A DNA stretch of 64,000 nucleotides from Lachnospiraceae bacterium. Its GTDB lineage: Bacteria > Bacillota > Clostridia > Lachnospirales > Lachnospiraceae. This document shows, in pieces, positions 1 through 64,000 of this stretch. Below the pieces are notes generated by a model. The model did not search any database. It was not told the DNA's origin and saw only the letters and a list, made by a program, of their open reading frames with translations. Each line of letters starts with the position of its first letter. Positions within the stretch are counted from its first letter, which is position 1. The position numbers and the translations under genes were made by a program. The stretch lies in the NCBI GenBank assembly GCA_017432565.1, contig JAFRIW010000022.1, positions 1 through 64,000 of the forward strand, read 5' to 3'.

Positions 1-57
1 AAGCTTCATCGGATGACCCCGATGGAGTTTCATGCAGCATTTGCAGCTGCAGCATAA
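1..57 (+). pseudogene. C-terminal fragment of an IS3-family transposase (OrfB)
   Basis: An open frame enters from the left edge and stops at TAA 55-57. The last 18 residues include the string LHRMTPMEF, which resembles the C-terminus of IS3-family DDE transposases, where a basic stretch is followed by a TPxEF-like motif. The catalytic residues lie outside the window, so it cannot be told whether the element is intact upstream. The family call rests on a short tail only and is an inference. Confidence 0.5.
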
Positions 58-60
58 AAA

Positions 61-92
61 ATACCGTCAGCTGATCTTTCAACTGACGGTAT
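61..92 (+). terminator. Hairpin after the transposase fragment
   Basis: ATACCGTCAG at 61-70 pairs perfectly with CTGACGGTAT at 83-92. The pairing can extend inward to a TCTT loop with one mismatch. A T-rich stretch follows at about 98-112. It lies directly behind the transposase stop, so it may be a terminator or part of the element's end. Confidence 0.5.
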
Positions 93-259
93 CCAGTTAC
101 TTATTATTTTTCACTGTCCTCTTGACGGGTAGCACACCAGACAGGTCCCGTGACTCTTTTATTTTCTGCTTTTGTAAGATTTCCGGAGAAATTCCGTCTA
201 TATAGATATCAGAGGTAAATAGCGATATCATCAATTCAGAGGCAAGCAAGGAGAAGGAA

Positions 260-1327
260 ATGATCAGGAAAATGAAAAGCACAGCAATAGCAGGAATCTG
301 TCTGGCGGCGGCGCTGCTGCTCCCGGGGTGTGCGGGCATGCCCGTGCAAAATCAGGGAGAACCGGAGCCCGTGCAAAACCCGGAGGAACCGGGGCCCCCG
401 CCTGTCACGGCGGAAGATTCGCAAGCTCCGACAGAAGCATCAGCTCCGGCGGAAGCTTCGCAGGCCACGGCAGAAGCAGCCAGGGTTTATGCCGTCGGCC
501 CTTACGGCAGAATTTCCGTCGAGCTGCCTGAAGACTGGGAGGCGGAGCCCTATGCGGCCGACAGTGAATGGTCAGTTCCCGGCCTGTACGGAATGCGTCT
601 GCACCCGGAATCGGAAAATACCGGGTACATTGATCTGAACTATACGCAGATGTTCGGCGTCTGCGGAACCGGGCTCAGCCAGGAGACAGTGACGCTGGCC
701 GGTGAGGAAGCTTCCGTAGGAACCTATGATAACCATGAGATGTGGGATTTCATCAGCTTCCGCGGAGCCTTTGACCACATCACGGTCCAGAGCGTGATGG
801 CAGAGGAGTGGCCGGAGGCGGACCGGGAAACGGTGATGGGGATTCTGGATACGCTGAAGTATGAGCCGGATGTCGCCGAAGGGGCGGCCGCATATTTTGT
901 GAGCGACTCGGAAATTCCGGAGATCGGCCTCATCGCGGAGGCGCGTGACATCACAGCCACAGGCGCTGTCATCCGGTTCCGGGTCTGGGATCCGGAGCTG
1001 TCTTCCGGTGAACTGCAGTACGGCGATGATTATAAGCTCGAGCGGCTGGAGCAGGGCAGCTGGACGCCGGTGCCGGTTGTTTTCGATGGCGAATGGGGGA
1101 TCAATGATATCGCATATCTGATCCCGAAAGAAGGCAGCCCGGATGATGACGATCCGACAAATGACAGCGGTATAAGCGAGTGGAAGGTGGACTGGGAGTG
1201 GCTTTACGGACCGCTGACGCCTGGTGACTACCGGATCGAAAAAACAGTGACGGATTTCCGGGGCACCGGCGATTATGACATGTACCCGGTCAGAGCCTGT
1301 TTCCACTATGCCGGAGAAGGAGACTGA
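260..1327 (+). CDS. Lipoprotein with C-terminal Ig-like domain
   Basis: This 355-residue protein is predicted to be a membrane-anchored extracellular lipoprotein. The signal peptide ends in the lipobox LLPGC with Cys24 as the lipidated residue. A Pro/Glu/Ala-rich linker runs to about residue 75, followed by a globular region at about 76-205 that I do not recognise. Residues about 225-352, with a GELQYG step and a WEWLYG...PGxYRI...DFRGTGDYD pattern, resemble the Ig-like domain found on clostridial BlaR1-type sensor proteins (Big_14 type); this is recalled from family knowledge. The start has a clear AGGAG eight bases upstream. It stands alone between insertion-sequence debris on both sides. 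The ligand or partner is unknown. Confidence 0.75.
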   Translation: MIRKMKSTAIAGICLAAALLLPGCAGMPVQNQGEPEPVQNPEEPGPPPVTAEDSQAPTEASAPAEASQATAEAARVYAVGPYGRISVELPEDWEAEPYAADSEWSVPGLYGMRLHPESENTGYIDLNYTQMFGVCGTGLSQETVTLAGEEASVGTYDNHEMWDFISFRGAFDHITVQSVMAEEWPEADRETVMGILDTLKYEPDVAEGAAAYFVSDSEIPEIGLIAEARDITATGAVIRFRVWDPELSSGELQYGDDYKLERLEQGSWTPVPVVFDGEWGINDIAYLIPKEGSPDDDDPTNDSGISEWKVDWEWLYGPLTPGDYRIEKTVTDFRGTGDYDMYPVRACFHYAGEGD

Positions 1328-1362
1328 GGAAGTGTAAATAATTCTGTGTAAAGCCTACAGGC
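1326..1362. repeat. Possible insertion-sequence terminal repeat remnant
   Basis: The bases just behind the lipoprotein stop contain AGTGTAAATAATTCTGTGT followed by AAAG. This resembles the terminal inverted repeats of IS256-type elements, in which GTGTAAA motifs flank an AT core. No transposase frame follows. The call is by resemblance only. Confidence 0.35.
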
Positions 1363-1433
1363 GGCGCAAATGAAATTATACCCCGTCGTTAAGGAGTAGA
1401 GGAGACTATTCACATTAAGTTTTACATGGTTGT

Positions 1434-1455
1434 AAAGCTCACGATAGTGGGCTTT
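1434..1455. terminator. Small hairpin, possible terminator
   Basis: AAAGCTCAC at 1434-1442 pairs with GTGGGCTTT at 1447-1455 around a GATA loop with one G-T pair. An AT-rich tail follows on the plus strand. It sits between the lipoprotein and the convergent regulator gene, so it could serve either side. Confidence 0.4.
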
Positions 1456-1542
1456 ATTTATTGTAAGCGGCAAATATGGAGCATAGCTTCAAGTATGAGC
1501 TGGCGCCATTGGAATAAATTGGATTATATGATTCTTTTATCA

Positions 1543-1968
1543 TTATTTACCTGTAATCTTTCTAACCATATTAGCCAGATTGAGAAAATCCTTAGCTTTC
1601 ATGATTGCCATCCCCTGTGACTCATCACCAAGAACGATCAGCTGTTCTCCGGGTGATATATCAAACAACTTCCTGGCCTTTGCAGGTATAACTATTTGTC
1701 CCTTATCTCCAACTGTAACCATACCGAATATATGTTTGCCCTTTGGCGGTACATCCAGCCCCATATTGTCTTCCGGTTCATAATTTGCCAAATCATCAAG
1801 AGACACTCCGAAGAGTTCCGCCATGAGCCTGCACTTTTCTAAATCAGGAATTGTCTCACCGCTCTCCCACTTTGCAACTGCCTGTCTGGATACGCCGACA
1901 GCTTCAGCGATATCCTCCTGAGTCATCTGATTTATCTTTCTAAGTCGAACTATATTTTCACTAAACAT
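1543..1968 (-). CDS. XRE-family HTH regulator with AbrB/SpoVT-like domain
   Basis: This 141-residue protein has an N-terminal Cro/C1-type helix-turn-helix at about residues 5-60 (QEDIAEAVGVSRQAVAKWE) and a C-terminal swapped-hairpin AbrB/MazE-like motif at about 85-130 (VGDKGQIVIPAKAR). Such fusions are DNA-binding regulators. The start at 1968 was chosen because AGGAG lies five to nine bases upstream; a longer frame opening at 2013 lacks a site. The start overlaps the stop of the acyltransferase gene by 8 bases, so the two are probably translationally coupled and co-transcribed. The gene lies in a stretch visibly richer in A+T than the neighbourhood, which suggests acquisition by transfer. 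Confidence 0.85.
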   Translation of the reverse strand: MFSENIVRLRKINQMTQEDIAEAVGVSRQAVAKWESGETIPDLEKCRLMAELFGVSLDDLANYEPEDNMGLDVPPKGKHIFGMVTVGDKGQIVIPAKARKLFDISPGEQLIVLGDESQGMAIMKAKDFLNLANMVRKITGK

Positions 1969-3082
1969 ACTTTTTCTCCTCTTTTTTTTGAACCTTCTTC
2001 CTGCTGATACCAAGGACTGCCCATCTGAAGAACGGTATTCTTGAAATTATAGCGTATAATCCATATCCAAATACGAATCCCGCTGCAAGACTGAGAAGAT
2101 AGCATAAAGGTGCAGGCAGGAGTGCATTCCTGGCAAAAACAAGAGCAACTGTGGATATTCCAAGATAATGGAATACATATAGTCCAAAGCTGTGAGAACT
2201 CATCCACTTTGTAAAATCGTTACTGAAATCTCCAAACCTCGCCATACCGGCGAGCATTGCAAGGGAACCAGAATATGCGCTTGCCGCAAAGAGCGGACCT
2301 CTGTTAACAGGTTTATCGGCATAGTTTGTTCCACCGCGAATAATAAAGTTTAATACCGCAAATGTAATAGCGAGTGCTGCGCCTGTCATAATCAGCACTA
2401 CAGCATATTTCTTCAGCCTGTCCATTACCTCTTCATTTGAAAATACATAGTATCCCAGCATGAAGAATACAAAGTAAAATGCAAATCTGTATACCGAAAT
2501 GATCGGTGTATTAAGTATCTGAGCCGCTCCCCAGATTGGAAAGAAGAAAAGAACGATCAGCCACAGCGGCGTCTTTGAACCAGCCTGAAGGAGCTTTCCT
2601 TTCTCTATATTTCTCACAATCACAAGCACCACGCTATATATCCATAAAAGATGAACGAACCACAGTACTCCGCTTCCTGAACAAACCATTATAAGGAAGA
2701 TAACAAACTTCGGAACTCCTGCTGCCGCCAGCTCTGCCGCTCCATCAGCAAGATGCATATTTACATATCCCTGAATAAACTGGAACACGAAGAGTCCGAT
2801 AGTTGATGGGACAAGAAGCTTCGTGGTTCTGCTCTTTATATATTCCCTGTTTGTATGCTTATCCAGATAAAGCTTTGAGCTTATTCCTGCCACCAGAAAG
2901 AGCACTGGCATAAACCATGGATACACAAGATACTGGAAGATATCGTAAGGCTGAACTTTCAGCCTGGTAATCTGCCCAATTCCTCCCAGAACGCCCTCAG
3001 CATTATACATATAGAATACATGGTATAATACAACGATAACTACTGTAATCCATCTAATGTTGTCCAAGTAATGCTTTCTCAT
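1961..3082 (-). CDS. Acyltransferase family 3 membrane protein
   Basis: This 373-residue integral membrane protein has about ten hydrophobic segments. It begins with the DNIRW...LYH pattern of acyltransferase-3 enzymes (OatA/WecH-like), in which an N-terminal Asp or Arg and a His in helix 1 are characteristic. Such proteins O-acylate surface sugars or peptidoglycan from the membrane; the acceptor here cannot be told. The start has AGGTGG eight bases upstream. The C-terminus is very basic (KKVQKKEEKK). Codon use is AT-rich compared with the genes on either side. The following XRE regulator overlaps its stop, so regulator and enzyme form a two-gene unit. Confidence 0.8.
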   Translation of the reverse strand: MRKHYLDNIRWITVVIVVLYHVFYMYNAEGVLGGIGQITRLKVQPYDIFQYLVYPWFMPVLFLVAGISSKLYLDKHTNREYIKSRTTKLLVPSTIGLFVFQFIQGYVNMHLADGAAELAAAGVPKFVIFLIMVCSGSGVLWFVHLLWIYSVVLVIVRNIEKGKLLQAGSKTPLWLIVLFFFPIWGAAQILNTPIISVYRFAFYFVFFMLGYYVFSNEEVMDRLKKYAVVLIMTGAALAITFAVLNFIIRGGTNYADKPVNRGPLFAASAYSGSLAMLAGMARFGDFSNDFTKWMSSHSFGLYVFHYLGISTVALVFARNALLPAPLCYLLSLAAGFVFGYGLYAIISRIPFFRWAVLGISRKKVQKKEEKKYV

Positions 3083-3238
3083 ATATATCCCACCTTTGCA
3101 ACAAATATTAACATTTTATAGTTTTAAATTTATCTGTAAAAAAAGAAATGTCCACCAAGCAAAGCGAACATTCCCTTATATCTTTTGTTATATTCAGTTG
3201 CATTTTATAAGTTAAAAAAGCTCATCCGGAAGAAAATA

Positions 3239-3258
3239 ATACTTTACCCATAAAGTAT
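3239..3258 (-). terminator. Terminator behind the alpha-glucosidase gene
   Basis: ATACTTTA at 3239-3246 and TAAAGTAT at 3251-3258 form a perfect 8-bp stem with a four-base loop. Read on the minus strand it follows the GH13 stop codon and is followed by a T-rich run. The stem is weak in GC. Confidence 0.5.
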
Positions 3259-3275
3259 CTGAGATCACGCGTGCA

Positions 3276-5162
3276 TTACCTCTCATAGATTACACACTCG
3301 AGCGGGGCGAGGACGTCCGGCTGGGAAGCACTGCCTGCGGAAGAGAGCAGCAGCTCGGCGCCTTCCACGAGGGCGGGGTCATAAGTTGCCTCTTCCTCTG
3401 AGAAGTTGGCGAGGATGATCGCCTCGGCATCTGCACTCTTCCGGATGTAGGCAAAAATCTGCTCATGCTCTTCCAGGAGTTCCTCGAAAGTTCCGCCGGT
3501 CAGCTCACTGTGCGCGGCGCGCAGATCGGCGAGGGCGCGGTACCAGGAGAGAACGGAATCCGGATCCTCCGCCTCGGCCTCCGCGTTGCGCGTTTCGTAG
3601 CCCTCGTTCAGCGGCAGCCACGGCGTCCCGGTCGTAAAGCCTGCATTTTCTTCCGCATTCCAGGGCATCGGAGTGCGGGCGCTGTCCCGGCTGAAATGAT
3701 GAATTGCGTCGAGCGCGTCCTCCTCTGAATGCCCCTCCTGAATCAGGAAGTCGTAGTGATTGATGGTGGAAATATCATTGTAGGCACTGATGTCGTCCCA
3801 GGCCACATTTTGCAGACCCAGCGCCTGACCCTGGTAGAGGAACGGCGTTCCGCGCAGCGTCATCATCAGCGTTCCGATGACTTTGGCCGCGCCGTCCTTG
3901 TCAGCGGTCTCCGGGAAGAAATGATCGACGCACCGGGGCTGATCGTGATTCTCGAAGAAGATGGCGTACCAGCCGTCTTCCGCAGTGTTCGCCTGGCTGT
4001 CGCGGAGAATTTTCTTCAGATCCGCCAGCGTCCACGGACGCGAGGATGACCAGTCGGCCTCGTTCTCCAGATCGATCAGAACATGGGAGAACTCGAAGAC
4101 CATGTCGAAAACACCGCTGCTGCCGACCCACTGGGGAAGTTCTTCGGCGCTCACGCCGTTGGCTTCGCCCACCGTGAACAGATCGGTGCCGGCCAGCACG
4201 TTGTCCTTGAATTCATGCAGATAGTCCAGAATGCCTTCGGTGTTGGCGGTGATGGGATGAATCGCCGCGAGGCCGTCGCCGGCGTCAGGCTCTCCGTCGG
4301 CAAAATCAGGCTTCTTGATGTAGGTGACGGCATCCAGGCGGAATCCGCCGACGCCTTTGTCGACCCAGAACTGTGCCGCGTCGTAGAGGGCCTGCCGGAC
4401 TTCCGGATTTGCCCAGTTCAGGTCGGGCTGCTCCTTTAGGAATGTGTGAAGATAATACTGTCCGCGGGTCTCGGACCATGTCCAGGCGCTGCCGCCGAAG
4501 ATGCTGCGCCAGTTGGTCGGCTCGCTGCCGTCGGGTTTTGCATCCCGCCAGATATACCAGTCGCTTTTATCATTGTCCCGGCTCGAAGCAGACTCCAGGA
4601 ACCAGTCGTGCTGATCGGAGATGTGGTTGAAAACCAGATCCATGACAATGCGGATATCGCGTTTGCCGGCCTCCTCAATCAGGCGGTCCATGTCCTCCAT
4701 GGTTCCGAACATTTCGTCGATCGCGCAGTAATCTGCGACGTCATAGCCGTTGTCGGCCTGCGGAGACTTGAAGCATGGGGTCAGCCAGATGGCGCCGACA
4801 CCCAGCTCTTTCAGATAGTCGAGTTTTTCCGTGACACCGTTCAGGTCGCCGATGCCGTCCCCGTCCGTGTCGTTGAAGCTGCGCACGTAGATTTCGCAGA
4901 CATTGGTTTTCTGCCACCACTTCAGTCCTTCAGCCATTTCCGTTCCGCCTTCCTGATCCTGCTGTACCTGTTCCGCAGCCGGCTCTGCCTGTTCCGCATC
5001 TGTCTGTTCCTCACTCGCCGCCGGCGTCTGAGATGTCGCCGCCGGTGTCTGAGATGCCGCCGGTTCCTGAGATGCCGGCGCCGGCACGCTGTATGCGCAT
5101 CCGGCCAGCATTGAAAGTACCAGTACCGCACTGATTCCTGAAAGGATCTGTCTGCGAAGCAT
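3276..5162 (-). CDS. Extracellular GH13 alpha-glucosidase lipoprotein
   Basis: This protein of about 628 residues should hydrolyse alpha-1,4 or alpha-1,6 glucosidic bonds at the cell surface. Its signal peptide ends in the lipobox LAGC (Cys22), followed by an Ala/Gln/Glu linker to about residue 75. The catalytic GH13 barrel shows the nucleophile Asp277 (GGFRLDAV), acid/base Glu333 (FTVGEANG) and transition-state Asp407 (FFENHDQPR). MDLVFNH, DLNWANPEVR and SARTPMPW match the oligo-1,6-glucosidase/alpha-glucosidase branch rather than endo-amylases. The frame can be read from a TTG at 5183, but that lies across the AGGAGG site; the ATG at 5162 is the better start. It is divergent from the next lipoprotein gene, and no sugar transporter is adjacent. 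Confidence 0.9.
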   Translation of the reverse strand: MLRRQILSGISAVLVLSMLAGCAYSVPAPASQEPAASQTPAATSQTPAASEEQTDAEQAEPAAEQVQQDQEGGTEMAEGLKWWQKTNVCEIYVRSFNDTDGDGIGDLNGVTEKLDYLKELGVGAIWLTPCFKSPQADNGYDVADYCAIDEMFGTMEDMDRLIEEAGKRDIRIVMDLVFNHISDQHDWFLESASSRDNDKSDWYIWRDAKPDGSEPTNWRSIFGGSAWTWSETRGQYYLHTFLKEQPDLNWANPEVRQALYDAAQFWVDKGVGGFRLDAVTYIKKPDFADGEPDAGDGLAAIHPITANTEGILDYLHEFKDNVLAGTDLFTVGEANGVSAEELPQWVGSSGVFDMVFEFSHVLIDLENEADWSSSRPWTLADLKKILRDSQANTAEDGWYAIFFENHDQPRCVDHFFPETADKDGAAKVIGTLMMTLRGTPFLYQGQALGLQNVAWDDISAYNDISTINHYDFLIQEGHSEEDALDAIHHFSRDSARTPMPWNAEENAGFTTGTPWLPLNEGYETRNAEAEAEDPDSVLSWYRALADLRAAHSELTGGTFEELLEEHEQIFAYIRKSADAEAIILANFSEEEATYDPALVEGAELLLSSAGSASQPDVLAPLECVIYER

Positions 5163-5309
5163 CTGTCTGTTTTCCTCCTGCAATTCAAATGGTTGTTACC
5201 TGATATCTTAGCATATTCGGGCGCAGAGGGGATGCCTGCACAGGCTCGTCTATGATAAAATTATTCTGTATGCAGTTCAGATACGCACTCCGACGGGAGG
5301 GAACTGAGT

Positions 5310-6470
5310 ATGAAGACGAAAATGAATATAAAAAAGACATATTTCCTGATTCCGGTGCTGCTGACTGTCTTGTGTCTTGCCGGATGTGAGAGCACTTACG
5401 AGGAAAGTGAAGACCAGGAACTGACTGCGGCAGGCCGTGCGGTTCTGGAGAGCTGGCTTCAGGAAGAAACGGATGTGTTTCCGGAGGCGGAGATTCTTTC
5501 CTGCACATCGGACATCTTTCAATATCCCGGCAATGTCCGGGCTCATCTGACCGGGTATGTCTCGGGCGAAATTCAGAGCGGTGATACGACCACCGGCTAT
5601 ACCGTCTGTCCTGCGACCGGACAGGTTTATCTGGATGCGGATATGGATTTTCTGGCGGATACGGCCTACGATTACATTCTGTCCTGCCTGGAACTGGAGG
5701 AGATCGAAGAACTCGACCAGTATTCCGTGACACTGGAACTGCCGTACACCTATGAGGGATCCAGCCGCAGCGTCTCCTTAATGAATAAAAGATTCACCTA
5801 CGGGAGACTGCCCGCGGACCTGGCGCTGCAGGCGCAGGAATCTGTCGAAATTGAGACAGAGGACGCCGCACCGGAAGACTTCCGGGAGGCGCTCATCGCC
5901 TACCTTTCCGATCCCGACAACATGGACTGCCTTGGTGTTAATCTGCAGGGGAAAGTGTCGGACGAGGTCGATTTTGACCGATATGACCTGCCCTATATTC
6001 AGGAGCGGGAGAGGCAGGACGGTCTTTATTTCAGCAATTTCTATTTCTGGCATAAGGACGAATCTGTCAACGGCGCAGCGTGGCTGGTGGAGAGTGAGCG
6101 GCGCGACTGGATTGAGAAGGACGGGCTGAAGCTGCGGGCGCTGATGTCGATGCGCTCGGATCTTGCCGATTCGAGAGAGCCGGACGGCATTCTGCACGAG
6201 CGGTACACCTATGATGAGGAGAATATCGGAATTCAGGAGACGGAAGAGGGCTGGCAGATCACGTTCCTGAACGACGCAAAGGGGCCGTGCTTTTATCTCT
6301 ATGCACCGGAGGATCATCCGATGCGGGCGCATGATTACACATTGAAGACGGAGGACGACGAGCAGGAAGTGCACTGGGAGTATGACGAAGATGTGCAGGC
6401 CTATGCGCTCGTCAACGCGCAGGGCAGTGCCTGGTATTTCAGCCAGCCCGCGGATCTGACCATCCGATAA
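5310..6470 (+). CDS. Lipoprotein of unknown function
   Basis: This 386-residue protein starts with a signal peptide ending in the lipobox CLAGC (Cys26). The mature part is acidic, apparently soluble, and matches no domain I recognise. It contains several Asp/Glu-rich stretches near residues 120-145 and 340-365. GGGAGG lies nine bases before the start. The SpoIIE-type phosphatase begins 63 bases downstream on the same strand, so the lipoprotein may be an outer sensor or simply a neighbour in the same transcript. Confidence 0.7.
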   Translation: MKTKMNIKKTYFLIPVLLTVLCLAGCESTYEESEDQELTAAGRAVLESWLQEETDVFPEAEILSCTSDIFQYPGNVRAHLTGYVSGEIQSGDTTTGYTVCPATGQVYLDADMDFLADTAYDYILSCLELEEIEELDQYSVTLELPYTYEGSSRSVSLMNKRFTYGRLPADLALQAQESVEIETEDAAPEDFREALIAYLSDPDNMDCLGVNLQGKVSDEVDFDRYDLPYIQERERQDGLYFSNFYFWHKDESVNGAAWLVESERRDWIEKDGLKLRALMSMRSDLADSREPDGILHERYTYDEENIGIQETEEGWQITFLNDAKGPCFYLYAPEDHPMRAHDYTLKTEDDEQEVHWEYDEDVQAYALVNAQGSAWYFSQPADLTIR

Positions 6471-6533
6471 AGATCATCTGATGAAGAACAATCTATAAAG
6501 AAAACAGGGCGAAAGAAGAGGAGATTCCCTTTT

Positions 6534-8702
6534 ATGAAAAAGCTGTTTGGCATCAGGCCGGGCGGACTGAAAAGGAAAATGGCAATCCTTGTGCTGACAA
6601 TCCTGATTGTGACCGTTGCGGTTCTTTCAGTCTTCTCCGAGCTGCGGAGCAGGATCCTGACCCGGATTGTGGGAGAGACCCGGATCGAGCAGACTGCGGC
6701 GATTTCACAGGTCTCCGGGGATACCATGGACGCGATGATGAAGAGCGCGCTCGTCGATTCGATCGAGCTGCAGGCCAACATCGCGGACAATGACTTTACC
6801 GAAATCGTCAACGAGACTTACATGCTGCAGTCCATGGCGCAGGGTGTCATTGAAAACCGGGACAGTCTGGATCCCATGGAGGTTCTGCCGCCGGATCCGG
6901 AAAAGGACGGGGAGCCGTCGGTCATGGTCCTGTGCGAGGCAGGCGTGGACTACAAAAGGTCCAGGTATCTCGGGCTGATGGCGCACCTGGGCACGCCGAT
7001 GCTCGCGATGCTTGCGAATTCCGAGAAGATCGACGCCTGTTATGTCGGCCTCGCGGACGGGACATTTTTCTGCGTGGACGACAGCACGAAGAACCGGTTT
7101 GATGAGAACGGGAAGCTGAAAGCTTTTCCGGTGCGTGAGCGGCCCTGGTACAAAGGCGCGCTGGAGACAGGGCGGCTGTATTTTACGGGAATCGAGACGG
7201 ACGCCTTCAGCGGTGTACAGAGCCTGACCTGCTCTGCACCGATCATCGTGGACGGCAAGACGCTCGGCGTCGTCGGCATTGACATCATACTCGACAATAT
7301 GCGTGATTTTGTCCACTCCGCGTCAGGCGGCGGCAGTTATGCGTTTATTGTCAATCAGGCGGGAGAGGTTCTGCTCGCGCCGCCGGACAACGGCCTGTTT
7401 GAAATCGGACAGGATCTCGGAGCGTCCGAAAATGCGGAAGTGCAGGAATTTGTCCGGGAGGCGCTGGACAGCACGACACGGCTCGCGATTCTCACCCTGG
7501 GCGGAAAACAGTATTATGCGGCCGGCTCGCCCATGCCGACGGTCGGCTGGGCAGCGATTGCTTTGGTCGACAAGGAGATCACGGAGGCGCCGGAGAAGCA
7601 GATGCTGGCGGAATATGACCGGATCAATGAAGACGCGACGGCCGCCTTCCGGGCCAGCTCGGACCGGCTCAAATGGGCGAACCGCCTGGCGATCACACTG
7701 CTGCTGCTCTTCAGCATCGCCGTTGCGCTGCGCGCGGCGGGCAAAATCTCGCGTCCCCTCGAGGAGATGACCGACAATATCATTGACAGCAGCGAAACCG
7801 GAAGATTGTTCGAGATGAAGGACAGTTACCGGACCAATGATGAAATCGAAGTGCTGGCGCTGTCTTTTGACGAGTTGTCGAAGAGGACGAAGCAGTACAT
7901 CGAGGACATCACGCAGATCACAAAGGAAAAGGAGCGGGTCAGCACGGAGCTGAACATGGCAAATCAGATTCAGACCAGCATGCTGCCGCATATTTTCCCT
8001 GCGTTCCCGGACCGGAAGGAATTCGATCTGTATGCCAAAATGGACCCCGCGAGAGAGGTCGGCGGCGATTTCTATGACTTCTTCCTGATCGACGAGGATC
8101 ATCTGTGCATGGTCATGGCGGACGTGAGCGGCAAGGGCATTCCGGCGGCTCTGTTCATGATGATTTCCAAAGTCATCCTGCAGAGCTGCGCCATGCTGGG
8201 ACGGTCTCCTGCCGAAATTCTGGAGAAGACCAACGAGGCGCTGTGCTCCAGCAACCAGGTCGAGATGTTCGTCACGGTCTGGCTGGGAATCCTGGAGATC
8301 TCGACCGGAAAGATCACGGCGGCCAACGCCGGCCACGAATATCCCGCGATGACAAAAGACGGAACCTTCGAGCTGCTCAAGGGCAGACACGGTTTTGTCA
8401 TCGGCGGCCTGGAGGGCGTCGTCTATCACGAGTATGAACTGCAGATGAAGCCGGGCGATAAGCTGTTCCTGTACACCGACGGTGTGCCGGAGGCGACGGA
8501 TGCTCAGAATCAGATGTTCGGCACCGGCCGCATGCTCGAAGCCCTCAACCGGGAGAAGGATGCGGACTCGGAGAAAATCCTGGAGAATGTCCGGGAGGAT
8601 CTCGACAAATTTGTCAGCGGCGCGGAGCAGTTCGACGATCTGACCATGCTCTGCATCGAATACAACGGGGCGGACGTTAATAAGAATCAGACGCAGGAGT
8701 GA
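6534..8702 (+). CDS. Cache-HAMP-SpoIIE/PP2C phosphatase (RsbU-like)
   Basis: This 722-residue membrane phosphatase is predicted to sense an extracellular signal and dephosphorylate a STAS-type anti-anti-sigma factor. TM1 is at about 14-36. An extracytoplasmic dCache-like sensor spans about 40-378 (RERPWYKGAL and GVVGIDI are typical). TM2 is at about 383-403, HAMP at about 405-465, and the PP2C domain at about 490-715, with the metal-binding stretches EVGGDFYDFF and ADVSGKG and the C-terminal EQFDDLTML. The start follows GAAGAGGAG. A methyltransferase gene follows after 10 bases. No STAS or anti-sigma gene is adjacent, so the target lies elsewhere. It resembles the C-terminal half of the second SpoIIE protein at 60248-62620. 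Confidence 0.9.
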   Translation: MKKLFGIRPGGLKRKMAILVLTILIVTVAVLSVFSELRSRILTRIVGETRIEQTAAISQVSGDTMDAMMKSALVDSIELQANIADNDFTEIVNETYMLQSMAQGVIENRDSLDPMEVLPPDPEKDGEPSVMVLCEAGVDYKRSRYLGLMAHLGTPMLAMLANSEKIDACYVGLADGTFFCVDDSTKNRFDENGKLKAFPVRERPWYKGALETGRLYFTGIETDAFSGVQSLTCSAPIIVDGKTLGVVGIDIILDNMRDFVHSASGGGSYAFIVNQAGEVLLAPPDNGLFEIGQDLGASENAEVQEFVREALDSTTRLAILTLGGKQYYAAGSPMPTVGWAAIALVDKEITEAPEKQMLAEYDRINEDATAAFRASSDRLKWANRLAITLLLLFSIAVALRAAGKISRPLEEMTDNIIDSSETGRLFEMKDSYRTNDEIEVLALSFDELSKRTKQYIEDITQITKEKERVSTELNMANQIQTSMLPHIFPAFPDRKEFDLYAKMDPAREVGGDFYDFFLIDEDHLCMVMADVSGKGIPAALFMMISKVILQSCAMLGRSPAEILEKTNEALCSSNQVEMFVTVWLGILEISTGKITAANAGHEYPAMTKDGTFELLKGRHGFVIGGLEGVVYHEYELQMKPGDKLFLYTDGVPEATDAQNQMFGTGRMLEALNREKDADSEKILENVREDLDKFVSGAEQFDDLTMLCIEYNGADVNKNQTQE

Positions 8703-8712
8703 AGAGACAACA

Positions 8713-9300
8713 GTGAGCGGAACAAACTATTATGATGAGCACGCACAGGCGTTTATTGAATCGACGCTGAACGCGGACGTCTCCGGACTCTATGCGCGGT
8801 TTGAAGAAAAGCTGACGCCGGGCTGCAGCATCCTGGACCTGGGGTGCGGGAGCGGCCGGGACAGCCTGTATTTTTCCCGCCGCGGCTACACGGTGGGCGC
8901 GCTGGATCCCTCGCCGGCCATGTGCGCGCAGACCAAGGCGCTGGCAGGCGTTCCGGTCTATGAGATGCAGGCCGAGGAGATGGATTTTGACAGACAGTTC
9001 GACGCCGTCTGGGCCTGCGCGTCCCTGCTGCATGTGCCGTGGGAGCTGCAGGCGGAGGTGCTGCGGCGCATTGCCCGCGCCTTGAAGGAGGGCGGCATCT
9101 GCTACTGCTCCTGGAAGTACGGGGAGAGCGACCGGGAGAAAGACGGCCGGCACTTCACGGATCTGACGGAGGATTCTTTCCGTCAGCTGATGCAAAATGT
9201 GCCCGAGCTCCGGGAAGAGGCCGTCTGGACGACACAGGACGTGCGCAAAGGGCGGGGCGGCGAAAAGTGGCTGAATGCATTGGTGCGGCGTGTGGATTAA
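8713..9300 (+). CDS. Class I SAM-dependent methyltransferase
   Basis: This 195-residue protein has the SAM-binding motif ILDLGCGSGRDS at about residues 40-50, an acidic motif II (GALDPSP) and the N-terminal YYDEHAQAF signature common in TehB/Tam-like small-molecule methyltransferases. The substrate is unknown. The start is GTG at 8713, with an AGGAG overlapping the end of the phosphatase gene, so translation is probably coupled to it. The C-terminal part carries charged patches but no extra domain. Confidence 0.8.
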   Translation: MSGTNYYDEHAQAFIESTLNADVSGLYARFEEKLTPGCSILDLGCGSGRDSLYFSRRGYTVGALDPSPAMCAQTKALAGVPVYEMQAEEMDFDRQFDAVWACASLLHVPWELQAEVLRRIARALKEGGICYCSWKYGESDREKDGRHFTDLTEDSFRQLMQNVPELREEAVWTTQDVRKGRGGEKWLNALVRRVD

Positions 9301-9343
9301 AGCGGCTGCGCTGCAGCGATAAACAGGGAAGGACTATAAAACC

Positions 9344-9946
9344 ATGACAGAGAAAATGATCTGGACGAGAGAACCGGAAAACTATTCCATCACAGAGGAC
9401 CGGATTGAAATTACGACTGAGCCGGGCACGGATCTGTGGCAGCGGACCTATTATCATTTCCGCAACGACAATGCGCCGGCGCTGCAGTTTGAGACGGATG
9501 AGAAGTTCTTCTCTTTTATCGTGAAGACGGATTTTACCGACGCCCATCACCGCTTTGACCAGTGCGGCATCGTGATCTATCTGGACTCGGAGAACTGGCT
9601 GAAGGGGTCGGTAGAGTATGAGAATGAGCAGTTCCAGCACCTGGGCTCCGTGGTGACCAATCACGGCTACTCCGACTGGGCGACCACCGCGATTCCGACC
9701 GATGTCCGGACCATGTGGTACCGGCTCAGCAGAAGAGAGGATGATTACTGTATCGAGTGTTCGCAGGACGGGGAGCACTTCACGCAGATGCGTGTCTGCC
9801 ATCTGTGGGAGGGTGCCGGCACGATCCGCTTCGGCATCTACGCCTGCAGCCCGGAGTCCTCGAGCTTCAAGGCCGTCTTCACGGATATGCAGATCACGGA
9901 GTGCGCCTGGAAGGCCCACGACGGGCAGCAGCCGGATGAGGGGTGA
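9344..9946 (+). CDS. DUF1349-family concanavalin-like protein
   Basis: This 200-residue cytoplasmic protein has no signal peptide. It matches the DUF1349 pattern: an early WTREPENY-like strand, then LWQRTYYHF, a central FDQCGIVIYLDSENWLK, and a C-terminal IRFGIYACSP. Members adopt a concanavalin/laminarinase-like beta-sandwich and may bind carbohydrate, but no reaction is established. It lies 43 bases after the methyltransferase gene with its own GGGAAGG site, and is convergent with the MATE gene. Possibly the last gene of the SpoIIE transcript. Confidence 0.8.
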   Translation: MTEKMIWTREPENYSITEDRIEITTEPGTDLWQRTYYHFRNDNAPALQFETDEKFFSFIVKTDFTDAHHRFDQCGIVIYLDSENWLKGSVEYENEQFQHLGSVVTNHGYSDWATTAIPTDVRTMWYRLSRREDDYCIECSQDGEHFTQMRVCHLWEGAGTIRFGIYACSPESSSFKAVFTDMQITECAWKAHDGQQPDEG

Positions 9947-9983
9947 GGGCTCTTTCTGAATCCGCGGGAACTGTTTTCCGGCA

Positions 9984-11369
9984 TCAGCTGCGCTGATTTT
10001 TCCACTTTCCGGAAAGGAAGAAGGTGCCGCCGATGACCAGCGGCATGAAGCCCGCGAGCGCATCGCCGTACCAGAAGCCCTGGGCGTGCATCTGCAGGCC
10101 AAAGCCGAAAAGCGCCGCCAGGCCGACCCGGGCGATCATACCGTCGAGGATGGCGACCAGGAGGTTCAGGCGGGAATTGCCGGAGCCGTTGATGATGGCG
10201 AAGGCACCGGATCTTGTCGCGGCGCCATAGGCATTTAAGACAATCGGAATAATGATCAGAGAGGATTCGGCCAGCACGGCTGCGTCCCGTGTGAACATCT
10301 CGCAGATCGCCTGCGGGAAGGCGAGAATCAGCGCGGAGACAGTGGTCGCGAAAATCAGGCCGAAGGCGCTGACATAGCCGATGATCTTCGGCACACGGTC
10401 GTAGCGCTCTGCGCCCAGATTTTGCCCGACCATGGAACTGCCGGCAGTGGTGAAGGAGTTGGAAACAATGCCCATCATCATGCCGGTTTTGTTATAGATA
10501 CCCGAAAGAGCGGAGTAGATCATGCCCTCGGCATTGATCCAGCTCGTCAGAACGATTTTGGAAATGTTGATGGAAGCGGACTGAATGGCCATCGGAACGC
10601 CCAGTGCCAGCAGCTTTTTCAGGACCGGAACATCAATTCTGAAGCTCTGCGGACGAAAGTCAAATCCGAAACTCTCCCGATGTCGATAAAGGTAAACCAG
10701 CGAGAAGATGAAGGACACCGCCTGTCCGATGACGGTCGCGAGCGCCGCGCCGAAGACTTCCATATGAAAGACGCCGACAAAGAGCAGATCCAGCACGGTG
10801 TTCAGGACGGCGGCGATGGCGATAAAGACGAAGGGCCTTTTGGAGTCTCCCATGCCGCGCAGAATCGCGGAGACGATGTTGTAGCCATAGATAAAGACCA
10901 GGCCGGCGATACAGGTCACCATGTAGGACATGGTGTAGTCGTAGGATTCCGTGGGGGTATTCAGCCAGTTCAGGATGGGCGTGCGGATCGCAAAGCATAG
11001 GAGGGCGATCGCTGCGGAGACCAGGAACAGGAAGGTGAACAGCGTGCCGATGAGTTTCTGCTGTTCGTCTTTGCGGCCGGCACCGACGGACTGGGCGATC
11101 AGGACCTGGCCTGCGCCGGAGAAGCCCATCGCCAGAAACGTCAGCAGGTGCAGCACGTCGCCGCCGATGGAGACCGCGCTCATGCCCGCGCCGCCGATCA
11201 GCTGTCCGACGACCATCATATCGACCAGGTTGTACACAGCCTGCAGCGCATTCGCGAAAAACAGCGGCAGGGCAAAAGCCAGCAGCTGCTTGGCCACACT
11301 CCCCGTTGTCAGATCCCTGACCATTGTTTTATTCTGAGATTTGTTCTGAGTCTGTTCCTGATCTGCCAT
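9984..11369 (-). CDS. MATE-family efflux transporter
   Basis: This 461-residue membrane protein has twelve hydrophobic segments in two halves, as expected for MATE exporters that expel drugs or metabolites using Na+ or H+ gradients. The NLVDMMVVG motif in helix 1 and the paired GxGxAxAT-like stretch (GAALATVIGQ) are typical. The N-terminus carries about 15 polar residues rich in Gln, Asn and Lys. AAGGAAG lies seven bases before the start. It is transcribed away from the HTH-receiver regulator, with an inverted repeat between them, which suggests control by that regulator. Confidence 0.9.
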   Translation of the reverse strand: MADQEQTQNKSQNKTMVRDLTTGSVAKQLLAFALPLFFANALQAVYNLVDMMVVGQLIGGAGMSAVSIGGDVLHLLTFLAMGFSGAGQVLIAQSVGAGRKDEQQKLIGTLFTFLFLVSAAIALLCFAIRTPILNWLNTPTESYDYTMSYMVTCIAGLVFIYGYNIVSAILRGMGDSKRPFVFIAIAAVLNTVLDLLFVGVFHMEVFGAALATVIGQAVSFIFSLVYLYRHRESFGFDFRPQSFRIDVPVLKKLLALGVPMAIQSASINISKIVLTSWINAEGMIYSALSGIYNKTGMMMGIVSNSFTTAGSSMVGQNLGAERYDRVPKIIGYVSAFGLIFATTVSALILAFPQAICEMFTRDAAVLAESSLIIIPIVLNAYGAATRSGAFAIINGSGNSRLNLLVAILDGMIARVGLAALFGFGLQMHAQGFWYGDALAGFMPLVIGGTFFLSGKWKNQRS

Positions 11370-11413
11370 GAATGGTCTTCCTTCTTTCGTATAGATCCAT
11401 TATAACATACAGA

Positions 11414-11430
11414 ACAGGTAAACCACCTGT
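11414..11430. promoter_or_regulatory. Inverted repeat in MATE/regulator divergent region
   Basis: ACAGGT at 11414-11419 and ACCTGT at 11425-11430 form a perfect inverted repeat with a five-base spacer. A TATAAT hexamer for the MATE gene (minus strand, 11399-11404) lies beside it, so the repeat covers the region where the -35 box would be. It is a candidate operator for the XRE-type protein encoded next to it. Confidence 0.45.
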
Positions 11431-11484
11431 CGATTGTTGGACAGTGTTTTATCATGTATCGTTACGGTGGGAGGTGAACCGGCA

Positions 11485-12381
11485 GTGAAACAATCTTCGC
11501 TAGGATCCTATATCCGCTCCCTTCGGACACAGAAAAGACTGACCCAGCAGGCACTGGCCGATCAGCTGGGCGTCACGGACAAGGCGGTCTCGAAGTGGGA
11601 GCGAAATCTTTCATACCCTGATATTGCATTATTCCCGGCTCTGGCACGCATTCTGGACGTGACGGTGGACGAGCTGCTCGGTGCGTGTATAGATGACAAT
11701 AAGCCGACGAGACTCGTGCGGCTGTATGACCTGACACAGGACATCCGGACGCCGCTGCATATTCTGCTCGGCTGTGTGGAACTGGCAGAGGCGGACTTAA
11801 AGGATACGGAGCGGGTCGCCCGGTATCTGAAGATCATCCGGGCTTCCGGAGATTACCTGCTGAAGGCGCTGCAGAACGAGGGGATTGATCACGCCTCTCT
11901 GGGAGGAGCGATTGAGGAGGAGGCTGAGTCGTATCAGAGCACGTCGGGCCGTTATGATTTTTCCGGCAGGCGGATTCTGGTGGCGGAGGATATAGCCCTG
12001 AACCGCGAGATCGCAGCCGGCATTTTAAGTCAGACCGGGGCGGAGACGGATTTTGCCGAAGACGGGCAGGCCTGCCTTGAGAAAATCAAAGCTGCTCCGG
12101 CCGGGTATTATGACATGATTCTGATGGATCTGATGATGCCGCGGATGAACGGCGTTGATGCAGCTGCGCGGATTCGTCAGCTTGAGGATCCGGTCAAGGC
12201 GTCCATTCCGATCATCGCCATGACAGCCAGTGTCAATGAGAAAGAGCGCAGTGCGGCAATTGAGGCCGGAATGAACGCGTTTACGGAGAAGCCGGTTATG
12301 GTGGACAGTCTGTTCACGCTGATGCAGCAGTACCTTCCCCGGTCATCGGAAGACGACCGGAAACCGGCGGCAGATGCATGA
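11485..12381 (+). CDS. XRE-HTH regulator with degenerate HisKA motif and receiver domain
   Basis: This 298-residue protein has three parts. Residues about 5-62 form a Cro/C1-type HTH (TQQALADQLGVTDKAVSKWE). Residues about 80-130 look like a histidine-kinase dimerisation helix: TQDIRTPLHILLG at 84-96 copies the SHEIRTPL H-box, but Gln85 replaces the phospho-accepting His. No ATPase domain follows. Residues about 162-290 are a full receiver domain with acidic pair Glu168/Asp169, phospho-acceptor Asp215 (LMDLMMP) and Lys269 (TEKPV). The GTG at 11485 was chosen because GGGAGG lies ten bases upstream; a TTG frame from 11434 has no such site. It is divergent from a MATE exporter. It would be a phosphorylation-gated transcription factor, but its kinase is not in the window. 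Confidence 0.8.
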   Translation: MKQSSLGSYIRSLRTQKRLTQQALADQLGVTDKAVSKWERNLSYPDIALFPALARILDVTVDELLGACIDDNKPTRLVRLYDLTQDIRTPLHILLGCVELAEADLKDTERVARYLKIIRASGDYLLKALQNEGIDHASLGGAIEEEAESYQSTSGRYDFSGRRILVAEDIALNREIAAGILSQTGAETDFAEDGQACLEKIKAAPAGYYDMILMDLMMPRMNGVDAAARIRQLEDPVKASIPIIAMTASVNEKERSAAIEAGMNAFTEKPVMVDSLFTLMQQYLPRSSEDDRKPAADA

Positions 12382-13098
12382 TCAGTATCTGAGAACATTT
12401 CCCTGAAAATCCAGATAAGCCGGGGGACAGGACAGCTCGTGCGGTGTATCGAGCGCGGTCCTGAGAATGCCGGCTGCGGATTCTTCAGGGGTGACGGAGG
12501 CAGTGGTGTCCAGGTGGCCGCGCATATAAGTGGCCACGTGTCCGGGATGGATCTGAAGGACCAGGACGCCCTGCTTTTTCAGTGCGTTCTGCACGAGGGC
12601 TCCCTGCATATTGTTGGCGGATTTGGACAGGCAGTAGCCGAACCATCCCTCCCGCCAGCAGTCCTGAATGCTTCCGGCTTCCGAACTGATATTGACGATC
12701 ATTTTCTGTGTGCTGCGGCACACGTGGGAGGCGAGTGCGTTCGTCACGCGCAGGGTCCCGAGGGCGTTGACATTGATGACGCCCAGCATTTCATCAAAAT
12801 CCAAATCATCGCCCACGGTCCGCGTCATATCGCCGAGGATTCCCGCGTTGTTGATCAGAAGATCCAGGCAGGGGGTGGAGGCTGTGACGGTCTGCGCCAT
12901 CAGCCGGACCGATTCGTCGTCCCCGATGTTGAGATTCAGCACCTGCATCTGCCCGGGGTGGGCGGCTGCCAGTTCATCAATGGCTGTCTCTTTCTCATCA
13001 AAGCGGCAGGCCGTGACGAAATACCCGCGCTCCGCCAGCTGCCCCGCCAGCGCGAGGCCGACGCCGTGGTCTGCTCCCGTTACCAGTGCGTACATCAT
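12382..13098 (-). CDS. Short-chain dehydrogenase/reductase
   Basis: This 238-residue protein is a classical-type SDR with a Rossmann fold. The cofactor motif TGADHGVG is at residues 7-14, NNAG is near residue 86, and the catalytic Tyr155-x3-Lys159 (YCLSK) is preceded by the expected Ser (ISSEAG). The cofactor motif has HG in place of the usual SxGIG residues. The C-terminal stretch HPGHVATYM fits family members that act on small carbonyls or sugars; the substrate cannot be told. AAGGAG lies four to seven bases before two consecutive ATG codons, so the true start may be one codon later. It is convergent with the receiver-domain gene, with no gap. Confidence 0.85.
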   Translation of the reverse strand: MMYALVTGADHGVGLALAGQLAERGYFVTACRFDEKETAIDELAAAHPGQMQVLNLNIGDDESVRLMAQTVTASTPCLDLLINNAGILGDMTRTVGDDLDFDEMLGVINVNALGTLRVTNALASHVCRSTQKMIVNISSEAGSIQDCWREGWFGYCLSKSANNMQGALVQNALKKQGVLVLQIHPGHVATYMRGHLDTTASVTPEESAAGILRTALDTPHELSCPPAYLDFQGNVLRY

Positions 13099-13216
13099 CC
13101 TTCTCCTTTATAGTCAGGCGCAGAACGGGGCCGTGTGCCCGTTCCGTGCCTGCTGCCTTCACAGTCATCATTTTAGCATACGTAAAAAGCAGATGCCCTG
13201 ATTCTTCAGAGAACTT

Positions 13217-13245
13217 TTTCCATTCTGTGAAACAGATAGTATACT
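13217..13245 (+). promoter_or_regulatory. Candidate sigma-A promoter for PPK2 gene
   Basis: A -35-like TTTCCA at 13217-13222 and a -10 TATACT at 13240-13245 are separated by 17 bases. The -10 sits inside a perfect 12-bp palindrome ATAGTATACTAT at 13236-13247. It lies about 80 bases before the start codon. Confidence 0.5.
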
Positions 13246-13324
13246 ATGTAAGGGCGGAAAGATGTCCGCAGGGGATGCACCGCCCGGGTCACAGATTGTT
13301 CCATAAGCACGGGAGGAATGGAAA

Positions 13325-14206
13325 ATGTCACAGGATAAGCTGTTTAAACGCTATGAGATTGACGGATCGGAGAAAGTAAAGCTGACGAAGCTGCCGAAGG
13401 ACAGCAAAGAAGACGGTGTGGAAAAGGAAGAAATTCTGGCAGCCTACGACGAGAATATGAAGAAGCTGGGAGAGCTGCAGGAGAGGCTGTATGCGGACGG
13501 AAAAGAGGGACTGATTATCGTCCTGCAGGCGATCGATGCAGCCGGCAAGGATTCGACCATCAAACATGTGATGGGCGGCTTCAATCCGCAGGGCGTCAAG
13601 GTCTATTCTTTTAAAGGCCCGAACACGGAGGAACTCGCGCACGATTACCTGTGGCGGATGAACAAATGCCTTCCGAAGCGCGGCGAAATTTCGATCTGGA
13701 ACCGCAGCCATTACGAGGATGTCGTCGCTGTGGAAATGCACGATCTGTGGGACAAATACGCGATGGCCGCCCGTGCCATCGGGACAGATAAGGACGAGTT
13801 TATCAAAAAGCGCTGTAAGCAGATCCGGAACTACGAGGAATACCTCTACGAGAACAGCTACCGGGTGGTGAAAATCTTCCTGAACGTCTCGAAGAAAGAG
13901 CAGAAGAAGCGCTTCCTGGAGCGTATCGAGCGGCCCGAGAAAAACTGGAAATTCTCCGTGTCGGACATGGAAGACCGGGCGCATTTTGAAGAATATGTCG
14001 ACGTCTATGAGAAAACCCTGAACCGCACGGCGACGAAGACAGCCCCGTGGTACGCACTGCCGGCTGACCAGAAGTGGTACACGCGCTACTTGGTCTCGGA
14101 GATCCTGGTGCATGTGCTGGAGGACTGCGACCCGCAGTTCCCGGAAGTGAGTGCGGAGCAGAAGCTGGCGCTGCAGGAGTGCAAAGCCAGACTCGAGGCG
14201 GAATGA
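13325..14206 (+). CDS. ppk2: Polyphosphate kinase 2 family protein
   Basis: This 293-residue cytoplasmic enzyme transfers phosphate between polyphosphate and nucleotides. The Walker A motif DAAGKDS is at residues 71-77, the Walker B-like WNRSHYEDV at about 125-133, and a lid with RCKQIRNYEEYL follows. Length and the single P-loop domain match one-domain PPK2 enzymes, most like the class that can phosphorylate AMP and ADP; class assignment is inferred. GGGAGG lies eight bases before the ATG. It is a single-gene unit with its own promoter. Confidence 0.9.
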   Translation: MSQDKLFKRYEIDGSEKVKLTKLPKDSKEDGVEKEEILAAYDENMKKLGELQERLYADGKEGLIIVLQAIDAAGKDSTIKHVMGGFNPQGVKVYSFKGPNTEELAHDYLWRMNKCLPKRGEISIWNRSHYEDVVAVEMHDLWDKYAMAARAIGTDKDEFIKKRCKQIRNYEEYLYENSYRVVKIFLNVSKKEQKKRFLERIERPEKNWKFSVSDMEDRAHFEEYVDVYEKTLNRTATKTAPWYALPADQKWYTRYLVSEILVHVLEDCDPQFPEVSAEQKLALQECKARLEAE

Positions 14207-14273
14207 ACCACCCGGACCGGGCAGCCCGGTCCCATTAAACAATGAAGAAAGTAAGAACCGGAGAAAGCTTTAC

Positions 14274-15023
14274 ATGAAAAGAAACGGCAGAATCAGAACA
14301 TTCACCTGCAGACTGGCAGTCCTGCTGCTCGCCATGATGCTCGCATTCCTCACAGCCGTCCCGGCTTCCGCAGCCGGAACCTCGACGAAATCCGGCACGC
14401 AGAGCGGTACACAGTCCGGCACGCAGAGCAGCAGCACGAAGTCCGGCACACAGAGCAGCTCGAAGAGCACTTCGAAGAAGGATGAGCGGAAGATTATCAA
14501 GGCGGAAGAGGACGGGAAAACAGTCCTGTATTTCGAGACCGATCCGGACTGGAAGATCCGGTACTCGGAGGAGATCACGGACGAACTGGTCGAAACGGAG
14601 ATGGCGATTTTCTCCGTGTTCCCGATTCAGTTTGTCCGCCACATCCGGAATTGCAGCAAGGGCGTGACGGTCATGGTCCTCGATAAACTTCCGAAGGACG
14701 CTTCGCTGCGGGAGGAGTACTCGATGGCGCCGATAGCCCCGGACCTGACGCTGCATTTTGCCCATAATACGGCCTTCCTGTCCGTGAAGGGCTCCGACAA
14801 GGTGATCTCGCATCATCTCGACGGACTGGAGCCGGAGGCGGAGAAGAAATGGGACGAGGTGCTCAAGCCGGAGACCATCAGGCTGTACCACCGGTATCAG
14901 GATTCGCTGCCGAAATCCGGCGAGGTTTCCGTGGAGGATTCGATTGTAAACTTCCTGAAGAATAACTATCTCTGGCTCTTCCTGAACTGCCCGAATCTGC
15001 TGGCGATTCTGCTGGAAAAGTAA
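14274..15023 (+). CDS. Secreted protein with Ser/Thr/Gln-rich N-terminal repeat
   Basis: This 249-residue protein carries a signal peptide (hydrophobic core about 10-25, cleavage likely after PASA). A low-complexity segment follows, built from SGTQSG and STKSG units, encoded by short imperfect DNA repeats at about 14385-14480. The rest contains no domain I recognise; it ends in a hydrophobic stretch (LWLFLNCPNLLAILL) that could attach it to the membrane. The ATG at 14274 has GGAG upstream; reading from further upstream would overlap the PPK2 gene in another frame and skip the signal peptide. Confidence 0.6.
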   Translation: MKRNGRIRTFTCRLAVLLLAMMLAFLTAVPASAAGTSTKSGTQSGTQSGTQSSSTKSGTQSSSKSTSKKDERKIIKAEEDGKTVLYFETDPDWKIRYSEEITDELVETEMAIFSVFPIQFVRHIRNCSKGVTVMVLDKLPKDASLREEYSMAPIAPDLTLHFAHNTAFLSVKGSDKVISHHLDGLEPEAEKKWDEVLKPETIRLYHRYQDSLPKSGEVSVEDSIVNFLKNNYLWLFLNCPNLLAILLEK

Positions 15024-15095
15024 GGCCTGAAGCAGGCATTGTACAATCCCTTGTGTTTGTGGTAAGATTTTCCACAAAATAATGAGAATTAAAAT

Positions 15096-15123
15096 GGCTC
15101 ATTCTGTGGAGGAGTGGTGAGCC
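15096..15123 (+). other. Hairpin immediately 5' of the ribozyme cleavage site
   Basis: GGCTCA at 15096-15101 pairs with TGAGCC at 15118-15123, four bases before the predicted cleavage position. It may form an upstream stem that is separated from the mRNA by self-cleavage. Confidence 0.4.
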
Positions 15124-15126
15124 GTT

Positions 15127-15254
15127 AGCGCCAGGACCATACAGGTTGACGAGGTTGGCAGTGATCGAAAGACTCGGCGGATGCTGCCACGGCCGGTGCG
15201 GGTCGTCAGGAAAGAGGCAAAAAGCAGAATCAAAACTGTAACAAAGCTCTTTCC
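15127..15254 (+). ncRNA. glmS-type self-cleaving ribozyme/riboswitch
   Basis: The region carries the conserved glmS ribozyme core: AGCGCC at 15127-15132, GTTGACGAGG at about 15144-15153 and ATCGAA...CGGCGGATGC at about 15163-15184. The stems are present: P1 ACC/GGT, P2 GGCAG/CTGCC, P3 ACGGCC/GGGTCGT with one G-T pair, and a perfect 8-bp P4 GGAAAGAG (15209-15216) with CTCTTTCC (15247-15254). By analogy with the known class, cleavage would fall between A15127 and G15128 when glucosamine-6-phosphate binds, leaving an unstable downstream mRNA. The gene behind it is not glmS but a transferase-glmM-nagB operon. No convincing promoter box was found upstream. Confidence 0.9.
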
Positions 15255-15294
15255 GCCGCGGATCCATAAAGAAAGTGAGGAAATGAGACGATCA

Positions 15295-15954
15295 ATGTAT
15301 ACCATTACAGATTTATATGATCTCGATCACACACTGGCCGCTGACTACCTGTCCGGTTTTACCTATCCCTGGGAGGCGCTGAAGGGAATCAAGGATCTGA
15401 TCCTGCAGCTGGGATCACAGCTGGGAGACGACTACGAGGAAGTGTCGGAGCATGTCTGGGTGCACAAGACGGCGAAGGTTTTCCCGTCCGCCTATCTGGG
15501 CGCGCCCTGCATCATCGGACCGAACACGGAAGTCCGCCACGGCGCGTTTATCAGAGGTTCGGCGCTGGTCGGTGCTGACTGTGTGGTCGGCAACTCCGTG
15601 GAGCTGAAAAACGTCATTCTTTTTGACCACGTTCAGACTCCGCACTACAACTATGTAGGCGACTCGATTCTGGGATATTACAGTCACATGGGCGCCGGGT
15701 CCATCACCTCCAATGTCAAGTCGGACAAGAAGCTCGTCGTGGTTCACAACGGAACCGAACAGATCGAGACGGGTTTAAAGAAGTTCGGCGCGATGCTGGG
15801 CGATCACGTGGAAGTGGGCTGCAACTCGGTTCTGAATCCCGGGACCGTGATCGGCAGAGACTCCCGCGTCTATCCCACATCCTGCGTCAGAGGGGTGATC
15901 CCGGAGAAACACATTTGGAAGAACGACGGCGTCATGGCCGCCATTAAGGAGTGA
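15295..15954 (+). CDS. Left-handed beta-helix sugar-phosphate acyltransferase-like protein
   Basis: This protein of about 219 residues has a short helical N-terminus followed by a left-handed beta-helix from about residue 55 on, with hexapeptide-type turns (VWVHKTAKVFPSAYLGAPCIIG). SHMGAGSITSN and KFGAMLGDHVEVGCNSVLNPG resemble the acetyltransferase half of GlmU and archaeal sugar-1-phosphate N-acetyltransferases; the uridylyltransferase half is absent. It may acetylate glucosamine-1-phosphate (inferred). The start is uncertain: ATG 15283 is too near the GAGG site and ATG 15295 is 14 bases from it. It is the first gene after the glmS ribozyme, and glmM begins 8 bases after its stop. Confidence 0.75.
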   Translation: MYTITDLYDLDHTLAADYLSGFTYPWEALKGIKDLILQLGSQLGDDYEEVSEHVWVHKTAKVFPSAYLGAPCIIGPNTEVRHGAFIRGSALVGADCVVGNSVELKNVILFDHVQTPHYNYVGDSILGYYSHMGAGSITSNVKSDKKLVVVHNGTEQIETGLKKFGAMLGDHVEVGCNSVLNPGTVIGRDSRVYPTSCVRGVIPEKHIWKNDGVMAAIKE

Positions 15955-15961
15955 ACAGGAC

Positions 15962-17311
15962 ATGGGCAAGTATTTCGGAACAGACGGCTTCCGCGGTGAA
16001 GCCAACGATAACCTGACATTCGACCACGCCGTGAAGATCGGCCGGTTCCTCGGCTGGTATTACGGGGCAAAAGAAGGCAAAAAGGCCAGAATCGTCATCG
16101 GCAAGGACACGCGCCGCTCGTCCTACATGTTTGAGTATGCGCTGTGCACAGGCCTGATGGCCTCCGGCGCAGACGCGTATATCATGCACGTCACGACAAC
16201 TCCTTCTGTCTCCTATATCACGAGGACGGACGGTTTTGACTGCGGCATCATGATTTCCGCGTCCCACAATCCCTACTATGACAACGGCATCAAGCTGATG
16301 AACTACAACGGCGAGAAGATGGACGAAGAGACCATCCTCGAGATCGAGAAGTACATCGACGGAGAGATTCCCGAGCTTCCGCTCGCAAAGAAAGCGGACA
16401 TCGGCCGGACCGTGGACTATGTCGCGGGCCGCAACCGCTACATCGGCTATCTGATTTCGCTGTCCAAGTACAGCTTCAACGGCAAGAAGGTCGGCCTGGA
16501 TGTGGCCAACGGCTCCGCCTGGTCCATTGCGAAGGGTGTCTTCGACGCACTCGGCGCCAAGACCTATGTCATCAACAACGAGCCCGACGGTTTCAACATC
16601 AACACCGACTGCGGCAGCACGCACATCGAGCATCTGCAGAAATTTGTCGTGGAGAACGGCCTGGATGTCGGCTTTGCCTACGACGGCGACGCGGACCGCT
16701 GCCTGTGTGTGGACGAGAAGGGCAACGTGGTCACCGGCGATCACATCATGTACATCTACGGTCTGTACATGAAGGAGAGAGGAAAGCTCATCAACAACAC
16801 GGTCGTCACCACCGTCATGAGCAACTTCGGTCTGTACAAGGCCCTCGACAAGGTGGGCATCGACTATGCCAAGACCAAAGTCGGCGACAAGTATGTCTAT
16901 GAAAACATGGTGAAGTACGGAAACCGCATCGGCGGCGAGCAGTCCGGCCATATCATCTTCACGAAGTATGCGACCACCGGCGACGGCATCATGACCAGCC
17001 TGAAGCTGATGGAGGTCATGCTGGCCAAGGAGAAGCCCATGAGCGAGCTGGCAGCGCCGGTTGTGTTCTATCCGCAGGTGCTGAAGAACGTCCGCGTGCA
17101 CAGCAAACCGGATGCGCAGAACGATCCGGATGTGCAGGCAGCGGTTCAGAAGGTGGCGGACGCACTGGGCGATGACGGCAGAATCCTGGTCAGAGAGTCC
17201 GGAACCGAGCCGGTCATCCGCGTCATGGTGGAAGCCGGAACCGACGAGATCTGCGAGAAGTACGTGGACGAAGTCATTGATGTTATCAGAGCGAAGGGCC
17301 ATATTGTCTGA
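15962..17311 (+). CDS. glmM: Phosphoglucosamine mutase (GlmM-type phosphohexomutase)
   Basis: This 449-residue enzyme interconverts glucosamine-6-phosphate and glucosamine-1-phosphate. It begins with YFGTDGFRG, carries the phosphoserine loop ISASHNP with Ser101, the metal loop DGDADR, the sugar-specificity loop GGEQSGH and the C-terminal phosphate-binding RESGTEP. Length and N-terminus fit GlmM better than phosphoglucomutase or phosphomannomutase, though some family members accept several hexose phosphates. It is the second gene of the ribozyme-controlled operon, so its substrate is also the predicted ribozyme ligand. Since no phosphomannomutase is present in the GDP-sugar operon, it might cover that step as well (inference). 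Confidence 0.85.
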   Translation: MGKYFGTDGFRGEANDNLTFDHAVKIGRFLGWYYGAKEGKKARIVIGKDTRRSSYMFEYALCTGLMASGADAYIMHVTTTPSVSYITRTDGFDCGIMISASHNPYYDNGIKLMNYNGEKMDEETILEIEKYIDGEIPELPLAKKADIGRTVDYVAGRNRYIGYLISLSKYSFNGKKVGLDVANGSAWSIAKGVFDALGAKTYVINNEPDGFNINTDCGSTHIEHLQKFVVENGLDVGFAYDGDADRCLCVDEKGNVVTGDHIMYIYGLYMKERGKLINNTVVTTVMSNFGLYKALDKVGIDYAKTKVGDKYVYENMVKYGNRIGGEQSGHIIFTKYATTGDGIMTSLKLMEVMLAKEKPMSELAAPVVFYPQVLKNVRVHSKPDAQNDPDVQAAVQKVADALGDDGRILVRESGTEPVIRVMVEAGTDEICEKYVDEVIDVIRAKGHIV

Positions 17312-17314
17312 CGC

Positions 17315-17333
17315 TTTTACGAGCCTCGTAAAA
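17315..17333 (+). repeat. Perfect palindrome between glmM and nagB
   Basis: TTTTACGAG (17315-17323) and CTCGTAAAA (17325-17333) are separated by one base, in the 50-base gap between the two genes. As RNA the inner pairs must open to form a loop. It may be an RNA processing or attenuation element, or a dimeric protein site. Confidence 0.4.
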
Positions 17334-17361
17334 ACAGAGGAAAACAAGGAGAAATAAAACA

Positions 17362-18153
17362 ATGAGAGTAGTTATTCAGGACAATTACAGCAAAATGTGT
17401 AAGTGGGCCGCAGATTATATCGCGGCGAAGATCAATGCGCATAAGGAAGACAGACCTTTCGTGCTGGGTCTGCCCACCGGTTCTTCCCCGATCGGCGTCT
17501 ATCAGGAGCTGATTAAGAAGAACAAGGCCGGCGAGGTTTCCTTCGCCAACGTCATCACCTTCAACATGGATGAATATCTGGGCCTGCCCAGAGAGCATGA
17601 CCAGAGCTACTGGTATTTCATGCATGACAACTTCTTCGATCACCTGGTCGATATGAAGCCGGAGAACATCAACATTCTGAACGGCATGACCGATGATCCG
17701 GAGGGAGAGTGCGCGCGCTATGAAGCCAAAATCGCGGCCTGCGGCGGCATCGATCTGTTCATGGGCGGCATCGGCGTAGACGGCCACCTTGCTTTCAACG
17801 AGCCTTACACTTCGCTGTCTTCCAGAACCGGCGTCCGCGACCTGACCACCGACACAAGAATCGTGAATTCCCGTTTCTTCGGAAATGATCCGGAGAAGGT
17901 TCCGGCAAAGGCACTGTCCGTCGGCATCGGCACCGTGACGGATTCCAGAGAAGTCCTGGTCCTGATCAGCGGTCACAACAAGGCCCGCGCACTGGCAGCC
18001 ACCGTCGAGGGCGGCGTCAGCCAGAAGTGGACCTGCAGCGCTCTGCAGCTCCACAACGCAGCCATCATCGCCTGCGACGAGGAAGCCTGCGGCGAGCTCA
18101 CTGTCGACACCTACAAGTACTTCCTGGATATCGAAAAGAAGGAAAGACTGTAA
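17362..18153 (+). CDS. nagB: Glucosamine-6-phosphate deaminase/isomerase
   Basis: This 263-residue enzyme catalyses the reversible conversion of glucosamine-6-phosphate to fructose-6-phosphate and ammonia. The sugar-phosphate loop LGLPTGSSP, Asp70/Glu71 (NMDEYLGL), and the catalytic Asp140-x-His142 with Glu147 (GIGVDGHLAFNEP) all line up with the known active site of E. coli NagB (Asp72, Asp141, His143, Glu148). Length is normal. AAGGAG lies about nine bases before the start. It is the last gene behind the glmS ribozyme and ends in a strong terminator. Being repressed by its own sugar-phosphate suggests a role in making rather than degrading glucosamine-6-phosphate. Confidence 0.9.
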   Translation: MRVVIQDNYSKMCKWAADYIAAKINAHKEDRPFVLGLPTGSSPIGVYQELIKKNKAGEVSFANVITFNMDEYLGLPREHDQSYWYFMHDNFFDHLVDMKPENINILNGMTDDPEGECARYEAKIAACGGIDLFMGGIGVDGHLAFNEPYTSLSSRTGVRDLTTDTRIVNSRFFGNDPEKVPAKALSVGIGTVTDSREVLVLISGHNKARALAATVEGGVSQKWTCSALQLHNAAIIACDEEACGELTVDTYKYFLDIEKKERL

Positions 18154-18201
18154 GAAAAGGCTGAAATGAACAGCACCCGGCCGGTCTGAGACCGGAAACA
18201 G

Positions 18202-18237
18202 CGGTCTGCCTGCGCGTGAGCACGGGCAGGCCGTTTT
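18202..18237 (+). terminator. Intrinsic terminator of the ribozyme operon
   Basis: CGGTCTGCCTG at 18202-18212 pairs with CGGGCAGGCCG at 18223-18233 with two G-T pairs, followed by TTTT at 18234-18237. A second small palindrome, CCGGTCTGAGACCGG, lies just upstream at 18181-18195. Confidence 0.8.
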
Positions 18238-18292
18238 GGTATCGGCAGCTGCTCCCGGCCGCTGTGAACTGCAGGAGAGCGGAGGAGGGAAA

Positions 18293-21200
18293 ATGGGGTA
18301 TTCGGAGAACTCGATCAGCAATACGTTCAGTAAGATCAGTACTGATGAGGAGATGTCCATATTCCGGGCAAGCCTCGAAGATGCCGCAAAGCGCCTTGCA
18401 GACGGCGCGGGGCAGGGATCGATCTCCAATGAGGAGATCGGGAAGAACGACATGCTGCTGGAAACCTACAGGGTTGCGTCCGATGCCATACACGGAGGCA
18501 TGGGCAGCGTCTGGCAGGTGCGGCACACCGGGTGGGGCGTGGACCTTGCGATGAAGCGTCCGCAGCCGAGGTTTTTCGCGGAGGGCAGCCGGGAGAGGAG
18601 GGAAAACTTCATCGCCGAGTGCGAGCACTGGATCGATCTCGGCCTTCACCCGAACATCGTCTCCTGTTACTACGTCCGTGAGATCGGCGGCGTCCCGACG
18701 ATCTTCTCGGAGTGGATGGACGGCGGCAGCCTGAAGGACCGGATCCGGGACGGCTCACTCTATACCGGAACGGAACAGGAGGTGCGGGAGAGAATTCTGG
18801 ATATCGCGATCCAGGCAGCGAGAGGGCTGCGCTATTCTCATGAACAGAAGCTGCTCCATCAGGATATGAAGCCCGGAAATCTGCTGCTCACGAAGGACTG
18901 GGAGGCCAAGATCGCAGACTTCGGCCTCGCAAAGGCACAGCAGCAGCTGGAGGACCGGGGCCGGGCCCTTTCTTCGGGAGGCACAGCCGCGTACAGCCCG
19001 CGGGAACAGCTGGAAGGGGCTCCCGCCGCGCGATGGATGGACGTCTATGCCTGGGCGCTGACGGTCCTGAGAATGTATGCGGGAGAGCAGCTGTGGGAGA
19101 CCGGCGGCGAGGCGCGGGGGCGCTTTGCGGAGACAGCGGACCGGTGCCGCATCCCGCTTTCCTGCCGGATGCGGCAGCTGCTCGCGGCCTGTCTCACGGA
19201 GCGCCCGGACGGCTTTGACGGGATCTGCGGGACGCTTTCAGTGATCTGGCAGGAGGAGACGGGAGCCGCATATCCGCGCCCGGAGCCGGACCACTATATT
19301 TCCCCGGCGGATATTCTCAACAACCGCGCGCTCTCCTATCTCGATCTCGGAAAACCGGAGGAAGCAGAGAAACAGTGGGCGCAGGCGCTGGCCGCCAACA
19401 GGCATCACCCCGAATCCGTCTACAACCGCTCGCTCTGGCGCTGGCGGGAAGGTCTGATCAGCGATCTTGAGGCTCATGACGAGATCCTCATCCGGTGCAG
19501 GGTCAACAGAAGATCGGAGCAGTTCAGGACGGAAATCCTGAAGGAAGCCGGTCCGTACGGATATCCCGCCGGTGTCAGTACCTTTGAAAACGCCGTAAAG
19601 GTCCGGTATTTTGTCAAAACAGCAGACGCCGGGCTGGAGAATGTCCGCAGTGCCCGCTCCCACAACGGTCTGTATGAGGTGGATGAGGACAGGAATAACC
19701 GGTGGTTCGCGGCCGTCCGGGAGGGCAGCCGGATCCGCAAGACATTTTACGTGGGCGGAGCGATCTCACATGTGTCCTTCTCGGAGGACGACCGCTTCCT
19801 GACGATCCTCAGCAAAGATTCCAACGGACCGGCAGAGCTGGAGACGGTGCAGGTCGGCCCGTTTACCTATCAGGCGCCGTGGGCGCTGAACCGGGTGATC
19901 TCCGCGGAGCAGATACTTGAGAACCGGGATAACTATGAGTCGTGGATGCGCATGGCAGAGGAGCAGGCCGCCGCAGGCAGCGCAGAGGAAGCGATCGGGC
20001 TGCTGGAGCGGATCATGGAAATACCCGGTTACGAATTCGATCAGAAAGCTGCTGCATTTTACAGAACCCTGCTGGAGAAGGCGGATGCGGTCGGCCTGAA
20101 GGACGCACAGAAAGCATTTTCCGTACAGGCACAGGAGGGAGGCTTTGCCGTGATGGCGGAGGCAGGCAGCTTCTTCTGCCTGGTGCTCCGGGAGCACATT
20201 TTCGTCTATGATTACGCCGGCGCTCTGATCAGGGTTATCGATACACAGTGCGGCGCGAAGCCGCAGTCTGCCGCGGTCTCGCCGGACGGCCGCTTTCTGC
20301 TGGCCGGGTTCCTGGAAGAAACGGAAACGCCGGACCCCCGCAGCCGCAGCTGCAGCGGTTTTCTGTGCGCCTATGATCTGGAGCAGGGCGTGCTGACAAG
20401 AAAAATTCCGATGAAGAATTTCCCGGCGTTTTTTGCGTTTCACCCGTCAAAGCCGTACGCCGCAGTCAGCTGTTTCCTGGGGGATGTCGGGATCTACACC
20501 TGTCCGGAGTGCCGCCATGTCCGGGATCTGAAGACCGGGAAGATGAGGCGCTATGCCAGGGTCAGCTGGTCGCCTGACGGGACGACACTGTTCGTGCCGA
20601 ACACCGCGGAGAACGATCTCTGGGCTGTCACAAACAGCCTGAGCCTTCTGCACAGGTCAAAGCGCGTGGTGCCGCACAAAAATAATTCTCTGCTTACGAG
20701 CGAAGTCTCCGCGGACGGGACGCTGTACCTGCGCGGGAACGAGGGGCACCACCTGATTGAGTGCATCGATGTCCTGACAGGGGAGCCCCGGGCGGAGCTG
20801 TATTTTGACAACGGGGCTGTCAGCGCGTTCAGCATCTCCCCGGACAGCCGGTTCATCGCGGTCGGGACCGACGAGGGGAAGCTGGTGTTCCGCAGCACCC
20901 GGAGTCTGAAGCAGGAGGCTTTTTCCGTTTACATGGAGGATAACAGAAGCATCAACGCTGTCAGATGGCGCCCGGATGCGCAGATGATCCTTGTCAAGGC
21001 ACATGTCAGGGGCGCGTACGACACCGACCGGGACATCGTGACCGGCTATCTTCCGGAGTGGCAGTACAGCGCCGGGACGGAGAAAAACCGCCAGTATTTT
21101 GAAGAGCACTGGGACCCGGGAGAGAGGAGCGAACCGGAGGATCTCGCGAAGAAGTACTGGGGAATCTATGAGCATTTCTGTCCGGAGGCGCAGGAGATGG

Positions 21201-21541
21201 CGCTGGAGCACGAGTTCTCCTGTGAGCCGGGCCGCTCCGACCGGGGCGATGAGATCGTGACGGTTCGTCTGGACGGCTCCGAACAGGTCTGTCACATCAG
21301 TCACAAAGAGACGCCGGGGGACACGGATGCCGCTGATTTTGCCCGGTTTGTCCGGAGCATAAAGGACGGGGACGACGCCGGGTTTTTCTGGGAAGATCCC
21401 CGGGGCGGCTATGGGAGATATGAATGGACCTTCTCCCGGAGAGGTGATCTGCTGCTGGTCCTGACGCCGATGGCATATCATGCCTTTTTCCGCTATGATG
21501 AATTCACGGCCGGGATCAGGATTTCTGATTGTACACGATGA
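18293..21541 (+). CDS. Hanks-type Ser/Thr kinase with TPR and beta-propeller-like C-terminus
   Basis: This 1082-residue soluble protein has an N-terminal eukaryotic-like kinase domain at about residues 55-330. It shows a glycine loop (GGMGSVW, 68-74), Lys88, catalytic loop HQDMKPGN with Asp191 and Lys193, and DFG with Asp209. Gln190 replaces the usual Arg of HRD, so it is a non-RD kinase. TPR-like helices follow at about 340-400. The remaining 650 residues hold repeated beta-strand units of WD40 type (AAVSPDGRFLLAG, RVSWSPDG, FSISPDSRFIAVG), broken by a second helical segment near 550-600. No membrane segment is seen, unlike PASTA kinases. The ATG at 18293 follows GGAGGAGGG. Targets are unknown. 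Confidence 0.85.
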   Translation: MGYSENSISNTFSKISTDEEMSIFRASLEDAAKRLADGAGQGSISNEEIGKNDMLLETYRVASDAIHGGMGSVWQVRHTGWGVDLAMKRPQPRFFAEGSRERRENFIAECEHWIDLGLHPNIVSCYYVREIGGVPTIFSEWMDGGSLKDRIRDGSLYTGTEQEVRERILDIAIQAARGLRYSHEQKLLHQDMKPGNLLLTKDWEAKIADFGLAKAQQQLEDRGRALSSGGTAAYSPREQLEGAPAARWMDVYAWALTVLRMYAGEQLWETGGEARGRFAETADRCRIPLSCRMRQLLAACLTERPDGFDGICGTLSVIWQEETGAAYPRPEPDHYISPADILNNRALSYLDLGKPEEAEKQWAQALAANRHHPESVYNRSLWRWREGLISDLEAHDEILIRCRVNRRSEQFRTEILKEAGPYGYPAGVSTFENAVKVRYFVKTADAGLENVRSARSHNGLYEVDEDRNNRWFAAVREGSRIRKTFYVGGAISHVSFSEDDRFLTILSKDSNGPAELETVQVGPFTYQAPWALNRVISAEQILENRDNYESWMRMAEEQAAAGSAEEAIGLLERIMEIPGYEFDQKAAAFYRTLLEKADAVGLKDAQKAFSVQAQEGGFAVMAEAGSFFCLVLREHIFVYDYAGALIRVIDTQCGAKPQSAAVSPDGRFLLAGFLEETETPDPRSRSCSGFLCAYDLEQGVLTRKIPMKNFPAFFAFHPSKPYAAVSCFLGDVGIYTCPECRHVRDLKTGKMRRYARVSWSPDGTTLFVPNTAENDLWAVTNSLSLLHRSKRVVPHKNNSLLTSEVSADGTLYLRGNEGHHLIECIDVLTGEPRAELYFDNGAVSAFSISPDSRFIAVGTDEGKLVFRSTRSLKQEAFSVYMEDNRSINAVRWRPDAQMILVKAHVRGAYDTDRDIVTGYLPEWQYSAGTEKNRQYFEEHWDPGERSEPEDLAKKYWGIYEHFCPEAQEMALEHEFSCEPGRSDRGDEIVTVRLDGSEQVCHISHKETPGDTDAADFARFVRSIKDGDDAGFFWEDPRGGYGRYEWTFSRRGDLLLVLTPMAYHAFFRYDEFTAGIRISDCTR

Positions 21542-21570
21542 ACCGGAATGCTAAAGTAACAGCAGAGTTT

Positions 21571-21592
21571 CTGCACGGCGCAGGGCGTGCAG
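21571..21592 (+). terminator. Hairpin behind the kinase gene
   Basis: CTGCACG (21571-21577) pairs perfectly with CGTGCAG (21586-21592). No T-run follows, so termination would be weak. Confidence 0.35.
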
Positions 21593-21605
21593 GAAGACCG
21601 TTAAA

Positions 21606-21630
21606 AACAGGTAACAACAGGTAACAACAG
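21606..21630 (+). repeat. Short tandem repeat before the DUF362 gene
   Basis: The 10-base unit AACAGGTAAC occurs two and a half times in tandem, ending directly before the AGGAGG ribosome site. Confidence 0.6.
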
Positions 21631-21643
21631 GCAGGAGGTAAGG

Positions 21644-22768
21644 ATGAGTCAGTCAAAGGTTTATTTTACAGATTTCAGAACGCAGCTGGATGTATCGCTC
21701 ACGAAGAAGCTGCAGAAGCTGATCCGGAAAGCCGGGATCGATGAGATCGACATGGACGGCAAGTTTGTGGCGATCAAAATGCACTTCGGCGAGCTGGGCA
21801 ATCTCGCCTATCTGCGGCCGAATTATGCGAAGGCCGTGGCGGATGTCGTGAAGGAGAACGGAGGCGTTCCGTTCCTGACAGACTGTAACACGCTTTATCC
21901 GGGCAGCCGCAAGAATGCGCTTGAGCATCTGGACTGCGCCAATATCAACGGCTTCAATACGGTTACGACCGGCTGCCAGATTCTCATCGCGGACGGACTG
22001 CGGGGAACCGATGATATCGAAGTGCCGGTGCCGAACGGAGAGTACTGTCAGACCGCACTGATCGGCCGCGCGGTGATGGATGCGGACATCTTCATTTCGC
22101 TGACGCACTTCAAAGGCCACGAGTCGACCGGCTTCGGCGGCACCCTCAAGAATATCGGCATGGGATGCGGCAGCCGCGGCGGCAAAATGCAGCAGCACAA
22201 CAGCGGTCATCCGCATGTGGATCCCGATCTGTGCCGCAGCTGCAGACGCTGTGCGAAGGAGTGCGGCTCCAATGCGATTTCCTATGACAGCGGAAAGGCA
22301 TGGATTGATCCGGAGCTGTGCAAAGGCTGCGGACGCTGCATCGGCGCCTGCGCGTTTGACGCGATTTCCAACGACAATGAAAACGCCAACGAGATCCTGG
22401 GATGCAAAATTTCGGAGTACGCCGCGGCAGTCTGCAATGACCGGCCGTGCTTCCACATCTCCCTGATCACGGATGTCTCGCCCAACTGCGACTGCCACGG
22501 CGAGAATGATGCACCGATTCTTCCGGATCTGGGCATGCTCGCCTCCTTCGACCCGGTCGCGCTCGACCAGGCCTGCGTGGACCTGTGCCAGAAAGCGGAT
22601 CCGATCCGCAACAGCCAGCTGGGCGATCATCTGGCTGATCCGCACTGGCATCATCACCATGATCACTTCCGCGACAACAATCCCAACACGCGCTGGAAAG
22701 AGACGCTTGAGCACGCCGAGAAAATCGGACTGGGCAGCCGCGAGTATGAGCTGGTTGTGATGAAGTAA
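21644..22768 (+). CDS. DUF362 protein with two 4Fe-4S clusters
   Basis: This 374-residue protein has an N-terminal DUF362 domain (about 1-185; KMHFGELGNLAYLRP and LTHFKGHESTGFGG are typical). Two ferredoxin-type motifs follow: Cys197, 200, 203, 207 and Cys226, 229, 232, 236. It ends in a DUF362 return segment (LASFDPVALDQACVDL). Related clostridial proteins are annotated as putative ferredoxins; the reaction is unknown. A His cluster at 334-341 (HWHHHHDH) is unusual and could bind a metal. AGGAGG lies just upstream of the ATG. It is convergent with the GH2 gene. Confidence 0.85.
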   Translation: MSQSKVYFTDFRTQLDVSLTKKLQKLIRKAGIDEIDMDGKFVAIKMHFGELGNLAYLRPNYAKAVADVVKENGGVPFLTDCNTLYPGSRKNALEHLDCANINGFNTVTTGCQILIADGLRGTDDIEVPVPNGEYCQTALIGRAVMDADIFISLTHFKGHESTGFGGTLKNIGMGCGSRGGKMQQHNSGHPHVDPDLCRSCRRCAKECGSNAISYDSGKAWIDPELCKGCGRCIGACAFDAISNDNENANEILGCKISEYAAAVCNDRPCFHISLITDVSPNCDCHGENDAPILPDLGMLASFDPVALDQACVDLCQKADPIRNSQLGDHLADPHWHHHHDHFRDNNPNTRWKETLEHAEKIGLGSREYELVVMK

Positions 22769-22787
22769 GAATATTGCAGAGATAAAG

Positions 22788-22854
22788 AGTCACGGGGACA
22801 GGTCCACTGACTCCCTTTGGAAAAAGGGAGTCAGTGGACCTGTCCCCGGTGACT
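22788..22854. repeat. Long near-perfect palindrome (REP/MITE-like), probable bidirectional terminator
   Basis: A 31-base left arm (22788-22818) and a 32-base right arm (22823-22854) are reverse complements except for one missing C, with a GGAA loop. The arm core includes GGGGACAGGTCCACTGACTC, a type of sequence seen in dispersed intergenic REP elements associated with RAYT-type transposases (recalled resemblance). It sits between two convergent genes and would stop transcription from both. Confidence 0.7.
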
Positions 22855-22875
22855 CCTATGAAACAGGCAGAGCCT

Positions 22876-25344
22876 TTATTTTGCTTCAATTTCGACAGCG
22901 GTCTCAGCCTCGCCGGCGTTGAAGATCACGCGGATTGTGCCTTCTCCGCAGGCGCGGACGGCGGCGCGGATGCGGCCTTCATAAGCGGCAGCTTCGGTGT
23001 CGTAGTAGTTCTCCTCATTGCAGGGAGAAGCGGAGCCGTAGCCGGCCAGGACCGCAGGTCCCTCGACGCTTACACTGATCTTCACATCCGCATCCGGATT
23101 GAGAATGCCGGCAGCGTCGGTCACAGAGACGTTCACGTAGGCGATGTCGGAGCCGTCCGCCGGCAGGAAGCCGCAGCGGCTTTCGACTGCGTCAGCCTTC
23201 AGGCAGATCTCGCTGCCCGCGGTCACGATCTCATCGCGGCCGATTTCCGCGCCGTTCTTATAAGCGATCGCTTCCACCTTACCGGGCTCATAAACTGTGT
23301 CGAAGCAGGCCATCGCGCGGTGCTTCTCACCGGTCGCCTTACGGCCGGCGGACTTGCCGTTCACCAGCAGCTCGATCTCGTCGGCGTCCGCGTAGACTTC
23401 CACGACGACGCCCTTGCCCTCGCAGCCCTTGAAGTTCCAGCTGCGGAGAGCGTCCGAGAAGACCCACTGGGACTGATGCTTTTCTTCTCCGTAGTGCGCG
23501 GCCGGCTGTACGGCGATGTAAGGCTTAGTGCGCAGACCCCAGATGATCTCACGCCAGTAGGAGGCGGGCCGTCTGTCGCCGATCAGGTTGATGTCGCCGC
23601 AGTACGCAGCCTTGAAAGGATACGCCGCATACATCATGCCCATCGGTCCGGTCTGCCCGCCGTATCCGGTTGCGCCGATGCCGGTCTCACCCAGATAGTC
23701 CCAGGCGGTCCAGTCAAAATCACCGATGACATAAGAAAGCTTCTCGACGGCTTCCCAGTTCTTGTCCAGATCCGGCGGATTGGTCTCGGAGCCGACCAGA
23801 ATCCGGCTCGGATATTCGCTGCCCTCGGGCACATAACGGCCGAGCGCATAGTTGTAACCGACGATATCGACCTGACCGGCGGCTTCTTCGGTCAGCTTCG
23901 CCAGCATCGGGCTCTCCATGAGCTGGGCCATCATATCGCCCATTGAGCTCATCATGGTGTTGATCTCTCCGGTAGGCTGGCCGCCTTCCTGCGCCTCCTG
24001 TGCCTGTGCCTGCTGCGCAGCCATCTGTGCGAGCATGCTCATGCCTGCCAGCAGAAGATTCAGAGAGTTGGTGGTAAATCTGGTGGGATCCAGTTCGCGG
24101 AGCTTATCGGCGAATTTCTTGCCCCACGCGGCGTCGATCGCATTGCCGGTCTCGGGAATTTCGTTGCCGATGGAGTACATGATGACACAGGGGTGATTCC
24201 GATCCTTGCGCACCAGGTTCTCAATGTCATGCTCCCACCACTCGGTCACATGCATGCTGTAATCATAGGAGACCTTGGAAGTGGTCCAGACGTCGGAGTA
24301 CTCATCCATGACGTACATGCCCAGACGGTCGCAGGCATTTAAAAGATGCCGGCTCATCGGATAGTGAGAACTGCGGATCGCGTTGAAACCGGCTTCTTTC
24401 AGCTTCCGGACGCGGTATTCTGCGGAGAAGGGGAATTCCTTCGTGCCGATGACGCCATTGTCGTGGTGGATGCAGCCGCCGCGCAGCTTCACGGTCCTGC
24501 CGTTGATCCGAAGGCCGTTCACCGGATCCAGCTGAAGCCTGCGGATACCGAAGGTGCCGCACTCCTCGTCGAGAACCTGCTCGCCTTCCAGAACCTCCAC
24601 CTTCCAGGTGTAGAGATACGGATCGTTTTCATCCCAGAGGTGCGGTGTGCTGACATAGAGCGGGAGAAGGAAAGAAGCCTTCTGTCCGTCACTGAGCGTG
24701 ACAGGCATGCTGTTCTGCGCAGCCACAGTTCCTTCCGCATCGCACAGAGTCGCCTTCAGGACAACGGTTTTCAATTCCATCACATCATTGGAGACTTCGA
24801 TCTGAACCTTCACGGAAGCCATCTCCGCGGTAATATCGGAGGCGGAGACGAAGACGCCGTCCGGATCGATGTGCGTCGGATTGGCAATCATCAGGTTGAC
24901 ATCGCGGTAGATACCGCCGCCGGTGTACCACCTTCCGCTCGGGACGCCGTCCTTGACGATGACTTTGACGGCATTATCCTGACCGGGCTTCACAAAGCGG
25001 GTCACATCGAGATAGAAATTGCTGTAGCCGTAGGCACATTTCCCGGCAAAAGCGTCATTGACGTAGACAAAAGCGTTCTGATAAACGCCCTCAAACTCGA
25101 GAAAGACACGCTTTCCCGCGGCTTCTTCGTCCAGCTTCAGAACGGACTTGTAAACCATATCCACTTCGTGGAAATAGCCGTTTCCGGGGCCGTTCGGCTC
25201 GGACGGATTCCGCGGAATCTCCACCAGCAGATCGTGCGGCAGAACAACTGCCTTCGGGACGGCTCCGCCGCCGAGAAGCGCACTGAAGGCACCGCCGTCG
25301 CCTTCTTCAACTGTCCAGCACTGATTGAATCTTGTTTTTTTCAT
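22876..25344 (-). CDS. GH2-family beta-galactosidase/beta-glycosidase
   Basis: This 822-residue intracellular enzyme (no signal peptide) has the GH2 order: jelly-roll sugar-binding domain (about 1-170), Ig-like domain (about 175-280), TIM barrel (about 285-600) and C-terminal beta domains. Acid/base Glu395 lies in SIGNEIPET and nucleophile Glu520 in LVGSETNPP. A Met/Gln/Ala-rich insertion at about 425-490 (GMSMLAQMAAQQAQAQEAQE) interrupts the barrel between them. Substrate may be a beta-galactoside, glucuronide or xyloside; the family call is firm, the specificity is not. The ATG at 25344 follows AGGGTT; a longer frame upstream lacks a site. It is divergent from an AraC regulator that probably controls it. 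Confidence 0.85.
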   Translation of the reverse strand: MKKTRFNQCWTVEEGDGGAFSALLGGGAVPKAVVLPHDLLVEIPRNPSEPNGPGNGYFHEVDMVYKSVLKLDEEAAGKRVFLEFEGVYQNAFVYVNDAFAGKCAYGYSNFYLDVTRFVKPGQDNAVKVIVKDGVPSGRWYTGGGIYRDVNLMIANPTHIDPDGVFVSASDITAEMASVKVQIEVSNDVMELKTVVLKATLCDAEGTVAAQNSMPVTLSDGQKASFLLPLYVSTPHLWDENDPYLYTWKVEVLEGEQVLDEECGTFGIRRLQLDPVNGLRINGRTVKLRGGCIHHDNGVIGTKEFPFSAEYRVRKLKEAGFNAIRSSHYPMSRHLLNACDRLGMYVMDEYSDVWTTSKVSYDYSMHVTEWWEHDIENLVRKDRNHPCVIMYSIGNEIPETGNAIDAAWGKKFADKLRELDPTRFTTNSLNLLLAGMSMLAQMAAQQAQAQEAQEGGQPTGEINTMMSSMGDMMAQLMESPMLAKLTEEAAGQVDIVGYNYALGRYVPEGSEYPSRILVGSETNPPDLDKNWEAVEKLSYVIGDFDWTAWDYLGETGIGATGYGGQTGPMGMMYAAYPFKAAYCGDINLIGDRRPASYWREIIWGLRTKPYIAVQPAAHYGEEKHQSQWVFSDALRSWNFKGCEGKGVVVEVYADADEIELLVNGKSAGRKATGEKHRAMACFDTVYEPGKVEAIAYKNGAEIGRDEIVTAGSEICLKADAVESRCGFLPADGSDIAYVNVSVTDAAGILNPDADVKISVSVEGPAVLAGYGSASPCNEENYYDTEAAAYEGRIRAAVRACGEGTIRVIFNAGEAETAVEIEAK

Positions 25345-25425
25345 GACAACCCTCCTGTCTGTCTCTTCCTGCCGCGCTGTTTTCCTGCGCAGACCGATTC
25401 TGCGCCCCGCGGCGCATTTTACCAT

Positions 25426-25454
25426 CTGACAGATTGAATTTTAAATGATATAAT
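25426..25454 (+). promoter_or_regulatory. Sigma-A promoter of the AraC-family gene
   Basis: CTGACA at 25426-25431 (five of six consensus bases) and TATAAT at 25449-25454 are spaced by 17 bases, 42 bases before the start codon. Confidence 0.75.
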
Positions 25455-25496
25455 ATTCTTAAGAAATGGCAAAATCCGGCAAATAGAGGCAAAATT

Positions 25497-26546
25497 ATGT
25501 CAGATTCAATTCTTATGATGTCTGAGGGCGGAACACCGTATGACTTCTATGATCCCGCACTCATGCCGAACCGCGAACAGATGGAGGAGCCGTTTGAGCT
25601 GCTGCAGATCAGCATTCAGCCGTACGGGAAGAATCTGACCGTGACGATCCTGCAGTCCGGCGTCCGGCCTGTAAAGTATACGGCTTTTTCAGGCAGCGCC
25701 TTTCAGGATTTACAGCGGCAGGCGGATGTACCGCAGCTCCACAGGCACGACTACTATGAGCTGCTGTTTGTGCTGGAGGGAGAGATCTACCAGAACATCG
25801 ACAGCTTCCGTCACTTTTATTCCGCCGGGAGTGCCTGCTTTGTCACGCCCTTTACGCTGCACTCGGAGGAGTACATGCCCGGGACCGACGCGCGGCTTCT
25901 GTTTCTGAAGTTCCACCGGGACTACGCCGCCTGGCTTCTCGGGATGCCGCGTTATTTTGAAAAAGAGGAGACACAGGCACTGAAGAGATGCCGCACCTAT
26001 TTTGAATCCGGCGAGCCTTTCATGGACTTCATTCCCTATGCTGACGCCCGCGTGCGTGACCGGATCCATCCGGTTTTTGAACAGCTGTTCCGGCTTTTTA
26101 CCACACCGGACGCCTGCCCGACGCCGGAGACCACCGCGCTGATCTGCAGGCTGCTGGAAGATCTGTTTGATCCCGCGCTGTTCGGCAATACGCCGGTCGC
26201 GCCGGGTACCGGGACTGAGCAGCAGCGCTTTCACGACATCCGCCGCTTTATGGAAAAACAGCCCGGAAAGGTGACCCGCGCTCAGCTGGAGGAGGCCTTC
26301 CACTATTCCGGAGATTATCTTTATAAGCTTGTGAAGCGCTACACAGGCCTGAGCATTCAGGATTTTGCTCTGCAGATCAGTATGAAGAAGGCGGCACAGC
26401 TGCTGACTACGTCGGATCTGCGGATCAATGAAATCGCCGAGCAGGTGGGCTTTCACAATTTCACCCAGTTTTACCGGGCCTTCCGGGCTGCTTACGGGGT
26501 GACACCGCGCCGGTACCGGGTCCGGGCGCTATCCGAACGCGCTTAA
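25497..26546 (+). CDS. AraC-family transcriptional regulator
   Basis: This 349-residue protein has an N-terminal cupin-type sensor (about 70-165; LHRHDYYELLFVLEGE) and a C-terminal double helix-turn-helix (about 250-345; INEIAEQVGFHNFTQFYRAFRAAYGVTPRRYR). Regulators of this type bind a sugar and activate neighbouring glycosidase genes. It is read divergently from the GH2 gene across a 152-base gap with its own consensus promoter. The N-terminus of about 60 residues before the cupin is Met-rich and unassigned. Confidence 0.9.
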   Translation: MSDSILMMSEGGTPYDFYDPALMPNREQMEEPFELLQISIQPYGKNLTVTILQSGVRPVKYTAFSGSAFQDLQRQADVPQLHRHDYYELLFVLEGEIYQNIDSFRHFYSAGSACFVTPFTLHSEEYMPGTDARLLFLKFHRDYAAWLLGMPRYFEKEETQALKRCRTYFESGEPFMDFIPYADARVRDRIHPVFEQLFRLFTTPDACPTPETTALICRLLEDLFDPALFGNTPVAPGTGTEQQRFHDIRRFMEKQPGKVTRAQLEEAFHYSGDYLYKLVKRYTGLSIQDFALQISMKKAAQLLTTSDLRINEIAEQVGFHNFTQFYRAFRAAYGVTPRRYRVRALSERA

Positions 26547-26552
26547 ATGCGC

Positions 26553-26558
26553 TATAAT
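26553..26558 (+). promoter_or_regulatory. Candidate -10 box for GDP-sugar operon
   Basis: TATAAT at 26553-26558 lies 63 bases before gmd, but no good -35 box is seen at 16-18 bases. A 7-bp stem, ATCTGCC (26570-26576) with GGCAGAT (26583-26589), would form in the leader. Confidence 0.4.
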
Positions 26559-26621
26559 GAAGGTTAATAATCTGCCGCGGAAGGCAGATGCACACAGGAA
26601 CCACATCAGGAGAAGATTATT

Positions 26622-27659
26622 ATGGGAAAAACAGCACTGATCACAGGCATTACCGGGCAGGACGGATCCTATCTTGCCGAATTTCTGCTGGAAAAAGGTT
26701 ATGAAGTGCACGGAATCACGAGAAGGGCTTCTATTTCGAACACCGCGCGCATTGACGGGATCCGGGACCGGATCACCCTGCATGACGGCGATCTGACGGA
26801 CTCGAGCTCGCTGATCCGTATTATCGGCCTGACACAGCCGGATGAGATCTACAACCTGGCGGCGCAGAGTCATGTGCAGGTGAGCTTTGACGTGCCGGAA
26901 TACTCCGGAGACGTGGACGCCCTCGGTGTGCTCCGCATTCTGGAGGCCGTCCGGATCCTCGGACTTACGAAGAAGACCCGCATTTATCAGGCGTCGACCT
27001 CCGAGCTCTACGGAAAGGTGGAGGAGGTCCCGCAGAAGGAGACCACACCCTTCCATCCGTATTCGCCCTATGCGGTCGCCAAGCAGTACGGCTTCTGGAT
27101 TACGAAGGAGTACCGCGAAGCCTACGGCATGTTTGCGGTGAACGGCATTCTGTTCAACCATGAGTCCGAGCGGCGCGGGGAGAATTTTGTCACGCGCAAA
27201 ATCACGCTGGCGGCCGGGCGCATCGCGGAGGGCCTGCAGGATCACCTGGAGCTCGGCAACATGGATTCGCTGCGCGACTGGGGCTATGCCAAAGATTATG
27301 TGGAGTGCATGTGGCTGATTCTGCAGCAGGACGAGCCGGAGGACTTCGTCATCGCCACCGGCGTGCAGCACACCGTGCGCGATTTTGTCGAGAAGGCCTT
27401 CGCGGCCAACGGCATCACGATCCGGTTTGAGGGAACAGGCCTCGATGAAAAGGGATATGACGCCGAGACCGGGAAGATGCTGGTCTGTGTGAATCCGAAG
27501 TGGTTCCGCCCGACGGACGTGGACAATCTCTGGGGTGATCCCACCAAGGCGAGGACAAAACTCGGCTGGGATCCGCAGAAGACCAGCTACGAAGAACTGG
27601 TCCGGATCATGGCGGAGCACGACCGGGAGCTTGCAAGGCGCGAAAAGGCTGCAAAATAA
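26622..27659 (+). CDS. gmd: GDP-mannose 4,6-dehydratase
   Basis: This 345-residue SDR-type enzyme converts GDP-mannose to GDP-4-keto-6-deoxymannose. The NADP motif [12 protein letters not shown] is at residues 8-19, followed by the RRAS signature, STSELYG with the catalytic Thr/Ser-Glu, and Tyr-x3-Lys (YAVAK). [16 protein letters not shown] is characteristic of Gmd. It is the first gene of a four-gene operon with fcl, manC and manA, in agreement with GDP-fucose synthesis. Confidence 0.95.
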
Positions 27660-27707
27660 GGAAAAACCGCGGCTGTAAAAACGGCGGGATAAGGAGAAGA
27701 AAACAAA

Positions 27708-28652
27708 ATGATGGAGAAAGATGCCAAGATATACGTGGCGGGCCACCGCGGCATGGTGGGCTCCGCAATTGTGCGGGAGCTGGAGAGACAGGGCTATCAC
27801 AACCTGGTTCTGCGCACACATAAGGAACTGGATCTGACCAGACAGGATCAGGTCGAGGCGTTTTTTGCACAGGAGAAGCCGGAATATGTCTTCCTGGCGG
27901 CGGCCAAGGTCGGCGGTATCATGGGCAACGCGACGGCGAAGGCGGATTTCATGTATGACAATATGATCCTGGAGATGAACGTCATTCACTCCGCGTGGCA
28001 GAACGGCTGCAAAAAGCTGGAGTTTCTGGGAAGCTCCTGCATCTATCCGCGCCTGGCGCCGCAGCCCATGCCGGAGTCGTGTCTTCTGACCTCCGAACTG
28101 GAGAAGACCAATGAGGCCTACGCGCTGGCCAAAATCAGCGGCCTCAAGTACTGCGAGTATCTGAACACGCAGTACGGAACCGATTATATTTCCGTGATGC
28201 CGACCAACCTGTACGGCCCCAACGACAACTATCACCCGGAGCACTCCCACGTGCTGCCGGCCCTGATCCGCCGCTTCCACGAGGCGAAGGTCGAGGGAAA
28301 GACCTCCGTCACCTGCTGGGGCGACGGGAGCCCGCTGCGTGAGTTCCTGTATGTGGACGACCTGGCGGAGCTGTGCGTCTTCCTGATGAACAATTACAGC
28401 GGCAATGAGACCGTCAACGCCGGCACCGGCAAGGAAATCACGATTAAGCAGCTGACCGAGCTGGTGGCCGAGGTCGTCGGCTACACCGGCGAAATTCTCT
28501 GGGATCCCTCCAAGCCGAACGGGACGCCGAGAAAGCTCCTGGATGTCAGCAAGGCGACGAAGCTGGGCTGGACCTACAAGACGGAGCTGAAGGACGGAAT
28601 CCGGCTCGCCTATGAAGACTTCCTGAACAATCCGATTCGCGCAGAGAGGTAA
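27708..28652 (+). CDS. fcl: GDP-L-fucose synthase
   Basis: This 314-residue epimerase/reductase converts GDP-4-keto-6-deoxymannose to GDP-L-fucose. [11 protein letters not shown] is the NADPH-binding loop, GSSCIYP and Tyr-x3-Lys (YALAK) form the active site, and TNLYGPNDN and REFLYVDD are family signatures. It follows gmd by 48 bases with AAGGAG upstream, and manC begins 3 bases after its stop. Confidence 0.95.
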
Positions 28653-28655
28653 AGC

Positions 28656-29987
28656 ATGAATATCATTCTTCTATCCGGCGGCTCCGGAAAGCGCCTGTGG
28701 CCGCTCTCCAATGATATCCGCTCCAAGCAGTTTATCAAAATCTTCAGAAAGCCCGGAACAGAGGGCGCCGAAGCGGAGCATGAGTCCATGGTCCAGCGGG
28801 TGTACCGCCAGATCCGTGAGGCAGATCCGCAGGCCAATCTCACCATCGCGACCAGCAAGTCGCAGGTGTCGGCCATTCACAATCAGCTGGGCGAAGATGT
28901 GGGCATCAGCGTGGAGCCCTGCCGGAGAGACACGTTCCCGGCGATCGCGCTGGCGACGGCCTATCTGACCGACGTGCGCGGCATCAGCCCGGACGACGCG
29001 GTCGTTGTCTGCCCGGTGGATCCGTATGTGGACGACGGATATTTTGCCGCCGTTAAAGAGCTCTGGGAACTGGCGCAGAAAGGCACCGCCAACCTGGTGC
29101 TGATGGGCATCGATCCCACCTATCCCAGCGAGAAATACGGATACATCATGCCGACGACACCGGATCACCTCTCAAAAGTTTCTTCCTTTAAGGAAAAACC
29201 TGATGCGGTGACGGCACAGAACTACATTGACCAGGGCGGTCTATGGAACGCCGGCGTGTTCGCCTATAAGCTTTCCTACGTGCTGGAGCGGGCGCACGAG
29301 CTGATTGACTTCGCGGATTATGACGATCTGTTCAGCAAATACGAGACGCTGAAGAAGATCAGTTTCGACTACGCGGTGGTGGAGCATGAAAAGGATATCG
29401 CGGTGCTGCGGTATCACGGCATGTGGAAGGACCTGGGCACCTGGAACACGCTGACCGAGGCCATGGAAGAGGACGCGGTGGGCGATGCGCGCCTGAATGA
29501 CACCTGCCACAATGTTCATGTCATCAACGAACTGGAAGTGCCGATCCTGGCCATGGGCCTCAAAAATGTAATCATTTCCGCCAGCGCCCAGGGCATTCTG
29601 GTTTCGGACAAGGAGCAGAGCTCCTACATCAAGCCCTATGTGGATGAGATCGAGCAGCAGGTCATGTTCGCCGAGAAATCCTGGGGGAGCTTCCGGGTGC
29701 TGGACATTGAGGATGAGAGCCTGACTATCAAGGTCACACTGAATCCCGGACATCGGATGAACTATCACAGCCATGACCGGCGGGACGAGGTCTGGACGGT
29801 CATCAGCGGAAAAGGCCGGACCATCGTGGACGGCATGGAGCAGCCGGTGAGCGCCGGCGACGTCATCACCATGGCAGCCGGCTGCCGGCACACGGTGATT
29901 GCGGAAACGGAGCTGCAGCTGATTGAAGTACAGCTTGGAAAAGAGATCAGCGTATCGGACAAACATAAATACGAGCTGGATTTATGA
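28656..29987 (+). CDS. manC: Mannose-1-phosphate guanylyltransferase with C-terminal cupin
   Basis: This 443-residue enzyme makes GDP-mannose from mannose-1-phosphate and GTP. The nucleotidyltransferase domain (about 1-300) opens with LSGGSGKRLWPLS, and a type II phosphomannose-isomerase-like cupin follows at about 330-435 (LNPGHRMNYHSHDRRDEVWTV). In long ManC/AlgA proteins the cupin isomerises mannose-6-phosphate. The separate manA downstream makes that activity redundant here. Its last 4 bases overlap the start of manA, so the two are translationally coupled. Confidence 0.9.
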   Translation: MNIILLSGGSGKRLWPLSNDIRSKQFIKIFRKPGTEGAEAEHESMVQRVYRQIREADPQANLTIATSKSQVSAIHNQLGEDVGISVEPCRRDTFPAIALATAYLTDVRGISPDDAVVVCPVDPYVDDGYFAAVKELWELAQKGTANLVLMGIDPTYPSEKYGYIMPTTPDHLSKVSSFKEKPDAVTAQNYIDQGGLWNAGVFAYKLSYVLERAHELIDFADYDDLFSKYETLKKISFDYAVVEHEKDIAVLRYHGMWKDLGTWNTLTEAMEEDAVGDARLNDTCHNVHVINELEVPILAMGLKNVIISASAQGILVSDKEQSSYIKPYVDEIEQQVMFAEKSWGSFRVLDIEDESLTIKVTLNPGHRMNYHSHDRRDEVWTVISGKGRTIVDGMEQPVSAGDVITMAAGCRHTVIAETELQLIEVQLGKEISVSDKHKYELDL

Positions 29988-30976
29988 TGAATGTGCCCTT
30001 CTTACTGCAGCCCGCCGCCAAAGATTATCTGTGGGGCGGGAGCAGACTGAATGATGATTTCGGGAAGACCATTCCCGTCTCTCCGCTGGCCGAAACCTGG
30101 GAGTGCTCCACACACCCGGACGGCCTGTCCGTTGTTGCGGGCGGAGAATATGCGGGGATGACTCTGCGGGAGGTCCTATCCCTTCATCCGGAATATCTGG
30201 GTACGCACCCGCTGCTGCTGACCGGCGGAAAGCCGGAGCTGCCGATTCTGGTCAAGCTGATCGACGCGAGGAAGGACCTCTCGATTCAGGTCCACCCGGA
30301 TGACACCTATGCGCTGGAGCATGAGAACAGCCTCGGGAAGACCGAGATGTGGTATGTGCTCCACGCCGCGAAGAACGCCGAGCTGATCTACGGCTTCAGG
30401 CAAAATGTGACAAAGGACCAGGTCCTGGAGGGAATCCGGACGGGGCTTCTTTCCCGTCAGCTCAATCATGTTCCGGTCGAAAAGGACGACGTCTTCTTTA
30501 TCGAGCCCGGAACCGTGCACGCCATCGGTGCCGGCGTCCTGGTGGCCGAGGTCCAGGAGAGCAGCAACGTGACCTACCGGCTCTATGACTATGACCGGAT
30601 TGACAAAAGCGGAAACCGGCGTCCGCTCCATATCGAAAAGGCGCTGGAGACGGCGAATCTGAATGCATCCAGGGAGCCGCGCCAGCCGATGCGTGTTCTG
30701 CGCTACCGGGGCGGCTTCGCTTTGGAGCTTTTGTCCAGATGTAAATATTTCCAGGTGGAGCGTATGCTCCTCAACACGGAGATCCACAGACAGCTGCCCT
30801 CCTACAGGACGCAGGAGAACAGCTTCCACGTGCTTTTATGTACGGACGGGTGCGGAACAGTCTCCGGTGAATCTTTCACTCTGAATTTCTTTAAGGGGGA
30901 CTGCATCTTTGTCCCGGCGGGGAGCATTGCCCTGAATCTGCACGGGAAAGGACAGCTTCTCGACATCAGCTGCTGA
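29984..30976 (+). CDS. manA: Class I mannose-6-phosphate isomerase
   Basis: This 330-residue zinc enzyme interconverts fructose-6-phosphate and mannose-6-phosphate. Zinc ligands are visible in QVHPDD, KTEMWYVL and EPGTVHAIG, in the order known for the family, and LWGG near the N-terminus is typical. It is the last gene of the GDP-fucose operon. With manC, gmd and fcl it covers fructose-6-phosphate to GDP-fucose except for the phosphomannomutase step. Confidence 0.9.
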   Translation: MMNVPFLLQPAAKDYLWGGSRLNDDFGKTIPVSPLAETWECSTHPDGLSVVAGGEYAGMTLREVLSLHPEYLGTHPLLLTGGKPELPILVKLIDARKDLSIQVHPDDTYALEHENSLGKTEMWYVLHAAKNAELIYGFRQNVTKDQVLEGIRTGLLSRQLNHVPVEKDDVFFIEPGTVHAIGAGVLVAEVQESSNVTYRLYDYDRIDKSGNRRPLHIEKALETANLNASREPRQPMRVLRYRGGFALELLSRCKYFQVERMLLNTEIHRQLPSYRTQENSFHVLLCTDGCGTVSGESFTLNFFKGDCIFVPAGSIALNLHGKGQLLDISC

Positions 30977-30999
30977 TAAATCTGCCGACAGGGGGAAGC

Positions 31000-33900
31000 A
31001 TGAGTCAGTCCAGCCAGTCAAATCAGTCTGATGTACAGTCTGAATATACCGCCTTTATTTCCTACAGACACGCGGACCGGGATATGAACCTTGCCCGCCG
31101 GATTCAGCGCAGCCTTGAGCACTTCCGGATTCCTGCCGAGATCCGGGAACAGACAGGCCGTACTTCCATCGGCCGCATTTTCCGGGACCAGGATGAGCTC
31201 ACCGCCGGCAATCTGACGGAGGAGATTCCGGAGGCTCTCGATCACGCCGAATATCTGATTGTCATCTGCTCACCGGGCTCCCGGGAATCCGTCTGGGTTC
31301 AGAATGAAGTGGAATACTTCCTGAAGACCCGGGATCTGGAACATATCATCATTGTGCTCTCGGAGGGAGAGCCGGACGATGTGCTGCCGATCGCGGTGCT
31401 GGAGAAACAGAGAGCGCTTCCGAAGGACGAGGAGTGGGAGAGCCGCTCCTTTGAGCATGTCGGCTGTGACTTCCGGGGAGATCTGCGCAAAGCTTTCCGG
31501 ACGGAGATTCCCCGCATGGCTGCCACGATTCTGGACTGCCGCTACGACGATCTGGTCCAGCGGCAGAAGCAGTATCAGATGAAAAAGCGCGCCGCGCTGC
31601 TTGGCGCGGGCCTTGCCGGCATGACCGTTCTGACGGCGTATGTTCTGTACAACAACTCTAAAATCCGGTCACAGAATGAGACCATTCTGCGGGCAAACGA
31701 AGAGATCTCTCTGGCCAGTCAGGAAATCGCCCGCTCCAACGAGGAAATTCAGAAAAAGAACGAAGAGATCACGAAGAACTACCGCGAGACACAAATCGCG
31801 GAGTCCCGCATTCTGGTGCAGCAGTCGGCACAGAGCCTTGCGGAAAATGACAGGACGCAGGCTGTCAGAGAGGCGCTGTCCGCACTTCCGACACAGGAAG
31901 ATGACAGACCTTATCTTCCTGAAGCCGAATACGCACTTGCAGACGCACTGAATCTCTACCACCTCCCGACCGGAAGAGCACCGGCAGCCGCAGGCTGCCT
32001 GAAGACAGATTTTGCCATTATGCAAATGGCACCCAGACGGGGAGAGAACTGCCACTACATCGGGGCCTTTGACAGAGACGGAAATGTTCTGGTCTGGGAC
32101 ACATTGACGAATAAGGCCGTTCTGGAGATTGTTTCCACCTATTCCCGGGATTTAAACAACGAGTCAGTTCAGCAACTGGTTCTGCGGGATGAAACAGCGC
32201 TTCTGGTCTATTCAGACCGGGTGGTCTGCAGGGATCTTCCGTCAGATTCAGAGCGCTGGGTATGCCCTCTTCCCGGGAATCTGTACATAAGGAGCGGGGA
32301 GTATGCAGCCTCTTCCGACAGTGCTGTTTTTCTGTGGATGGAAGAGGAAGTTGAAGGGGAAAAGGATGCAAAGCGGATTCAGCTGGTTCAGGTGAATGCC
32401 GAAACCGGAGAAGGCCGCACCGTTATGGAACTGCCCGGCAGGCCTGAGGCCGCACGTGTGTCTGCGGACGGCGCTTTCCTGGCAGTGACGATCGCGACGG
32501 AAAACACGGATAAGTCGCAGCTCTTCCTGTGTGATCTGAATTCCGGAGAAATCATCCTCCTTGAGGAGGGACGCTTTACCGGAATGCGCTTTGGCACAGA
32601 GCGGTTCTATTACCTCACTTACATCGGAAGGGAACAGGAGCCGGAACTGGGCATCGGACAGTACAAGGCGCGCCTGACCTGTTATAACACGGAAAGCAGG
32701 GCCCGCGTGTGGTCGGCCGAAGAGCCGGTGCACGCATATGCCTATCCGGCACTGGATCTGTTCCCGGATCTTGTCACGGCGGACCTTTACTCAGATCTGA
32801 TCCTGTATGATCCGGAGAGCGGAAGACGCCTGGCTTCGCTGCACGGCACGGCACGGATCATGGATGTGCAGGAGAAGACGAACAGCCAGCTGGGACTGTG
32901 TCTGGATATCCTTTATGCCGACGGGTCACAGAATCTGTATGATTATGATGATCCGGATGTCATGGCAGCGGAAAAATCGGGATGCTTCACATATCTTGAC
33001 GCGTTTCCGGATGATATCGACGCAGTGGAAAGATGGGAAGATCAGCTGTATCTGCTCAGAAGAAAACCGCTCTCAAACGGCACTTATTACTACGGAAATG
33101 AAATTGAAATTTATAAACCGCTTCAGGCGGATGAACGCTTTACCCCCCTGTCTGAGGCGGACAGACCGGAGTACCCGCTAAATGCGCGGTACTTCGAAAA
33201 CGGAGGACAGTTTATCCGGATTGTTGAAGAAGAGGGGAGTTTCCGGATCAGCTCCTATGACGCCCGGACAGGTGAGTATCTGTCAGACTTTCATGTTCCG
33301 GATCCCGAAAAGGGCAGCTGGACACTGCTTGGAAACAGCGGCAGCGGAGAAGTGATTTTATTTAATTACAACTATTCCGTTACCGCGGACCCGGAGGTTC
33401 CCCTGCTGTGCGCCGCGGATCCTTCCGCACAGTCCTGCCGCCTGATCCCGGCAAGAGACCTGGAAGAGGCGGCGATAGAGAAGGCACTGGGACACAGCTT
33501 CGCGAAGCAGGATGTAGTGAAACCGGGACGAAATCAGATTTTTTTCGCCCAGATGCACACATCCGGGCCGCTGCTTACAGACAATCGGATCGGATACCTT
33601 CTGCGGATCGGCAAAAATCCGGAGAAATGGTACTGGTGCAGCTATGATCTTCTAAGCGGGGAAGTCCGGGTGACGGACGTTCAGAAATGGAAGGAGTCAC
33701 TCGGCTATGATGAGAAGGTAAACTATTTCAACGCGAATGATGATTTCTGCCCTTATCTTTCGCCGGACGGATCCAGGATGCTGATACTCTCGGAAGCCGG
33801 ATCAGAGGCGCGGACCTTTGCGGAAGAGTACCGGGGAATCATCGCAGACCCTGAGAGCGGTGAATGTATCGGGCTCGCGGACACGGTCAGGATCGATGGC

Positions 33901-34437
33901 TTTTCCCTTGACAGAAGCATCTCCTGGATTTCGGAAGAGGAGCTGCTGTTCATAGCAGATGGCGGGATTATGTGCATCCGGAAGGACGGCAGCATGGAAC
34001 CGGTGACCGGCCTCTCGTTCCGCGGACGCCCGGACCTGATTTATGCCGACGGGGGAGTCCTGTTTCTTCAGACTGTACAGAATTCGGAATATACGCTGTA
34101 TGAGTATCGCCTGTCGGACTTCTCCGGGATCTGCAGCACAGACATCGCGCCGGGATACTTCAGAAGCCCGCGCGTAGTGCACACAGATGGTCTGACCGTT
34201 TTTCTGGATAATCAGATGATGAGACAACAGGGGTACTACTACCTCAGCCCGGCTCTTGTGCTGGATACGGAAACCATGGTACCGGCACAGCTGATTCCGA
34301 ATGTGCGGGCCTATTCTCCCGAGACGGATACTTTCCTGCAGATGGGCGGCGTCGATGGCGATGAGCCGGGCGTGATCCGCCGGTACACGCTCGAAGATAT
34401 GATCCGGACCGGACAGGATTTTCTGAAGGATCAGTGA
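31000..34437 (+). CDS. TIR domain - transmembrane - coiled coil - beta-propeller-like protein
   Basis: This 1145-residue protein starts with a TIR domain at about residues 15-150: EYTAFISYRHADRD is strand A with the BB region after it, FRDQDELTAG precedes the helix that carries the catalytic acid in TIR NADases, and WVQNEVEYFL is typical of the last helix. A single transmembrane helix is at about 198-219. A Glu/Asn-rich heptad segment follows at about 222-268, repeating NEEI. The rest (about 330-1140) is beta-rich with WD40-like units. The TIR would face the cytoplasm and the large C-terminus the outside (inference from one TM). GGGGG lies just before the start. It follows the GDP-fucose operon by 23 bases. 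Confidence 0.8.
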   Translation: MSQSSQSNQSDVQSEYTAFISYRHADRDMNLARRIQRSLEHFRIPAEIREQTGRTSIGRIFRDQDELTAGNLTEEIPEALDHAEYLIVICSPGSRESVWVQNEVEYFLKTRDLEHIIIVLSEGEPDDVLPIAVLEKQRALPKDEEWESRSFEHVGCDFRGDLRKAFRTEIPRMAATILDCRYDDLVQRQKQYQMKKRAALLGAGLAGMTVLTAYVLYNNSKIRSQNETILRANEEISLASQEIARSNEEIQKKNEEITKNYRETQIAESRILVQQSAQSLAENDRTQAVREALSALPTQEDDRPYLPEAEYALADALNLYHLPTGRAPAAAGCLKTDFAIMQMAPRRGENCHYIGAFDRDGNVLVWDTLTNKAVLEIVSTYSRDLNNESVQQLVLRDETALLVYSDRVVCRDLPSDSERWVCPLPGNLYIRSGEYAASSDSAVFLWMEEEVEGEKDAKRIQLVQVNAETGEGRTVMELPGRPEAARVSADGAFLAVTIATENTDKSQLFLCDLNSGEIILLEEGRFTGMRFGTERFYYLTYIGREQEPELGIGQYKARLTCYNTESRARVWSAEEPVHAYAYPALDLFPDLVTADLYSDLILYDPESGRRLASLHGTARIMDVQEKTNSQLGLCLDILYADGSQNLYDYDDPDVMAAEKSGCFTYLDAFPDDIDAVERWEDQLYLLRRKPLSNGTYYYGNEIEIYKPLQADERFTPLSEADRPEYPLNARYFENGGQFIRIVEEEGSFRISSYDARTGEYLSDFHVPDPEKGSWTLLGNSGSGEVILFNYNYSVTADPEVPLLCAADPSAQSCRLIPARDLEEAAIEKALGHSFAKQDVVKPGRNQIFFAQMHTSGPLLTDNRIGYLLRIGKNPEKWYWCSYDLLSGEVRVTDVQKWKESLGYDEKVNYFNANDDFCPYLSPDGSRMLILSEAGSEARTFAEEYRGIIADPESGECIGLADTVRIDGFSLDRSISWISEEELLFIADGGIMCIRKDGSMEPVTGLSFRGRPDLIYADGGVLFLQTVQNSEYTLYEYRLSDFSGICSTDIAPGYFRSPRVVHTDGLTVFLDNQMMRQQGYYYLSPALVLDTETMVPAQLIPNVRAYSPETDTFLQMGGVDGDEPGVIRRYTLEDMIRTGQDFLKDQ

Positions 34438-34457
34438 GGCCGTGATACAATAGAAGT

Positions 34458-34475
34458 GACAGTCATATGACGGTC
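34458..34475. promoter_or_regulatory. 18-bp dyad before the surface-protein gene
   Basis: GACAGTCATATGACGGTC is an inverted repeat with one mismatched pair. It follows a -10-like TACAAT (34446-34451) and precedes the start by 38 bases, where a repressor could block early transcription. Confidence 0.4.
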
Positions 34476-34513
34476 TTATACAGCACTTAAGCAACACAGA
34501 AGGGGGCAGCAAA

Positions 34514-37504
34514 ATGAAAAGAAAATGGACAGCAGCTCTGGCAGTTTTAATGACAGTGATTCTGTGTTTTTCCTCTGCCATGATGTTCCGCTATATCCGT
34601 GTCTATGCCGACGGGGAAGAGCAGGAGCAGTATGAGTATGAATATGTGGAAGAGCCTGTACAGGAAGGCGGCATGGAAGAGCCGGTCGTACCGGACGTGC
34701 CGGATGTACCTGTCGTTGAAGAAGGCCCGGCAGGGCCTGCGCCGGTGACGGAATATGCCGTTCCCGAGCAGCCGGATCCGATTCCGGCTCCGGAGCCGGT
34801 GGTGGCTCAGATCCCGGAGGAACAGCCGGATCCGTTTGATTATCTGCTCACATGTTACACACCGAACCTGGATTTCGGGACCATTCAGGAAGGAGATATT
34901 AAAAACAGCAAGCAGTTTTCCATCGTCAACATCGGATCGACGGACGTGCCGCTGACTTATGCCGCGGCAGACCCGTACACATCCTTCCTGCTGGAGATTC
35001 CGGAAAACCTGTACCTGCGTCCGGGTGACCAGGCGATCTTCTCCGTCAGTCCCTCCACGAAGCTGAAGGAGGGCGTGTACAACGCGACCTACACCTTCTT
35101 CTCGGCGAACGACTACCGGCGCACCCACTATGCAAAGGTTACGATGACAGTCAAGGTCAAAGCGGCCGAACCGGTCGTGACCAAGGTCGTGGTCTCTCCC
35201 GGATCCGCCAGTGTGCCTGCCGGAAAGACCATGCAGTTCAAGGCGGAAGTGCAGGGCAAAAATGATTTCGAGAAGGACGTCACCTGGTCCGTCGGCGGCA
35301 ACAGCAGCTCCGGGACGTTCATCGACGCCTCCGGAAAGCTTTCCGTGGACCGCGAGGAGCGCGCTTCCACCATTAACGTGACGGCAACCTCCCGGCAGAC
35401 CCCTTCGGTCTTTGACAGCATTCCGGTCTCAATCACCACCCAGGATTATCTGGTCCGGGTGAGCGCTTCGCCCACGGAAGGCGGCAGCGTGACCGGCGGC
35501 GGAAGCGTCCGCGCAGGTGCGACCGTCAAACTGAATCAGTCCGCCAACAACAATTACCGGTTTGAGGGATGGTTTGAAAATGACCGTCTGCTGACGGAGT
35601 CCTCCAGCCTGATCATTGAGGATGTTTCCGCGGACCGCGACATTCAGGCGCGCTTCAAGCGGGTCAGCTGCAATGTCAAAGTGGATGTCAACAATTTCAA
35701 TGCCGGCACTGTGTCCGGCGGCGGAAAAGTGGAGTACGGCGGATCCGTCACGCTGAACGCGAAGGCAAAAGACGGCTACAAGTTCGAGGGTTTCATCGAA
35801 AATAACAGGAAGATCACGGACTCCCCGTCCCTGCAGCTGAACAATATCACGTCGGACCGCACCATCACCGCATCCTTCCGGCAGTCACGCTTCTCAGTCA
35901 ACGTCACGATCAACCCGGCCGGCGCAGGCAAAATTTCAGGCGCAGGCCAGTACAACGAGGGTTCGAAGTGCGATCTCGAGATCTTTGCGGAGAGCGGCTG
36001 GGATTTCACCGGGTGGACCATCAACGGCCAGACCGTTTCCTACTCGCCGAAGTACACGATCGAGAAGGTGACAGGCAACTACAACCTCGTTGCTAATTTT
36101 GCCAAACATAATGTCCGGACCTACAAGGTCACATCCATGATCGCAAACCAGGGCGGCGGCATCGTGCCCAGCGGCGACACCTATGTCACAGAGGGCGGTT
36201 CTGTCGTCTACACCATCGTTCCGCTCGCCGGATACAAGATCCTTGCGGTCGCCGTGGACGGCGTGAATATCGGACCGGTCTCCAGCTACACCTTCACCAA
36301 TGTGCGCGGAACCCATGCCATTGCGGTGAGCTTCATGAAGATCCAGCAGACTCCGCAGCCGGCACCGGCACAGCAGAAGACACAGCCGACAACGCAGCCC
36401 GCTCAGCAGAGTGCGCAGACGAAGCCCGCGACCCAGCCTTCGCAGCAGAGCACACAGACGAAGCCCGCGACGCAGCCGGCGCAGCAGAGCACAGAGGCAC
36501 AGCCCGCGGAGCAGCCGGCTCAGCAGAGTACAGAGACGCAGCCCGCTGCGGCATCCTCCGAGCCTGCCGCAACAGAGTACAGCGCAGACACCGCATCCTC
36601 CGGCGCGCTTCCGGAGCAGGTCTTTGTGGAAGATGAATCACTGATCGGAGACATCACGGATGCGGTACCGGAAGCACAGGCGTCTGATCAGAGCCAGAGC
36701 AGTCCGTGGGAAACAGCGGGGAGTGAGCAGGACACCAGCAGCGGTGTACTGGCAAAATACGGCATCTCCGACGAACTGGCTATCAAGCTGATCGACAACC
36801 ACGAAGAACTTCCGCTTCTGAAGGAAGCCTTCGAGGACGGAAACCTTGAGATTACTGTCAACAACACCTATGCGGAAGCGGAGCAGGAGACGTCGGAGGA
36901 GCTCTATTATCACGATCCGACCCTGCTGAATTTTGAGGAAGTGATCACGACCGAGCTGACCAGGGACGAGAAGATGGCAATCCTGAAGGGAACCGAGAAG
37001 GTTAACTTCAATGTCGATATTTCCTCGAATGGGGGACAGGTACCGGCACAGATCCGCGAGAGCATGCAGAAGAAGGTCGGCTACAAGGCACTGGATTATT
37101 TCAGCTTTGTGGTCATGAAGACGATCGATGCCAGGAGCAGCCTGATCAGCACGACACAGAATGAACTGGAAGTCGTCATCCGCATCCCGGAGAAGTACCG
37201 GAAGGCCAACAGGACCTACGCGATTCTGCGGGAGCACAACGGGATCGTGGATGTGCTGGCGGATCTGGATACCAACCCGGATACCATCACCTTCCGCACG
37301 AACAGGTTCTCGGAATATGCCATCGCATATGAAGCGGTCAATGTCAACAGGATGATCCTGATCTTCTTTATCATCACGATCATCGCCTTGATCTTCGCGC
37401 TGGTCTGCTACGTCAACCTGGTCCGCTACCGCAAGCGGGTCCGGGCAGAAAAGCGCGCGGAAGAGAGACGTCAGGAAGAAGAGAGAATGTGGAGAGGAGA
37501 GTGA
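34514..37504 (+). CDS. Large membrane-anchored surface protein with InlB-type repeats
   Basis: This 996-residue protein has an N-terminal signal segment (about 6-30) and an acidic Tyr/Glu/Pro linker. A beta-sandwich (about 115-215, NLDFGTIQEGD) and a Big_2-like Ig domain (about 220-315) follow. Four divergent InlB B-type repeats of about 70 residues come next (about 315-610; each with a GGS/GAG turn, a YxFxGW-like core and a ITASF-like end). A Pro/Gln/Thr stalk with 13-residue repeats is at about 624-675. A second globular region leads to a C-terminal transmembrane helix at about 950-975 and a basic cytoplasmic tail. It probably works as an adhesin or a wall-spanning receptor. No LPxTG sorting motif is seen. 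The aldose epimerase gene begins 2 bases after its stop. Confidence 0.8.
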   Translation: MKRKWTAALAVLMTVILCFSSAMMFRYIRVYADGEEQEQYEYEYVEEPVQEGGMEEPVVPDVPDVPVVEEGPAGPAPVTEYAVPEQPDPIPAPEPVVAQIPEEQPDPFDYLLTCYTPNLDFGTIQEGDIKNSKQFSIVNIGSTDVPLTYAAADPYTSFLLEIPENLYLRPGDQAIFSVSPSTKLKEGVYNATYTFFSANDYRRTHYAKVTMTVKVKAAEPVVTKVVVSPGSASVPAGKTMQFKAEVQGKNDFEKDVTWSVGGNSSSGTFIDASGKLSVDREERASTINVTATSRQTPSVFDSIPVSITTQDYLVRVSASPTEGGSVTGGGSVRAGATVKLNQSANNNYRFEGWFENDRLLTESSSLIIEDVSADRDIQARFKRVSCNVKVDVNNFNAGTVSGGGKVEYGGSVTLNAKAKDGYKFEGFIENNRKITDSPSLQLNNITSDRTITASFRQSRFSVNVTINPAGAGKISGAGQYNEGSKCDLEIFAESGWDFTGWTINGQTVSYSPKYTIEKVTGNYNLVANFAKHNVRTYKVTSMIANQGGGIVPSGDTYVTEGGSVVYTIVPLAGYKILAVAVDGVNIGPVSSYTFTNVRGTHAIAVSFMKIQQTPQPAPAQQKTQPTTQPAQQSAQTKPATQPSQQSTQTKPATQPAQQSTEAQPAEQPAQQSTETQPAAASSEPAATEYSADTASSGALPEQVFVEDESLIGDITDAVPEAQASDQSQSSPWETAGSEQDTSSGVLAKYGISDELAIKLIDNHEELPLLKEAFEDGNLEITVNNTYAEAEQETSEELYYHDPTLLNFEEVITTELTRDEKMAILKGTEKVNFNVDISSNGGQVPAQIRESMQKKVGYKALDYFSFVVMKTIDARSSLISTTQNELEVVIRIPEKYRKANRTYAILREHNGIVDVLADLDTNPDTITFRTNRFSEYAIAYEAVNVNRMILIFFIITIIALIFALVCYVNLVRYRKRVRAEKRAEERRQEEERMWRGE
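36383..36538 (+). repeat. 39-bp tandem repeat, four units
   Basis: Four in-frame 39-base units (36383-36421, 36422-36460, 36461-36499, 36500-36538) encode 13-residue blocks of the form KPATQPxQQSTxT. Units 2 and 3 are closest. It forms the stalk of the surface protein and could vary in copy number between strains. Confidence 0.85.
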
Positions 37505-37506
37505 GT

Positions 37507-38532
37507 ATGACCAGCCAGTACCATTTCGGAACAACGGCAGACGGCAGAGAAGTCACTGCCTACAAAATCACGAACAGCTTCGGTGAGTACGCCGTGATCC
37601 TGAATCTCGGCGCCGCGATCCAGGGAATCTGGGTGCGGGATAAAAACGGAGAGATCGGCCCGGTCGTGCTGGGAGCGGATGAGGGAACGGATCCTTCCGC
37701 GTACCGCAGGACGGGATATGTCATGGGCCGCTGTGCGAACCGCATCGCCTTCGGACGGTTTGAGATCGACGGCAGGACCTACCAGCTCAAGACACCCAGG
37801 CCGCCGCACCATCTGCATGGGGCGGAGGGAAATTTCTCCAAACAGATTTTTCACGGAGAGTGCACGGAGGACGGCGTGGTCCTCACACTGACGGACTCCG
37901 GTGAGGACGGCTACGAGTGTGAGGCGGACGTGCAGATCACGTACACCTTTGGGGATGATCACGCGCTGACGCTCGATTATGTGATCACGGCGAAGGGCGA
38001 CACCGTCCTCTCGCCGACCAACCACGCGTATTTCAATCTGGAGATGCCGCGCGATATCCTGGATACAAAGATCATGCTTGATACGGATCAGTACGCACCC
38101 AAGAGTGAGCTGGGTATGCCGGACGGCACGATCAGCAAGACAACCGGGACACCGCTCGACTTCACACAGGAGCACACGATCCGGGAAGGCCTTGCTTCCG
38201 ACACCATCGGATTTTTCACCGGAGAGATCCCGGGCTACGACGATTTCTATGTCGTGCCGGGAGAGGGTATGCGCAGAGTCGCGGTCGCGACGGCACCCAC
38301 GAACGGCAGAAGGATGACCGTCTTCAGCGACGCGGAAGGTCTGATCTTTTTCACGCCGACGGGCGACCACCAGAAGGTGGGAGAGATGGAGCTGGACGGC
38401 TACACGTCCTTCTGTATCGAGATGCAGTTCGTTCCGAACGCCGTGAACTGCCCGCAGTACCGCTCGCCGGTTTTCCGTGCGGGAGAGACGCTGCACACCC
38501 GGACAATCTATGCCTTTGATACGGTTTCATAA
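37507..38532 (+). CDS. galM: Aldose 1-epimerase (galactose mutarotase)
   Basis: This 341-residue enzyme interconverts alpha and beta anomers of hexoses. GRCANRIA, HHLHGAEGNF (catalytic His pair), LSPTNHAYFNL and YAPKSELGMPDG are GalM signatures. The catalytic base region at the C-terminus reads GYTSFCIEMQ, with Glu as expected. The ATG at 37507 has GGAGAGG upstream; a GTG at 37489 in the same frame overlaps the preceding gene and is less likely. It is tightly coupled to the surface-protein gene, an odd pairing. Confidence 0.9.
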   Translation: MTSQYHFGTTADGREVTAYKITNSFGEYAVILNLGAAIQGIWVRDKNGEIGPVVLGADEGTDPSAYRRTGYVMGRCANRIAFGRFEIDGRTYQLKTPRPPHHLHGAEGNFSKQIFHGECTEDGVVLTLTDSGEDGYECEADVQITYTFGDDHALTLDYVITAKGDTVLSPTNHAYFNLEMPRDILDTKIMLDTDQYAPKSELGMPDGTISKTTGTPLDFTQEHTIREGLASDTIGFFTGEIPGYDDFYVVPGEGMRRVAVATAPTNGRRMTVFSDAEGLIFFTPTGDHQKVGEMELDGYTSFCIEMQFVPNAVNCPQYRSPVFRAGETLHTRTIYAFDTVS

Positions 38533-38566
38533 AACGGACCGGTCTGAAGGAACATATTGAGTAAAG

Positions 38567-38613
38567 AAAGCCCCATGCCTGCGGCATCAGCGCCGGGCAT
38601 GGGGCTTTTTCTG
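38567..38613. terminator. Bidirectional terminator between galM and the GH5 gene
   Basis: AAAGCCCCATGCC (38567-38579) pairs perfectly over 13 bp with GGCATGGGGCTTT (38596-38608). A T-run follows on the plus strand and an A-run precedes it, so it can serve both convergent genes. Confidence 0.9.
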
Positions 38614-38637
38614 CTTTAATTCATAAATATCCGGAAA

Positions 38638-39984
38638 TTACTTTCCGAAGACTGCCATGATCGCGTCCACGACGGGTTCGGAGTACCACGTGCAGTCATG
38701 ACGGTTGAAGATCGCGAACTGCTCGTTGCCGTCGGTGTAGCAGCCGTTGTCCCACCAGACGCAGACGATGCCGTTCTCTTTGGCTTCTTCAAGATAATGT
38801 GTCACCCATTTGGCGACTTCCTCATCGTTTCCGTCCTTGTTCTGTGCGCCGTACTCGGTGATCAGGACCGGGATGCCCTTGTCCAGGAAAATGCGCTTGA
38901 GGTCGAAGATGACTTTGTCGATCTCGTAGTTGTGAGATCCGTCCCACTCGGACAGCGCCCAGTCGGCGTCGACCTTGTAGGTGAAGCCGTATGGCGTGTA
39001 AGCGTGGATTGAGACCGCGATGTGGTCGTCCTCCGGGATCTTGAGACTGCCGATGGTCTGGATTACGGCGGACGAAGCAAAGCTTGTAATCAGCAGCAGG
39101 CGCTTCTCGTTGTTGCCGCCGGTTGCGCGCACCGCGTCCACGAATTCCTGATTCAGGCGGGTCAGGCAGGCGCGGCCTTCGCTTGTGCCGCCATTCCACT
39201 CGTTCGGCCCGTCCTTGACGCGGGGCTCGTTGAGTCCGTCAAAAATCAGATGATCGCCGTAGTCTTTAAAGCGCTCCGCGATCTGTGTCCAGAGAGCAAT
39301 ATGCTGCGCGCTGACGGCTTCGATGTGGGCATCGTCCGGGATCCGCCACATCTCTTCGTGGTGGGTGTCCAGAATGACGAACATGCCGTCATCGATCGCG
39401 TAGTCGACAACCTCCTGGACACGGTCCATCCAGGCTTCGTCGACGAGATACTCCGGCGCCTCGCCCATATGCGGGCCCCACGTGACAGGGATGCGGATTG
39501 TGTTGAAGCCGCGCCCGCTGATGGTATCGATCATCTCTTTGGTCGTTTTGGGATTGCCCCAGGAGGTCTCGGTATCAAGCCCTTTACCGTCGAAGGCATC
39601 CAGGGAGTTTCCGAGATTCCATCCGGTGTTCATTTCCGCGACCAGCTCCGCGGGGGTCAGATCTCTCATTTCACCTTCTCCTGATGCCGCACTCTCCGAT
39701 GCCGCCTCGGCGGCTTCTTCCGTTTCCTCTGCGCCGGCTTCTTCTTCGGAAGCTTCTTCCTCGGTGGTTTCTTCCGCAGCTTCTTCAGAAATCTCTTCAG
39801 CGGCTTCTTCAGCAGGCGCTTCCTCTTCAGCGGCTTCTTCGACGGATTCCTCCGCAGGTGCTTCTTCCTCAGCGGGTGCTTCCTGTGCTGGTGCGGCAGG
39901 CGCGGCGGGGTAGGCCGTGCAGCCGGCCAGCAGCGCTGCGGACATGAGTACGGCGAGGGTCAGTTTCAGGTGTTTCCGTTTCAT
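38638..39984 (-). CDS. GH5 endoglucanase-type lipoprotein
   Basis: This 448-residue surface enzyme should cleave beta-1,4-glucans or related glycans. The signal peptide ends in lipobox LLAGC (Cys22). An acidic linker of about 75 residues follows, made of EEAPAEE-like units. The GH5 barrel occupies about 105-448, with NTGWNLGNSLDA near its start, acid/base Glu253 (DGLNEPR) and nucleophile Glu377 (LITEYGA). The ATG at 39984 follows AAGGAG. It is next to an AraC regulator on the same strand and close to the GH10 xylanase gene, so the three form a plant-fibre group. Confidence 0.9.
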   Translation of the reverse strand: MKRKHLKLTLAVLMSAALLAGCTAYPAAPAAPAQEAPAEEEAPAEESVEEAAEEEAPAEEAAEEISEEAAEETTEEEASEEEAGAEETEEAAEAASESAASGEGEMRDLTPAELVAEMNTGWNLGNSLDAFDGKGLDTETSWGNPKTTKEMIDTISGRGFNTIRIPVTWGPHMGEAPEYLVDEAWMDRVQEVVDYAIDDGMFVILDTHHEEMWRIPDDAHIEAVSAQHIALWTQIAERFKDYGDHLIFDGLNEPRVKDGPNEWNGGTSEGRACLTRLNQEFVDAVRATGGNNEKRLLLITSFASSAVIQTIGSLKIPEDDHIAVSIHAYTPYGFTYKVDADWALSEWDGSHNYEIDKVIFDLKRIFLDKGIPVLITEYGAQNKDGNDEEVAKWVTHYLEEAKENGIVCVWWDNGCYTDGNEQFAIFNRHDCTWYSEPVVDAIMAVFGK

Positions 39985-40065
39985 CGGTGTTTTCTCCTTT
40001 ATGCAGTGCATGAGCTGTGCGGACCCGGCCGGTTCCTGCTGCCGTAGAGGCCGGCCCGGCCTTTG

Positions 40066-41016
40066 TTACTGTGCGTCTTCGAATTCCGACCGCTGCTGTC
40101 TGCCGGAGAAGAGCGCGCGATAGGCGCCCGGCGTGCAGCCGTTCTTCTGCCGGAAAGTGCGGTTAAAGGTGGAAATGCTTGAAAATCCGGCCTGAAGGGC
40201 GATTTCCGTGATGGGCAGCTCGCCGGCAGCCAGCATGGCTTCCGCCGCTTTCACCCGGAGATCGACCAGGTATTCGTAGAAGGTACAGGCCATATACTCC
40301 TTGAACAGCCTTGAAAAATGAAACTTCGAAAAGCCGCTGAGGGATGCGGCTTCCTCGAGCGAGATCGGCTCGGCGTAATGCTTGCCGATGTATTCCAGGG
40401 AGCGGCTCAGCCGCTCATAGTAATCCCTGCGCTTGGGGGCAGAGGCGGCCGAAAAGGCGTGGCTCAGATTGATCTGGTAGCGGGCGAGCAGTGTAAAGAT
40501 CTGCAGCAGATGGGAGTAAGCGGAGAATTCGTAGAATTCGACGTCTCCGAAATACTCTTCCCAGATCATCTCGAACTGTTCATAAATCTCGCCGTAAATC
40601 TGTGCATACTCGGCAGGACGGATGTAGAGCGGCGTCTTCAGGAGGGACTGGACGCCGACGTAGTCCCTGAGCGGGGAGAAGATCTCGATGTTGAACAGGC
40701 AGATAAACCGCGAACCGCTGTCCGGCGCGATGAGCTCGTGCATGGTGCGCGGCGGGATCATCAGAATTTCGCCCGGCAGCAGGTGGTAGGTCCTGCTGTC
40801 AATGACCACGTCATAGTAATTCTCGATCGGAATGATGATCTCCAGCGCCCGGTGCCAGTGCGCCTCGAATCCGTCGGTCTGTTCATTGTGCCAGATCCGG
40901 ATCGAGCTGCCTTTGGCAAAAATATTCTTCTCCAGGGCAGCTTCCACTGTCCTTTCCACGAAGTCCCGATTCTGACGATAATAATCCGGCCCGGCCGGTT
41001 TCCGGTCATTTTTCAT
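40066..41016 (-). CDS. AraC-family transcriptional regulator
   Basis: This 316-residue protein has a cupin sensor domain (about 45-135; HWHRALEIIIPIENYYDV) and a C-terminal AraC double HTH (about 215-305; ITEIALQAGFSSISTFNRTFRQKNGCTPGAYR). It is read in the same direction as the GH5 gene, 81 bases upstream of it, and away from the GH10 gene across a 357-base control region. It probably responds to a plant sugar and activates one or both hydrolase genes (inference). Confidence 0.9.
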   Translation of the reverse strand: MKNDRKPAGPDYYRQNRDFVERTVEAALEKNIFAKGSSIRIWHNEQTDGFEAHWHRALEIIIPIENYYDVVIDSRTYHLLPGEILMIPPRTMHELIAPDSGSRFICLFNIEIFSPLRDYVGVQSLLKTPLYIRPAEYAQIYGEIYEQFEMIWEEYFGDVEFYEFSAYSHLLQIFTLLARYQINLSHAFSAASAPKRRDYYERLSRSLEYIGKHYAEPISLEEAASLSGFSKFHFSRLFKEYMACTFYEYLVDLRVKAAEAMLAAGELPITEIALQAGFSSISTFNRTFRQKNGCTPGAYRALFSGRQQRSEFEDAQ

Positions 41017-41109
41017 GCTGTCCGTATACTGCCAGTCAGTGTCCTTCCGTCACACTGCTTCCTTTCTGTACCATCATAACAGTTTGCGGCAAAAAAGGAA
41101 CGCTCAGGG

Positions 41110-41148
41110 AGCAAAATCTGACAGAATCGGTCAGATTTTGCTTTTTTT
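41110..41148 (+). terminator. Perfect 13-bp hairpin with T-run
   Basis: AGCAAAATCTGAC (41110-41122) and GTCAGATTTTGCT (41130-41142) pair perfectly around a seven-base loop and run into T residues to 41148. It points toward the GH10 gene although no upstream plus-strand gene needs terminating, so it may be an attenuator or insulating element. Confidence 0.65.
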
Positions 41149-41200
41149 AAGGAAAAGATTCCTTGTACAAAATCGTTTGAAAACAGGATAAAGACGAAAA

Positions 41201-41214
41201 TCTAAGCGCTTACA
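41201..41214. promoter_or_regulatory. cre-like catabolite control box
   Basis: TCTAAGCGCTTACA matches the CcpA consensus TGWAANCGNTNWCA except for one base and contains the palindrome TAAGCGCTTA. It lies 160 bases before the GH10 xylanase start. Confidence 0.6.
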
Positions 41215-41303
41215 TTTTTGATCTTGTAAAAAGTGCACAAAAGTCAGACGGAATATTTGGTACTCAAATCGCAATTTTTGAAAAAGCAGGTGCAAGAATT
41301 GGG

Positions 41304-41319
41304 AAGTAAACGTTTACTT
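41304..41319. promoter_or_regulatory. LacI-family operator palindrome
   Basis: AAGTAAACGTTTACTT is a perfect 16-bp palindrome with the central CG typical of LacI/GalR-family sites. It lies 55 bases upstream of the GH10 start, where it would overlap or flank the promoter. No LacI-family gene is in the window. Confidence 0.65.
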
Positions 41320-41373
41320 TACGCCCTAAAATTAACATAGACTAATCTCAGGGTACCCTGTCGGAGGTCCGTA

Positions 41374-42873
41374 ATGAAGTTCAGAAGAGTAACTGCACTT
41401 GTATTAACCGTGATGATGGCGGCCGCCGCAGGCTGCGCATCTGTTCCTGCCGCACCGGCTTCCGGAAGCGGGCAGGAAGCTGCGGGGGAGGAAGCGGCCG
41501 CTGAAGCCGCAGAGCCGGAAACAGCGGAAGAGGGAACTGCGGAAGCAGCGGAAGAAGCCGCACCGGAAGAGGCAGCGGTTGCAGAAGCTGCGGAAGAGAC
41601 TGTCGAAGAAGAGGCGGCCTCGGCAGAGAGCGGAGAGGAGCAGGATTTGACGAAGACAGTAGACGAGAGCGAAGTCCCCGCACTGCGGGACAGTGTCGAA
41701 AAGACGCTGGGATGCCGGATCGGTTGTGCTATCACAGGCAGCGAGCCCTGGGACGAGGGCGTCTGGAATATCGTTACAACGCATTTCAGCGCGGTGACGC
41801 TCGGCAACGAACTGAAGCCGGACGCGCTGTTTAATTACAGTGTCAGCCACTGCCCGGGCACCGAGGAGGCGGAGCTGAACGGCGAGACCATCGTGGTGCC
41901 GAAGCTCGACTTCTCCCGCGCGGAGGCAATTCTCGACAAGATCCTCGCCTGGAACGAGGAGAACCCCGACCGGACCATTCAGGTCAGGGGACACGTCCTG
42001 GTGTGGCATTCGCAGACACCGGAATGGTTCTTCCACGAGGACTATATCAAGAGCAAACCCTATGTAACCCCCGAAGAAATGAACAAGCGGCTGGAGTGGT
42101 ATATCCGCACCGTGCTGACACATTTCACCGGCGAGGACAGCAGGTATAAGGACCTGTTCTATGGCTGGGATGTCGTGAATGAGGCCATCTCGGATGCCAC
42201 CGGATCTTACAGAAGCGACGCGGAGAACCCGTCCGAACCGCTCTCGCAGGACCGGCACGGCAGCAATTCCAGCTGGTGGCACGTCTATCAGAGCGAGGAA
42301 TACATTCTGAACGCTTTCCTGTACGCGAACAAGTACGCGCCGGCCTCACTGGAGCTTTATTACAATGATTACAACGAGTGCGACGTCCGGAAGCGGAATG
42401 GCATCCTGAAGCTGCTGACAGCGGTCAAAGAGCTGGAAGGCGCGCCCGGCGAGGGCACCCGGATCGACGCGATGGGTATGCAGGGGCATTACCACCTGAC
42501 CACCCCGAACTCCACGGCCGTCTCGGCTTCCATCAAAGCATACGGCGATGTGGTCGGCAATGTGCAGATCACGGAGTGGGACATGCGGGCCAGCGATGGT
42601 TTTGACGGATCCGAGGAATCCCTGGCGGAAGAATATGAGAAACAGCGCAAGGTTTATAACCTTGAGTACTACGCGCTGAAGGCAGCGCAGAACGCGGGCG
42701 ACGCCAATATCACCGGCATCACCTTCTGGGGAACCATCGATCCGTATTCCTGGCTGCAGACTTTCTCGGGTGTAGGCGGCGGAAATACCACGGGTCTTTC
42801 CCAGTGCCCGCTGCTCTTTGACGGAAACTATCAGCCCAAGCCTGCATTCTTTGTATTTGCCGCAGAGCCGTAA
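41374..42873 (+). CDS. GH10 endo-xylanase lipoprotein
   Basis: This 499-residue surface enzyme should cut beta-1,4-xylan. Its signal peptide ends in the lipobox AAAGC (Cys21). A strongly acidic Ala/Glu linker of about 70 residues follows. The GH10 barrel at about 110-495 shows GHVLVWHSQTPEWFF, acid/base Glu270 (WDVVNEAI) and nucleophile Glu401 (ITEWDM), and the late TFWGTIDPYSW. No separate carbohydrate-binding module is present. GGAGG lies six bases before the ATG. It is preceded by catabolite-type operators and followed after 35 bases by the CBM-fused binding protein, so it likely leads the uptake locus. Confidence 0.95.
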   Translation: MKFRRVTALVLTVMMAAAAGCASVPAAPASGSGQEAAGEEAAAEAAEPETAEEGTAEAAEEAAPEEAAVAEAAEETVEEEAASAESGEEQDLTKTVDESEVPALRDSVEKTLGCRIGCAITGSEPWDEGVWNIVTTHFSAVTLGNELKPDALFNYSVSHCPGTEEAELNGETIVVPKLDFSRAEAILDKILAWNEENPDRTIQVRGHVLVWHSQTPEWFFHEDYIKSKPYVTPEEMNKRLEWYIRTVLTHFTGEDSRYKDLFYGWDVVNEAISDATGSYRSDAENPSEPLSQDRHGSNSSWWHVYQSEEYILNAFLYANKYAPASLELYYNDYNECDVRKRNGILKLLTAVKELEGAPGEGTRIDAMGMQGHYHLTTPNSTAVSASIKAYGDVVGNVQITEWDMRASDGFDGSEESLAEEYEKQRKVYNLEYYALKAAQNAGDANITGITFWGTIDPYSWLQTFSGVGGGNTTGLSQCPLLFDGNYQPKPAFFVFAAEP

Positions 42874-42908
42874 TAACACCGCGGGAGACCGCAAGATAAG
42901 AGAGCCCT

Positions 42909-45866
42909 ATGAAAAATCTGAGAAAACTGCTGATCACACTGCTTGTCCTGGGTGCACTGGTGCTCCTGTGCGTCCTGTTGTCCATGCGCAGGCAGGAAAA
43001 CTTCCGGGACAAATATGCAGGGGTCGATCTGGACCAGGAGATCATCGGTCTGGAACGGACCGGCACCTACGGCGGATATCTGGATGATCATGATCAGAAA
43101 GCCCTTCCGGCGGAGGATGTCACGGTCAGCCTGTCCGATTTTGCCTCGGAGAACGCAGAAGTCCGGGAGACTGAGGACCCGGCGGGAGAGCACGGAAAGG
43201 TCCTTTTCACAGACAGCGGCTCCAGAACCACCTTCACGGTGAACGTGCCGGAGGAGGGCTTCTATAATCTGTATCTTGAATATCTGCTTCCGGAATCCAA
43301 GGGTGTTCCGGCGGAGCGCACGGTCCTGATCAACGGCGAACTGCCTTTTGAGGACGCGCGCAACATCTCCTTTACCAGAATCTGGACCGACGGCGGAGAG
43401 ATCCGCGTCGACAACCAGGGCAACCAGATCCGCCCCAGACAGGTGGAACGGTTTGACTGGCAGAAAGCCTATTTCCGGGACGATATCGGTTTTGTCACCG
43501 AGCCGTACCGCTTCTGGTTCGACAAGGGCGAGAACGAGCTGACACTTGTCGCGGACAACGAGCCGATGCTGATTGCGGACCTTAAGCTGCGCGCGGTCCG
43601 GCCCGGCAGGACCTATGCGGAATATGCGGCATCCTGTCCTTCCGGAGAGGGGAGCGAGACAGCCAGGAATTATGTACAGACGATCCAGGGAGAAGACTCC
43701 ACCATCCGTTCGGAGTCCTCTCTTTATGCAAAATATGACCGCTCCTCGCCGACGACGGTTCCGAACAGTGTCACGAACACCGTCCTGAACTATATCGGCG
43801 GCGACAGCTGGAGAAGCTCCGGCCAGTGGATCGAGTGGGACTTTGAGGTGCCGGAGGACGGCTGGTACAACATCATGATCAAGGGCCGCCAGAACTATTC
43901 GAGAGGCTCCGTCTCCAACCGCAGGCTCCTGATCGACGGGGAAGTCCCGTTCACGGAAGTCGAGGAAATTTCCTTCCCGTACGACAATGACTGGAACTGC
44001 CTGAAGCTCGGGGACGATGCCGGGGAAGAGTACCGTTTCTATCTGACCGGCGGAAAGCACACGCTGCGCCTTGAGGCGACGCTCGGCGGCATGGGCACGA
44101 TCCTGCAGGATCTGGAAGATTCCACCTTCCGGCTCAACCAGATCTACCGCCGCATTCTGGTCTACACCGGCGCCAATCCGGATCCGTACCGCGATTATCA
44201 TATTGATTCCAACTATCCTGAGATCATGAAGGCCATGTCTCTTGAGTCGAAGCGCCTGTACAAGGTGGTCGACGATATGGTCGCCTACAGCGGACAGCTC
44301 GCGGGCAATATCGCGAGTGCGCAGACGGTCGCACAGCAGCTGGAACGCTTCTGCAATAAGCCTCAGAAGATCACGACAGAATTTGTCTCCTTCAAGGACA
44401 ATGTGACCGCGCTCGGCACGGCTTCCCTGAACATGAGTGAATCCAAGCTCGACGTGGACTACCTGGTCGTCTCCGGCACCGACGCACCGGTGAAGGAAGA
44501 ACGGGCAGGTGCCTTTGCGAAGATTTTCCACGAGGCCAAGTCGTTTGTCGCATCCTTCTTTGTGGATTACAACGCGGTCGGTGATGTCTACGACGAGAAC
44601 GGACAGGAAAAGATCGTAAAGGTCTGGGTTCTGACGGGCCGCGATCAGGGCACCATCCTCAAAGCGATGGTGGATGATGACTTCACACCGGAGACAGGCG
44701 TCAAGGTAAACGTCGAGATCATCGATCCCTCCGCACTGCTGAACGCAGTCCTGGCAGGGCGCGGACCGAACGTGGCGCTGTCCGTCGGCGCGGACCAGCC
44801 GGTCAACTACGCACTCCGCGGCGCCGCCGAGGATATCACGCAGTTCCCGGACTGGCAGGACGTTCTGTCGCACTATTCGCCCAGCTCCTACGAGCAGTAC
44901 AAGCTGGACAGTCATATCTACGGTGTGCCGGAGACGCAGACCTTCAACGTGATGTTCTACCGCAAGGACGTCCTGGAGGAGCTCGGACTCGAGCCGCCCC
45001 AGACCTGGCAGGAACTGATCGAGATGCTGCCGACCATTCAGGGCAACAACCTCTCGATCGGCATCCCGACGGCAGCAGGCAGCAACGCGGCGGCAGCGGC
45101 TTCGACCGCGACCATGTCCAACATTCCGGACCTGTCCATGTACTTCTCGCTTCTGTACCAGTACGGCGGGGATATGTACAATGAGGCCGGCACGAAGACG
45201 ACCGTCGATTCGGAGGCGGGTATCCGCGCATTCGACGACTACGTCCGGTACTTCAACGACTACGGAATCCCGACGGTCTATGATTTTGTCAGCCGGTTCC
45301 GTTCCGGCGAGATGCCGATCGGCATCGCCGCCTATTCCATTTACAATACGCTGATGGTCTCCGCGCCGGAGATCCGCGGTCTGTGGGACTTCACCGTCAT
45401 TCCCGGAACGATCCGGACCGGGGCGGACAACACCGAGTATCTCGACCGCTCCGACTTCATCACCGGCAGCGCGACCATGATGATCCGGACTGAGGACCAG
45501 GCGCTCCGCGACGCCTCCTGGGAGTTCATGAAGTGGTGGGCGAAGCCTGAGACCCAGATCCGGTTCGGCCGTGAGATCGAGGCACTGCTCGGATCGAGTG
45601 CGCGGTATGCGACCGCCAACCGGGATGCATTCACCAATCTTTCCTGGAGCGCGGAGGACATCGAGGTCCTGAACGCCCAGTGGGATGAGACCGTGGGCAT
45701 CCGGGAAGTTCCGGGCGGCTATTTCACGGGACGTCATATTTCCAACGCAATCCGCAAAGTTATCAACGAGAAGGTGGATTCGCGTGAGACAATCATCGAC
45801 TATTCCATCCTGATCGACGAAGAAATCAAAAAGAAACGGATCGAATTCGGTATGCCGGTGGAGTGA
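42909..45866 (+). CDS. ABC substrate-binding protein fused to carbohydrate-binding-like domains
   Basis: This 985-residue protein has an N-terminal membrane anchor (about 5-26) without a lipobox. Two beta-sandwich domains, at about 75-230 and 260-400, resemble CBM6/CBM35-type modules (FTVNVPEEGFYNLYLEY; WIEWDFEVPEDGWYNIMIK). A helical linker follows at about 415-560. A family 1 solute-binding domain covers about 570-985 (VPETQTFNVMFYRKDVLEELG, FRSGEMPIGIAAYSIYNT). It is twice the usual length of sugar-binding proteins. It would hold polysaccharide by its outer modules and pass oligosaccharides to the permeases encoded directly downstream. Exact CBM family is uncertain. Confidence 0.85.
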   Translation: MKNLRKLLITLLVLGALVLLCVLLSMRRQENFRDKYAGVDLDQEIIGLERTGTYGGYLDDHDQKALPAEDVTVSLSDFASENAEVRETEDPAGEHGKVLFTDSGSRTTFTVNVPEEGFYNLYLEYLLPESKGVPAERTVLINGELPFEDARNISFTRIWTDGGEIRVDNQGNQIRPRQVERFDWQKAYFRDDIGFVTEPYRFWFDKGENELTLVADNEPMLIADLKLRAVRPGRTYAEYAASCPSGEGSETARNYVQTIQGEDSTIRSESSLYAKYDRSSPTTVPNSVTNTVLNYIGGDSWRSSGQWIEWDFEVPEDGWYNIMIKGRQNYSRGSVSNRRLLIDGEVPFTEVEEISFPYDNDWNCLKLGDDAGEEYRFYLTGGKHTLRLEATLGGMGTILQDLEDSTFRLNQIYRRILVYTGANPDPYRDYHIDSNYPEIMKAMSLESKRLYKVVDDMVAYSGQLAGNIASAQTVAQQLERFCNKPQKITTEFVSFKDNVTALGTASLNMSESKLDVDYLVVSGTDAPVKEERAGAFAKIFHEAKSFVASFFVDYNAVGDVYDENGQEKIVKVWVLTGRDQGTILKAMVDDDFTPETGVKVNVEIIDPSALLNAVLAGRGPNVALSVGADQPVNYALRGAAEDITQFPDWQDVLSHYSPSSYEQYKLDSHIYGVPETQTFNVMFYRKDVLEELGLEPPQTWQELIEMLPTIQGNNLSIGIPTAAGSNAAAAASTATMSNIPDLSMYFSLLYQYGGDMYNEAGTKTTVDSEAGIRAFDDYVRYFNDYGIPTVYDFVSRFRSGEMPIGIAAYSIYNTLMVSAPEIRGLWDFTVIPGTIRTGADNTEYLDRSDFITGSATMMIRTEDQALRDASWEFMKWWAKPETQIRFGREIEALLGSSARYATANRDAFTNLSWSAEDIEVLNAQWDETVGIREVPGGYFTGRHISNAIRKVINEKVDSRETIIDYSILIDEEIKKKRIEFGMPVE

Positions 45867-45891
45867 GGCCGGGGAAGGACATAGAACAGGC

Positions 45892-46830
45892 ATGAAAGAA
45901 TATCTGCACAAGTACATTGAGCTTCGGAAGCACAATATGCAGGTGGCGGTCCGGAAAGCGAAGGCCAGGAAGATGTGTTATCTGTTCCTCGCACCTTACG
46001 CGATCCTGTTCACCATGTTTTTCGTGTTCCCGGTCGTCGCGTCCATCTACTACAGCTTCACCTATTACAACATCCTGGAGCCGCCGCGGTTCATCGGCCT
46101 GCAGAACTATATCAACCTGATCCTGCAGGACGACATCTTCCTGATCGGCGTCAAGAACACGCTCCTGATAGCCGTGATCACGGGTCCGCTCGGCTATATT
46201 CTGTCCTTCCTGTTCGCGTGGCTGATCAACGAGCTGCCCCGCTGGATCCGGAGCGTCGCGGTCATCATTTTCTACGCGCCTTCGATCGCCGGCAACTGCT
46301 ACGTGATCTTCTCCGTTTTCTTCCGGGGCGACGCGTACGGCTATGTCAACGCGGCACTGATGAATATGGGTATTATCGACACACCCAAGCTGTGGCTGAT
46401 CGATCCGACTTATATGCTTCCGATCTGTATGCTCGTCATCCTCTGGATGAGCCTGGGCACCGGCTTCCTGTCCTTTGTCGCAGGTCTGCAGGGCGTGGAC
46501 CGCTCCCAGTTTGAGGCCGGCTATATGGACGGCGTGAAAAACCGCTGGCAGGAGCTCTGGTACATCACACTGCCGAACATGAAGCCGATGCTGATGTTCG
46601 GTGCGGTCATGTCCATCACACAGGCATTCGGCGTGGCCGACGTGACCATGGCACTGTGCGGCTATCCCAGTACGGACTACGCAGCCAGAACCATCGTGAC
46701 GCACCTGTTCGACTACGGCTTCTCCCGTTTTGAGATGGGATATGCCTGCGCAATTGCGACAATCCTGTTCCTGATGATGATCCTCTGCAATAAAGCAATC
46801 CAGAGTCTGTTAAGGAGAGTAGGAACCTGA
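45892..46830 (+). CDS. ABC sugar permease (MalF/UgpA type)
   Basis: This 312-residue protein has six membrane helices and the EAA-type cytoplasmic loop that docks the ATPase (EAGYMDGVKNRWQELWYITLPNMKP, about residues 205-230). It is predicted to pair with the next gene, which begins one base after its stop. It lies 25 bases behind the CBM-fused binding protein. Confidence 0.92.
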   Translation: MKEYLHKYIELRKHNMQVAVRKAKARKMCYLFLAPYAILFTMFFVFPVVASIYYSFTYYNILEPPRFIGLQNYINLILQDDIFLIGVKNTLLIAVITGPLGYILSFLFAWLINELPRWIRSVAVIIFYAPSIAGNCYVIFSVFFRGDAYGYVNAALMNMGIIDTPKLWLIDPTYMLPICMLVILWMSLGTGFLSFVAGLQGVDRSQFEAGYMDGVKNRWQELWYITLPNMKPMLMFGAVMSITQAFGVADVTMALCGYPSTDYAARTIVTHLFDYGFSRFEMGYACAIATILFLMMILCNKAIQSLLRRVGT

Positions 46831-46831
46831 T

Positions 46832-47767
46832 ATGAGCACACTTGAGGCGAAAGAGATTAAAACAAAGCGGGGCCGCAGGAAACAGGCCGCTGAAGAACAG
46901 CCTTACCGCAAAAAGCTGATCAGGAGAAGAAAGCCGAACCGCTCCATCGCCGGAGATATCTTCCTGTACCTCTTCCTGGTGTTTGTTGCGTTCATTATGG
47001 CGTTCCCGATTATCTATGCCGTCAGCAACGCGCTGAAGCCCCTGGACGAGCTGTTCAAGTTCCCGCCGCGGATCTTCGCGCAGCACCCGACACTGGATAA
47101 CTTCTCGGATCTGTTCGTGACGATGGGCAAATCGTGGGTCACCTTCTCACGCTACCTGTTCAACACGGTGTTCATCACTTTCGTGGGAACGCTGGGTCAC
47201 CTGATCATTGCCTCGATGGGCGCGTTCGTCCTGGCAAAATATGACTTTCCGGGAGGCAATGCCTTCTTCAAGCTGGTCACGGTCGCCATGATGTTCACCG
47301 GCTGGGTCACACAGATCCCGAACTACCTCCTGCTTAACAAGCTGGGCTGGATCGACACCTACTGGGCGATCATCATTCCCGCGTTCGCATCTCCGATGGG
47401 ACTCTTCCTGATGAAGCAGTTCATGGAAGGCCTGCCGACGTCACTGATCGAAGCGGCCAAGATCGACGGGGCGAACGAGTGGAAGGTCTTCACGGGCGTC
47501 GTCATGCCGAACGTCAAGCCCGCCTGGATGACCCTGATCATTTTCTCGGTGCAGGCACTGTGGAACAACAGAGCGTCCACATATATATATTCGGAGGAGC
47601 GCAAGACCCTCGTGTACGCGCTGCAGCAGATTCAGAGCGGCGGTATCGCGAGAACCGGCCAGGGCGCGGCGGTTCTGGTCGTCGTCATGATCGTGCCGAT
47701 CATCATCTTCGTTTTCTCCGAGAGTCAGATCCTGGAAACCATGGCCAGTTCCGGACTCAAAGACTGA
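46832..47767 (+). CDS. ABC sugar permease (MalG/UgpE type)
   Basis: This 311-residue protein has a basic N-terminal tail of about 40 residues (KTKRGRRKQ...RRRKPNRS), six membrane helices, and the EAA loop EAAKIDGANEWKVFTGVVMPNVKP at about 207-230. It forms the second half-channel with the preceding permease. AAGGAG lies upstream inside the end of the first permease gene. Confidence 0.92.
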   Translation: MSTLEAKEIKTKRGRRKQAAEEQPYRKKLIRRRKPNRSIAGDIFLYLFLVFVAFIMAFPIIYAVSNALKPLDELFKFPPRIFAQHPTLDNFSDLFVTMGKSWVTFSRYLFNTVFITFVGTLGHLIIASMGAFVLAKYDFPGGNAFFKLVTVAMMFTGWVTQIPNYLLLNKLGWIDTYWAIIIPAFASPMGLFLMKQFMEGLPTSLIEAAKIDGANEWKVFTGVVMPNVKPAWMTLIIFSVQALWNNRASTYIYSEERKTLVYALQQIQSGGIARTGQGAAVLVVVMIVPIIIFVFSESQILETMASSGLKD

Positions 47768-47797
47768 GCAGTGTTCGGGCAGAAGGGATATGCGGAT

Positions 47798-49318
47798 ATG
47801 CGTTTAAGGAAATTCTTACTACAGACAGCGGCAGCACTCGCAGCCTGCGCCATTGTCTTCCTCGCGGCAGAGCCGGTTACGGTCCGGGCGAGGGAATATG
47901 GCTATACCTATAATTACGATTACTGGGGTGATGTCCAGGAAGGTCCCGACCTGTACTCGGTGTGCAAGGTCTTCACCTCGTCGGATTTAAAGCTCGAGCA
48001 GAAGCTGAACAATCCGCAGGGTCTGTTTGCGTACAAGGACCTGCTGTACCTGTGTGACAGCGGGAACAACCGCATCATCGAGATCCGGCGCGTATCGCCG
48101 GAGAAGCTTGAGGTCAGCCGGATTATTGATTCCTTCAACGGTCCCGTGGAAGACACGACCTTTAAGAATCCCACGGATATCGCCGTGTCGGAGGAGGGCG
48201 AATTCTTCATCGCCGACCAGGGCAACGCCCGGATCCTGAAGCTGGACGCGGATCTGAATTACATGATGCAGTTTGACAAGCCGGTCGACAATACGCTGGA
48301 TCCGAAGATCGCCTTCCAGCCCAAGAAGATCGTGATCGATACCGCGGGCAGAGTGTACTGCGTCGCAGCCGGCATCAACAAAGGTCTGGTCAAGTACGAG
48401 GCGGACGGCTCTTTCTCCGGTTTCGTCGGCGCGACGCGCGTCAGTTTTGACTGGACCGATTACATCTGGAAGAAGTTTGCGACCCAGGAGCAGCGGGCCC
48501 GGATGGAATCCTTCGTTCCGACCGAGTACGACAACGCTTATATGGACTATGAGGGCTTCATTTACGCCTGCGCCGGTTCGCTGAAGCCGGACGATCTGCG
48601 GGCGGGCACAGTGGACGCAGTCCGGAAGCTCAACCTGATGGGCAACGACATCCTGGTCCGCAACGGCGACTGGGACGTCCTCGGCGATTTGTACTGGGGC
48701 TATGGCGGCGGTTACGAGGGCCCCTCCTATTTCACGGATGTCACCGTGATGGACAACGACATCTACGTCTGCCTGGACCGCAACAGAGGAAGACTGTTCG
48801 GCTATGACGACCAGGGGCGGATCGTGTTCTGCTTCGGCGGAAACGGAAACATGGACGGATACTTCCGCCGGCCGGCGGCCATCGAACACATCGGACATGA
48901 GCTCTATGTTCTGGATTCGCTGGACTGCGCTCTGACGGTTTTTGTGCCGACCGAATTCGGAAATCTGGTCTACTCGGCGATCGAGGAGTTCGATGAAGGC
49001 CACTACGAAGCTTCCGGCGAGGCCTGGGAAGAGGTCATGCGCCTGAACGGAAACTATGACCTGGCCTACATCGGTATCGGCCGTTCGCTCCTGCGCCAGG
49101 AGCGCTACGAAGAGGCAATGAAGTATTTTGAACTCAAGTACGACGAGGAGAATTACTCCAAGGCCTACAAACAGTACCGCAAAATCTGGGTGGAGGAGCA
49201 CATCGGCTGGATCGTGGCAGTGATCCTCATCCTCTTCCTCGTGCCTCTCGGGATCGGGAAGATGCGGCAGGTGAAGCATGAGATCGATACATCGGATTAT
49301 TTCTTGAGAAACAGGTGA
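47798..49318 (+). CDS. NHL-repeat propeller protein with TPR and C-terminal membrane anchor
   Basis: This protein of about 506 residues starts with a signal peptide (about 1-31, ending VRA). A six-bladed NHL-type propeller follows (about 60-400; NPQGLFAYKDLLYLCDSGNNRIIEI and NPTDIAVSEEGEFFIADQGNARILKL are clear blades). One to two TPR-like helical pairs at about 405-460 precede a single transmembrane helix at about 467-486 and a short basic tail. It should sit outside the membrane. The ATG at 47798 follows AGAAGGG; a GTG at 47771 is also in frame but lacks a site. Its role may be to organise or sense glycans in the transporter complex (inference). Confidence 0.8.
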   Translation: MRLRKFLLQTAAALAACAIVFLAAEPVTVRAREYGYTYNYDYWGDVQEGPDLYSVCKVFTSSDLKLEQKLNNPQGLFAYKDLLYLCDSGNNRIIEIRRVSPEKLEVSRIIDSFNGPVEDTTFKNPTDIAVSEEGEFFIADQGNARILKLDADLNYMMQFDKPVDNTLDPKIAFQPKKIVIDTAGRVYCVAAGINKGLVKYEADGSFSGFVGATRVSFDWTDYIWKKFATQEQRARMESFVPTEYDNAYMDYEGFIYACAGSLKPDDLRAGTVDAVRKLNLMGNDILVRNGDWDVLGDLYWGYGGGYEGPSYFTDVTVMDNDIYVCLDRNRGRLFGYDDQGRIVFCFGGNGNMDGYFRRPAAIEHIGHELYVLDSLDCALTVFVPTEFGNLVYSAIEEFDEGHYEASGEAWEEVMRLNGNYDLAYIGIGRSLLRQERYEEAMKYFELKYDEENYSKAYKQYRKIWVEEHIGWIVAVILILFLVPLGIGKMRQVKHEIDTSDYFLRNR

Positions 49319-49323
49319 AGCAG

Positions 49324-49959
49324 ATGGATAAAAGGACGAAATATATCGACTCCCTGAAGTTCGCGCTGTACTGCATCACCCATCCGCTGGACGGGTTCTG
49401 GGACCTGACTCATGAGAAAAGAGGAACGATCGCCGCGGCGAATACGATCCTGTTTCTCACGATCCTGATCCGGATCCTGAAGCTGCGCTACACGAGCTTC
49501 CTCTTCATGAAGGTGTACTGGGAGGACCTGAACATCTTCCTGTATATCGCCAGCATTCTGTTCCCGCTGGCACTCTGGGTAGTCGGCAACTGGGGACTGA
49601 CGACACTTTTTGACGGAAAGGGGCGGCTCGGCCAGGTCTATATGGCCACTTGCTACGCGCTGACGCCGTATCCGCTGATCCAGTTCCCGCTGATGGTCTT
49701 CTCCCATTTCGTGACGGTCGACGAGGCAGCGTTCTACTCGATGCTCAGCGTCTTCTCACTGATCTGGGCGGCGTTCCTGGTGGTTGCGGCGATGGGGCAG
49801 ATCCATGAGTACTCTGCCGGAAAGAACATCCTGTTTACGATCGCGTCGCTGTTCGCGATGCTGGTTATGATCTTCATCCTGATGATCTTTTTCAGCATGA
49901 TCTCACAGGGAGTCGCGTATTTCATCTCCCTCGTGAAAGAGCTTTTGTTCCGGTTGTAA
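49324..49959 (+). CDS. Yip1-family membrane protein
   Basis: This protein of about 211 residues has five hydrophobic segments and the Yip1-like layout: a soluble start with HPLDGFWDL, then helices containing ATCYALTPYPLIQFP near residue 100, the signature helix of the family. Function in bacteria is unknown. The ATG at 49324 is preceded by AGGTG; a GTG at 49315 overlaps the previous stop and is an alternative. It lies between the NHL gene and the DUF5696 gene, each coupled by short gaps. Confidence 0.8.
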   Translation: MDKRTKYIDSLKFALYCITHPLDGFWDLTHEKRGTIAAANTILFLTILIRILKLRYTSFLFMKVYWEDLNIFLYIASILFPLALWVVGNWGLTTLFDGKGRLGQVYMATCYALTPYPLIQFPLMVFSHFVTVDEAAFYSMLSVFSLIWAAFLVVAAMGQIHEYSAGKNILFTIASLFAMLVMIFILMIFFSMISQGVAYFISLVKELLFRL

Positions 49960-49979
49960 GTTGTGGAGAGTGGTGACAG

Positions 49980-52553
49980 ATGGTTGCGAAGAAGATATTA
50001 AAAGCATTCATAGGGCATCTGCCGATGATCCTGCTGCTGGCAGTGATCCTGGGCGGCATCTGGATGATCGTCAACAGTCAGGGCAAAGGCCAGGAGGCTG
50101 CGGAGATCATTCAGCCGTACGGATATACCGGGGACGGGAAGGACATCACGATCGAGAACGATGAGCTGAAGCTCGTGATGGACGGCTCCTCCACACAGTT
50201 CCGTGTCGAGGTCAAGGACAGCGGCAAGGTCTGGTATTCCACCCCGGAAGGCGCGTCGAACGACACGCTTGCGCTGGCGGATGAAAAGGACAAAATCCAG
50301 TCTCCGCTGATGATGTCCTATGCGGTGGTGCAGGGCCTTGAGACGACCTACAACGCCTACGGATACAGCATTAAAAACGGCATCTATGAGATCGAGCCCG
50401 GTGAGAACGAGATCCGCGTGAACTATTCCCTCGGCAATCTGGAGAAGGAGTTCATCATTCCGCCGGTCATCACCAAGACAAATTTTGACAAATGGATGGC
50501 TGAGCTCGACAAGAAGGACGTCGACCTGATCCAGCAGTACTACAAGAAATATGATCTGAACAAGCTCGGCAAAAAGGATAACAAAGAGGAGCTCCTCACC
50601 AGTTATCCGGTGATCGAAACCGACGTGATCTATGTCCTGCGCGACACCACGAAAGAGCAGACCCGCAAGAAGATGCAGGAGCTCTTTGAGCAGGCGGGCT
50701 ACACATACGAAGATTATCTGGCTGACAAGGAACTGGATTTGTCGGAGAAAATCTCAGAGAAGCCGGTCTTCAATGTCAGTGTCATCTACCGCCTCGAAGG
50801 GAAGGATCTGGTCGTGGAAGTGCCGCTCGATTCCCTCGAGTACCGCAGCTCGACTCCGATTTACACCATCACGCCGCTGCCGTATTTCGGCGCGGGCGGG
50901 ACCCAGGACGAAGGCTTCCTGATGGTGCCGGAGGGCGGCGGAGCCCTGATCCGTTTCAATAACGGCAAGACGCACCAGAGCAGCTATTACACGAATGTAT
51001 ACGGATGGGATATGTGCCTGCGCCGCGATGCGGTTGTTCACAACACCCGCGCATATTACGGCGTCTACGGCATTTCGGAAGGGGACGACTCCTTCATCTG
51101 CATCCTGGAGGACGGCAGCTCCTATGCGTCGATCCAGGCGGATATCAGCGGCAAGAACAACAGCTACAACTTCGTCAATGCGGTTTACAGCGTCTGCTCG
51201 AGAGAAAAGTATGATGTCGGCGATATCGCCAACAGCGATATCTACGAGTATCTGCCCAAGGTGTGGGATGAGAACCTCTCGCAGCGCTACCGCTTCATTG
51301 ATTCCGGAAGCTATGTCGATATGGCCAAAGAGTACGGCACCTATCTGCAGGACGAGTACGGCAGCGCACTTGCGATGAACAGCGACACCTCTGCGCCGGT
51401 CGTGGTCGAAATGGTCGGCGCCATCGACAAGATCCGCCAGATTCTGGGCGTACCGGTCTCGAGACCGCTGAAGCTCACCACCTTCGCGGACGCGGAGAAG
51501 ATCATGCGCGACCTGTCGGGTGCCGGGATCGAAAACCTGTCCGTTAAGATGACCGGCTGGTGCAACGGCGGCGTGAAGCAGAAAGTTCTGGCAAGAGGCG
51601 CCAAAGCCATCCGAGAGCTGGGCGGCGCGAAAGGTCTGTCAAACCTCGCGGCCGCCGCACAGGAGTGCGGGGCACAGCTCTACCTGAACGGCATCACCCA
51701 GTACGCATATGACAGCAATTTCCTGCACGGCTTCTTCTCCTTCACCGATGCGGCGAGACTCCTCTCCAAGGAGCGCGCACAGCTGCATAAGTACAGCCAC
51801 ATCACGTATGCGGAGCGGGAGAACGACGACAATACGTATTATCTGGTCCACACGGATTACGCACAGCGGATGTCCGGCAGACTCGCGGGTGCGGCAGCCG
51901 GGTACGGCGCGGGGATCGCGTTCGAGGACACCGGCATGGACCTCTCTTCCGATTTTTACCGGAAGGACATGCGCAGCCGGCAGTCTGTTCTGGAACTGCA
52001 GCGGCAGGAGCTGAAGGACCTGCAGGCGGGCGGCTCCCGGATCATGGTGAATATGGGCAACGATTACGCGGTTCCGTTCTGCAGCATGGTCACAGGGATG
52101 GATCTGCGGGGCAGCGAGTACACAATCCTGGATGAGTGTGTTCCGTTCTACCAGCTGGCACTGCACGGCCGGGTCAACTACACCGGCGACCCGATCAATG
52201 TCAGCGGGAACGACGTCGAAGAGGTTCTGTACAGCGCGGAGTACGGCGCGGGTCTGTGCTTCACTCTGATGGACGAGACTTCCTTCGCGACACAGAAGAC
52301 GCTTTACACCGAGTATTACGGCGCCAATTATGACGGCTGGAAGAACCGGCTGCTCGCCATCAGTGAGCGGTATAACCGGGAACTCGGCCACACCTTCAAT
52401 CAGGAAATGACAGGACATGAAAACCTGACCGAAGACCTGTCCGTCACCGAGTATGCGGACGGAACCAAAGTCTATGTGAACTACGGATACAGCGATGCGC
52501 AGACACCGGACGGCGTGACGGTGCCGGCGCGGGATTACCTGACGGTCCGCTGA
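49980..52553 (+). CDS. DUF5696 protein, possible membrane-anchored glycoside hydrolase
   Basis: This 857-residue protein has an N-terminal signal anchor (about 12-31) and then an extracellular part. Residues about 40-330 are beta-rich with a charged helical insert near 160-240. Residues about 470-700 look like a TIM barrel (ENLSVKMTGWCNGG, CGAQLYLNGITQYAY, GIAFEDTGMDL, SRIMVNMGNDYAVP), and the C-terminus is beta again. The order resembles glycosidases with a mutarotase-like N-terminal sandwich. The name DUF5696 is recalled from similar clostridial and Paenibacillus loci; catalytic residues are not assigned. GGAGAGTGGTG precedes the ATG. Confidence 0.7.
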   Translation: MVAKKILKAFIGHLPMILLLAVILGGIWMIVNSQGKGQEAAEIIQPYGYTGDGKDITIENDELKLVMDGSSTQFRVEVKDSGKVWYSTPEGASNDTLALADEKDKIQSPLMMSYAVVQGLETTYNAYGYSIKNGIYEIEPGENEIRVNYSLGNLEKEFIIPPVITKTNFDKWMAELDKKDVDLIQQYYKKYDLNKLGKKDNKEELLTSYPVIETDVIYVLRDTTKEQTRKKMQELFEQAGYTYEDYLADKELDLSEKISEKPVFNVSVIYRLEGKDLVVEVPLDSLEYRSSTPIYTITPLPYFGAGGTQDEGFLMVPEGGGALIRFNNGKTHQSSYYTNVYGWDMCLRRDAVVHNTRAYYGVYGISEGDDSFICILEDGSSYASIQADISGKNNSYNFVNAVYSVCSREKYDVGDIANSDIYEYLPKVWDENLSQRYRFIDSGSYVDMAKEYGTYLQDEYGSALAMNSDTSAPVVVEMVGAIDKIRQILGVPVSRPLKLTTFADAEKIMRDLSGAGIENLSVKMTGWCNGGVKQKVLARGAKAIRELGGAKGLSNLAAAAQECGAQLYLNGITQYAYDSNFLHGFFSFTDAARLLSKERAQLHKYSHITYAERENDDNTYYLVHTDYAQRMSGRLAGAAAGYGAGIAFEDTGMDLSSDFYRKDMRSRQSVLELQRQELKDLQAGGSRIMVNMGNDYAVPFCSMVTGMDLRGSEYTILDECVPFYQLALHGRVNYTGDPINVSGNDVEEVLYSAEYGAGLCFTLMDETSFATQKTLYTEYYGANYDGWKNRLLAISERYNRELGHTFNQEMTGHENLTEDLSVTEYADGTKVYVNYGYSDAQTPDGVTVPARDYLTVR

Positions 52554-52585
52554 GAGCTGTATTCGGAAGGAGAGGACAGCAGCTT

Positions 52586-53494
52586 ATGAAAATCGCACGG
52601 CATAAATATGTTGGACTGCAGAAGAGAAAGGCCAGGGCGGGATATATGTTTATCCTTCCGTTTATCATCGGCTTTCTGGTCTTTATGGTCAAACCGCTCT
52701 TCCAGTCTCTGTATATGAGCTTCTGCACAGTGGAGCTGGGCGCGGGATCCTTTAAGCAGACCTTTAACGGTCTGACAAATTACCGCTTTGCCTTCATGGT
52801 GGATCCGGAGTACAACCGCCTGGTGGTTGAGGAGATTTCCAGAATGATGGTCTACTCTCTGGCCATCATCGTCTTCAGCTTCTTCGTGGCGCTGATCCTG
52901 AACCAGAAATTCCACGGAAGAGCTTTTGTGCGTGCCATCTTTTTCCTCCCGGTGATTCTTTCGTCCGGTGTCATCCTGGGCCTGGAGGAGAACAACCAGC
53001 TGATGGCTGCCATTGCACAGACCATTGAGCAGGGAACCTCAGGCATCAGCATTACGGCTGCGCTGGAGAGTATCCTGCGGACGGCGGGCGTCGGCACACG
53101 GGCTTACGAGACGCTGTTCGAGGTCATCGACAATATCTATGATGTGGCCATCGCGTCCGGCATCCAGATTATTATTTTCCTTTCCGGCCTTCAGAGCGTC
53201 TCCTCCAATATGTACGAGGCGGCGGATATCGAGGGCTGCACGAAGTGGGAGAGCCTGTGGAAAATTACTTTCCCGATGGTCAGCTCCCTGTTCCTGGTCA
53301 ACTGGATTTACACCGTGGTCGACTTCTGTATGAGAAGTGACAACGGCGTCATCAAGAAGATTCAGACGGTCATGATCGACCAGCAGCAGTACGGAAATGC
53401 TTCCGCCATGTCGTGGATCTATTTCGTCATTGTGCTGGCGTTTGTCGGTGTAACATCGATGCTTATTTCGAAGAGGGTTTACTACTATGACTGA
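52586..53494 (+). CDS. ABC sugar permease (LplB/MalF type)
   Basis: This 302-residue protein has six membrane helices and the EAA loop EAADIEGCTKWESLWKITFPMV at about 212-233. The periplasmic-side loop between helices 3 and 4 is enlarged (about residues 130-185). It overlaps the next permease gene by 8 bases. It forms the second permease pair of the locus, distinct from the pair at 45892-47767. Confidence 0.92.
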   Translation: MKIARHKYVGLQKRKARAGYMFILPFIIGFLVFMVKPLFQSLYMSFCTVELGAGSFKQTFNGLTNYRFAFMVDPEYNRLVVEEISRMMVYSLAIIVFSFFVALILNQKFHGRAFVRAIFFLPVILSSGVILGLEENNQLMAAIAQTIEQGTSGISITAALESILRTAGVGTRAYETLFEVIDNIYDVAIASGIQIIIFLSGLQSVSSNMYEAADIEGCTKWESLWKITFPMVSSLFLVNWIYTVVDFCMRSDNGVIKKIQTVMIDQQQYGNASAMSWIYFVIVLAFVGVTSMLISKRVYYYD

Positions 53495-54557
53495 ACTGAC
53501 TGCAAAGGCTTTTAAGGCGTCTGCCGCTGCGGGGAAAGAGAAAAAGAACCGGGAGAGCGGAGCGGGCGGAGATTACAATTCGCTCGGCTTCTTTGAGCGC
53601 AATCGTCTCTCCGGCGGATACCTGCTCAGGAAGAGAGTGACGGACAAGGGTGTGTCCGTCATCCGGGCGATTATGCTGTTCGGCATGTGCTTCATGATTC
53701 TGCAGCCGATCCTGAACAAAATCTCGGTGAGTTTCATGACGGAGTCCGACCTCTACAATCCGATCGTCATCTCGATTCCGGAACATTTCACGACGGAGAA
53801 TTACCGGCTGGCGGCAGAACTGATGAATTACAGCAAGGCGCTGACCAATTCCTTTATCGTGTCACTGACCATCGCCCTGCTGCAGATCACGGTCTGCACA
53901 CTGGCGGGATACGGTTTTGCACGGTTTGAATTTCCGCTTAAGAAGCTGTGGTTCGCCTTCGTGATTCTGGTCATCCTGATTCCGCCGCAGACCATCGCGA
54001 GCTCCCTGCACCTGCATTTCAGGTTCTTTGATATTCTCGGACTCTTTAAGCTGACGACGGGAAAAACGGTTAACCTGCGCGGCTCCGCACTGCCGTATTA
54101 TCTGATGAGTGCGGGATGTATGGGACTGAAAAACGGTCTGTATATCTATATGATCCGTCAGTTCTTCCGCAACATTCCGGGAGATCTGGAGGAAGCGGCC
54201 TACGTGGACGGCTGCGGCATGCTGAAGACATTCGTCCGGATCATGCTTCCGCAGGCGACGCCCATCCTGACCTCCTGCTTCCTGTTCGCCTTCGTCTGGC
54301 AGTGGACAGACGGCTTCTATTCCAAGATGTTCCTGGGCAACACGAAGCTGGTCAGCACCTCACTGGCCCGGATCGTCGACAGCCTGAGCGCATACATTCA
54401 GAGAATCAACGGCGTTAAGACGACCATCTCCATCGCCTATTCCAACTGTATCCTGGCGACGGGCACACTGATGATCATCATGCCGCTGATCATCCTGTAT
54501 CTGTTTGCCCAGAAGGCGTTTGTGGAAAGTATCAGCAGCACCGGTATCAAGATGTAA
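53487..54557 (+). CDS. ABC sugar permease (LplC/MalG type)
   Basis: This 356-residue protein has a long polar N-terminus of about 50 residues, six membrane helices, and the EAA loop EAAYVDGCGMLKTFVRIMLPQATP at about 236-259. It starts inside the preceding permease gene. A helix-4 extension (FKLTTGKTVNLRGSALPYYLM) makes it longer than average. The binding protein gene follows after a 146-base leader. Confidence 0.92.
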   Translation: MTELTAKAFKASAAAGKEKKNRESGAGGDYNSLGFFERNRLSGGYLLRKRVTDKGVSVIRAIMLFGMCFMILQPILNKISVSFMTESDLYNPIVISIPEHFTTENYRLAAELMNYSKALTNSFIVSLTIALLQITVCTLAGYGFARFEFPLKKLWFAFVILVILIPPQTIASSLHLHFRFFDILGLFKLTTGKTVNLRGSALPYYLMSAGCMGLKNGLYIYMIRQFFRNIPGDLEEAAYVDGCGMLKTFVRIMLPQATPILTSCFLFAFVWQWTDGFYSKMFLGNTKLVSTSLARIVDSLSAYIQRINGVKTTISIAYSNCILATGTLMIIMPLIILYLFAQKAFVESISSTGIKM

Positions 54558-54703
54558 TCATTCTGTCCGGAAAATGGTATTATGTATGGTAGATCTCTTC
54601 CGTCGGTGAAGCGGAAGCTGATTTATAGAGCAGCATCGGGGAAACCCGGCAAACAAGCATGCATCCGGGGGATGCACAACACACTTTTTAAGGAGGGAAC
54701 ACT
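54558..54703 (+). other. Leader region of the second binding-protein gene with hairpin
   Basis: The 146-base gap includes a perfect 7-bp hairpin, TGCATCC (54660-54666) with GGATGCA (54670-54676), a few bases before a T-run and the AAGGAGGG site. Such a structure may partially terminate read-through or stabilise the 5' end of the highly expressed binding-protein mRNA. Confidence 0.4.
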
Positions 54704-56206
54704 ATGAGAAAGTCTCTTGCAAAAAACGTAACAGTCGCGATTACGCTGGCTGCTATGGCAATGAGCACAGTAGGCTGTGGAGGACAGGCGGCTCCGGCGG
54801 CAACTGAACCGGCTGCGGAAGAAGCTCCTGCAGTCGAGGAAGCACCTGCTGAAGAAGCTGTCGAGGAAGAAGCTCCCGCAGAAGAAGAGGCGGTCGAGGA
54901 AGAAGTCGCCGAGGAAGAGGAGAGCCCTTACACTGTCATTACCGACGATGCAGGCAATCCGATTGACCTGGGCGGCATGGACATCATCATCCGCAACTGG
55001 TGGTCCGGCGATCCGGCAGAGCCGCAGAACGATTACGAAGAAGCGGTTCAGGAGTGGAGAGACTGGATCCAGGAGACCTACAACTTCACCATCAAAGAGC
55101 AGGCGATCTCCGACTGGGGTTCCACACCGGCTGACTTCGTCGACTATGCGACGACCGGCGGTGATGAGAACTATATCTGGATTCTGCGCGATGATCCGGC
55201 GATCACTTCCGCAATGGCCAACGGCCTGATGTATGATCTGTCTACCCTGGACTGCCTGGACTTCTCGGCTCCGAAGTTCCAGAAGAACAAGCTGCATGAG
55301 CAGTACAGCAAGGGCGATGAGATCTATGCGATGTTTGCTGGCTTCTCTGAGGCCCGCACGGGTGTCTACTTCAACAAGCGTCTGCTTCAGGAAGCCGGTA
55401 TCGATCCGGAGGAGATCTATCAGCTGCAGCGCGACGGCAAGTGGACCTGGGATGCTTTCACGGATCTGATGTCCAAGGCACAGCGCGATGTCGATAACGA
55501 TGGCGTAACCGATATCTGGGGCCTGACATTGAATGAAGGCAACATGACCACTGCTGCGGTCTTCTCCAACGGCGGATCCTATGTCGGCAAGGATGACAAT
55601 GGCTACTTCTACAATCTGGAGAGCGCGGAGACGCTCGAAGCGCTGGAGTGGACGGTTGATACCTTCAACAAGTACGACATGCCTGATCCGGAAGGTGCTG
55701 AGTGGGATTACTACAAGGAAGCCTTCGTCAACGGTATGGCAGCCTTCATGGTCGATGACGAGTACTGCGGAACGCCCGGCAACTTCCTCGAGGATATGCA
55801 GGATGAGGTCGGTTTCGTGATGTTCCCGAAGGGACCTAAAGGTAAGGATTATATCAACGTCTGGGCAAACAACCCGGCTGCGATCCCGGCCTGCTACGAT
55901 GCAGACAAGGCCTGGAAGCTCGCCTTTGCGTATAACCTGTACACCGAGCCGCCGGTAGGCTATGAAGACTACAACGGCTATCTGTCCACTGCCCGCAACG
56001 GTATCTTCGATGCAGAGTCCGTAGACGAAACCATCACCATGATGACCGAGCCGGAGCACGGCACCATCGCATACCATGGCATGATCCCGAACCTGGATCT
56101 GGGTCCGGATCTGGTCTGGAACATTGGGCCAGGCAGCGTTGTTTCCGAGCAGGTTGAAGCGATCCGCGACACCTGGAAGCAGTACATCGAGGACGCAAAC
56201 AAGTAA
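54704..56206 (+). CDS. Extracellular sugar-binding lipoprotein of ABC transporter
   Basis: This 500-residue protein ends its signal peptide in the lipobox STVGC (Cys25). A Glu/Ala/Pro-rich acidic linker follows at about 28-75. The solute-binding domain covers about 80-500 (ARTGVYFNKRLLQEAGIDPEEIYQL is a clear family 1 motif). A DVDNDGVTD segment near residue 266 has the spacing of a calcium-binding loop. It is encoded after the second permease pair and probably serves it. AAGGAGGG lies just upstream of the ATG, which suggests strong translation. Confidence 0.92.
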   Translation: MRKSLAKNVTVAITLAAMAMSTVGCGGQAAPAATEPAAEEAPAVEEAPAEEAVEEEAPAEEEAVEEEVAEEEESPYTVITDDAGNPIDLGGMDIIIRNWWSGDPAEPQNDYEEAVQEWRDWIQETYNFTIKEQAISDWGSTPADFVDYATTGGDENYIWILRDDPAITSAMANGLMYDLSTLDCLDFSAPKFQKNKLHEQYSKGDEIYAMFAGFSEARTGVYFNKRLLQEAGIDPEEIYQLQRDGKWTWDAFTDLMSKAQRDVDNDGVTDIWGLTLNEGNMTTAAVFSNGGSYVGKDDNGYFYNLESAETLEALEWTVDTFNKYDMPDPEGAEWDYYKEAFVNGMAAFMVDDEYCGTPGNFLEDMQDEVGFVMFPKGPKGKDYINVWANNPAAIPACYDADKAWKLAFAYNLYTEPPVGYEDYNGYLSTARNGIFDAESVDETITMMTEPEHGTIAYHGMIPNLDLGPDLVWNIGPGSVVSEQVEAIRDTWKQYIEDANK

Positions 56207-56238
56207 TTTACAGCAGCCTTAAAAGGCAGCAGATCACA

Positions 56239-56274
56239 CGGCGGGCGGCGGCGAAAAGCGCCGTCCGCCGCTTT
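56239..56274 (+). terminator. Terminator of the uptake locus
   Basis: CGGCGGGCGGCG (56239-56250) pairs with CGCCGTCCGCCG (56259-56270) with one G-T pair, followed by CTTT. ATCACA and TGTGAT outside the stem can extend it. The T-run is short. Confidence 0.65.
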
Positions 56275-56328
56275 GTGATAAAATGGACCGGTACAAGGGG
56301 ACATTTTTCTTTAGAGGAGAAGGAACAG

Positions 56329-57282
56329 ATGAACAGCCTGCGATTTCACCTGCCGGGGCTCCGGTATAATTTCCCGCTCAACATGATGTGGATCAGCCTG
56401 CTTGAGACCCATCCGGAATATTTCCGGGAGGGTGTCGAAATCGCTTCGATCTTCGGCACATTTCCGCCCGCAAAATGGAACGGCGGACGGTTCTGCGGAA
56501 ACGACCAGTGCGACGCTTCCTTTGTGCGCAGCGTTATCCGCAGCATCAATGAGAAGAAAATCCCGGTCCGGTATACCTTTACCAACCCGCTGATCACGAA
56601 GGCGGATCTGGAGGATCCGTTCTGCAATTTCTGCATGCGGGAAGCGGATAACGGTATGAACGAGGTCCTGGTCTTTTCACCGATTCTGGAGGAATATCTG
56701 CGCAGAAAGTATCCGGCTTTTGCCTACGACTCGACGACCTGCAAGGAAATCCGCGATGAAAAGGCTCTGGTGGAGGAACTGGAAAAGGACTACAAATATG
56801 TCGTTCTGGATTATAATCTGAACAACCACTGGGATCTTCTGGAGCGGCTTCCGCACAAGGAAAAGGTCGAAGTTCTGGTGAATCCGCTGTGCGTCCCGGA
56901 TTGCCCGCGCAGAGGAGACCATTATAAAAACGTGGCGAAGAATCAGGAAATCATGCTGAAAAACCGGAAACTCCCGCCGGACCGCCGGATTCCGCAGATT
57001 CCATGGACATGCGAGTACGGAGACAACAACTGTCTCTATACCATTCAGAATTATTCCACCTTTGTCTCGCCGGAGAAGATGGTGGAGGAATATCTGCCGC
57101 GCGGGATCAATAATTTCAAGATCGAGGGCAGAACAGCGAATCTGTTCTCCCTGATCGACACCTACTGCTTCTTCATGATCAAGCCGGAGCACCAGGGAAT
57201 GGCGCGTCTGCTTCTTTTGCGCAATCTGGAGCAGGCACGCGTGATCACCGTCAATAAACCCAGACCCGGCACTTGGCCGTAA
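56329..57282 (+). CDS. Conserved protein with C-x3-C-P-R-R motif, U32-like, function unknown
   Basis: This 317-residue soluble protein shares its plan with the next gene. Landmarks are GTFPPAKWNGGR, TNPLI, DNGMNEVLV, ILEEYLRRKYP, and Cys188-x3-Cys192 in CVPDCPRRGDHY. Near the C-terminus, NNFKIEGR resembles the KIEGR block of U32-type peptidase-like TIM-barrel proteins, so a U32-related, possibly Fe-S-binding fold is possible (inference). There are further Cys residues at FCNFCM and CEYGDNNC. The ATG at 56329 follows GAGGAG; a longer frame upstream crosses the terminator and is rejected. The reaction is unknown. Confidence 0.65.
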   Translation: MNSLRFHLPGLRYNFPLNMMWISLLETHPEYFREGVEIASIFGTFPPAKWNGGRFCGNDQCDASFVRSVIRSINEKKIPVRYTFTNPLITKADLEDPFCNFCMREADNGMNEVLVFSPILEEYLRRKYPAFAYDSTTCKEIRDEKALVEELEKDYKYVVLDYNLNNHWDLLERLPHKEKVEVLVNPLCVPDCPRRGDHYKNVAKNQEIMLKNRKLPPDRRIPQIPWTCEYGDNNCLYTIQNYSTFVSPEKMVEEYLPRGINNFKIEGRTANLFSLIDTYCFFMIKPEHQGMARLLLLRNLEQARVITVNKPRPGTWP

Positions 57283-57316
57283 GGCGGTGACCAAGCTGGT
57301 CAAAATGTGAATTTTC

Positions 57317-57335
57317 AAGGCTCTGCAGCCTTTTT
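57317..57335 (+). terminator. Small hairpin between the two paralogues
   Basis: AAGGCT (57317-57322) pairs with AGCCTT (57327-57332) and runs into T residues. It may partially terminate after the first paralogue. Confidence 0.45.
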
Positions 57336-57365
57336 AGACGCTATAGCAGGCAGGAGGAGACAGAC

Positions 57366-58274
57366 ATGCAGGAAACGAAGAAAATCTACTGGCATCTGCC
57401 GGGCTTTTATGTTTATTTCTATCTGAATCAGATTATTCTGCATCTGATGCAGAGCAAGCCGGCATATTTTCATGAGGGCTACTGTGCAGGCAGTGTCTAT
57501 GGAACCTTCCCCGGTGCGATCTGGAACGGCGGAAGGGCGGTTTTCGGTCTTTCCTCCCACAGTGAAATGGAGCAGATCATTTCCACTTACAACCGGTTCG
57601 GCGTGCCGGTCCGCTTTACCTGGACGAATCCGCTGATCGAGGAAAAGCACCTGAATGACACCTACTGCAACCTGATCATGGATACGGCGGACAACGGCAT
57701 GAATCAGGTGCTGGTCAATGCACCGGTGCTGGAGGAATATCTGCGGGAGCGCTATCCGGATTTTGAATATATTTCTTCCACAACCAAGCGCATTACGGAT
57801 CTGAACAGGCTGGAAAAGGAGCTGGAAGGGAATTACAGGCTGGTCGTTCTGGACTATGACCTGAACCATGATGAAAGCGTACTGAAGGCGCTCTCGCCGT
57901 ATGCGGACCGGATCGAAATTCTCGCGGATGAGATCTGCTTCCCGAACTGCCCGCGGCGGGCAGAGCACTACCGGGACGAGGGGCTGATGCAGCTGACTTT
58001 TGAGAAGGGGAAGGTCTTCGACTGCCCGAACCGGAAAACGAAGCCGTCTTTCGCCGAGTGCAGAAAGCGCCCTGCCTTCATAAGCAGGGAGCAGATTCCG
58101 GAATACATTGAGAAGGGGTTCGTCAACTTCAAGCTGGTCGGCAGAGGACTGCCGATCGGGCTGGTAGTGGAGTCGTATCTGTATTATCTGGTAAAGGACG
58201 AGTACCGGCAGCAGGTGCAGGACAGAATCCGGAAGGATCTGGAAAAGCTGACCGGGCGCCGGCCTGACTTCTGA
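57366..58274 (+). CDS. Paralogue with C-x3-C-P-R-R motif, U32-like, function unknown
   Basis: This 302-residue protein is a diverged tandem copy of the preceding gene product. It keeps GTFPGAIWNGGR, TNPLI, DNGMNQVLV, VLEEYLRERYP and Cys191-x3-Cys195 in CFPNCPRRAEHY, and ends in a VNFKLVGR block where the first copy has NNFKIEGR. It lacks the extra Cys pairs of the first copy near the C-terminus. AGGAGG precedes the start. Conservation of the Cys/Arg/His block across both copies suggests a metal or Fe-S site; no function is known to me. Confidence 0.65.
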   Translation: MQETKKIYWHLPGFYVYFYLNQIILHLMQSKPAYFHEGYCAGSVYGTFPGAIWNGGRAVFGLSSHSEMEQIISTYNRFGVPVRFTWTNPLIEEKHLNDTYCNLIMDTADNGMNQVLVNAPVLEEYLRERYPDFEYISSTTKRITDLNRLEKELEGNYRLVVLDYDLNHDESVLKALSPYADRIEILADEICFPNCPRRAEHYRDEGLMQLTFEKGKVFDCPNRKTKPSFAECRKRPAFISREQIPEYIEKGFVNFKLVGRGLPIGLVVESYLYYLVKDEYRQQVQDRIRKDLEKLTGRRPDF

Positions 58275-58297
58275 GAAGCTTAAGAAGCAGAGAGGCT

Positions 58298-60094
58298 TCA
58301 GATCCGCATCTGAAGCACGTTGATCCCCATCATGTTCTGATACTGAATGTCCCGCGCAATCTGATAGATCATGCGGATGCCGATATTCTTCGCGGGATCC
58401 GACGGATCCCTGAGCTCTTTCCGTGTGCCCGGATCGAAGGGCACGCAGTCGTCCTTGATGCGCAGAATGATGTCATCATTCTTATAGACCACACGCACAT
58501 CGATGGTGTGGCTCTTTTTGTCTTTGGTATAACCGTGATCAACGATGTTGCCGGCCATTTCCTCCAGCACGAGGCCGGAGAGATAGGATCTGCGCTCGTC
58601 GATTCCTTTGCCGAGGCAGAAGTCCTGGACCTGCCGGGAAATCGTGACGACCTCGTGCATCTCCCGGACGGACAGATCCAGCCGGTCTTCTGCCGGTGCG
58701 CCGAAATCCTCCGGGATCACCATCAGCTCGTCCATGGTCTTCGGGAAGCGCCGGTTCATGAAAATCGAGTAGACAAGGACCGTCAGGTCTGTCACCACAC
58801 CGTTCAGGATATTGGCGATGTAAGCACTGTTCATGCCGATCGAACGAATGAGCAGGGCCGTAAAGCCGGCTACGCAGACGACGCCGTCCAGCACGGACAG
58901 AAGATTGACCAGGAAGTTCTTTCCGCTCGCCTGGGCATAGGCGATGAAGTGCATGCAGATAACGGAGAAGGGCATACACAGCGGCAGAAGCCGGAAGGCC
59001 CAGACGGTCATGTCATAGACCGGTTCTGAGGGATCCTTGAAGAAAATCAGGGTCAGGGGTACGGCGAGCGCCGAGAGCACGATGGACAGAAGGCACTGAA
59101 TCGGCACGAAGCGCCTGAACATGATGCGGAACAGGTCGGTCAGTGTCTGCCGGTCTTCTTCGCCGATGCTGACGCCGATCAGCATGCGGGAGACCGCGAC
59201 CATGCCCAGCGGAACCGCCCAGAAAATTGCCAGCATATTGTTGGCGGCGGCAAAAGCCGACACGCCGTCACTGCCCACATAAGCCTCAATCAGCTTGTTG
59301 ACGATCAGGCCCCTGGCGGACTGGCACAGGTTGCTGAGCGCGCCGGGCAGACCGATGGAAAGAATGATGAGCATTTCGGCAGCTTTCGCAAGGCGGAACT
59401 TGATCTTCAGGTGAGCGCTTCCGGTAAAGAAATACTGTGCCTGGACGGCAAACAGGATCCAGAGGCCGACGGACGAAGCCAGGGCCAGTCCGAAGATCCC
59501 GAGATGCAGGACACCGACCAGCAGGAAGTTGAGCACAAGACTGGAAACAGCGTAGACGATGCTCGCGTAGACAGAGAGCTTCTCCTTATGCTCCGTGAGC
59601 AGGTAAACCGGCATCTGGTTACCCAGCATGAGGGGCAGCACACCGAAGGCCTGTCCCAGCAGGTACTGATTGAAGAGGGGGCGTACTGCTTCGTCCGTCA
59701 CCAGAAAACCGGTCAGGTTGAAAGCCCCCATGATCACCAGCGACACGATAAAGATGACGGCGATGACCGCGGCCAGCAGAAGACTCGTGGAAAAGTTTTC
59801 CTGCAGCTTTTCCTGGTCGTTCTGTCCCAGATATCTGCCGCACAGAATACTGCACCCGCCGGTGAGAATGATGCTGACCGCGCCGACCAGCATGGAGACG
59901 GGCCAGTAGACACCGACGGCACTCATGGCATCCACGCCGAGAAAATTCGTCGCGAAATAACTGGAGATCATGCCGTTCAGCATGCCAACCCCGATTGTCA
60001 GAATCTGGATGGGCAGCAGGCGGAAAACAAGCTTCCGGAGCATGACGGAACCGGAATCCCGGATTTTCTCCTGTATATTGTCCTGTATATTCAT
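58298..60094 (-). CDS. MATE transporter fused to RsbW-like HATPase domain
   Basis: This 598-residue protein carries a complete MATE-type transporter of about twelve helices (about 20-465), followed without a frame break by a cytoplasmic ATPase domain of the RsbW/SpoIIAB kind (about 475-598). The ATPase shows the N-box EEMAGNIVDHGY with Glu511/512 and Asn516, the G1 motif IKDDCVPFDP with Asp548/549, and the G2-like KNIGIRMI. Such domains phosphorylate STAS proteins and bind sigma factors. The ATG at 60094 follows AAGGAGG; an upstream in-frame ATG has no site. It is divergent from a SpoIIE phosphatase, the natural opponent of an RsbW kinase. The transported substrate is unknown. Confidence 0.85.
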   Translation of the reverse strand: MNIQDNIQEKIRDSGSVMLRKLVFRLLPIQILTIGVGMLNGMISSYFATNFLGVDAMSAVGVYWPVSMLVGAVSIILTGGCSILCGRYLGQNDQEKLQENFSTSLLLAAVIAVIFIVSLVIMGAFNLTGFLVTDEAVRPLFNQYLLGQAFGVLPLMLGNQMPVYLLTEHKEKLSVYASIVYAVSSLVLNFLLVGVLHLGIFGLALASSVGLWILFAVQAQYFFTGSAHLKIKFRLAKAAEMLIILSIGLPGALSNLCQSARGLIVNKLIEAYVGSDGVSAFAAANNMLAIFWAVPLGMVAVSRMLIGVSIGEEDRQTLTDLFRIMFRRFVPIQCLLSIVLSALAVPLTLIFFKDPSEPVYDMTVWAFRLLPLCMPFSVICMHFIAYAQASGKNFLVNLLSVLDGVVCVAGFTALLIRSIGMNSAYIANILNGVVTDLTVLVYSIFMNRRFPKTMDELMVIPEDFGAPAEDRLDLSVREMHEVVTISRQVQDFCLGKGIDERRSYLSGLVLEEMAGNIVDHGYTKDKKSHTIDVRVVYKNDDIILRIKDDCVPFDPGTRKELRDPSDPAKNIGIRMIYQIARDIQYQNMMGINVLQMRI

Positions 60095-60165
60095 GGCGGC
60101 CTCCTTCTGCAGCGGTATCTGAATGATCATTCTTCAGAAAAAGGATTATATTGAAATTCAATCTG

Positions 60166-60197
60166 ATTATACAAAAGACGGCACTTTTTTGTATAAT
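60166..60197. promoter_or_regulatory. Mirror-image overlapping divergent promoters
   Basis: ATTATACAAAA (60166-60176) and TTTTGTATAAT (60187-60197) form a perfect 11-bp inverted repeat. On the plus strand TATACA (60168-60173) and TATAAT (60192-60197), 18 bases apart, make a promoter toward the SpoIIE gene. On the minus strand TATACA (60190-60195) and TATAAT (60166-60171) make the same promoter toward the MATE-ATPase gene. The two cannot be occupied together. Confidence 0.65.
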
Positions 60198-60247
60198 ATT
60201 CTGTAGTCTGCCCTGCGGCTGAGAAAAAGAAGCGGTGGAGAGGAAAG

Positions 60248-62620
60248 ATGTTTCTGACCGATATTGCCAACGGCACATTGATTGTAAACTGTGCGGCGAT
60301 CTTTATCCTGTTCGGGATATTGACCTATCTCGCATTGATCAAGAAAAACGATCAGTTTCAGGATTTTCTGCTGATCGGTGCCGTTTCTGCGGTCACATTG
60401 ATGGCCACATGTATTGCCTTCATATCTGTCCTGGAGGTGAGTTCCATCTCCGGAGCGTCGCTGGTCATGGGTGCCGAAACACTGAAACAGCTCTGCGTCC
60501 AGCTGTTTGCATATCTCTTCGGAATGTTCCTGCTCTGCCAGGTGGGAGAAGAGGAAACCGTCCGGAAGAGATGGAAACAGATCAGCGTTCCTTTTGTGGT
60601 ATTCTGCGTGATTATTCTCGGGAATCTGTGGGGACATTATCTGTTCTATGTGGACAGTGCAGACAACTTTTACGTTACCACGTATCTTTACATCAGCCTG
60701 AGAGTTCTGCCGGCCATCATGTTTTTCTATGTGCTGGTGAAACTGTGGCCGACGACGAAGACGCTGGTCGTGACCTACCTGATCCTGCTGATGACCCGGA
60801 TCTATTTCGCCTATGCGCTGCAGGATATATCCTGTTCATCGCTGTTTCTTTCCATTGCCATCCTGTATACGCTCGGATGTTTCCGGATCCGGACGATTCT
60901 GTTCCAGGTCGGAACGATTATTCTCCTGCTTTTCTCCCTCATGGCCCTTTTTGTGGGAAATTTTGTGACGGTCTCCGCGTTCTCTTCTTTCCTCAGTACA
61001 ATCAGTGATGCGCATTCGTCCGAGATGTATGCGGTCACAGAGGTGATGGACCGGTACGAAGCCATGCCGTGGCTGATGGAATACTGGCAGCGCAATGCAA
61101 GGCGCATTAAAATCAACCGATACGCGGATAATGAAAGACTCTATGCCACGCTGTCGAAAGACAACGTGCGGCGTGTCACGGTGGAAGAGGTGGAGCGCCT
61201 TTCTCCGGAACTGCAGTATCTGTTTGCCAATGAGTGTTACATCCGGATCGCTGAGGCTTATGATGCCGCGATGAAGGATCTGTCCATGAATGAACTGTTT
61301 CTGATCGTCCCGGAGCGCGCGGACCGCGCACTGGTCATTTTTGACGGACGCAGGAATGACGACGGAAGCTACCGGCTCGGTGAAATGGTGGATCTGCGCA
61401 GTCTGGAAAAAAGCTGGAACAATTACAGCATCGCTTCTTCGCAGAATTACATGAACTGGACCTGGCTGCGGTTCACTGAGAAGGATGAGTTCGGCTTTCA
61501 TCTGGATTATGTATACAGCGATGACCGTGAACCTGCCTATCTGTGTGATAAGATCCGCAGCGGTGAGGTCTATGCGCAGATGTCTGCCGCAGAGAACTTC
61601 AGACGGCAGGTTCTGGTGTTCTTCGTTGTTCTGGTAGTGGTCGTCCTGATCATTCTGTATATCGCCCTGGTCAAACCGCTGATTCGCATGAGAAGATCCC
61701 TGAACAGCTACCGGAAAGACAAGGATACGGAGAAACTGACGGACGGACTCTCCGGGATCACTGTGCGCAACGAGATCGGAATGCTTGCGGAAGAGTTTTC
61801 CGCCATGGCGCAGGAAATGGAGCACTATACGGAAGAGGTGGCGGAGCTGGCGGGAAAGCAGGAGCGTGTCAACACGGAGCTGCGGATGGCTTCTCTTATC
61901 CAGGAAGCAGTGCTGCCCAGCACTTTCCCGGCATTTCCGGACCGGACCGAATTTGACCTGTACGCGATGATGGATCCGGCCAAGGAGGTCGGCGGCGATT
62001 TCTATGATTTCTTCCTGATCGATGATACGCATCTGGCGATTCTGATCGCGGATGTCTCGGACAAGGGCGTGCCCGCGGCACTGTTCATGATGTCTTCGAA
62101 AAACCTGATCAATTACCGGGCAAAACAGGGCGGAACGCCGGGAGAAATCCTCACGGAGATCAATAACCAGATCTGCAGCTCATCCGTGACGGAAATGTTC
62201 GTCACTGTGTGGATGGGCATTCTGGACACGGCAAGCGGCCGGATGGTGTGTTCCAACGCGGGTCATGAGTTCCCGATCCTCAGGGGCGAAGACGGTGTAT
62301 TCCGGGTCTACAAGGACTCCCACAGCTTTGTCGTGGGCGGCTATGAAGGGATCCGCTTTAAGGACTATGAGCTGGAGCTGAAGCCGGGCGATGCGATTTT
62401 TGTCTATACGGACGGCGTGCCGGAGGCAAGTAACAGTGCCCAGGAATTTTACGGACTGGAGCGGCTGGAGAAAGCGCTGAACAGCGTTGCCCTTGCTCCG
62501 CCGGAGGAGATCCTGAAATCAGTCCGGAAGGATATCGAGGCGTTTGTTCAGGACGCGGAGCAGTTTGACGATCTGACCATGCTGTGCCTGGTCTATAAGG
62601 GAAACGGAGAACAAGCCTGA
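60248..62620 (+). CDS. Multi-TM SpoIIE/PP2C phosphatase with HAMP domain
   Basis: This 790-residue phosphatase starts with about seven membrane helices (about 10-245). A predicted extracytoplasmic region follows (about 250-452), then one more helix (about 455-478), a HAMP-like linker (about 480-530) and a PP2C/SpoIIE domain (about 555-785) with the metal-binding stretch EVGGDFYDFF near 580, ADVSDKG and EQFDDLTML. It would sense a signal and dephosphorylate a STAS-domain protein. GGTGGAGAGG precedes the ATG. It is divergent from the MATE-RsbW fusion, and its stop is followed directly by sbcD. The catalytic half is close to that of the phosphatase at 6534-8702, but the sensor is different. Confidence 0.9.
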   Translation: MFLTDIANGTLIVNCAAIFILFGILTYLALIKKNDQFQDFLLIGAVSAVTLMATCIAFISVLEVSSISGASLVMGAETLKQLCVQLFAYLFGMFLLCQVGEEETVRKRWKQISVPFVVFCVIILGNLWGHYLFYVDSADNFYVTTYLYISLRVLPAIMFFYVLVKLWPTTKTLVVTYLILLMTRIYFAYALQDISCSSLFLSIAILYTLGCFRIRTILFQVGTIILLLFSLMALFVGNFVTVSAFSSFLSTISDAHSSEMYAVTEVMDRYEAMPWLMEYWQRNARRIKINRYADNERLYATLSKDNVRRVTVEEVERLSPELQYLFANECYIRIAEAYDAAMKDLSMNELFLIVPERADRALVIFDGRRNDDGSYRLGEMVDLRSLEKSWNNYSIASSQNYMNWTWLRFTEKDEFGFHLDYVYSDDREPAYLCDKIRSGEVYAQMSAAENFRRQVLVFFVVLVVVVLIILYIALVKPLIRMRRSLNSYRKDKDTEKLTDGLSGITVRNEIGMLAEEFSAMAQEMEHYTEEVAELAGKQERVNTELRMASLIQEAVLPSTFPAFPDRTEFDLYAMMDPAKEVGGDFYDFFLIDDTHLAILIADVSDKGVPAALFMMSSKNLINYRAKQGGTPGEILTEINNQICSSSVTEMFVTVWMGILDTASGRMVCSNAGHEFPILRGEDGVFRVYKDSHSFVVGGYEGIRFKDYELELKPGDAIFVYTDGVPEASNSAQEFYGLERLEKALNSVALAPPEEILKSVRKDIEAFVQDAEQFDDLTMLCLVYKGNGEQA

Positions 62621-63772
62621 ATGAAGTTTTTTCACCTGTCAGACCTTCATATCGGTCTGAAGCTTATCAACCGGGATCTGACGGAGGATCAGGTTTATAT
62701 CCTGAATCAGATCACGGAGATGGCCGCCCGGGAGAAGCCGGACGCGGTCGTAATCGCGGGAGATTTGTATGACCGGGCAGTTCCGTCCGCGGAAGCGGTG
62801 GAACTGTTCGATCATTTTGTGTCCGGCCTGACCGAAGCGGTGCCGGAGGCGCAGATCATGATGATCAGCGGCAATCACGACAGCGCGCCGCGCATCGATG
62901 TCTTCCGGAAGGTCCTGCGGCATCAGCGGATTCACATGATCGGCATTCCGCCGCAGAAGCCGGATGAGCGGATCGAACAGGTGACGCTCCGCGATGCTTT
63001 CGGCCCCGTCCATTTCTATCTGCTGCCTTTTGTGAAACCCTCTATGGTCCGTCAGATCACCGGGACCCGGGAGGACGGAACCGGTCTTTCCTATGATGAG
63101 GCACTGCACAGACTCATCGGCCGGGAAGAGCTGAACCGGTCGGAGCGGAATGTGCTGGTCAGCCATCAGTTTTATATACAGACCGGGGCGGACCCGGAGC
63201 AGGTGGAGCGGGCCGATTCCGAGACCCGGACCGTCGGCAACATCGATGCGGTGCAGGCAGATGTGCTTGAGCCGTTTGACTACGCAGCTCTCGGCCATAT
63301 TCACAGACCCATGCAGGTCGGCAGCAGTGCCTTCCGGTACTGCGGGACACCGCTCGCTTGTTCTGTCAGCGAAGCCGGACAGCAGAAGGGCGTGATCGAG
63401 GTGACGCTGGAGGAGAAGGGCGTTGTAAAGACGCGGGTTCTGCCTCTGAAGCCGCTCAGACAGGTGCGCGTCGTGGAAGGGCTCCTGGAGGATGTCCTGA
63501 ATCAGGCCGGCACAGACTATACATCCGTGGTGCTGACGGACCCGGAAGACCTGGAAGTATTCGATGTGAATGACCGCCTGCGCTACGCCTTTCCGAATCT
63601 TCTGAATATCCGCAGAAAGACGTGTTCTGAGCAGGCCGTGCGCCGGAGCGCACAGGCGCGGCAGATCCCGGATGCGTATGAACTGTGTCTGTCTTTCCTC
63701 GGCGAATCAGATGAGGCGCAGCAGGAGCTTCTGAAAGAGATTATTCATCAGGTGAGTGAGGTGCAGCCATGA
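62621..63772 (+). CDS. sbcD: Exonuclease subunit SbcD
   Basis: This 383-residue metallophosphoesterase is the nuclease partner of SbcC (Mre11/Rad50-like), cutting hairpins and blocked DNA ends. The metal-binding motifs are in order: SDLHIG, GDLYDR, SGNHDS, SHQF and GHIHRP. Length is normal. Its ATG follows the SpoIIE stop with no gap, and its stop overlaps the sbcC start by 4 bases, so all three are read together. Confidence 0.95.
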   Translation: MKFFHLSDLHIGLKLINRDLTEDQVYILNQITEMAAREKPDAVVIAGDLYDRAVPSAEAVELFDHFVSGLTEAVPEAQIMMISGNHDSAPRIDVFRKVLRHQRIHMIGIPPQKPDERIEQVTLRDAFGPVHFYLLPFVKPSMVRQITGTREDGTGLSYDEALHRLIGREELNRSERNVLVSHQFYIQTGADPEQVERADSETRTVGNIDAVQADVLEPFDYAALGHIHRPMQVGSSAFRYCGTPLACSVSEAGQQKGVIEVTLEEKGVVKTRVLPLKPLRQVRVVEGLLEDVLNQAGTDYTSVVLTDPEDLEVFDVNDRLRYAFPNLLNIRRKTCSEQAVRRSAQARQIPDAYELCLSFLGESDEAQQELLKEIIHQVSEVQP

Positions 63773-64000
63773 AACCGGTCCGACTGACAATGCAGGCCTT
63801 CGGGTCTTATGCGCGCAGGACGGTGATCGATTTCACGCTGCCGCAGCAAAAGCTCTTCCTGATTACCGGCGATACGGGTTCCGGGAAGACGACGATTTTT
63901 GACGCTATTGTTTATGCCCTCTACGGGGAGACCGGTTCCGAGACGAATAAAAAGAGCGGTGCGGAGCTGCAGAGCCAGTACGCGGCGCCGGATGAAACCC
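63769..64000 (+). CDS. sbcC: Exonuclease subunit SbcC (N-terminal fragment, runs off the window)
   Basis: The first 77 codons of sbcC are present. They contain the N-terminal strand pair (LTMQAFGSYARRTVIDF) and the Walker A motif GDTGSGKTT of the Rad50/SMC-type ATPase. The start overlaps the sbcD stop (ATGA), which is the usual arrangement. The rest of the gene lies beyond the right edge. Confidence 0.95.
   Translation, partial: MKPVRLTMQAFGSYARRTVIDFTLPQQKLFLITGDTGSGKTTIFDAIVYALYGETGSETNKKSGAELQSQYAAPDET

Follow-up and report, generated by a model that had tools for sequence, protein, structure and literature searches.

A gene in the window (the whole 64,000-nt stretch of DNA analysed here) encodes a regulator in which an XRE-type HTH is followed by a DHp hairpin and a receiver (REC) domain, both of hybrid-histidine-kinase type, a new combination of known parts. 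We give about even credence to the view that this protein is an atypical self-regulating response regulator, in which the retired DHp would act both as a dimer stalk and as a docking surface for the protein's own REC, thereby gating the HTH.

Domain layout and probable origin from hybrid kinases

The order of the domains, HTH–DHp–REC (Table 1), is not the usual one for response regulators, in which an N-terminal REC is followed by the output domain. The HTH_3, HisKA and Response_reg matches all exceed the curated Pfam cut-offs. We prefer the GTG at 11485, preceded by GGAGG, as the better start over a TTG at 11434, because the longer TTG-started frame would overlap the predicted promoter. The HisKA match (residues 81–128) reached 30.7 bits, where the cut-off is 26.9 (3.4e-7, or 3.9e-8 when the segment was scanned by itself). 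The Response_reg match spans residues 164–278 (2.3e-22), and the active-site residues E168/D169, D215, T246 and K269 are conserved in the family; every one of the 21 REC-bearing members has Asp215 (codon 12127–12129) and K269. Within the HTH, the motif TDKAVSKWER is invariant across the family alignments. Pfam returned no HATPase_c match in the 298-residue protein, and the gap of 27 residues between DHp and REC is too short for such a domain, which bears out the earlier note's reading that a catalytic ATPase domain is absent.

Table 1 Features of the regulator gene and its upstream region in the window
Feature	Position	Strand	Basis
Predicted operator TAAACCACCTGTCGATTG, imperfect dyad AAnCnAnC/GnTnGnTT	11419..11436	+	0 mismatches to family consensus
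Predicted promoter	11434..11462	+	Gap-free conserved spacing, 21 family promoters
Ribosome-binding site GGAGG	11470..11474	+	Sequence
Regulator gene, 298 aa, HTH–DHp–REC	11485..12381	+	ORF and Pfam
XRE-type HTH_3, residues 10–64	11512..11676	+	Pfam, 2.2e-12
HisKA-type DHp hairpin, residues 76–131, without ATPase domain after it	11710..11877	+	Pfam, hhalign, structure model
Gln85 at the phospho-His position, codon CAG	11737..11739	+	Sequence
His92, site +7; 21/22 in family, Asn in hybrid kinases compared	11758..11760	+	
Variable DHp–REC linker, residues 132–158, in place of kinase ATPase domain	11878..11958	+	Family comparison
Receiver domain, residues 159–284	11959..12336	+	Pfam and family conservation

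In profile–profile alignment with hhalign, the family DHp matched the DHps of genuine hybrid kinases from Lachnospiraceae with a probability of 99.3 and an E value of 2.9e-20, and the DHp likeness is therefore not due to chance. With a HisKA match above the cut-off as well, TQDIRTPL (in TQDIRTPLH, residues 84–92) is indeed the copy of a kinase H-box that the earlier note had taken it for. The best solved relatives of the DHp profile include the GacS DHp (in its RetS complex), GacS, DivL and RetS, and the best NCBIfam matches of the REC (TorS, ArcB and BarA) are of the hybrid-kinase type. The earlier note's interpretation is partly supported. The type of the DHp and REC, the XRE HTH, the missing ATPase domain and the Gln shared with the nearest relative agree with derivation from a hybrid kinase that lost its kinase core and gained an HTH; the dimer of DHp helices and the control of DNA binding through Asp215 are predictions, and the loss of His was not a one-off event.

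Two unrelated proteins, a membrane sensor (L176) and a PAS-like protein (L172), also have a DHp that passes directly to a REC with no ATPase domain; both keep the His and have Asn at +1 (SHNIRTPLN and SHNLRTPLN). Their arrangement indicates that removal of the ATPase domain occurred more than once in these bacteria. Separately, small proteins at six loci (L146, L147, L148, L016, L027 and L053) carry an almost identical HTH with hydrophobic segments after it; such proteins are common in Firmicutes and are a possible source of the regulator's HTH.

A monomer prediction modelled the DHp as two long helices, residues 76–103 and 108–137, with a core pLDDT above 90; the full-length monomer model had a pTM of 0.62. 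A fold search with the DHp model placed HK853 near the top at a Z score of 8.6, which is within the noise for helical hairpins and is given no weight here, and matches to the full-length model were dominated by REC domains. In 20 of the 22 family members, 48 residues separate the HTH tryptophan from the His site, and the stretch from the end of the second helix to the first REC strand varies from 42 to 87 residues across the family. Read from sequence, the HTH–DHp joint is stiff and the DHp–REC tether loose.

Family and distribution

The same domain order occurs in other genomes. After removal of duplicates, 22 distinct proteins share the N-terminal layout, and 21 of them have all three domains, including the REC. 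A scan of 84,980 species genomes yielded ten full-length relatives and one truncated at a contig end; further members came from whole-genome searches, and two from contigs classed as viral. The record titles name Lachnospiraceae, Oscillospiraceae, Erysipelotrichaceae and Anaerovoracaceae, and the sources are mostly metagenome assemblies of rumen and gut; all are Firmicutes. Occurrence is patchy: within the window's genus, 9 of 62 species have a member, against 3 of 397 in its family, and there are no further members in the sampled genomes of its order and phylum. A mobile element as the carrier was rejected: searches of plasmids gave no matches, and those of phages gave a match to the REC only. 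In three genomes (L131, L132 and L133; L011), an identical sequence has a 204-aa frame that stops before the REC, and the operator is lost. We found no description of an HTH–DHp–REC family in the open-access literature, which does not prove that there is none.

Variation at the phospho-His site

The earlier note had reported Gln in place of the phospho-His. Gln85 is confirmed, and a sequencing error at this codon is ruled out, because the nearest relative (L129, 71% identity) reads TQDVRTPLH and carries Gln as well. Across the 22 members, the site is occupied by His in nine, Arg in five, Gln in three, Ser in three, Ala in one and Pro in one, leaving 13 without His. The description of the H-box as dead accordingly holds for the window's branch but not for the family as a whole, nine of whose members keep the His. 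Among hybrid-type kinases with an ATPase domain in the fetched loci, His is present in 21 of 21, and additional hybrid kinases whose ATPase domain was missed by the first pattern all retain it. A published survey found His missing in 0.9% of HisKA domains (722/76,471; PMC12632262); in this one family, by comparison, 13 of 22 members lack it, through about seven losses.

A maximum-likelihood tree was computed with the His site masked, and the minimum number of changes at the site is four with two states and eight with six. If His is ancestral and was never regained, it would have been lost roughly seven separate times, a count that is approximate because several branches of the tree are weakly supported. 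The ATPase domain is missing from every member and, by this sequence comparison, the His losses are several and later than the loss of the ATPase domain.

Residue 85 is the most variable of its box, with six residue types and 2.16 bits (over 21 rows, the Ser of one row having fallen out of register). By contrast, D86, R88, P90 and G96 are invariant in 22 of 22 (0 bits), and H92 and L95 are each kept in 21 of 22. That residue 85 drifts amid these fixed neighbours suggests that the H-box has been retained for a purpose other than phosphotransfer. The same pattern makes it quite unlikely that the DHp is a dimerization relic for which any coiled hairpin would suffice, with the REC controlling the HTH by its own dimerization: both the ATPase domain and the His have been lost and a DHp by default mediates dimerization, as such a relic would have it, but a plain stalk would be expected to conserve its hydrophobic core alone, not the charged D86 and R88 and the polar H92.

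We also considered whether the DHp might dephosphorylate the REC of the same protein, giving a self-timed switch. Phosphatase activity of HisKA domains is possible without the His, which is not essential, and requires an acidic residue at +1 and Thr or Asn at +4 (PMC12632262, PMC7005713); the first is matched by the invariant D86 and the second by T89, present in the window and in 17 of 22 members overall. We regard this reading as unlikely, given that T89 is replaced by Met or Ala in the other five, all of which lack the His, and that the DivL precedent is without phosphatase activity and stabilizes DivK~P (PMC4211667).

A conserved operator–promoter

The family consensus TAAACCAnCnGTCGATTG-n17-TGnTATnnT precedes 21 of the 22 genes with at most two mismatches and no gaps, a quality reached in none of 4400 shuffles, the best of which had three mismatches. 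In the window, the predicted −35 (TTGTTG, 11434–11439) and −10 (TATCGT, 11457–11462) are separated by a 17-nt spacer, with TG immediately 5′ of the −10; a generic promoter scan did not detect this promoter. Twelve perfect operator copies were found in a scan of 26 genomes, every one preceding a family gene, and among the loci read, copies with a fitting −10 occur only at family genes. The operator usually lies 57–75 bases upstream of the start codon, and 208 bases upstream in L127 and 595 in L010. At the last locus (1870–2400), it precedes a 176-aa ORF, without a Pfam family, that is directly upstream of the regulator; the two genes perhaps form one operon.

The operator's target appears to be the regulator gene itself, and we predict autoregulation from this placement. 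A wider regulon was rejected, as sites with two mismatches were no commoner than those of the reversed pattern and other sites lacked a −10: the window's own genome has, at three or fewer mismatches, 20 operator sites against 20 for the reversed pattern; the family-bearing genomes, family loci excluded, have 30 against 23. The centre of the dyad falls at about −41.5 relative to the predicted transcription start, a position typical of activators contacting RNA polymerase on its −35 side, although a repressor would also fit.

Conservation of the promoter in 21 of 22 members bears in turn on whether the gene is a decaying, functionless fragment. The lost His and the L131–L133 lineage, without REC and operator, might suggest so, but the REC is intact and the protein is under purifying selection (dN/dS within the Gln pair of the window and L129 is about 0.23 for the DHp and 0.12 for the REC). 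Decay is very improbable and largely refuted.

Neighbouring genes and a candidate partner kinase

Flanking genes vary between loci. MATE and SDR genes flank the regulator in the window and in G408 only; beyond these two the flanks are unrelated, and a conserved neighbour was rejected as the target. In the nearest relative, G408 (L149, 3774–6863), the MATE gene is followed by a gene for a hybrid kinase of 1029 aa, which comprises HisKA, HATPase_c and two REC domains and lies directly upstream of the regulator. Gene order around this locus otherwise matches the window, from which the kinase is missing and in which the MATE gene and the regulator are 115 bp apart. An adjoining kinase as a general partner was rejected, since G408 alone has one. 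A counterpart with 63% identity across 638 residues is encoded on contig C47 of the window's genome and is a reasonable candidate phosphodonor. At 6534–8702, the window also has a 722-aa ORF, which from its sequence looks like a membrane sensor ending in a SpoIIE/PP2C-type phosphatase domain; homologues are found close to the regulator at G408 and L005.

These kinases raise the alternative that the DHp pairs with that of a partner hybrid kinase in the manner of RetS and GacS, either inhibiting the kinase or being charged in the mixed dimer. DHp heterodimers of RetS and GacS are established (PMC12148439), both proteins are among the best solved relatives of the DHp profile, and the kinases of G408 and C47 could supply the partner. 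Nevertheless, apart from G408 the regulator gene has no neighbouring kinase at the loci compared, the window's included, and the family DHps are distant in sequence from those of the kinases, and we consider such pairing unlikely.

Proposed mechanism

In the self-regulating response regulator that we favour, the DHp hairpin would hold the protein as a dimer and keep the receiver-docking face of the kinase, having lost the ability to donate phosphate. Asp215 would be charged by another kinase, probably a hybrid kinase of the genome, or by a small phosphodonor. The flexibly tethered REC might then shift its docking on the DHp helices, comparable to DivK~P on the pseudo-kinase DivL, and this change could be relayed through the rigid HTH–DHp joint to alter binding of the HTH dimer at the −41.5 dyad in front of the regulator's own gene, the outcome being more likely activation than repression. 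In DivL, the substitutions R553A (+3) and T557N (+7) reduce DivK~P binding 8–15 fold and Y550H, at the phospho-His position, does not (PMC4211667); the equivalents here are the invariant R88 and the nearly invariant H92. The conserved residues thus fit a docking surface by analogy, which is suggestive and not proof, because D, R, P and G are conserved in HisKA domains generally and their retention could equally reflect the helix fold. Moreover, some members may still transfer phosphate, since nine of them keep the His.

A bolder version, a one-protein phospho-switch in which the DHp is the internal reader of its own REC and gates the HTH at its own promoter only, in a family whose formerly indispensable His now varies almost freely, we regard as a tentative possibility. 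Its stronger form, in which the conserved His92 (two turns further down the helix than the former site) is the present phosphoacceptor, is unlikely. The family lets one ask whether REC docking alone controls DNA binding, with parts that are small and soluble, and the His-bearing sisters together with the short predicted operator offer a natural series on the role of a DHp without phosphate transfer.

Comparison with known systems

Among the nearest counterparts is DivL of Caulobacter, a pseudo-histidine kinase whose HisKA DHp also has the phospho-His replaced (by Tyr) with neighbouring box residues retained. The DivL DHp has been shown to bind a phosphorylated receiver, whereas in the window's regulator contact between DHp and receiver is inferred; DivL also has an ATPase domain and PAS domains, contains neither HTH nor REC, and reads a separate protein, DivK. 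The Lachnospiraceae hybrid kinases, such as the 1029-aa protein of G408, share a homologous DHp and a REC of the hybrid type, but differ in having sensor and ATPase domains, in retaining the His and in lacking an HTH. RetS and GacS likewise illustrate a DHp that regulates through protein contact and not phosphate, although RetS is a membrane hybrid kinase acting on another kinase. Lambda CI, an XRE-type protein, has a site for its dimer whose centre lies close to −42 relative to PRM, the promoter of its own gene; the likeness of OR2/PRM to the predicted operator is geometric only, CI being without REC or DHp. With ordinary response regulators the protein shares an intact REC joined to a DNA-binding domain, but here the output domain is N-terminal and of the XRE type, and a DHp lies in between.

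Follow-up and report, generated by a model that had tools for sequence, protein, structure and literature searches.

A glmS ribozyme at the head of a nagB operon, apart from glmS, in Lachnospiraceae and other gut Bacillota

We report a glmS ribozyme that stands not before glmS but at the head of an operon encoding a left-handed beta-helix (LbH) sugar-1-phosphate acetyltransferase, the phosphoglucosamine mutase GlmM and the glucosamine-6-phosphate (GlcN6P) deaminase/isomerase NagB. It lies in a 64,000-nucleotide stretch of the genome of a rumen-type Lachnospiraceae bacterium (the window; assembly GCA_017432565.1, contig JAFRIW010000022.1, positions 1-64,000, forward strand). The reading that we favour, with a probability of roughly 70%, is that this RNA controls a UDP-GlcNAc synthesis operon, turning it off with GlcN6P, and that NagB acts in the operon as the supplier of this metabolite. 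The glmS ribozyme is a textbook one-gene regulon as well as a proposed antibacterial target, and McCown et al. 2011 reportedly found all but two of 463 glmS ribozymes in glmS mRNAs. Descriptions of the class tie it to glmS (PMC2258182; PMC11477304), and in the literature searched, outside which McCown et al. 2011/2012 lie, no paper was found to place such a ribozyme before nagB. The RNA belongs to a known class and may act in the known way; it is the target that is unusual.

A search of the window against Rfam with Infernal matched RF00234 at 15116-15264 on the + strand with 62.1 bits (E 6.9e-12), compared with a gathering score of 37 bits. The match is untruncated, spanning all 167 model positions (1-167/167), and is the only one genome-wide (2.88 Mb in 64 contigs, 96.65% complete). 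The covariance model thus bears out the original prediction, which had recognized the conserved core and main stems of a glmS ribozyme within 15127-15254; that interval begins at the cleavage-site A but falls short of the full match at both ends. The predicted self-cleavage site lies between A(-1) at 15127 and G(+1) at 15128, placed by the position of AGCGCC in the sequence and the RF00234 alignment, by analogy with the known class. The P1 helix (15135-15138 with 15144-15147) is paired in 91% of cells and carries compensatory changes in an alignment of 29 sequences, the window ribozyme plus 28 other ribozyme cores. The P2 helix, identified from the covariance match and the alignment (15156-15161 with 15184-15189), encloses P2a and is 100% paired, with double changes in 5 of its 6 pairs, and P2a itself is invariant. 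No variation was found among the 29 sequences in the core motifs AGCGCC, GACGAGG, ATCGA and TCGGCGG. Taking P1 and P2 together, 97.5% of cells are paired and 49 are double-changed, compared with a mean of 10.8 after shuffling (0 of 500 shuffles reach 49) and at most 11 in slid controls. These data confirm the RNA as a genuine glmS ribozyme. It shares class, core, stems and leader position with the ribozymes of Bacillus subtilis and Clostridioides difficile, and differs from them in preceding LbH-glmM-nagB, whereas those precede glmS.

All three genes behind the ribozyme lie on the + strand and were assigned by family matches, which agrees with the beta-helix transferase, glmM and nagB first read from the sequence. 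The LbH gene (15283-15954, with a start ATG at 15283 or 15295) encodes a stand-alone protein of about 220 aa that resembles the C-terminal half of GlmU without the uridyltransferase domain. Its best NCBIfam match is Arch_glmU, at 145 bits and under the cut-off of 292, and its closest solved structures by sequence match are Sulfolobus dual sugar-1-phosphate nucleotidylyltransferase entries. With GlmU-type acetyltransferase halves (TIGR03992; Sulfolobus ST0452, 5z09) it has in common the LbH repeat family and 4 of the 5 ST0452 residues compared: H308, Y311, N331 and K337 are kept and K340 is replaced by V, these five being what we take to be the catalytic set. It is followed by glmM (15962-17311; TIGR01455, 541 bits, cut-off 448) and by nagB (17362-18153; TIGR00502, 370 bits, cut-off 237), of the E. 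coli-like long form with an altered GlcNAc6P-site loop. The intergenic gaps are 7 and 50 bases, a spacing from which we infer one transcript. A promoter scan of the leader returned nothing convincing on the + strand. A possible terminator after nagB (18206-18239, +), read from the sequence as CTGCCTG...CGGGCAG followed by GCCGTTTTGG, is graded weak because the scan did not report that site. Of the neighbouring genes, the one at 14271-15023, upstream of the ribozyme, encodes a protein of 250 aa whose beginning resembles a signal peptide; it has no convincing family match and is 65% conserved in the nearest relative. The gene at 18294-21541, on the same strand after the operon, encodes a large protein that combines a Ser/Thr kinase domain with beta-propeller-like repeats.

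The genome yielded no full-length GlmU: the bifunctional GlmU model TIGR01173 matches an acetyltransferase part only (50 bits), and among the genome's proteins LbH comes closest to the acetyltransferase half of GlmU. For these two reasons the operon looks like one for UDP-GlcNAc synthesis, a description that fits better than the 'amino-sugar interconversion' originally proposed, which was right in part.

The genome's glmS lies on a different contig (G000:C18:101613-103472, 749 bits) and starts 8 bp past the stop of an ORF on the same strand, at least 345 codons long, so that a leader would not fit between the two. Rfam searches at this locus and at 19 glmS loci of genomes with LbH operons (20 loci) found no ribozyme, and a clade-specific model likewise found none at 47 separate glmS loci, drawn from same-genus genomes and from those with LbH operons; its best score there was 12.1 bits (E 0.87). 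A second, diverged ribozyme before glmS is ruled out by both models. The claim that the ribozyme heads an operon without glmS was therefore correct, its first genes being LbH, glmM and nagB and glmS lying elsewhere without a ribozyme. The further claim, that this extends the regulon, does not hold for a regulon that still includes glmS: with its sole ribozyme before the nagB operon and none before glmS, the genome shows ribozyme control shifted from glmS to the nagB operon. Full glmS genes are kept in most operon-bearing genomes (33/36, and 11/12 further ones; 13/17 in the genus), so NagB is no obligate replacement for GlmS, and its role as a simple substitute was rejected. Eight of the 24 same-genus genomes without the ribozyme also have no glmS; the absence of glmS from G017 and G404 may reflect incompleteness.

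The ribozyme-nagB operon is no one-off and recurs in several families. Within the genus the ribozyme was found in 17 of 41 genomes, in every case heading a cluster in which the order of nagB, glmM and/or LbH varies; nine of these relatives have glmS farther downstream within the cluster, directly after nagB in five and about 2.7 kb past glmM in four. Of 59 ribozymes at the family level, 49 are followed by glmS and 10 by nagB/LbH/glmM clusters; of 79 in a class-wide sample, 74 are followed by glmS, 2 by LbH/nagB/glmM clusters without glmS and 3 by neither. Among the best 80 LbH relatives, mostly from ruminant gut metagenomes as judged by their titles, the ribozyme is present at 53 loci, 52 of which also have nagB, and the ribozyme-bearing loci belong to Lachnospiraceae, Oscillospiraceae and Acidaminococcaceae. 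This recurrence bears on the practically negligible chance that glmS truly follows the ribozyme and was misassembled or misbinned in a draft genome of 64 contigs. The ribozyme and operon lie mid-contig, glmS has its own contiguous context, and the same arrangement is present in an isolate, Succiniclasticum ruminis DSM 9236, as well as in dozens of assemblies made independently; misassembly was rejected on the recurrence in an isolate and in multiple assemblies.

Other ribozyme contexts were also seen in the class. For three class-level ribozymes, L238, L275 and L286, the first 5 kb or so downstream contains no glmS and no nagB, LbH or glmM; they score 70-89 bits with RF00234 and 44-57 bits with the core model. 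One contig (L262; G218:C39) carries two ribozymes, one before a glmS-like ORF without the N-terminal domain and the other before a full glmS.

The LbH acetyltransferase is 85-91% identical among Lachnospiraceae, Oscillospiraceae and Acidaminococcaceae (loci L070-L149), and a quick tree of NagB intermixes families. Together, these two features suggest that the cluster may have spread horizontally among gut Bacillota.

The gene orders of these loci, whose counts are not phylogenetically independent, place nagB where glmS would stand. The commonest order is ribozyme-nagB-LbH-glmM (28 of the 53 ribozyme-bearing LbH loci), which parallels the ribozyme-glmS-LbH-glmM order of L129 and L284, so that nagB sits in the glmS slot. 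The existence of that second order would also fit a ribozyme left behind as a non-functional passenger when an ancestral ribozyme-glmS-LbH-glmM operon lost its glmS; we consider this very improbable, as the core is invariant, P1 and P2 show compensatory changes across families and the RNA has been kept through many changes of gene order. No ribozyme was found upstream of six LbH-glmM clusters that lack both nagB and glmS; the upstream DNA covers more than 1 kb in four of them and only 200-305 bp in two. The ribozyme thus tends to track the GlcN6P-forming step, with L229 as an exception, where it heads LbH-glmM and neither nagB nor glmS occurs in the 5 kb read. In Butyrivibrio, neither a glmS ribozyme nor any other Rfam riboswitch was found ahead of five nagB-LbH-glmM-glmS operons (L096, L107, L124, L128 and L139). 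Both the Butyrivibrio operons, of the same make-up without the RNA, and L229 count against the favoured reading.

At two loci where glmS precedes the ribozyme (L079, about 7700-7775, and L147, about 7700-7785), a strong promoter-like site (TTGCAA-17-TATAAT) lies between them and leads directly into a hairpin and T run that resemble a terminator. These elements suggest that glmS forms a unit apart from the ribozyme operon, and the intergenic element might perhaps serve attenuation.

The operon NagB, a long form like that of E. coli, matches a solved GlcN6P deaminase at E 1.9e-97, and the catalytic D, D, H and E are conserved in all 94 operon NagBs. The two aspartates presumably correspond to D72 and D141, the remaining catalytic residues in E. 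coli NagB numbering. H143 and E148 are catalytic in the same numbering (PMC4008608). The activator loop is SRTRIKTLT in the five solved enzymes aligned; in all 94 operon NagBs it is SRTG(V/L/I)R(x)LT, with Gly at the Arg158 position. Compared with the allosteric hexamer of E. coli, the window protein keeps the long form and the catalytic residues but has SRTGVRDLT in the loop, with G-V-R-D at R158-x-K160-T161, and so departs from the E. coli-type GlcNAc6P-activated pattern; Arg158 and Thr161 we take to be further allosteric-site residues of that loop. Lys160 is an allosteric-site residue of E. coli NagB (PMC4008608). The altered loop would point at most to changed regulation, not to the direction of the reaction. 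The gene's setting differs too, among biosynthetic genes and not with nagA. NagBs of the same genus without the ribozyme form a separate group in a quick tree, 37-42% identical to the operon enzymes, and several of their genes adjoin nagA (for example in G027, G034, G039 and G040). The window nagB is the sole nagB found in its genome, where nagA is on contig 8.

The usual direction of NagB is deamination, and the enzyme could be an ordinary catabolic deaminase that is merely co-transcribed, the ribozyme mattering for the other two genes or keeping the deaminase low. The family assignment, the catalytic residues of a GlcN6P deaminase and the single nagB copy speak for this explanation, which we nevertheless judge decidedly unlikely: being turned off by GlcN6P is the wrong sign of control for a catabolic enzyme, the adjoining genes are biosynthetic, the activator loop is altered in 94/94 and several nagA-linked nagBs of the genus fall in the other, ribozyme-less group. 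A somewhat better, though still rather unlikely, account is that NagB works as a reversible valve set by the supply of ammonia and sugar, the ribozyme merely capping the whole pathway at high GlcN6P. The NagB reaction does run both ways (equilibrium constant near 0.2 M; PMC11593775), glmS is also present and the genome has nagA with its single nagB; however, switching the enzyme off at high substrate would slow the removal of GlcN6P, which makes for poor homeostasis unless the net flux runs toward GlcN6P.

In the favoured reading, GlcN6P that accumulates would act as the cofactor of the ribozyme, the leader would be cut at A15127|G15128, and the downstream mRNA with its 5'-OH would be degraded by RNase J, so that LbH, GlmM and NagB would all be lowered and the operon turned off. 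Collins et al. 2007 are said to have found that RNase J degrades the cleaved mRNA in B. subtilis, and an RNase J gene is present in this genome (610 bits). GlcN6P-dependent self-cleavage followed by mRNA decay is the established behaviour of the class (PMC10043782; PMC11477304), from which we infer cleavage and the off direction here. NagB, in the position of GlmS, would connect Fru6P with GlcN6P under ribozyme control and would most likely form GlcN6P from Fru6P and ammonia, while the distant glmS would provide a glutamine-dependent route outside ribozyme control. Repressing the consumers GlmM and LbH would be homeostatic only if the supplier were repressed as well, and NagB is the sole candidate for this role in the operon. 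That NagB runs toward GlcN6P is favoured by this logic, by its place in the glmS slot and by the altered activator loop.

For the direction itself we would give about even odds, in view of an Akkermansia counter-example and of the glmS kept in most genomes. Ammonia is abundant in the rumen. The GlmNagB of Giardia lamblia, also of the NagB family, makes GlcN6P efficiently from Fru6P and ammonia and is unaffected by GlcNAc6P (PMC4281351); it is a eukaryotic, encystment-induced enzyme with no ribozyme, and for the window NagB an anabolic use is putative. The Akkermansia NagB does not form GlcN6P at physiological concentrations (PMC5902328). As the single nagB of its genome, with nagA elsewhere, the operon enzyme may also serve GlcNAc catabolism, which again counts against the favoured reading. 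A bolder version, in which a horizontally spread rumen operon has its ribozyme regulate an anabolic, GlcNAc6P-insensitive NagB that uses ammonia, GlmS being a second, uncontrolled route, is tentative and has slightly less than an even chance of being right.

A ribozyme that has left glmS and heads nagB-LbH-glmM indicates that control can shift between enzymes of one pathway. The arrangement makes ammonia-dependent GlcN6P synthesis by a bacterial NagB a testable idea, and GlcN6P mimics that activate the ribozyme would hit other enzymes in these gut bacteria.

Follow-up and report, generated by a model that had tools for sequence, protein, structure and literature searches.

The usual view of partner-switching kinases is one of small, soluble proteins whose circuits receive their signals via the phosphatase or a stressosome. 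SpoIIAB, RsbW and UsfX combine a GHKL fold of switch-kinase topology with a catalytic Glu, a Mg-site Asn and the company of STAS and SpoIIE genes; the protein described here shares these features, but it is fused into the membrane, has atypical G1 and G2 glycines, and is encoded by a genome without a SigB, SigF or SigG target and, in the window (the 64,000-nucleotide stretch of Lachnospiraceae DNA that was analysed), without a STAS gene alongside. SiaABCD and other non-sigma partner-switching systems likewise have a SpoIIE-type membrane phosphatase, a switch kinase (SiaB) and no sigma target, the kinase being soluble there and fused to a transporter here. On the transporter side, DinF-type MATEs (PfMATE, 3vvn and 6gwh; DinF-BH, 4lz6) have the same 12-TM MOP/MATE fold at 19-21% identity; the fusion differs from them in its C-terminal switch-kinase domain, in Ser and Asn where they have the TM1 and TM5 Asp, and in H382, D403 and the acidic loop at 312-314, which are newly conserved. 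A partner-switching-type domain is also fused to SLC26/SulP transporters, as a C-terminal STAS domain, but theirs is the substrate rather than the kinase domain and their transporter fold is unrelated. In CbrA and CrbS, the SLC5-STAC histidine-kinase transceptors, a transporter fold is joined covalently to a regulatory kinase (PMC13022988, PMC7096432). These two are a precedent for a transceptor, from which the fusion differs in having MATE instead of SLC5, a putative Ser kinase acting on STAS with no HisKA or receiver domain, and a different output logic. Both of its domains are known, and in the open-access literature we found no description of a partner-switching kinase joined to a transporter, whether MATE or another. 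If a kinase does operate within a transporter, either the signal enters via the kinase itself or the switch controls export directly; the family suggests that a direct link between such a kinase and a sensor or exporter in the membrane can exist.

The fused gene and its two domains

An uninterrupted frame on the minus strand spans 58298-60130 and encodes both domains, as the earlier note had proposed (Table 1). Translation could begin at an ATG at 60130, giving a longer form, or at 60094, which is the likely start because an AAGGAGG ribosome-binding site 5 nt 5' of it favours the shorter form. Pfam finds MatE (two stretches, 85.3 bits against a cut-off of 24.9) and HATPase_c_2 (residues 481-597, 48.7 bits against 27.4) and nothing else, with no SLC5, STAC or HisKA domain. 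An AlphaFold2 model of the full-length protein, made from 61 fusions, has a mean pLDDT of 91 and a pTM of 0.88, and the junction between the domains passes without a low-confidence stretch.

Table 1. Positions in the window of the fusion gene, its domains and residues, and the adjoining features
Feature	Position	Strand	Basis
Fusion CDS, 598 aa: MATE transporter with C-terminal switch-kinase (HATPase_c_2) domain	58298..60094	-	ORF, RBS, Pfam, AlphaFold2, relatives
Switch-kinase domain, residues 471-598	58301..58684	-	PF13581 9.4e-13; fold match Z 14-16
G2-type motif NIGI, residues 570-573	58376..58387	-	Fusion alignment
G1-type motif RIKDDCVPFDP	58430..58462	-	D548 81/81 in window clade
N-box LVLEEMAGNIVDHG	58532..58573	-	E511, E512 invariant in 102 fusions; N516 81/81 in window clade
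MATE domain, residues 12-466, 12 TM helices	58697..60061	-	PF01554 4.8e-24; PfMATE Z 38
D403 in TM11	58886..58888	-	79/81 (plus 2 Glu) in window clade; ordinary MATEs mostly Arg
H382 in TM10	58949..58951	-	81/81 in window clade, not conserved elsewhere
Cytosolic TM8-TM9 loop E312-E313-D314, family-specific	59153..59161	-	Alignment
N189, position of PfMATE D184 (TM5)	59528..59530	-	Alignment
S44, position of PfMATE D41 (TM1 proton site)	59963..59965	-	Alignment
Perfect 11-bp inverted repeat ATTATACAAAA-10 nt-TTTTGTATAAT, between the divergent fusion and SpoIIE genes	60166..60197	.	
Divergent SpoIIE-family (PP2C) phosphatase, 790 aa	60248..62620	+	PF07228 2.2e-47

Modelled by itself with 45 relatives (pLDDT 92), the C-terminal domain gives fold matches of Z 14-16 to UsfX, RsbW and SpoIIAB, of 13.8 to Rv1364c and of 12.8 to SiaB, and of 8.7 or less to histidine kinases; a histidine kinase is ruled out by this fold class and by the missing HisKA domain. 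A phmmer search of the domain alone against the PDB returned no relative, but the family profile reaches RsbW by sequence (E 0.004) and, more weakly, SpoIIAB (E 0.08-0.11). The fusion joins a MATE fold to a SpoIIAB/RsbW-type domain, and the concern that the C-terminal region might fail to match HATPase folds falls away, since it matches the GHKL switch kinases.

Residue conservation was counted over 102 fusions, comprising 81 from the window clade (close relatives) and 21 distant ones, and over a set of 34 ordinary MATEs; the sampled genomes are related, so that fusion counts do not represent independent events. The N-, G1- and G2-type motifs reported earlier hold in part. The N-box is classical (E512...N516), and the catalytic Glu E512, the Mg-binding Asn N516 and the G1 Asp D548 are all present, but G1 (D548-D-C-V-P-F) has Cys and Pro in place of the usual glycines and G2 reads N-I-G-I, with G572 in 81/81 of the window clade. 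ATP binding is uncertain because of the replaced glycines. These counts show a kinase signature under strong constraint. The window domain is probably an active kinase.

The MATE domain superposes on PfMATE (3wbn) with Z 38.3 and an rmsd of 2.8 over 433 residues of the model, a 12-TM MOP fold. At the position of PfMATE D41, the window clade (n=81) has Ser in 76, Thr in 4 and Ala in 1; Asp occupies it in 19/21 distant fusions and 33/34 of the ordinary set. The position of D184 is Asn in 77 of the 81, and Asp in 17/21 and 29/34, respectively. In DinF-BH, D40A is inactive and D184N cannot transport (PMC4866600), and in PfMATE D41 and D184 belong to a hydrogen-bond network that bends TM1 (PMC12358922). 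By alignment, the DinF-type proton-coupling Asp pair has been replaced in the window clade; of the 'full MATE transporter' first described, the complete fold therefore stands and the N-lobe coupling pair does not. NorM-type MATEs carry Asn at the second site and have other coupling sites, which leaves room for a different transport route. Given this precedent, and the two newly conserved C-lobe residues of the window clade (H382 and D403), a missing Asp pair is no proof that transport has been lost. The cytosolic TM8-TM9 loop marks the family as a whole: E312 is present in 98/102 fusions, the ordinary set has Ala there in 30/34, and the only 3 'controls' with Glu at this position are misfiled family members.

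Distribution and gene company of the family

A scan of GTDB genomes returned at least 557 matching loci; the best 80 of these all come from genomes of Clostridia type, for the most part MAGs from the rumen and gut, with two named isolate assemblies among them. Among 60 relatives, about 20 genomes of the same genus carry a full- or near-full-length fusion, and the window genome itself holds a second, distant MATE-kinase fusion on contig C16 (24% identity). One same-genus fusion (L048:7662-9443, G034:C37) is broken by an in-frame TAG, or is recoded. In the MATE-domain tree 36/36 fusions fall in one clade, well apart from 31 ordinary MATEs, and the fused and non-fused labels need 2 changes; the supposed controls L193, L045 and L064 nest within the fusion clade, but all three proteins are long and two end in a degenerate kinase-like region. 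Repeated independent fusion is unsupported, given the 2 label changes and the length of these nested 'non-fused' proteins. The tree points to a single ancient fusion clade, an old family spread over hundreds of gut and rumen Clostridia. Against the nearest relative, the MATE part has a dN/dS of 0.18 and the kinase part, the more conserved of the two, one of 0.12 (amino acid identity 72 and 88%, respectively); these ratios indicate purifying selection on both.

The distant fusions show the reverse trend to the window clade: N516 is kept in 12/21, the kinase motif is often degenerate and the transporter Asp is mostly kept. A strict rule, by which the kinase would be intact only where the transporter Asp is lost and vice versa, was dropped because both are retained in several of the distant fusions. 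One clade that lost its coupling residues and kept its kinase motifs, set against others that tend the opposite way, amounts to a natural experiment on the passage from transporter to receptor.

STAS, SpoIIE and HATPase genes accompany the fusion family. At least one such gene (the HATPase counted only if free) lies within 3 kb of 32/107 fusions, on the same strand in 30, compared with 0/34 non-fused MATE genes (Fisher p = 1.5e-4, three misfiled controls left out). In same-genus relatives a partner gene of any kind is found within 3 kb in 6/28, and pairing with SpoIIE is rare; at 8/8 loci sampled evenly across the phylum in other genera, partner-switching genes lie within the same operon, typically ordered STAS - (enzyme) - fusion - SpoIIE - (HATPase). 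The spacing can be tight: STAS precedes the fusion by 9 bp in L112 (SpoIIE - STAS - fusion) and by 17 bp in L106, and the SpoIIE gene of L129 shares a few bp with the fusion. Neither L112 nor L106 has a second HATPase close by, and the fusion is therefore the natural kinase of these cassettes. The phospho-acceptor Ser of SpoIIAA/RsbV-type proteins (S54) is kept in 50/50 aligned STAS domains. Other cassettes (L061, L207, L208, L211) have a separate HATPase in the operon and a fused domain without key N-box or G1 residues. Enzymes found in cassettes include a GH3 amido-synthetase (L061, L213), an ATP-grasp protein (L213), an acetyltransferase (L211), NRPS modules with a STAS-condensation fusion (L216) and STAS-APH proteins (L113 and others). 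The link to partner switching, first drawn from a single neighbouring gene, now extends to operons across the phylum, and it is very probable that the window fusion belongs to such a system.

Several of these loci hold further arrangements. In L061 (1-17001, G052:C23) the STAS-GH3-fusion-SpoIIE-HATPase series lies directly upstream of a gene with an eCIS_core domain, suggesting a cluster of contractile-injection type; a second, similar copy of that gene follows. In L216 (1-8352, G089:C2), partner switching is apparently wired into a biosynthetic cluster: a fusion of STAS with an NRPS condensation domain comes first, then an NRPS module and the MATE-kinase fusion.

At the window locus the divergent neighbour, previously called a SpoIIE phosphatase, is one: it keeps the phosphatase motifs GGDFYD, DVSDKG, YTDG and DDLT, and matches the SiaA model at 1.6e-20, below that model's cut-off. 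The inverted repeat between the two genes is single-copy in the genome and has a promoter-like -35/-10 pair on each strand by sequence match; with opposed putative promoters, it would couple expression of the fusion and SpoIIE. The palindrome could also overlay two opposed promoters such that the two directions fire only in alternation, never together.

The genome as a whole has 7 clear SpoIIE phosphatases (an eighth match is weak), only 2 STAS genes and no free RsbW/SpoIIAB-type kinase; every clear HATPase_c_2 domain in it is part of a fusion (two MATE-kinase, one SpoIIE-kinase). Neither STAS gene adjoins the window fusion, so a STAS partner must act in trans. On contig C57, a 98-residue STAS protein (about 12394-12690) with no intact kinase alongside is the substrate candidate we infer to be best for the window kinase. 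A 220-residue protein without a Pfam match precedes this lone STAS (L094:8395-9368, G000:C57) and by eye looks like a degenerate GHKL domain, making the two a candidate partner pair. On contig C36 (L093:7493-10898, G000), a SpoIIE-HATPase fusion (718 aa) is followed by a 393-residue protein that joins STAS to a phosphotransferase of APH type; L131, L139 and L147 have comparable pairs, and L113 encodes a STAS-APH-HATPase triple fusion.

Possible roles of the fusion

The reading we favour, and to which we give about an even chance, is that the window protein is a membrane-anchored STAS kinase whose MATE part is a ligand-responsive sensor and whose action is opposed by the divergent SpoIIE; kinase activity, substrate, ligand and direction of control are all parts of this reading that we infer. 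The C-terminal domain would phosphorylate a STAS protein from another part of the genome at its conserved Ser, the C57 protein being the best candidate, and the SpoIIE phosphatase would reverse the modification. The MATE part would no longer perform its usual H+/drug antiport cycle. A conserved polar cavity would hold its specific ligand, and its conformation, relayed by the acidic TM8-TM9 loop, would set the activity of the cytosolic kinase (a 'transceptor'). In favour of this reading stand the folds of the two domains, the single fusion clade with both parts under purifying selection, the company of partner-switching genes, including cassettes whose sole kinase is the fusion, the retained Ser of the STAS partners, the constrained kinase motifs, the replaced Asp pair, the lack of a SigB/F/G above the cut-off and the lack of a free switch kinase in the genome. 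For the MATE part being a receptor rather than an exporter, taken alone, we put the chances at even or slightly better. Output would probably not be a SigB/F-type regulon, as no such sigma factor passes the cut-off (see below), and likely effectors would be proteins with STAS or HATPase domains of their own. Several observations weigh against a sensor kinase: no STAS gene lies beside the window fusion, partner genes are near only ~30% of sampled fusions and SpoIIE pairing is rare within the genus, the replaced G1/G2 glycines leave ATP binding uncertain, and the distant fusions, with their partial N516 and retained Asp, fit a regulated exporter better.

In that main rival, which we hold possible at clearly less than even odds, the MATE would export a specific small molecule and the kinase-like domain would serve for docking and gating: binding of unphosphorylated STAS would turn export on or off, with SpoIIE and a kinase setting the state of the STAS protein. 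The small-molecule enzymes in the cassettes of L061, L213, L216, L211, L113 and others speak for it, as do the coupling Asp pair of distant members and the fused domains of L061, L207, L208 and L211, degenerate in the manner of a binding-only pseudokinase. The window clade, with invariant kinase motifs and a lost Asp pair, is the opposite of what it predicts, and Pfam recognised no biosynthetic enzyme next to the window gene. We think that in some distant lineages, those with GH3, NRPS, ATP-grasp or acetyltransferase cassettes, the fusion is a STAS-gated exporter. A tentative synthesis, to which we assign somewhat less than an even chance, is that a decoupled MATE fold serves here as the membrane receptor of a ligand-gated STAS kinase, directly setting the activity of the fused domain in a sigma-free signalling route, and that the same ancestral fusion yielded STAS-gated exporters elsewhere. 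Both ideas are testable because the family is large and old, lies in defined operons and includes cultured isolates.

It is unlikely that the two domains lack functional coupling, an independent transporter merely localising the kinase to the membrane. They form distinct units in the model and ~70% of fusions have no partner genes nearby, but the fusions form one clade, share the family-specific loop E312-E313-D314, and show clade-specific transporter changes alongside invariant kinase motifs.

Less probable still is a classical anti-sigma factor, with the MATE as membrane tether and a SigB/F-type sigma freed by partner switching. The earlier label 'RsbW-like anti-sigma' retains its fold, which matches RsbW, SpoIIAB and UsfX, and the SpoIIE neighbour would suit it; the RsbW equivalog model, however, scores 19.9 bits against a cut-off of 145, and no SigB, SigF or SigG passes the curated cut-off in the window's own genome or in any of the 41 genus genomes searched (0/41). 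The best sigma match per genome, at ~135 bits against a cut-off of 234, is probably the housekeeping sigma. A SigB/F anti-sigma identity is unsupported, there being no cognate sigma over the cut-off in the genome or its congeners; an alternative or the primary sigma may be a target of the window kinase.

An assembly or annotation artefact, such as the frameshift or join near 58700 that the earlier note had considered, has a negligible probability and is ruled out by an intact fused frame at more than 100 other loci in many genomes, including those of the isolates Butyrivibrio sp. LC3010 and Lachnospiraceae P6B14, and by purifying selection on both parts, with nothing found in its favour in a window assembly that is a draft of 64 contigs.

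The window contains other genes of related type. A second SpoIIE phosphatase with a different N-terminal type lies at 6534-8702 (+), and ~1.3 kb past it is an ordinary 461-residue MATE without a kinase domain (9984-11369, -). Next to the fusion are tandem genes (56275-57282 and 57366-58274, +) for mutually similar proteins of ~300-335 aa; a weak peptidase-U32 match appears in the second only, and the pair also lies beside the fusion in L039/L169.

Follow-up and report, generated by a model that had tools for sequence, protein, structure and literature searches.

Divergent promoters that lie back to back and overlap form a classical category, in which one promoter has its -10 element where the other has its -35 region, and steric exclusion is expected. 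Bidirectional promoters with a shared -10 element have been described by Warman, Grainger and colleagues, with starts 10, 18 or 23 bp apart, and these often serve divergent, functionally linked genes (PMC12825309, PMC10268837). Competition at bidirectional promoters has been documented in E. coli, where little of it is seen at basal activity, and where a -35 is missing, AT-rich DNA preceding the -10 can make up for it (PMC12825309). Among signalling systems, the SiaA/SiaB/SiaC partner switch of Pseudomonas aeruginosa sets a membrane PP2C phosphatase against an RsbW-like kinase (PMC7647112). The locus described here, which resembles each of these in part, lies near the end of the window (the whole stretch of 64,000 nt that was analysed) and is composed of two divergent genes and, in the gap between them, an inverted repeat at 60166-60197 (Table 1). 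The repeat reads ATTATACAAAA GACGGCACTT TTTTGTATAAT, and its arms are complementary at 11/11 positions around a 10-bp spacer, so that the perfect 11-bp repeat claimed in the preliminary description is confirmed by the sequence.

Table 1. Coordinates of the features of the divergent locus (positions in the 64,000-nt window)
Feature	Coordinates	Strand	Remarks
MATE-type transporter fused to RsbW-like HATPase_c_2	58298-60094	-	Pfam MatE 4.7e-24, HATPase_c_2 9.5e-13
Second candidate minus-strand -10, TATAAT	60145-60150	-	not exact in G012
Left arm, ATTATACAAAA	60166-60176	none	holds minus-strand -10; 11/11 identical in G012
Spacer between arms, GACGGCACTT	60177-60186	none	5/10 identical in G012, 1 bp longer there
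Right arm, TTTTGTATAAT	60187-60197	none	holds plus-strand -10; 10/11 identical in G012
Membrane protein with C-terminal SpoIIE/PP2C phosphatase domain, SiaA-like	60248-62620	+	Pfam SpoIIE 2.2e-47

The two genes had been proposed to encode a kinase-type and a phosphatase-type protein, and the predicted HATPase_c_2 and SpoIIE domains were indeed found, with their motifs conserved. HATPase_c_2 scores above the Pfam cut-off in the MATE fusion protein, and its ATPase motifs (EExxxN, DDCxPF and NIGIR) are conserved in 14 relatives. A PDB search with this domain gave no match. The SpoIIE/PP2C protein contains the motifs GGDFYD, ADVSDKG, YTDG and FDDLT, matches PDB 6k4e at 2e-8 and reaches 1.6e-20 with the NCBIfam SiaA model, a value below the cut-off of that model. 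Both start codons follow ribosome-binding sites that are suitably spaced. The start of the MATE gene is probably the ATG at 60094 (60094-60096 region), the second in-frame start of the ORF, and not 60130, because AAGGAGG precedes this ATG and the gene of the related genome G012 starts at the same codon, which would make 60095-60247 the real intergenic gap.

The predicted domain content of the pair fits a partner switch, since it includes a PP2C/SpoIIE phosphatase and an RsbW-type HATPase domain (with predicted kinase activity). No STAS-domain antagonist is encoded beside the gene pair; the genome contains two STAS genes on other contigs, C36 and C57, and seven SpoIIE genes. The STAS domain encoded on C36 (L112 5492-6673) is fused to an APH-type phosphotransferase (kinase) domain, and its gene adjoins one that codes for a SpoIIE-HATPase fusion. 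Elsewhere in the window, 11434-12381 (+) codes for an unusual protein that combines a helix-turn-helix domain, a HisKA-like segment and a response-regulator receiver.

Each arm of the repeat contains an exact TATAAT, at 60192-60197 on the plus strand and at 60171-60166 on the minus strand, and these are the top-scoring promoter candidates of the gap. The two -10s do not overlap; they lie 26 bp apart (start to start), point away from each other and fall within one polymerase footprint. TATACA is found 18 bp upstream of each TATAAT, giving 10/12 consensus matches on both strands; as -35 elements these hexamers are weak. TATACA shares bases with the opposite strand's -10 as read in reverse complement, so the symmetry by itself places this hexamer on both strands, and the proposed TATACA -35 with its 18-bp spacer results largely from the repeat. 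Thus, in the geometry first put forward, the TATAAT on each strand stood, being exact and kept in G012, whereas the -35 and its spacing did not, the spacing being 19 bp in G012.

We read the repeat as two back-to-back, fully overlapping promoters for the primary sigma factor, one for each divergent gene, with a probability of about 0.72. Each arm would supply the -10 of one promoter and cover the -35 region of the other, and transcription is predicted to start at around 60204 (+) and 60159 (-), 45 bp apart. This distance is well inside one polymerase footprint, so two polymerases are unlikely to occupy the DNA at once, and mutual steric exclusion is likely; we infer promoter activity, start sites and exclusion alike. 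Exclusion would probably matter only once one direction is strongly active, whereas at low activity both genes would simply be weakly expressed. The additional TATAAT at 60150-60145 could be an alternative promoter for the MATE gene, with a start at around 60138, in which case the overlap would be weakened, not abolished. Directly 3' of the predicted plus-strand start, the stretch 60209-60217 (TGCCCTGCG) is identical in G012 and may be an element of the 5' leader.

The preliminary description had named loss of the repeat from relatives that keep the gene pair as evidence against it. In the collections searched, the divergent pair was found in a single relative, G012, where a short contig carries it and protein identities are about 70-76% (67.5% for the MATE N-terminus, 70% for the phosphatase), and this one relative keeps the repeat, in the form ATTATACAAAA-N11-TTTAGTATAAT. 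Both TATAATs are exact there, so the proposal of divergent promoters over the same DNA holds up in the only orthologous pair found. The arms are identical at 21/22 positions, compared with 74/129 in the remaining gap (Fisher p = 0.0002, an indicative value, as the alignment of the gap is approximate), and the CAAAA/TTTTG positions outside the -10 hexamers are kept at 9/10, compared with 57% for the rest of the gap. With a repeat spacer of 11 bp, G012 does not keep the TATACA/18-bp geometry, and its minus-strand hexamer is TATACT. Most relatives of the MATE-ATPase protein lack the phosphatase neighbour; those in G031, G016, G028, G001, L071 and L074 (27-57% identity) have neither the same neighbours nor the repeat. 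When 396 other genomes of the family were searched with the N-terminal half of the phosphatase, none gave a match at 1e-20 and, judging from these searches, the gene pair looks confined to two species among the genomes covered.

In the window, the sole match to the repeat at ≤3 mismatches is the repeat itself (0 expected), and when the 117-bp gap was shuffled 3000 times by dinucleotides, a perfect arm of at least 11 bp (loop 3-30) arose in 6 cases. A background sample of 20 stretches (456 kb) contained 35 divergent gaps of 40-400 bp, which would probably correspond to about 200 across the 2.88-Mb genome. At this density one such repeat per genome is unsurprising; the repeat is locally unusual but, by length alone, not remarkable genome-wide, and its length alone is modest evidence. 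Its conservation in G012 is the stronger evidence. Facing -10 elements also occur elsewhere, in line with the promoter reading: this genome has 11 sites of the form ATTATA-N10-36-TATAAT where the reversed control has 3, and a simple longest-ORF gene call puts 5 of the 11 into divergent gaps; ATTATAC-N12-24-GTATAAT is present at 16 places in the genus (4 for the control), about five of them in divergent gaps, that of G012 included. Among the facing-TATAAT sites, 60166-60197 has the longest uninterrupted symmetry. At C34:67442-67468 (L090 1501-1527), a near-symmetric facing promoter pair, ATTATAACACA-N5-TGTGCTATAAT, is flanked by genes for a phage-type integrase and an AI-2E transporter.

Other inverted repeats were noted in the window. 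A perfect 13-bp one at 41110-41142, AGCAAAATCTGAC-N7-GTCAGATTTTGCT, lies in the divergent gap 41017-41373 and is operator-like. In a convergent gap, 22793-22848 forms a hairpin with 26-bp arms (CGGGGACAGGTCCACTGACTCCC...); similar large palindromes on contig C50 (L113) and GGGACGGTTCTTGTGACA motifs in L009 suggest, together with this hairpin, a dispersed family of REP-like repeats.

A role of the repeat at 60166-60197 as an RNA hairpin was rejected: its AU-rich RNA would fold into one (-10 kcal/mol, z -3.8), but both transcripts are predicted to begin beyond it, and no terminator is called for at a place where two genes begin. Counting against overlapping promoters are the weak -35 elements with their altered spacing in G012, the finding of only one orthologous pair and the second minus-strand TATAAT, which could serve the MATE gene; nor does such an arrangement require the symmetry beyond the -10 hexamers. 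These 5 bp past each hexamer, conserved as they are, and the perfect 11-bp arms, whose centres are two helical turns (21 bp) apart, would suit an operator bound by a dimeric or tetrameric regulator; the half-sites, TTTTGTATAAT, would then contain the -10s by coincidence, and one protein would control both genes. We consider this unlikely, given that no regulator gene is present among the five neighbours scanned and that the longer spacer of G012 (11 bp instead of 10) shifts the phasing of the half-sites. An operator of a shared regulator was rejected because no second copy was found in 62 genomes of the genus (≤3 mismatches, fixed spacing), and thus no regulon is seen; a dedicated local regulator would be compatible with this result. 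The same positions bear on a quite improbable reading, in which two independent promoters merely lie close together and their consensus -10s and flanking A/T runs mimic a longer repeat. The shuffles and the probable number of divergent gaps agree with chance symmetry, as do the mismatch and the longer spacer of G012, where exact symmetry is not kept, but the conservation beyond the hexamers, well above that of the remaining gap, speaks against it.

Local inversion had been thought conceivable, although it was expected to leave the sequence nearly unchanged; as a flip of the short spacer, which an inverted repeat flanks, by a recombinase, it finds no support and has a negligible probability. 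A flip would alter only these 10 bp and leave both promoters in place, and no recombinase is encoded by the five neighbouring genes scanned. In known invertible promoters the promoter is placed between the repeats, whereas here the promoter elements sit within the arms. It had also been suggested that the promoter itself could set the ratio of the two products. That the symmetric promoter was selected for mutually exclusive expression of the kinase-type and the phosphatase-type proteins of one partner switch, with the orientation of the polymerase as a bistable or ratio-setting element, seems to us very improbable. Little competition occurs at basal activity in E. coli (PMC12825309), so a ratio-setting role is possible but not to be assumed.

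Overlapping divergent promoters remain the simplest and our preferred reading, and at this locus promoter competition in Lachnospiraceae could be studied in a clean and almost symmetric natural setting, where the two products have opposing predicted activities. Should exclusion set the protein ratio, promoter geometry would be part of a signalling switch; if it does not, the locus would simply illustrate how neatly divergent promoters can be compacted. Compared with SiaA/SiaB/SiaC (PMC7647112), the ATPase here is one domain of a fusion with a MATE transporter, the two genes diverge, a STAS target is not adjacent and Pfam detects no HAMP domain. As in the promoters of Warman and colleagues (PMC12825309, PMC10268837), pseudo-symmetric -10 sequences lie on opposite strands and one orientation of the polymerase would block the other, but here there are two separate -10s with predicted starts 45 bp apart, and no -10 is shared. 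The arrangement is a well-ordered instance of a promoter type already known and not a new switch; its unusual symmetry, with perfect arms of 11 bp, sets it apart from classical back-to-back divergent promoters.
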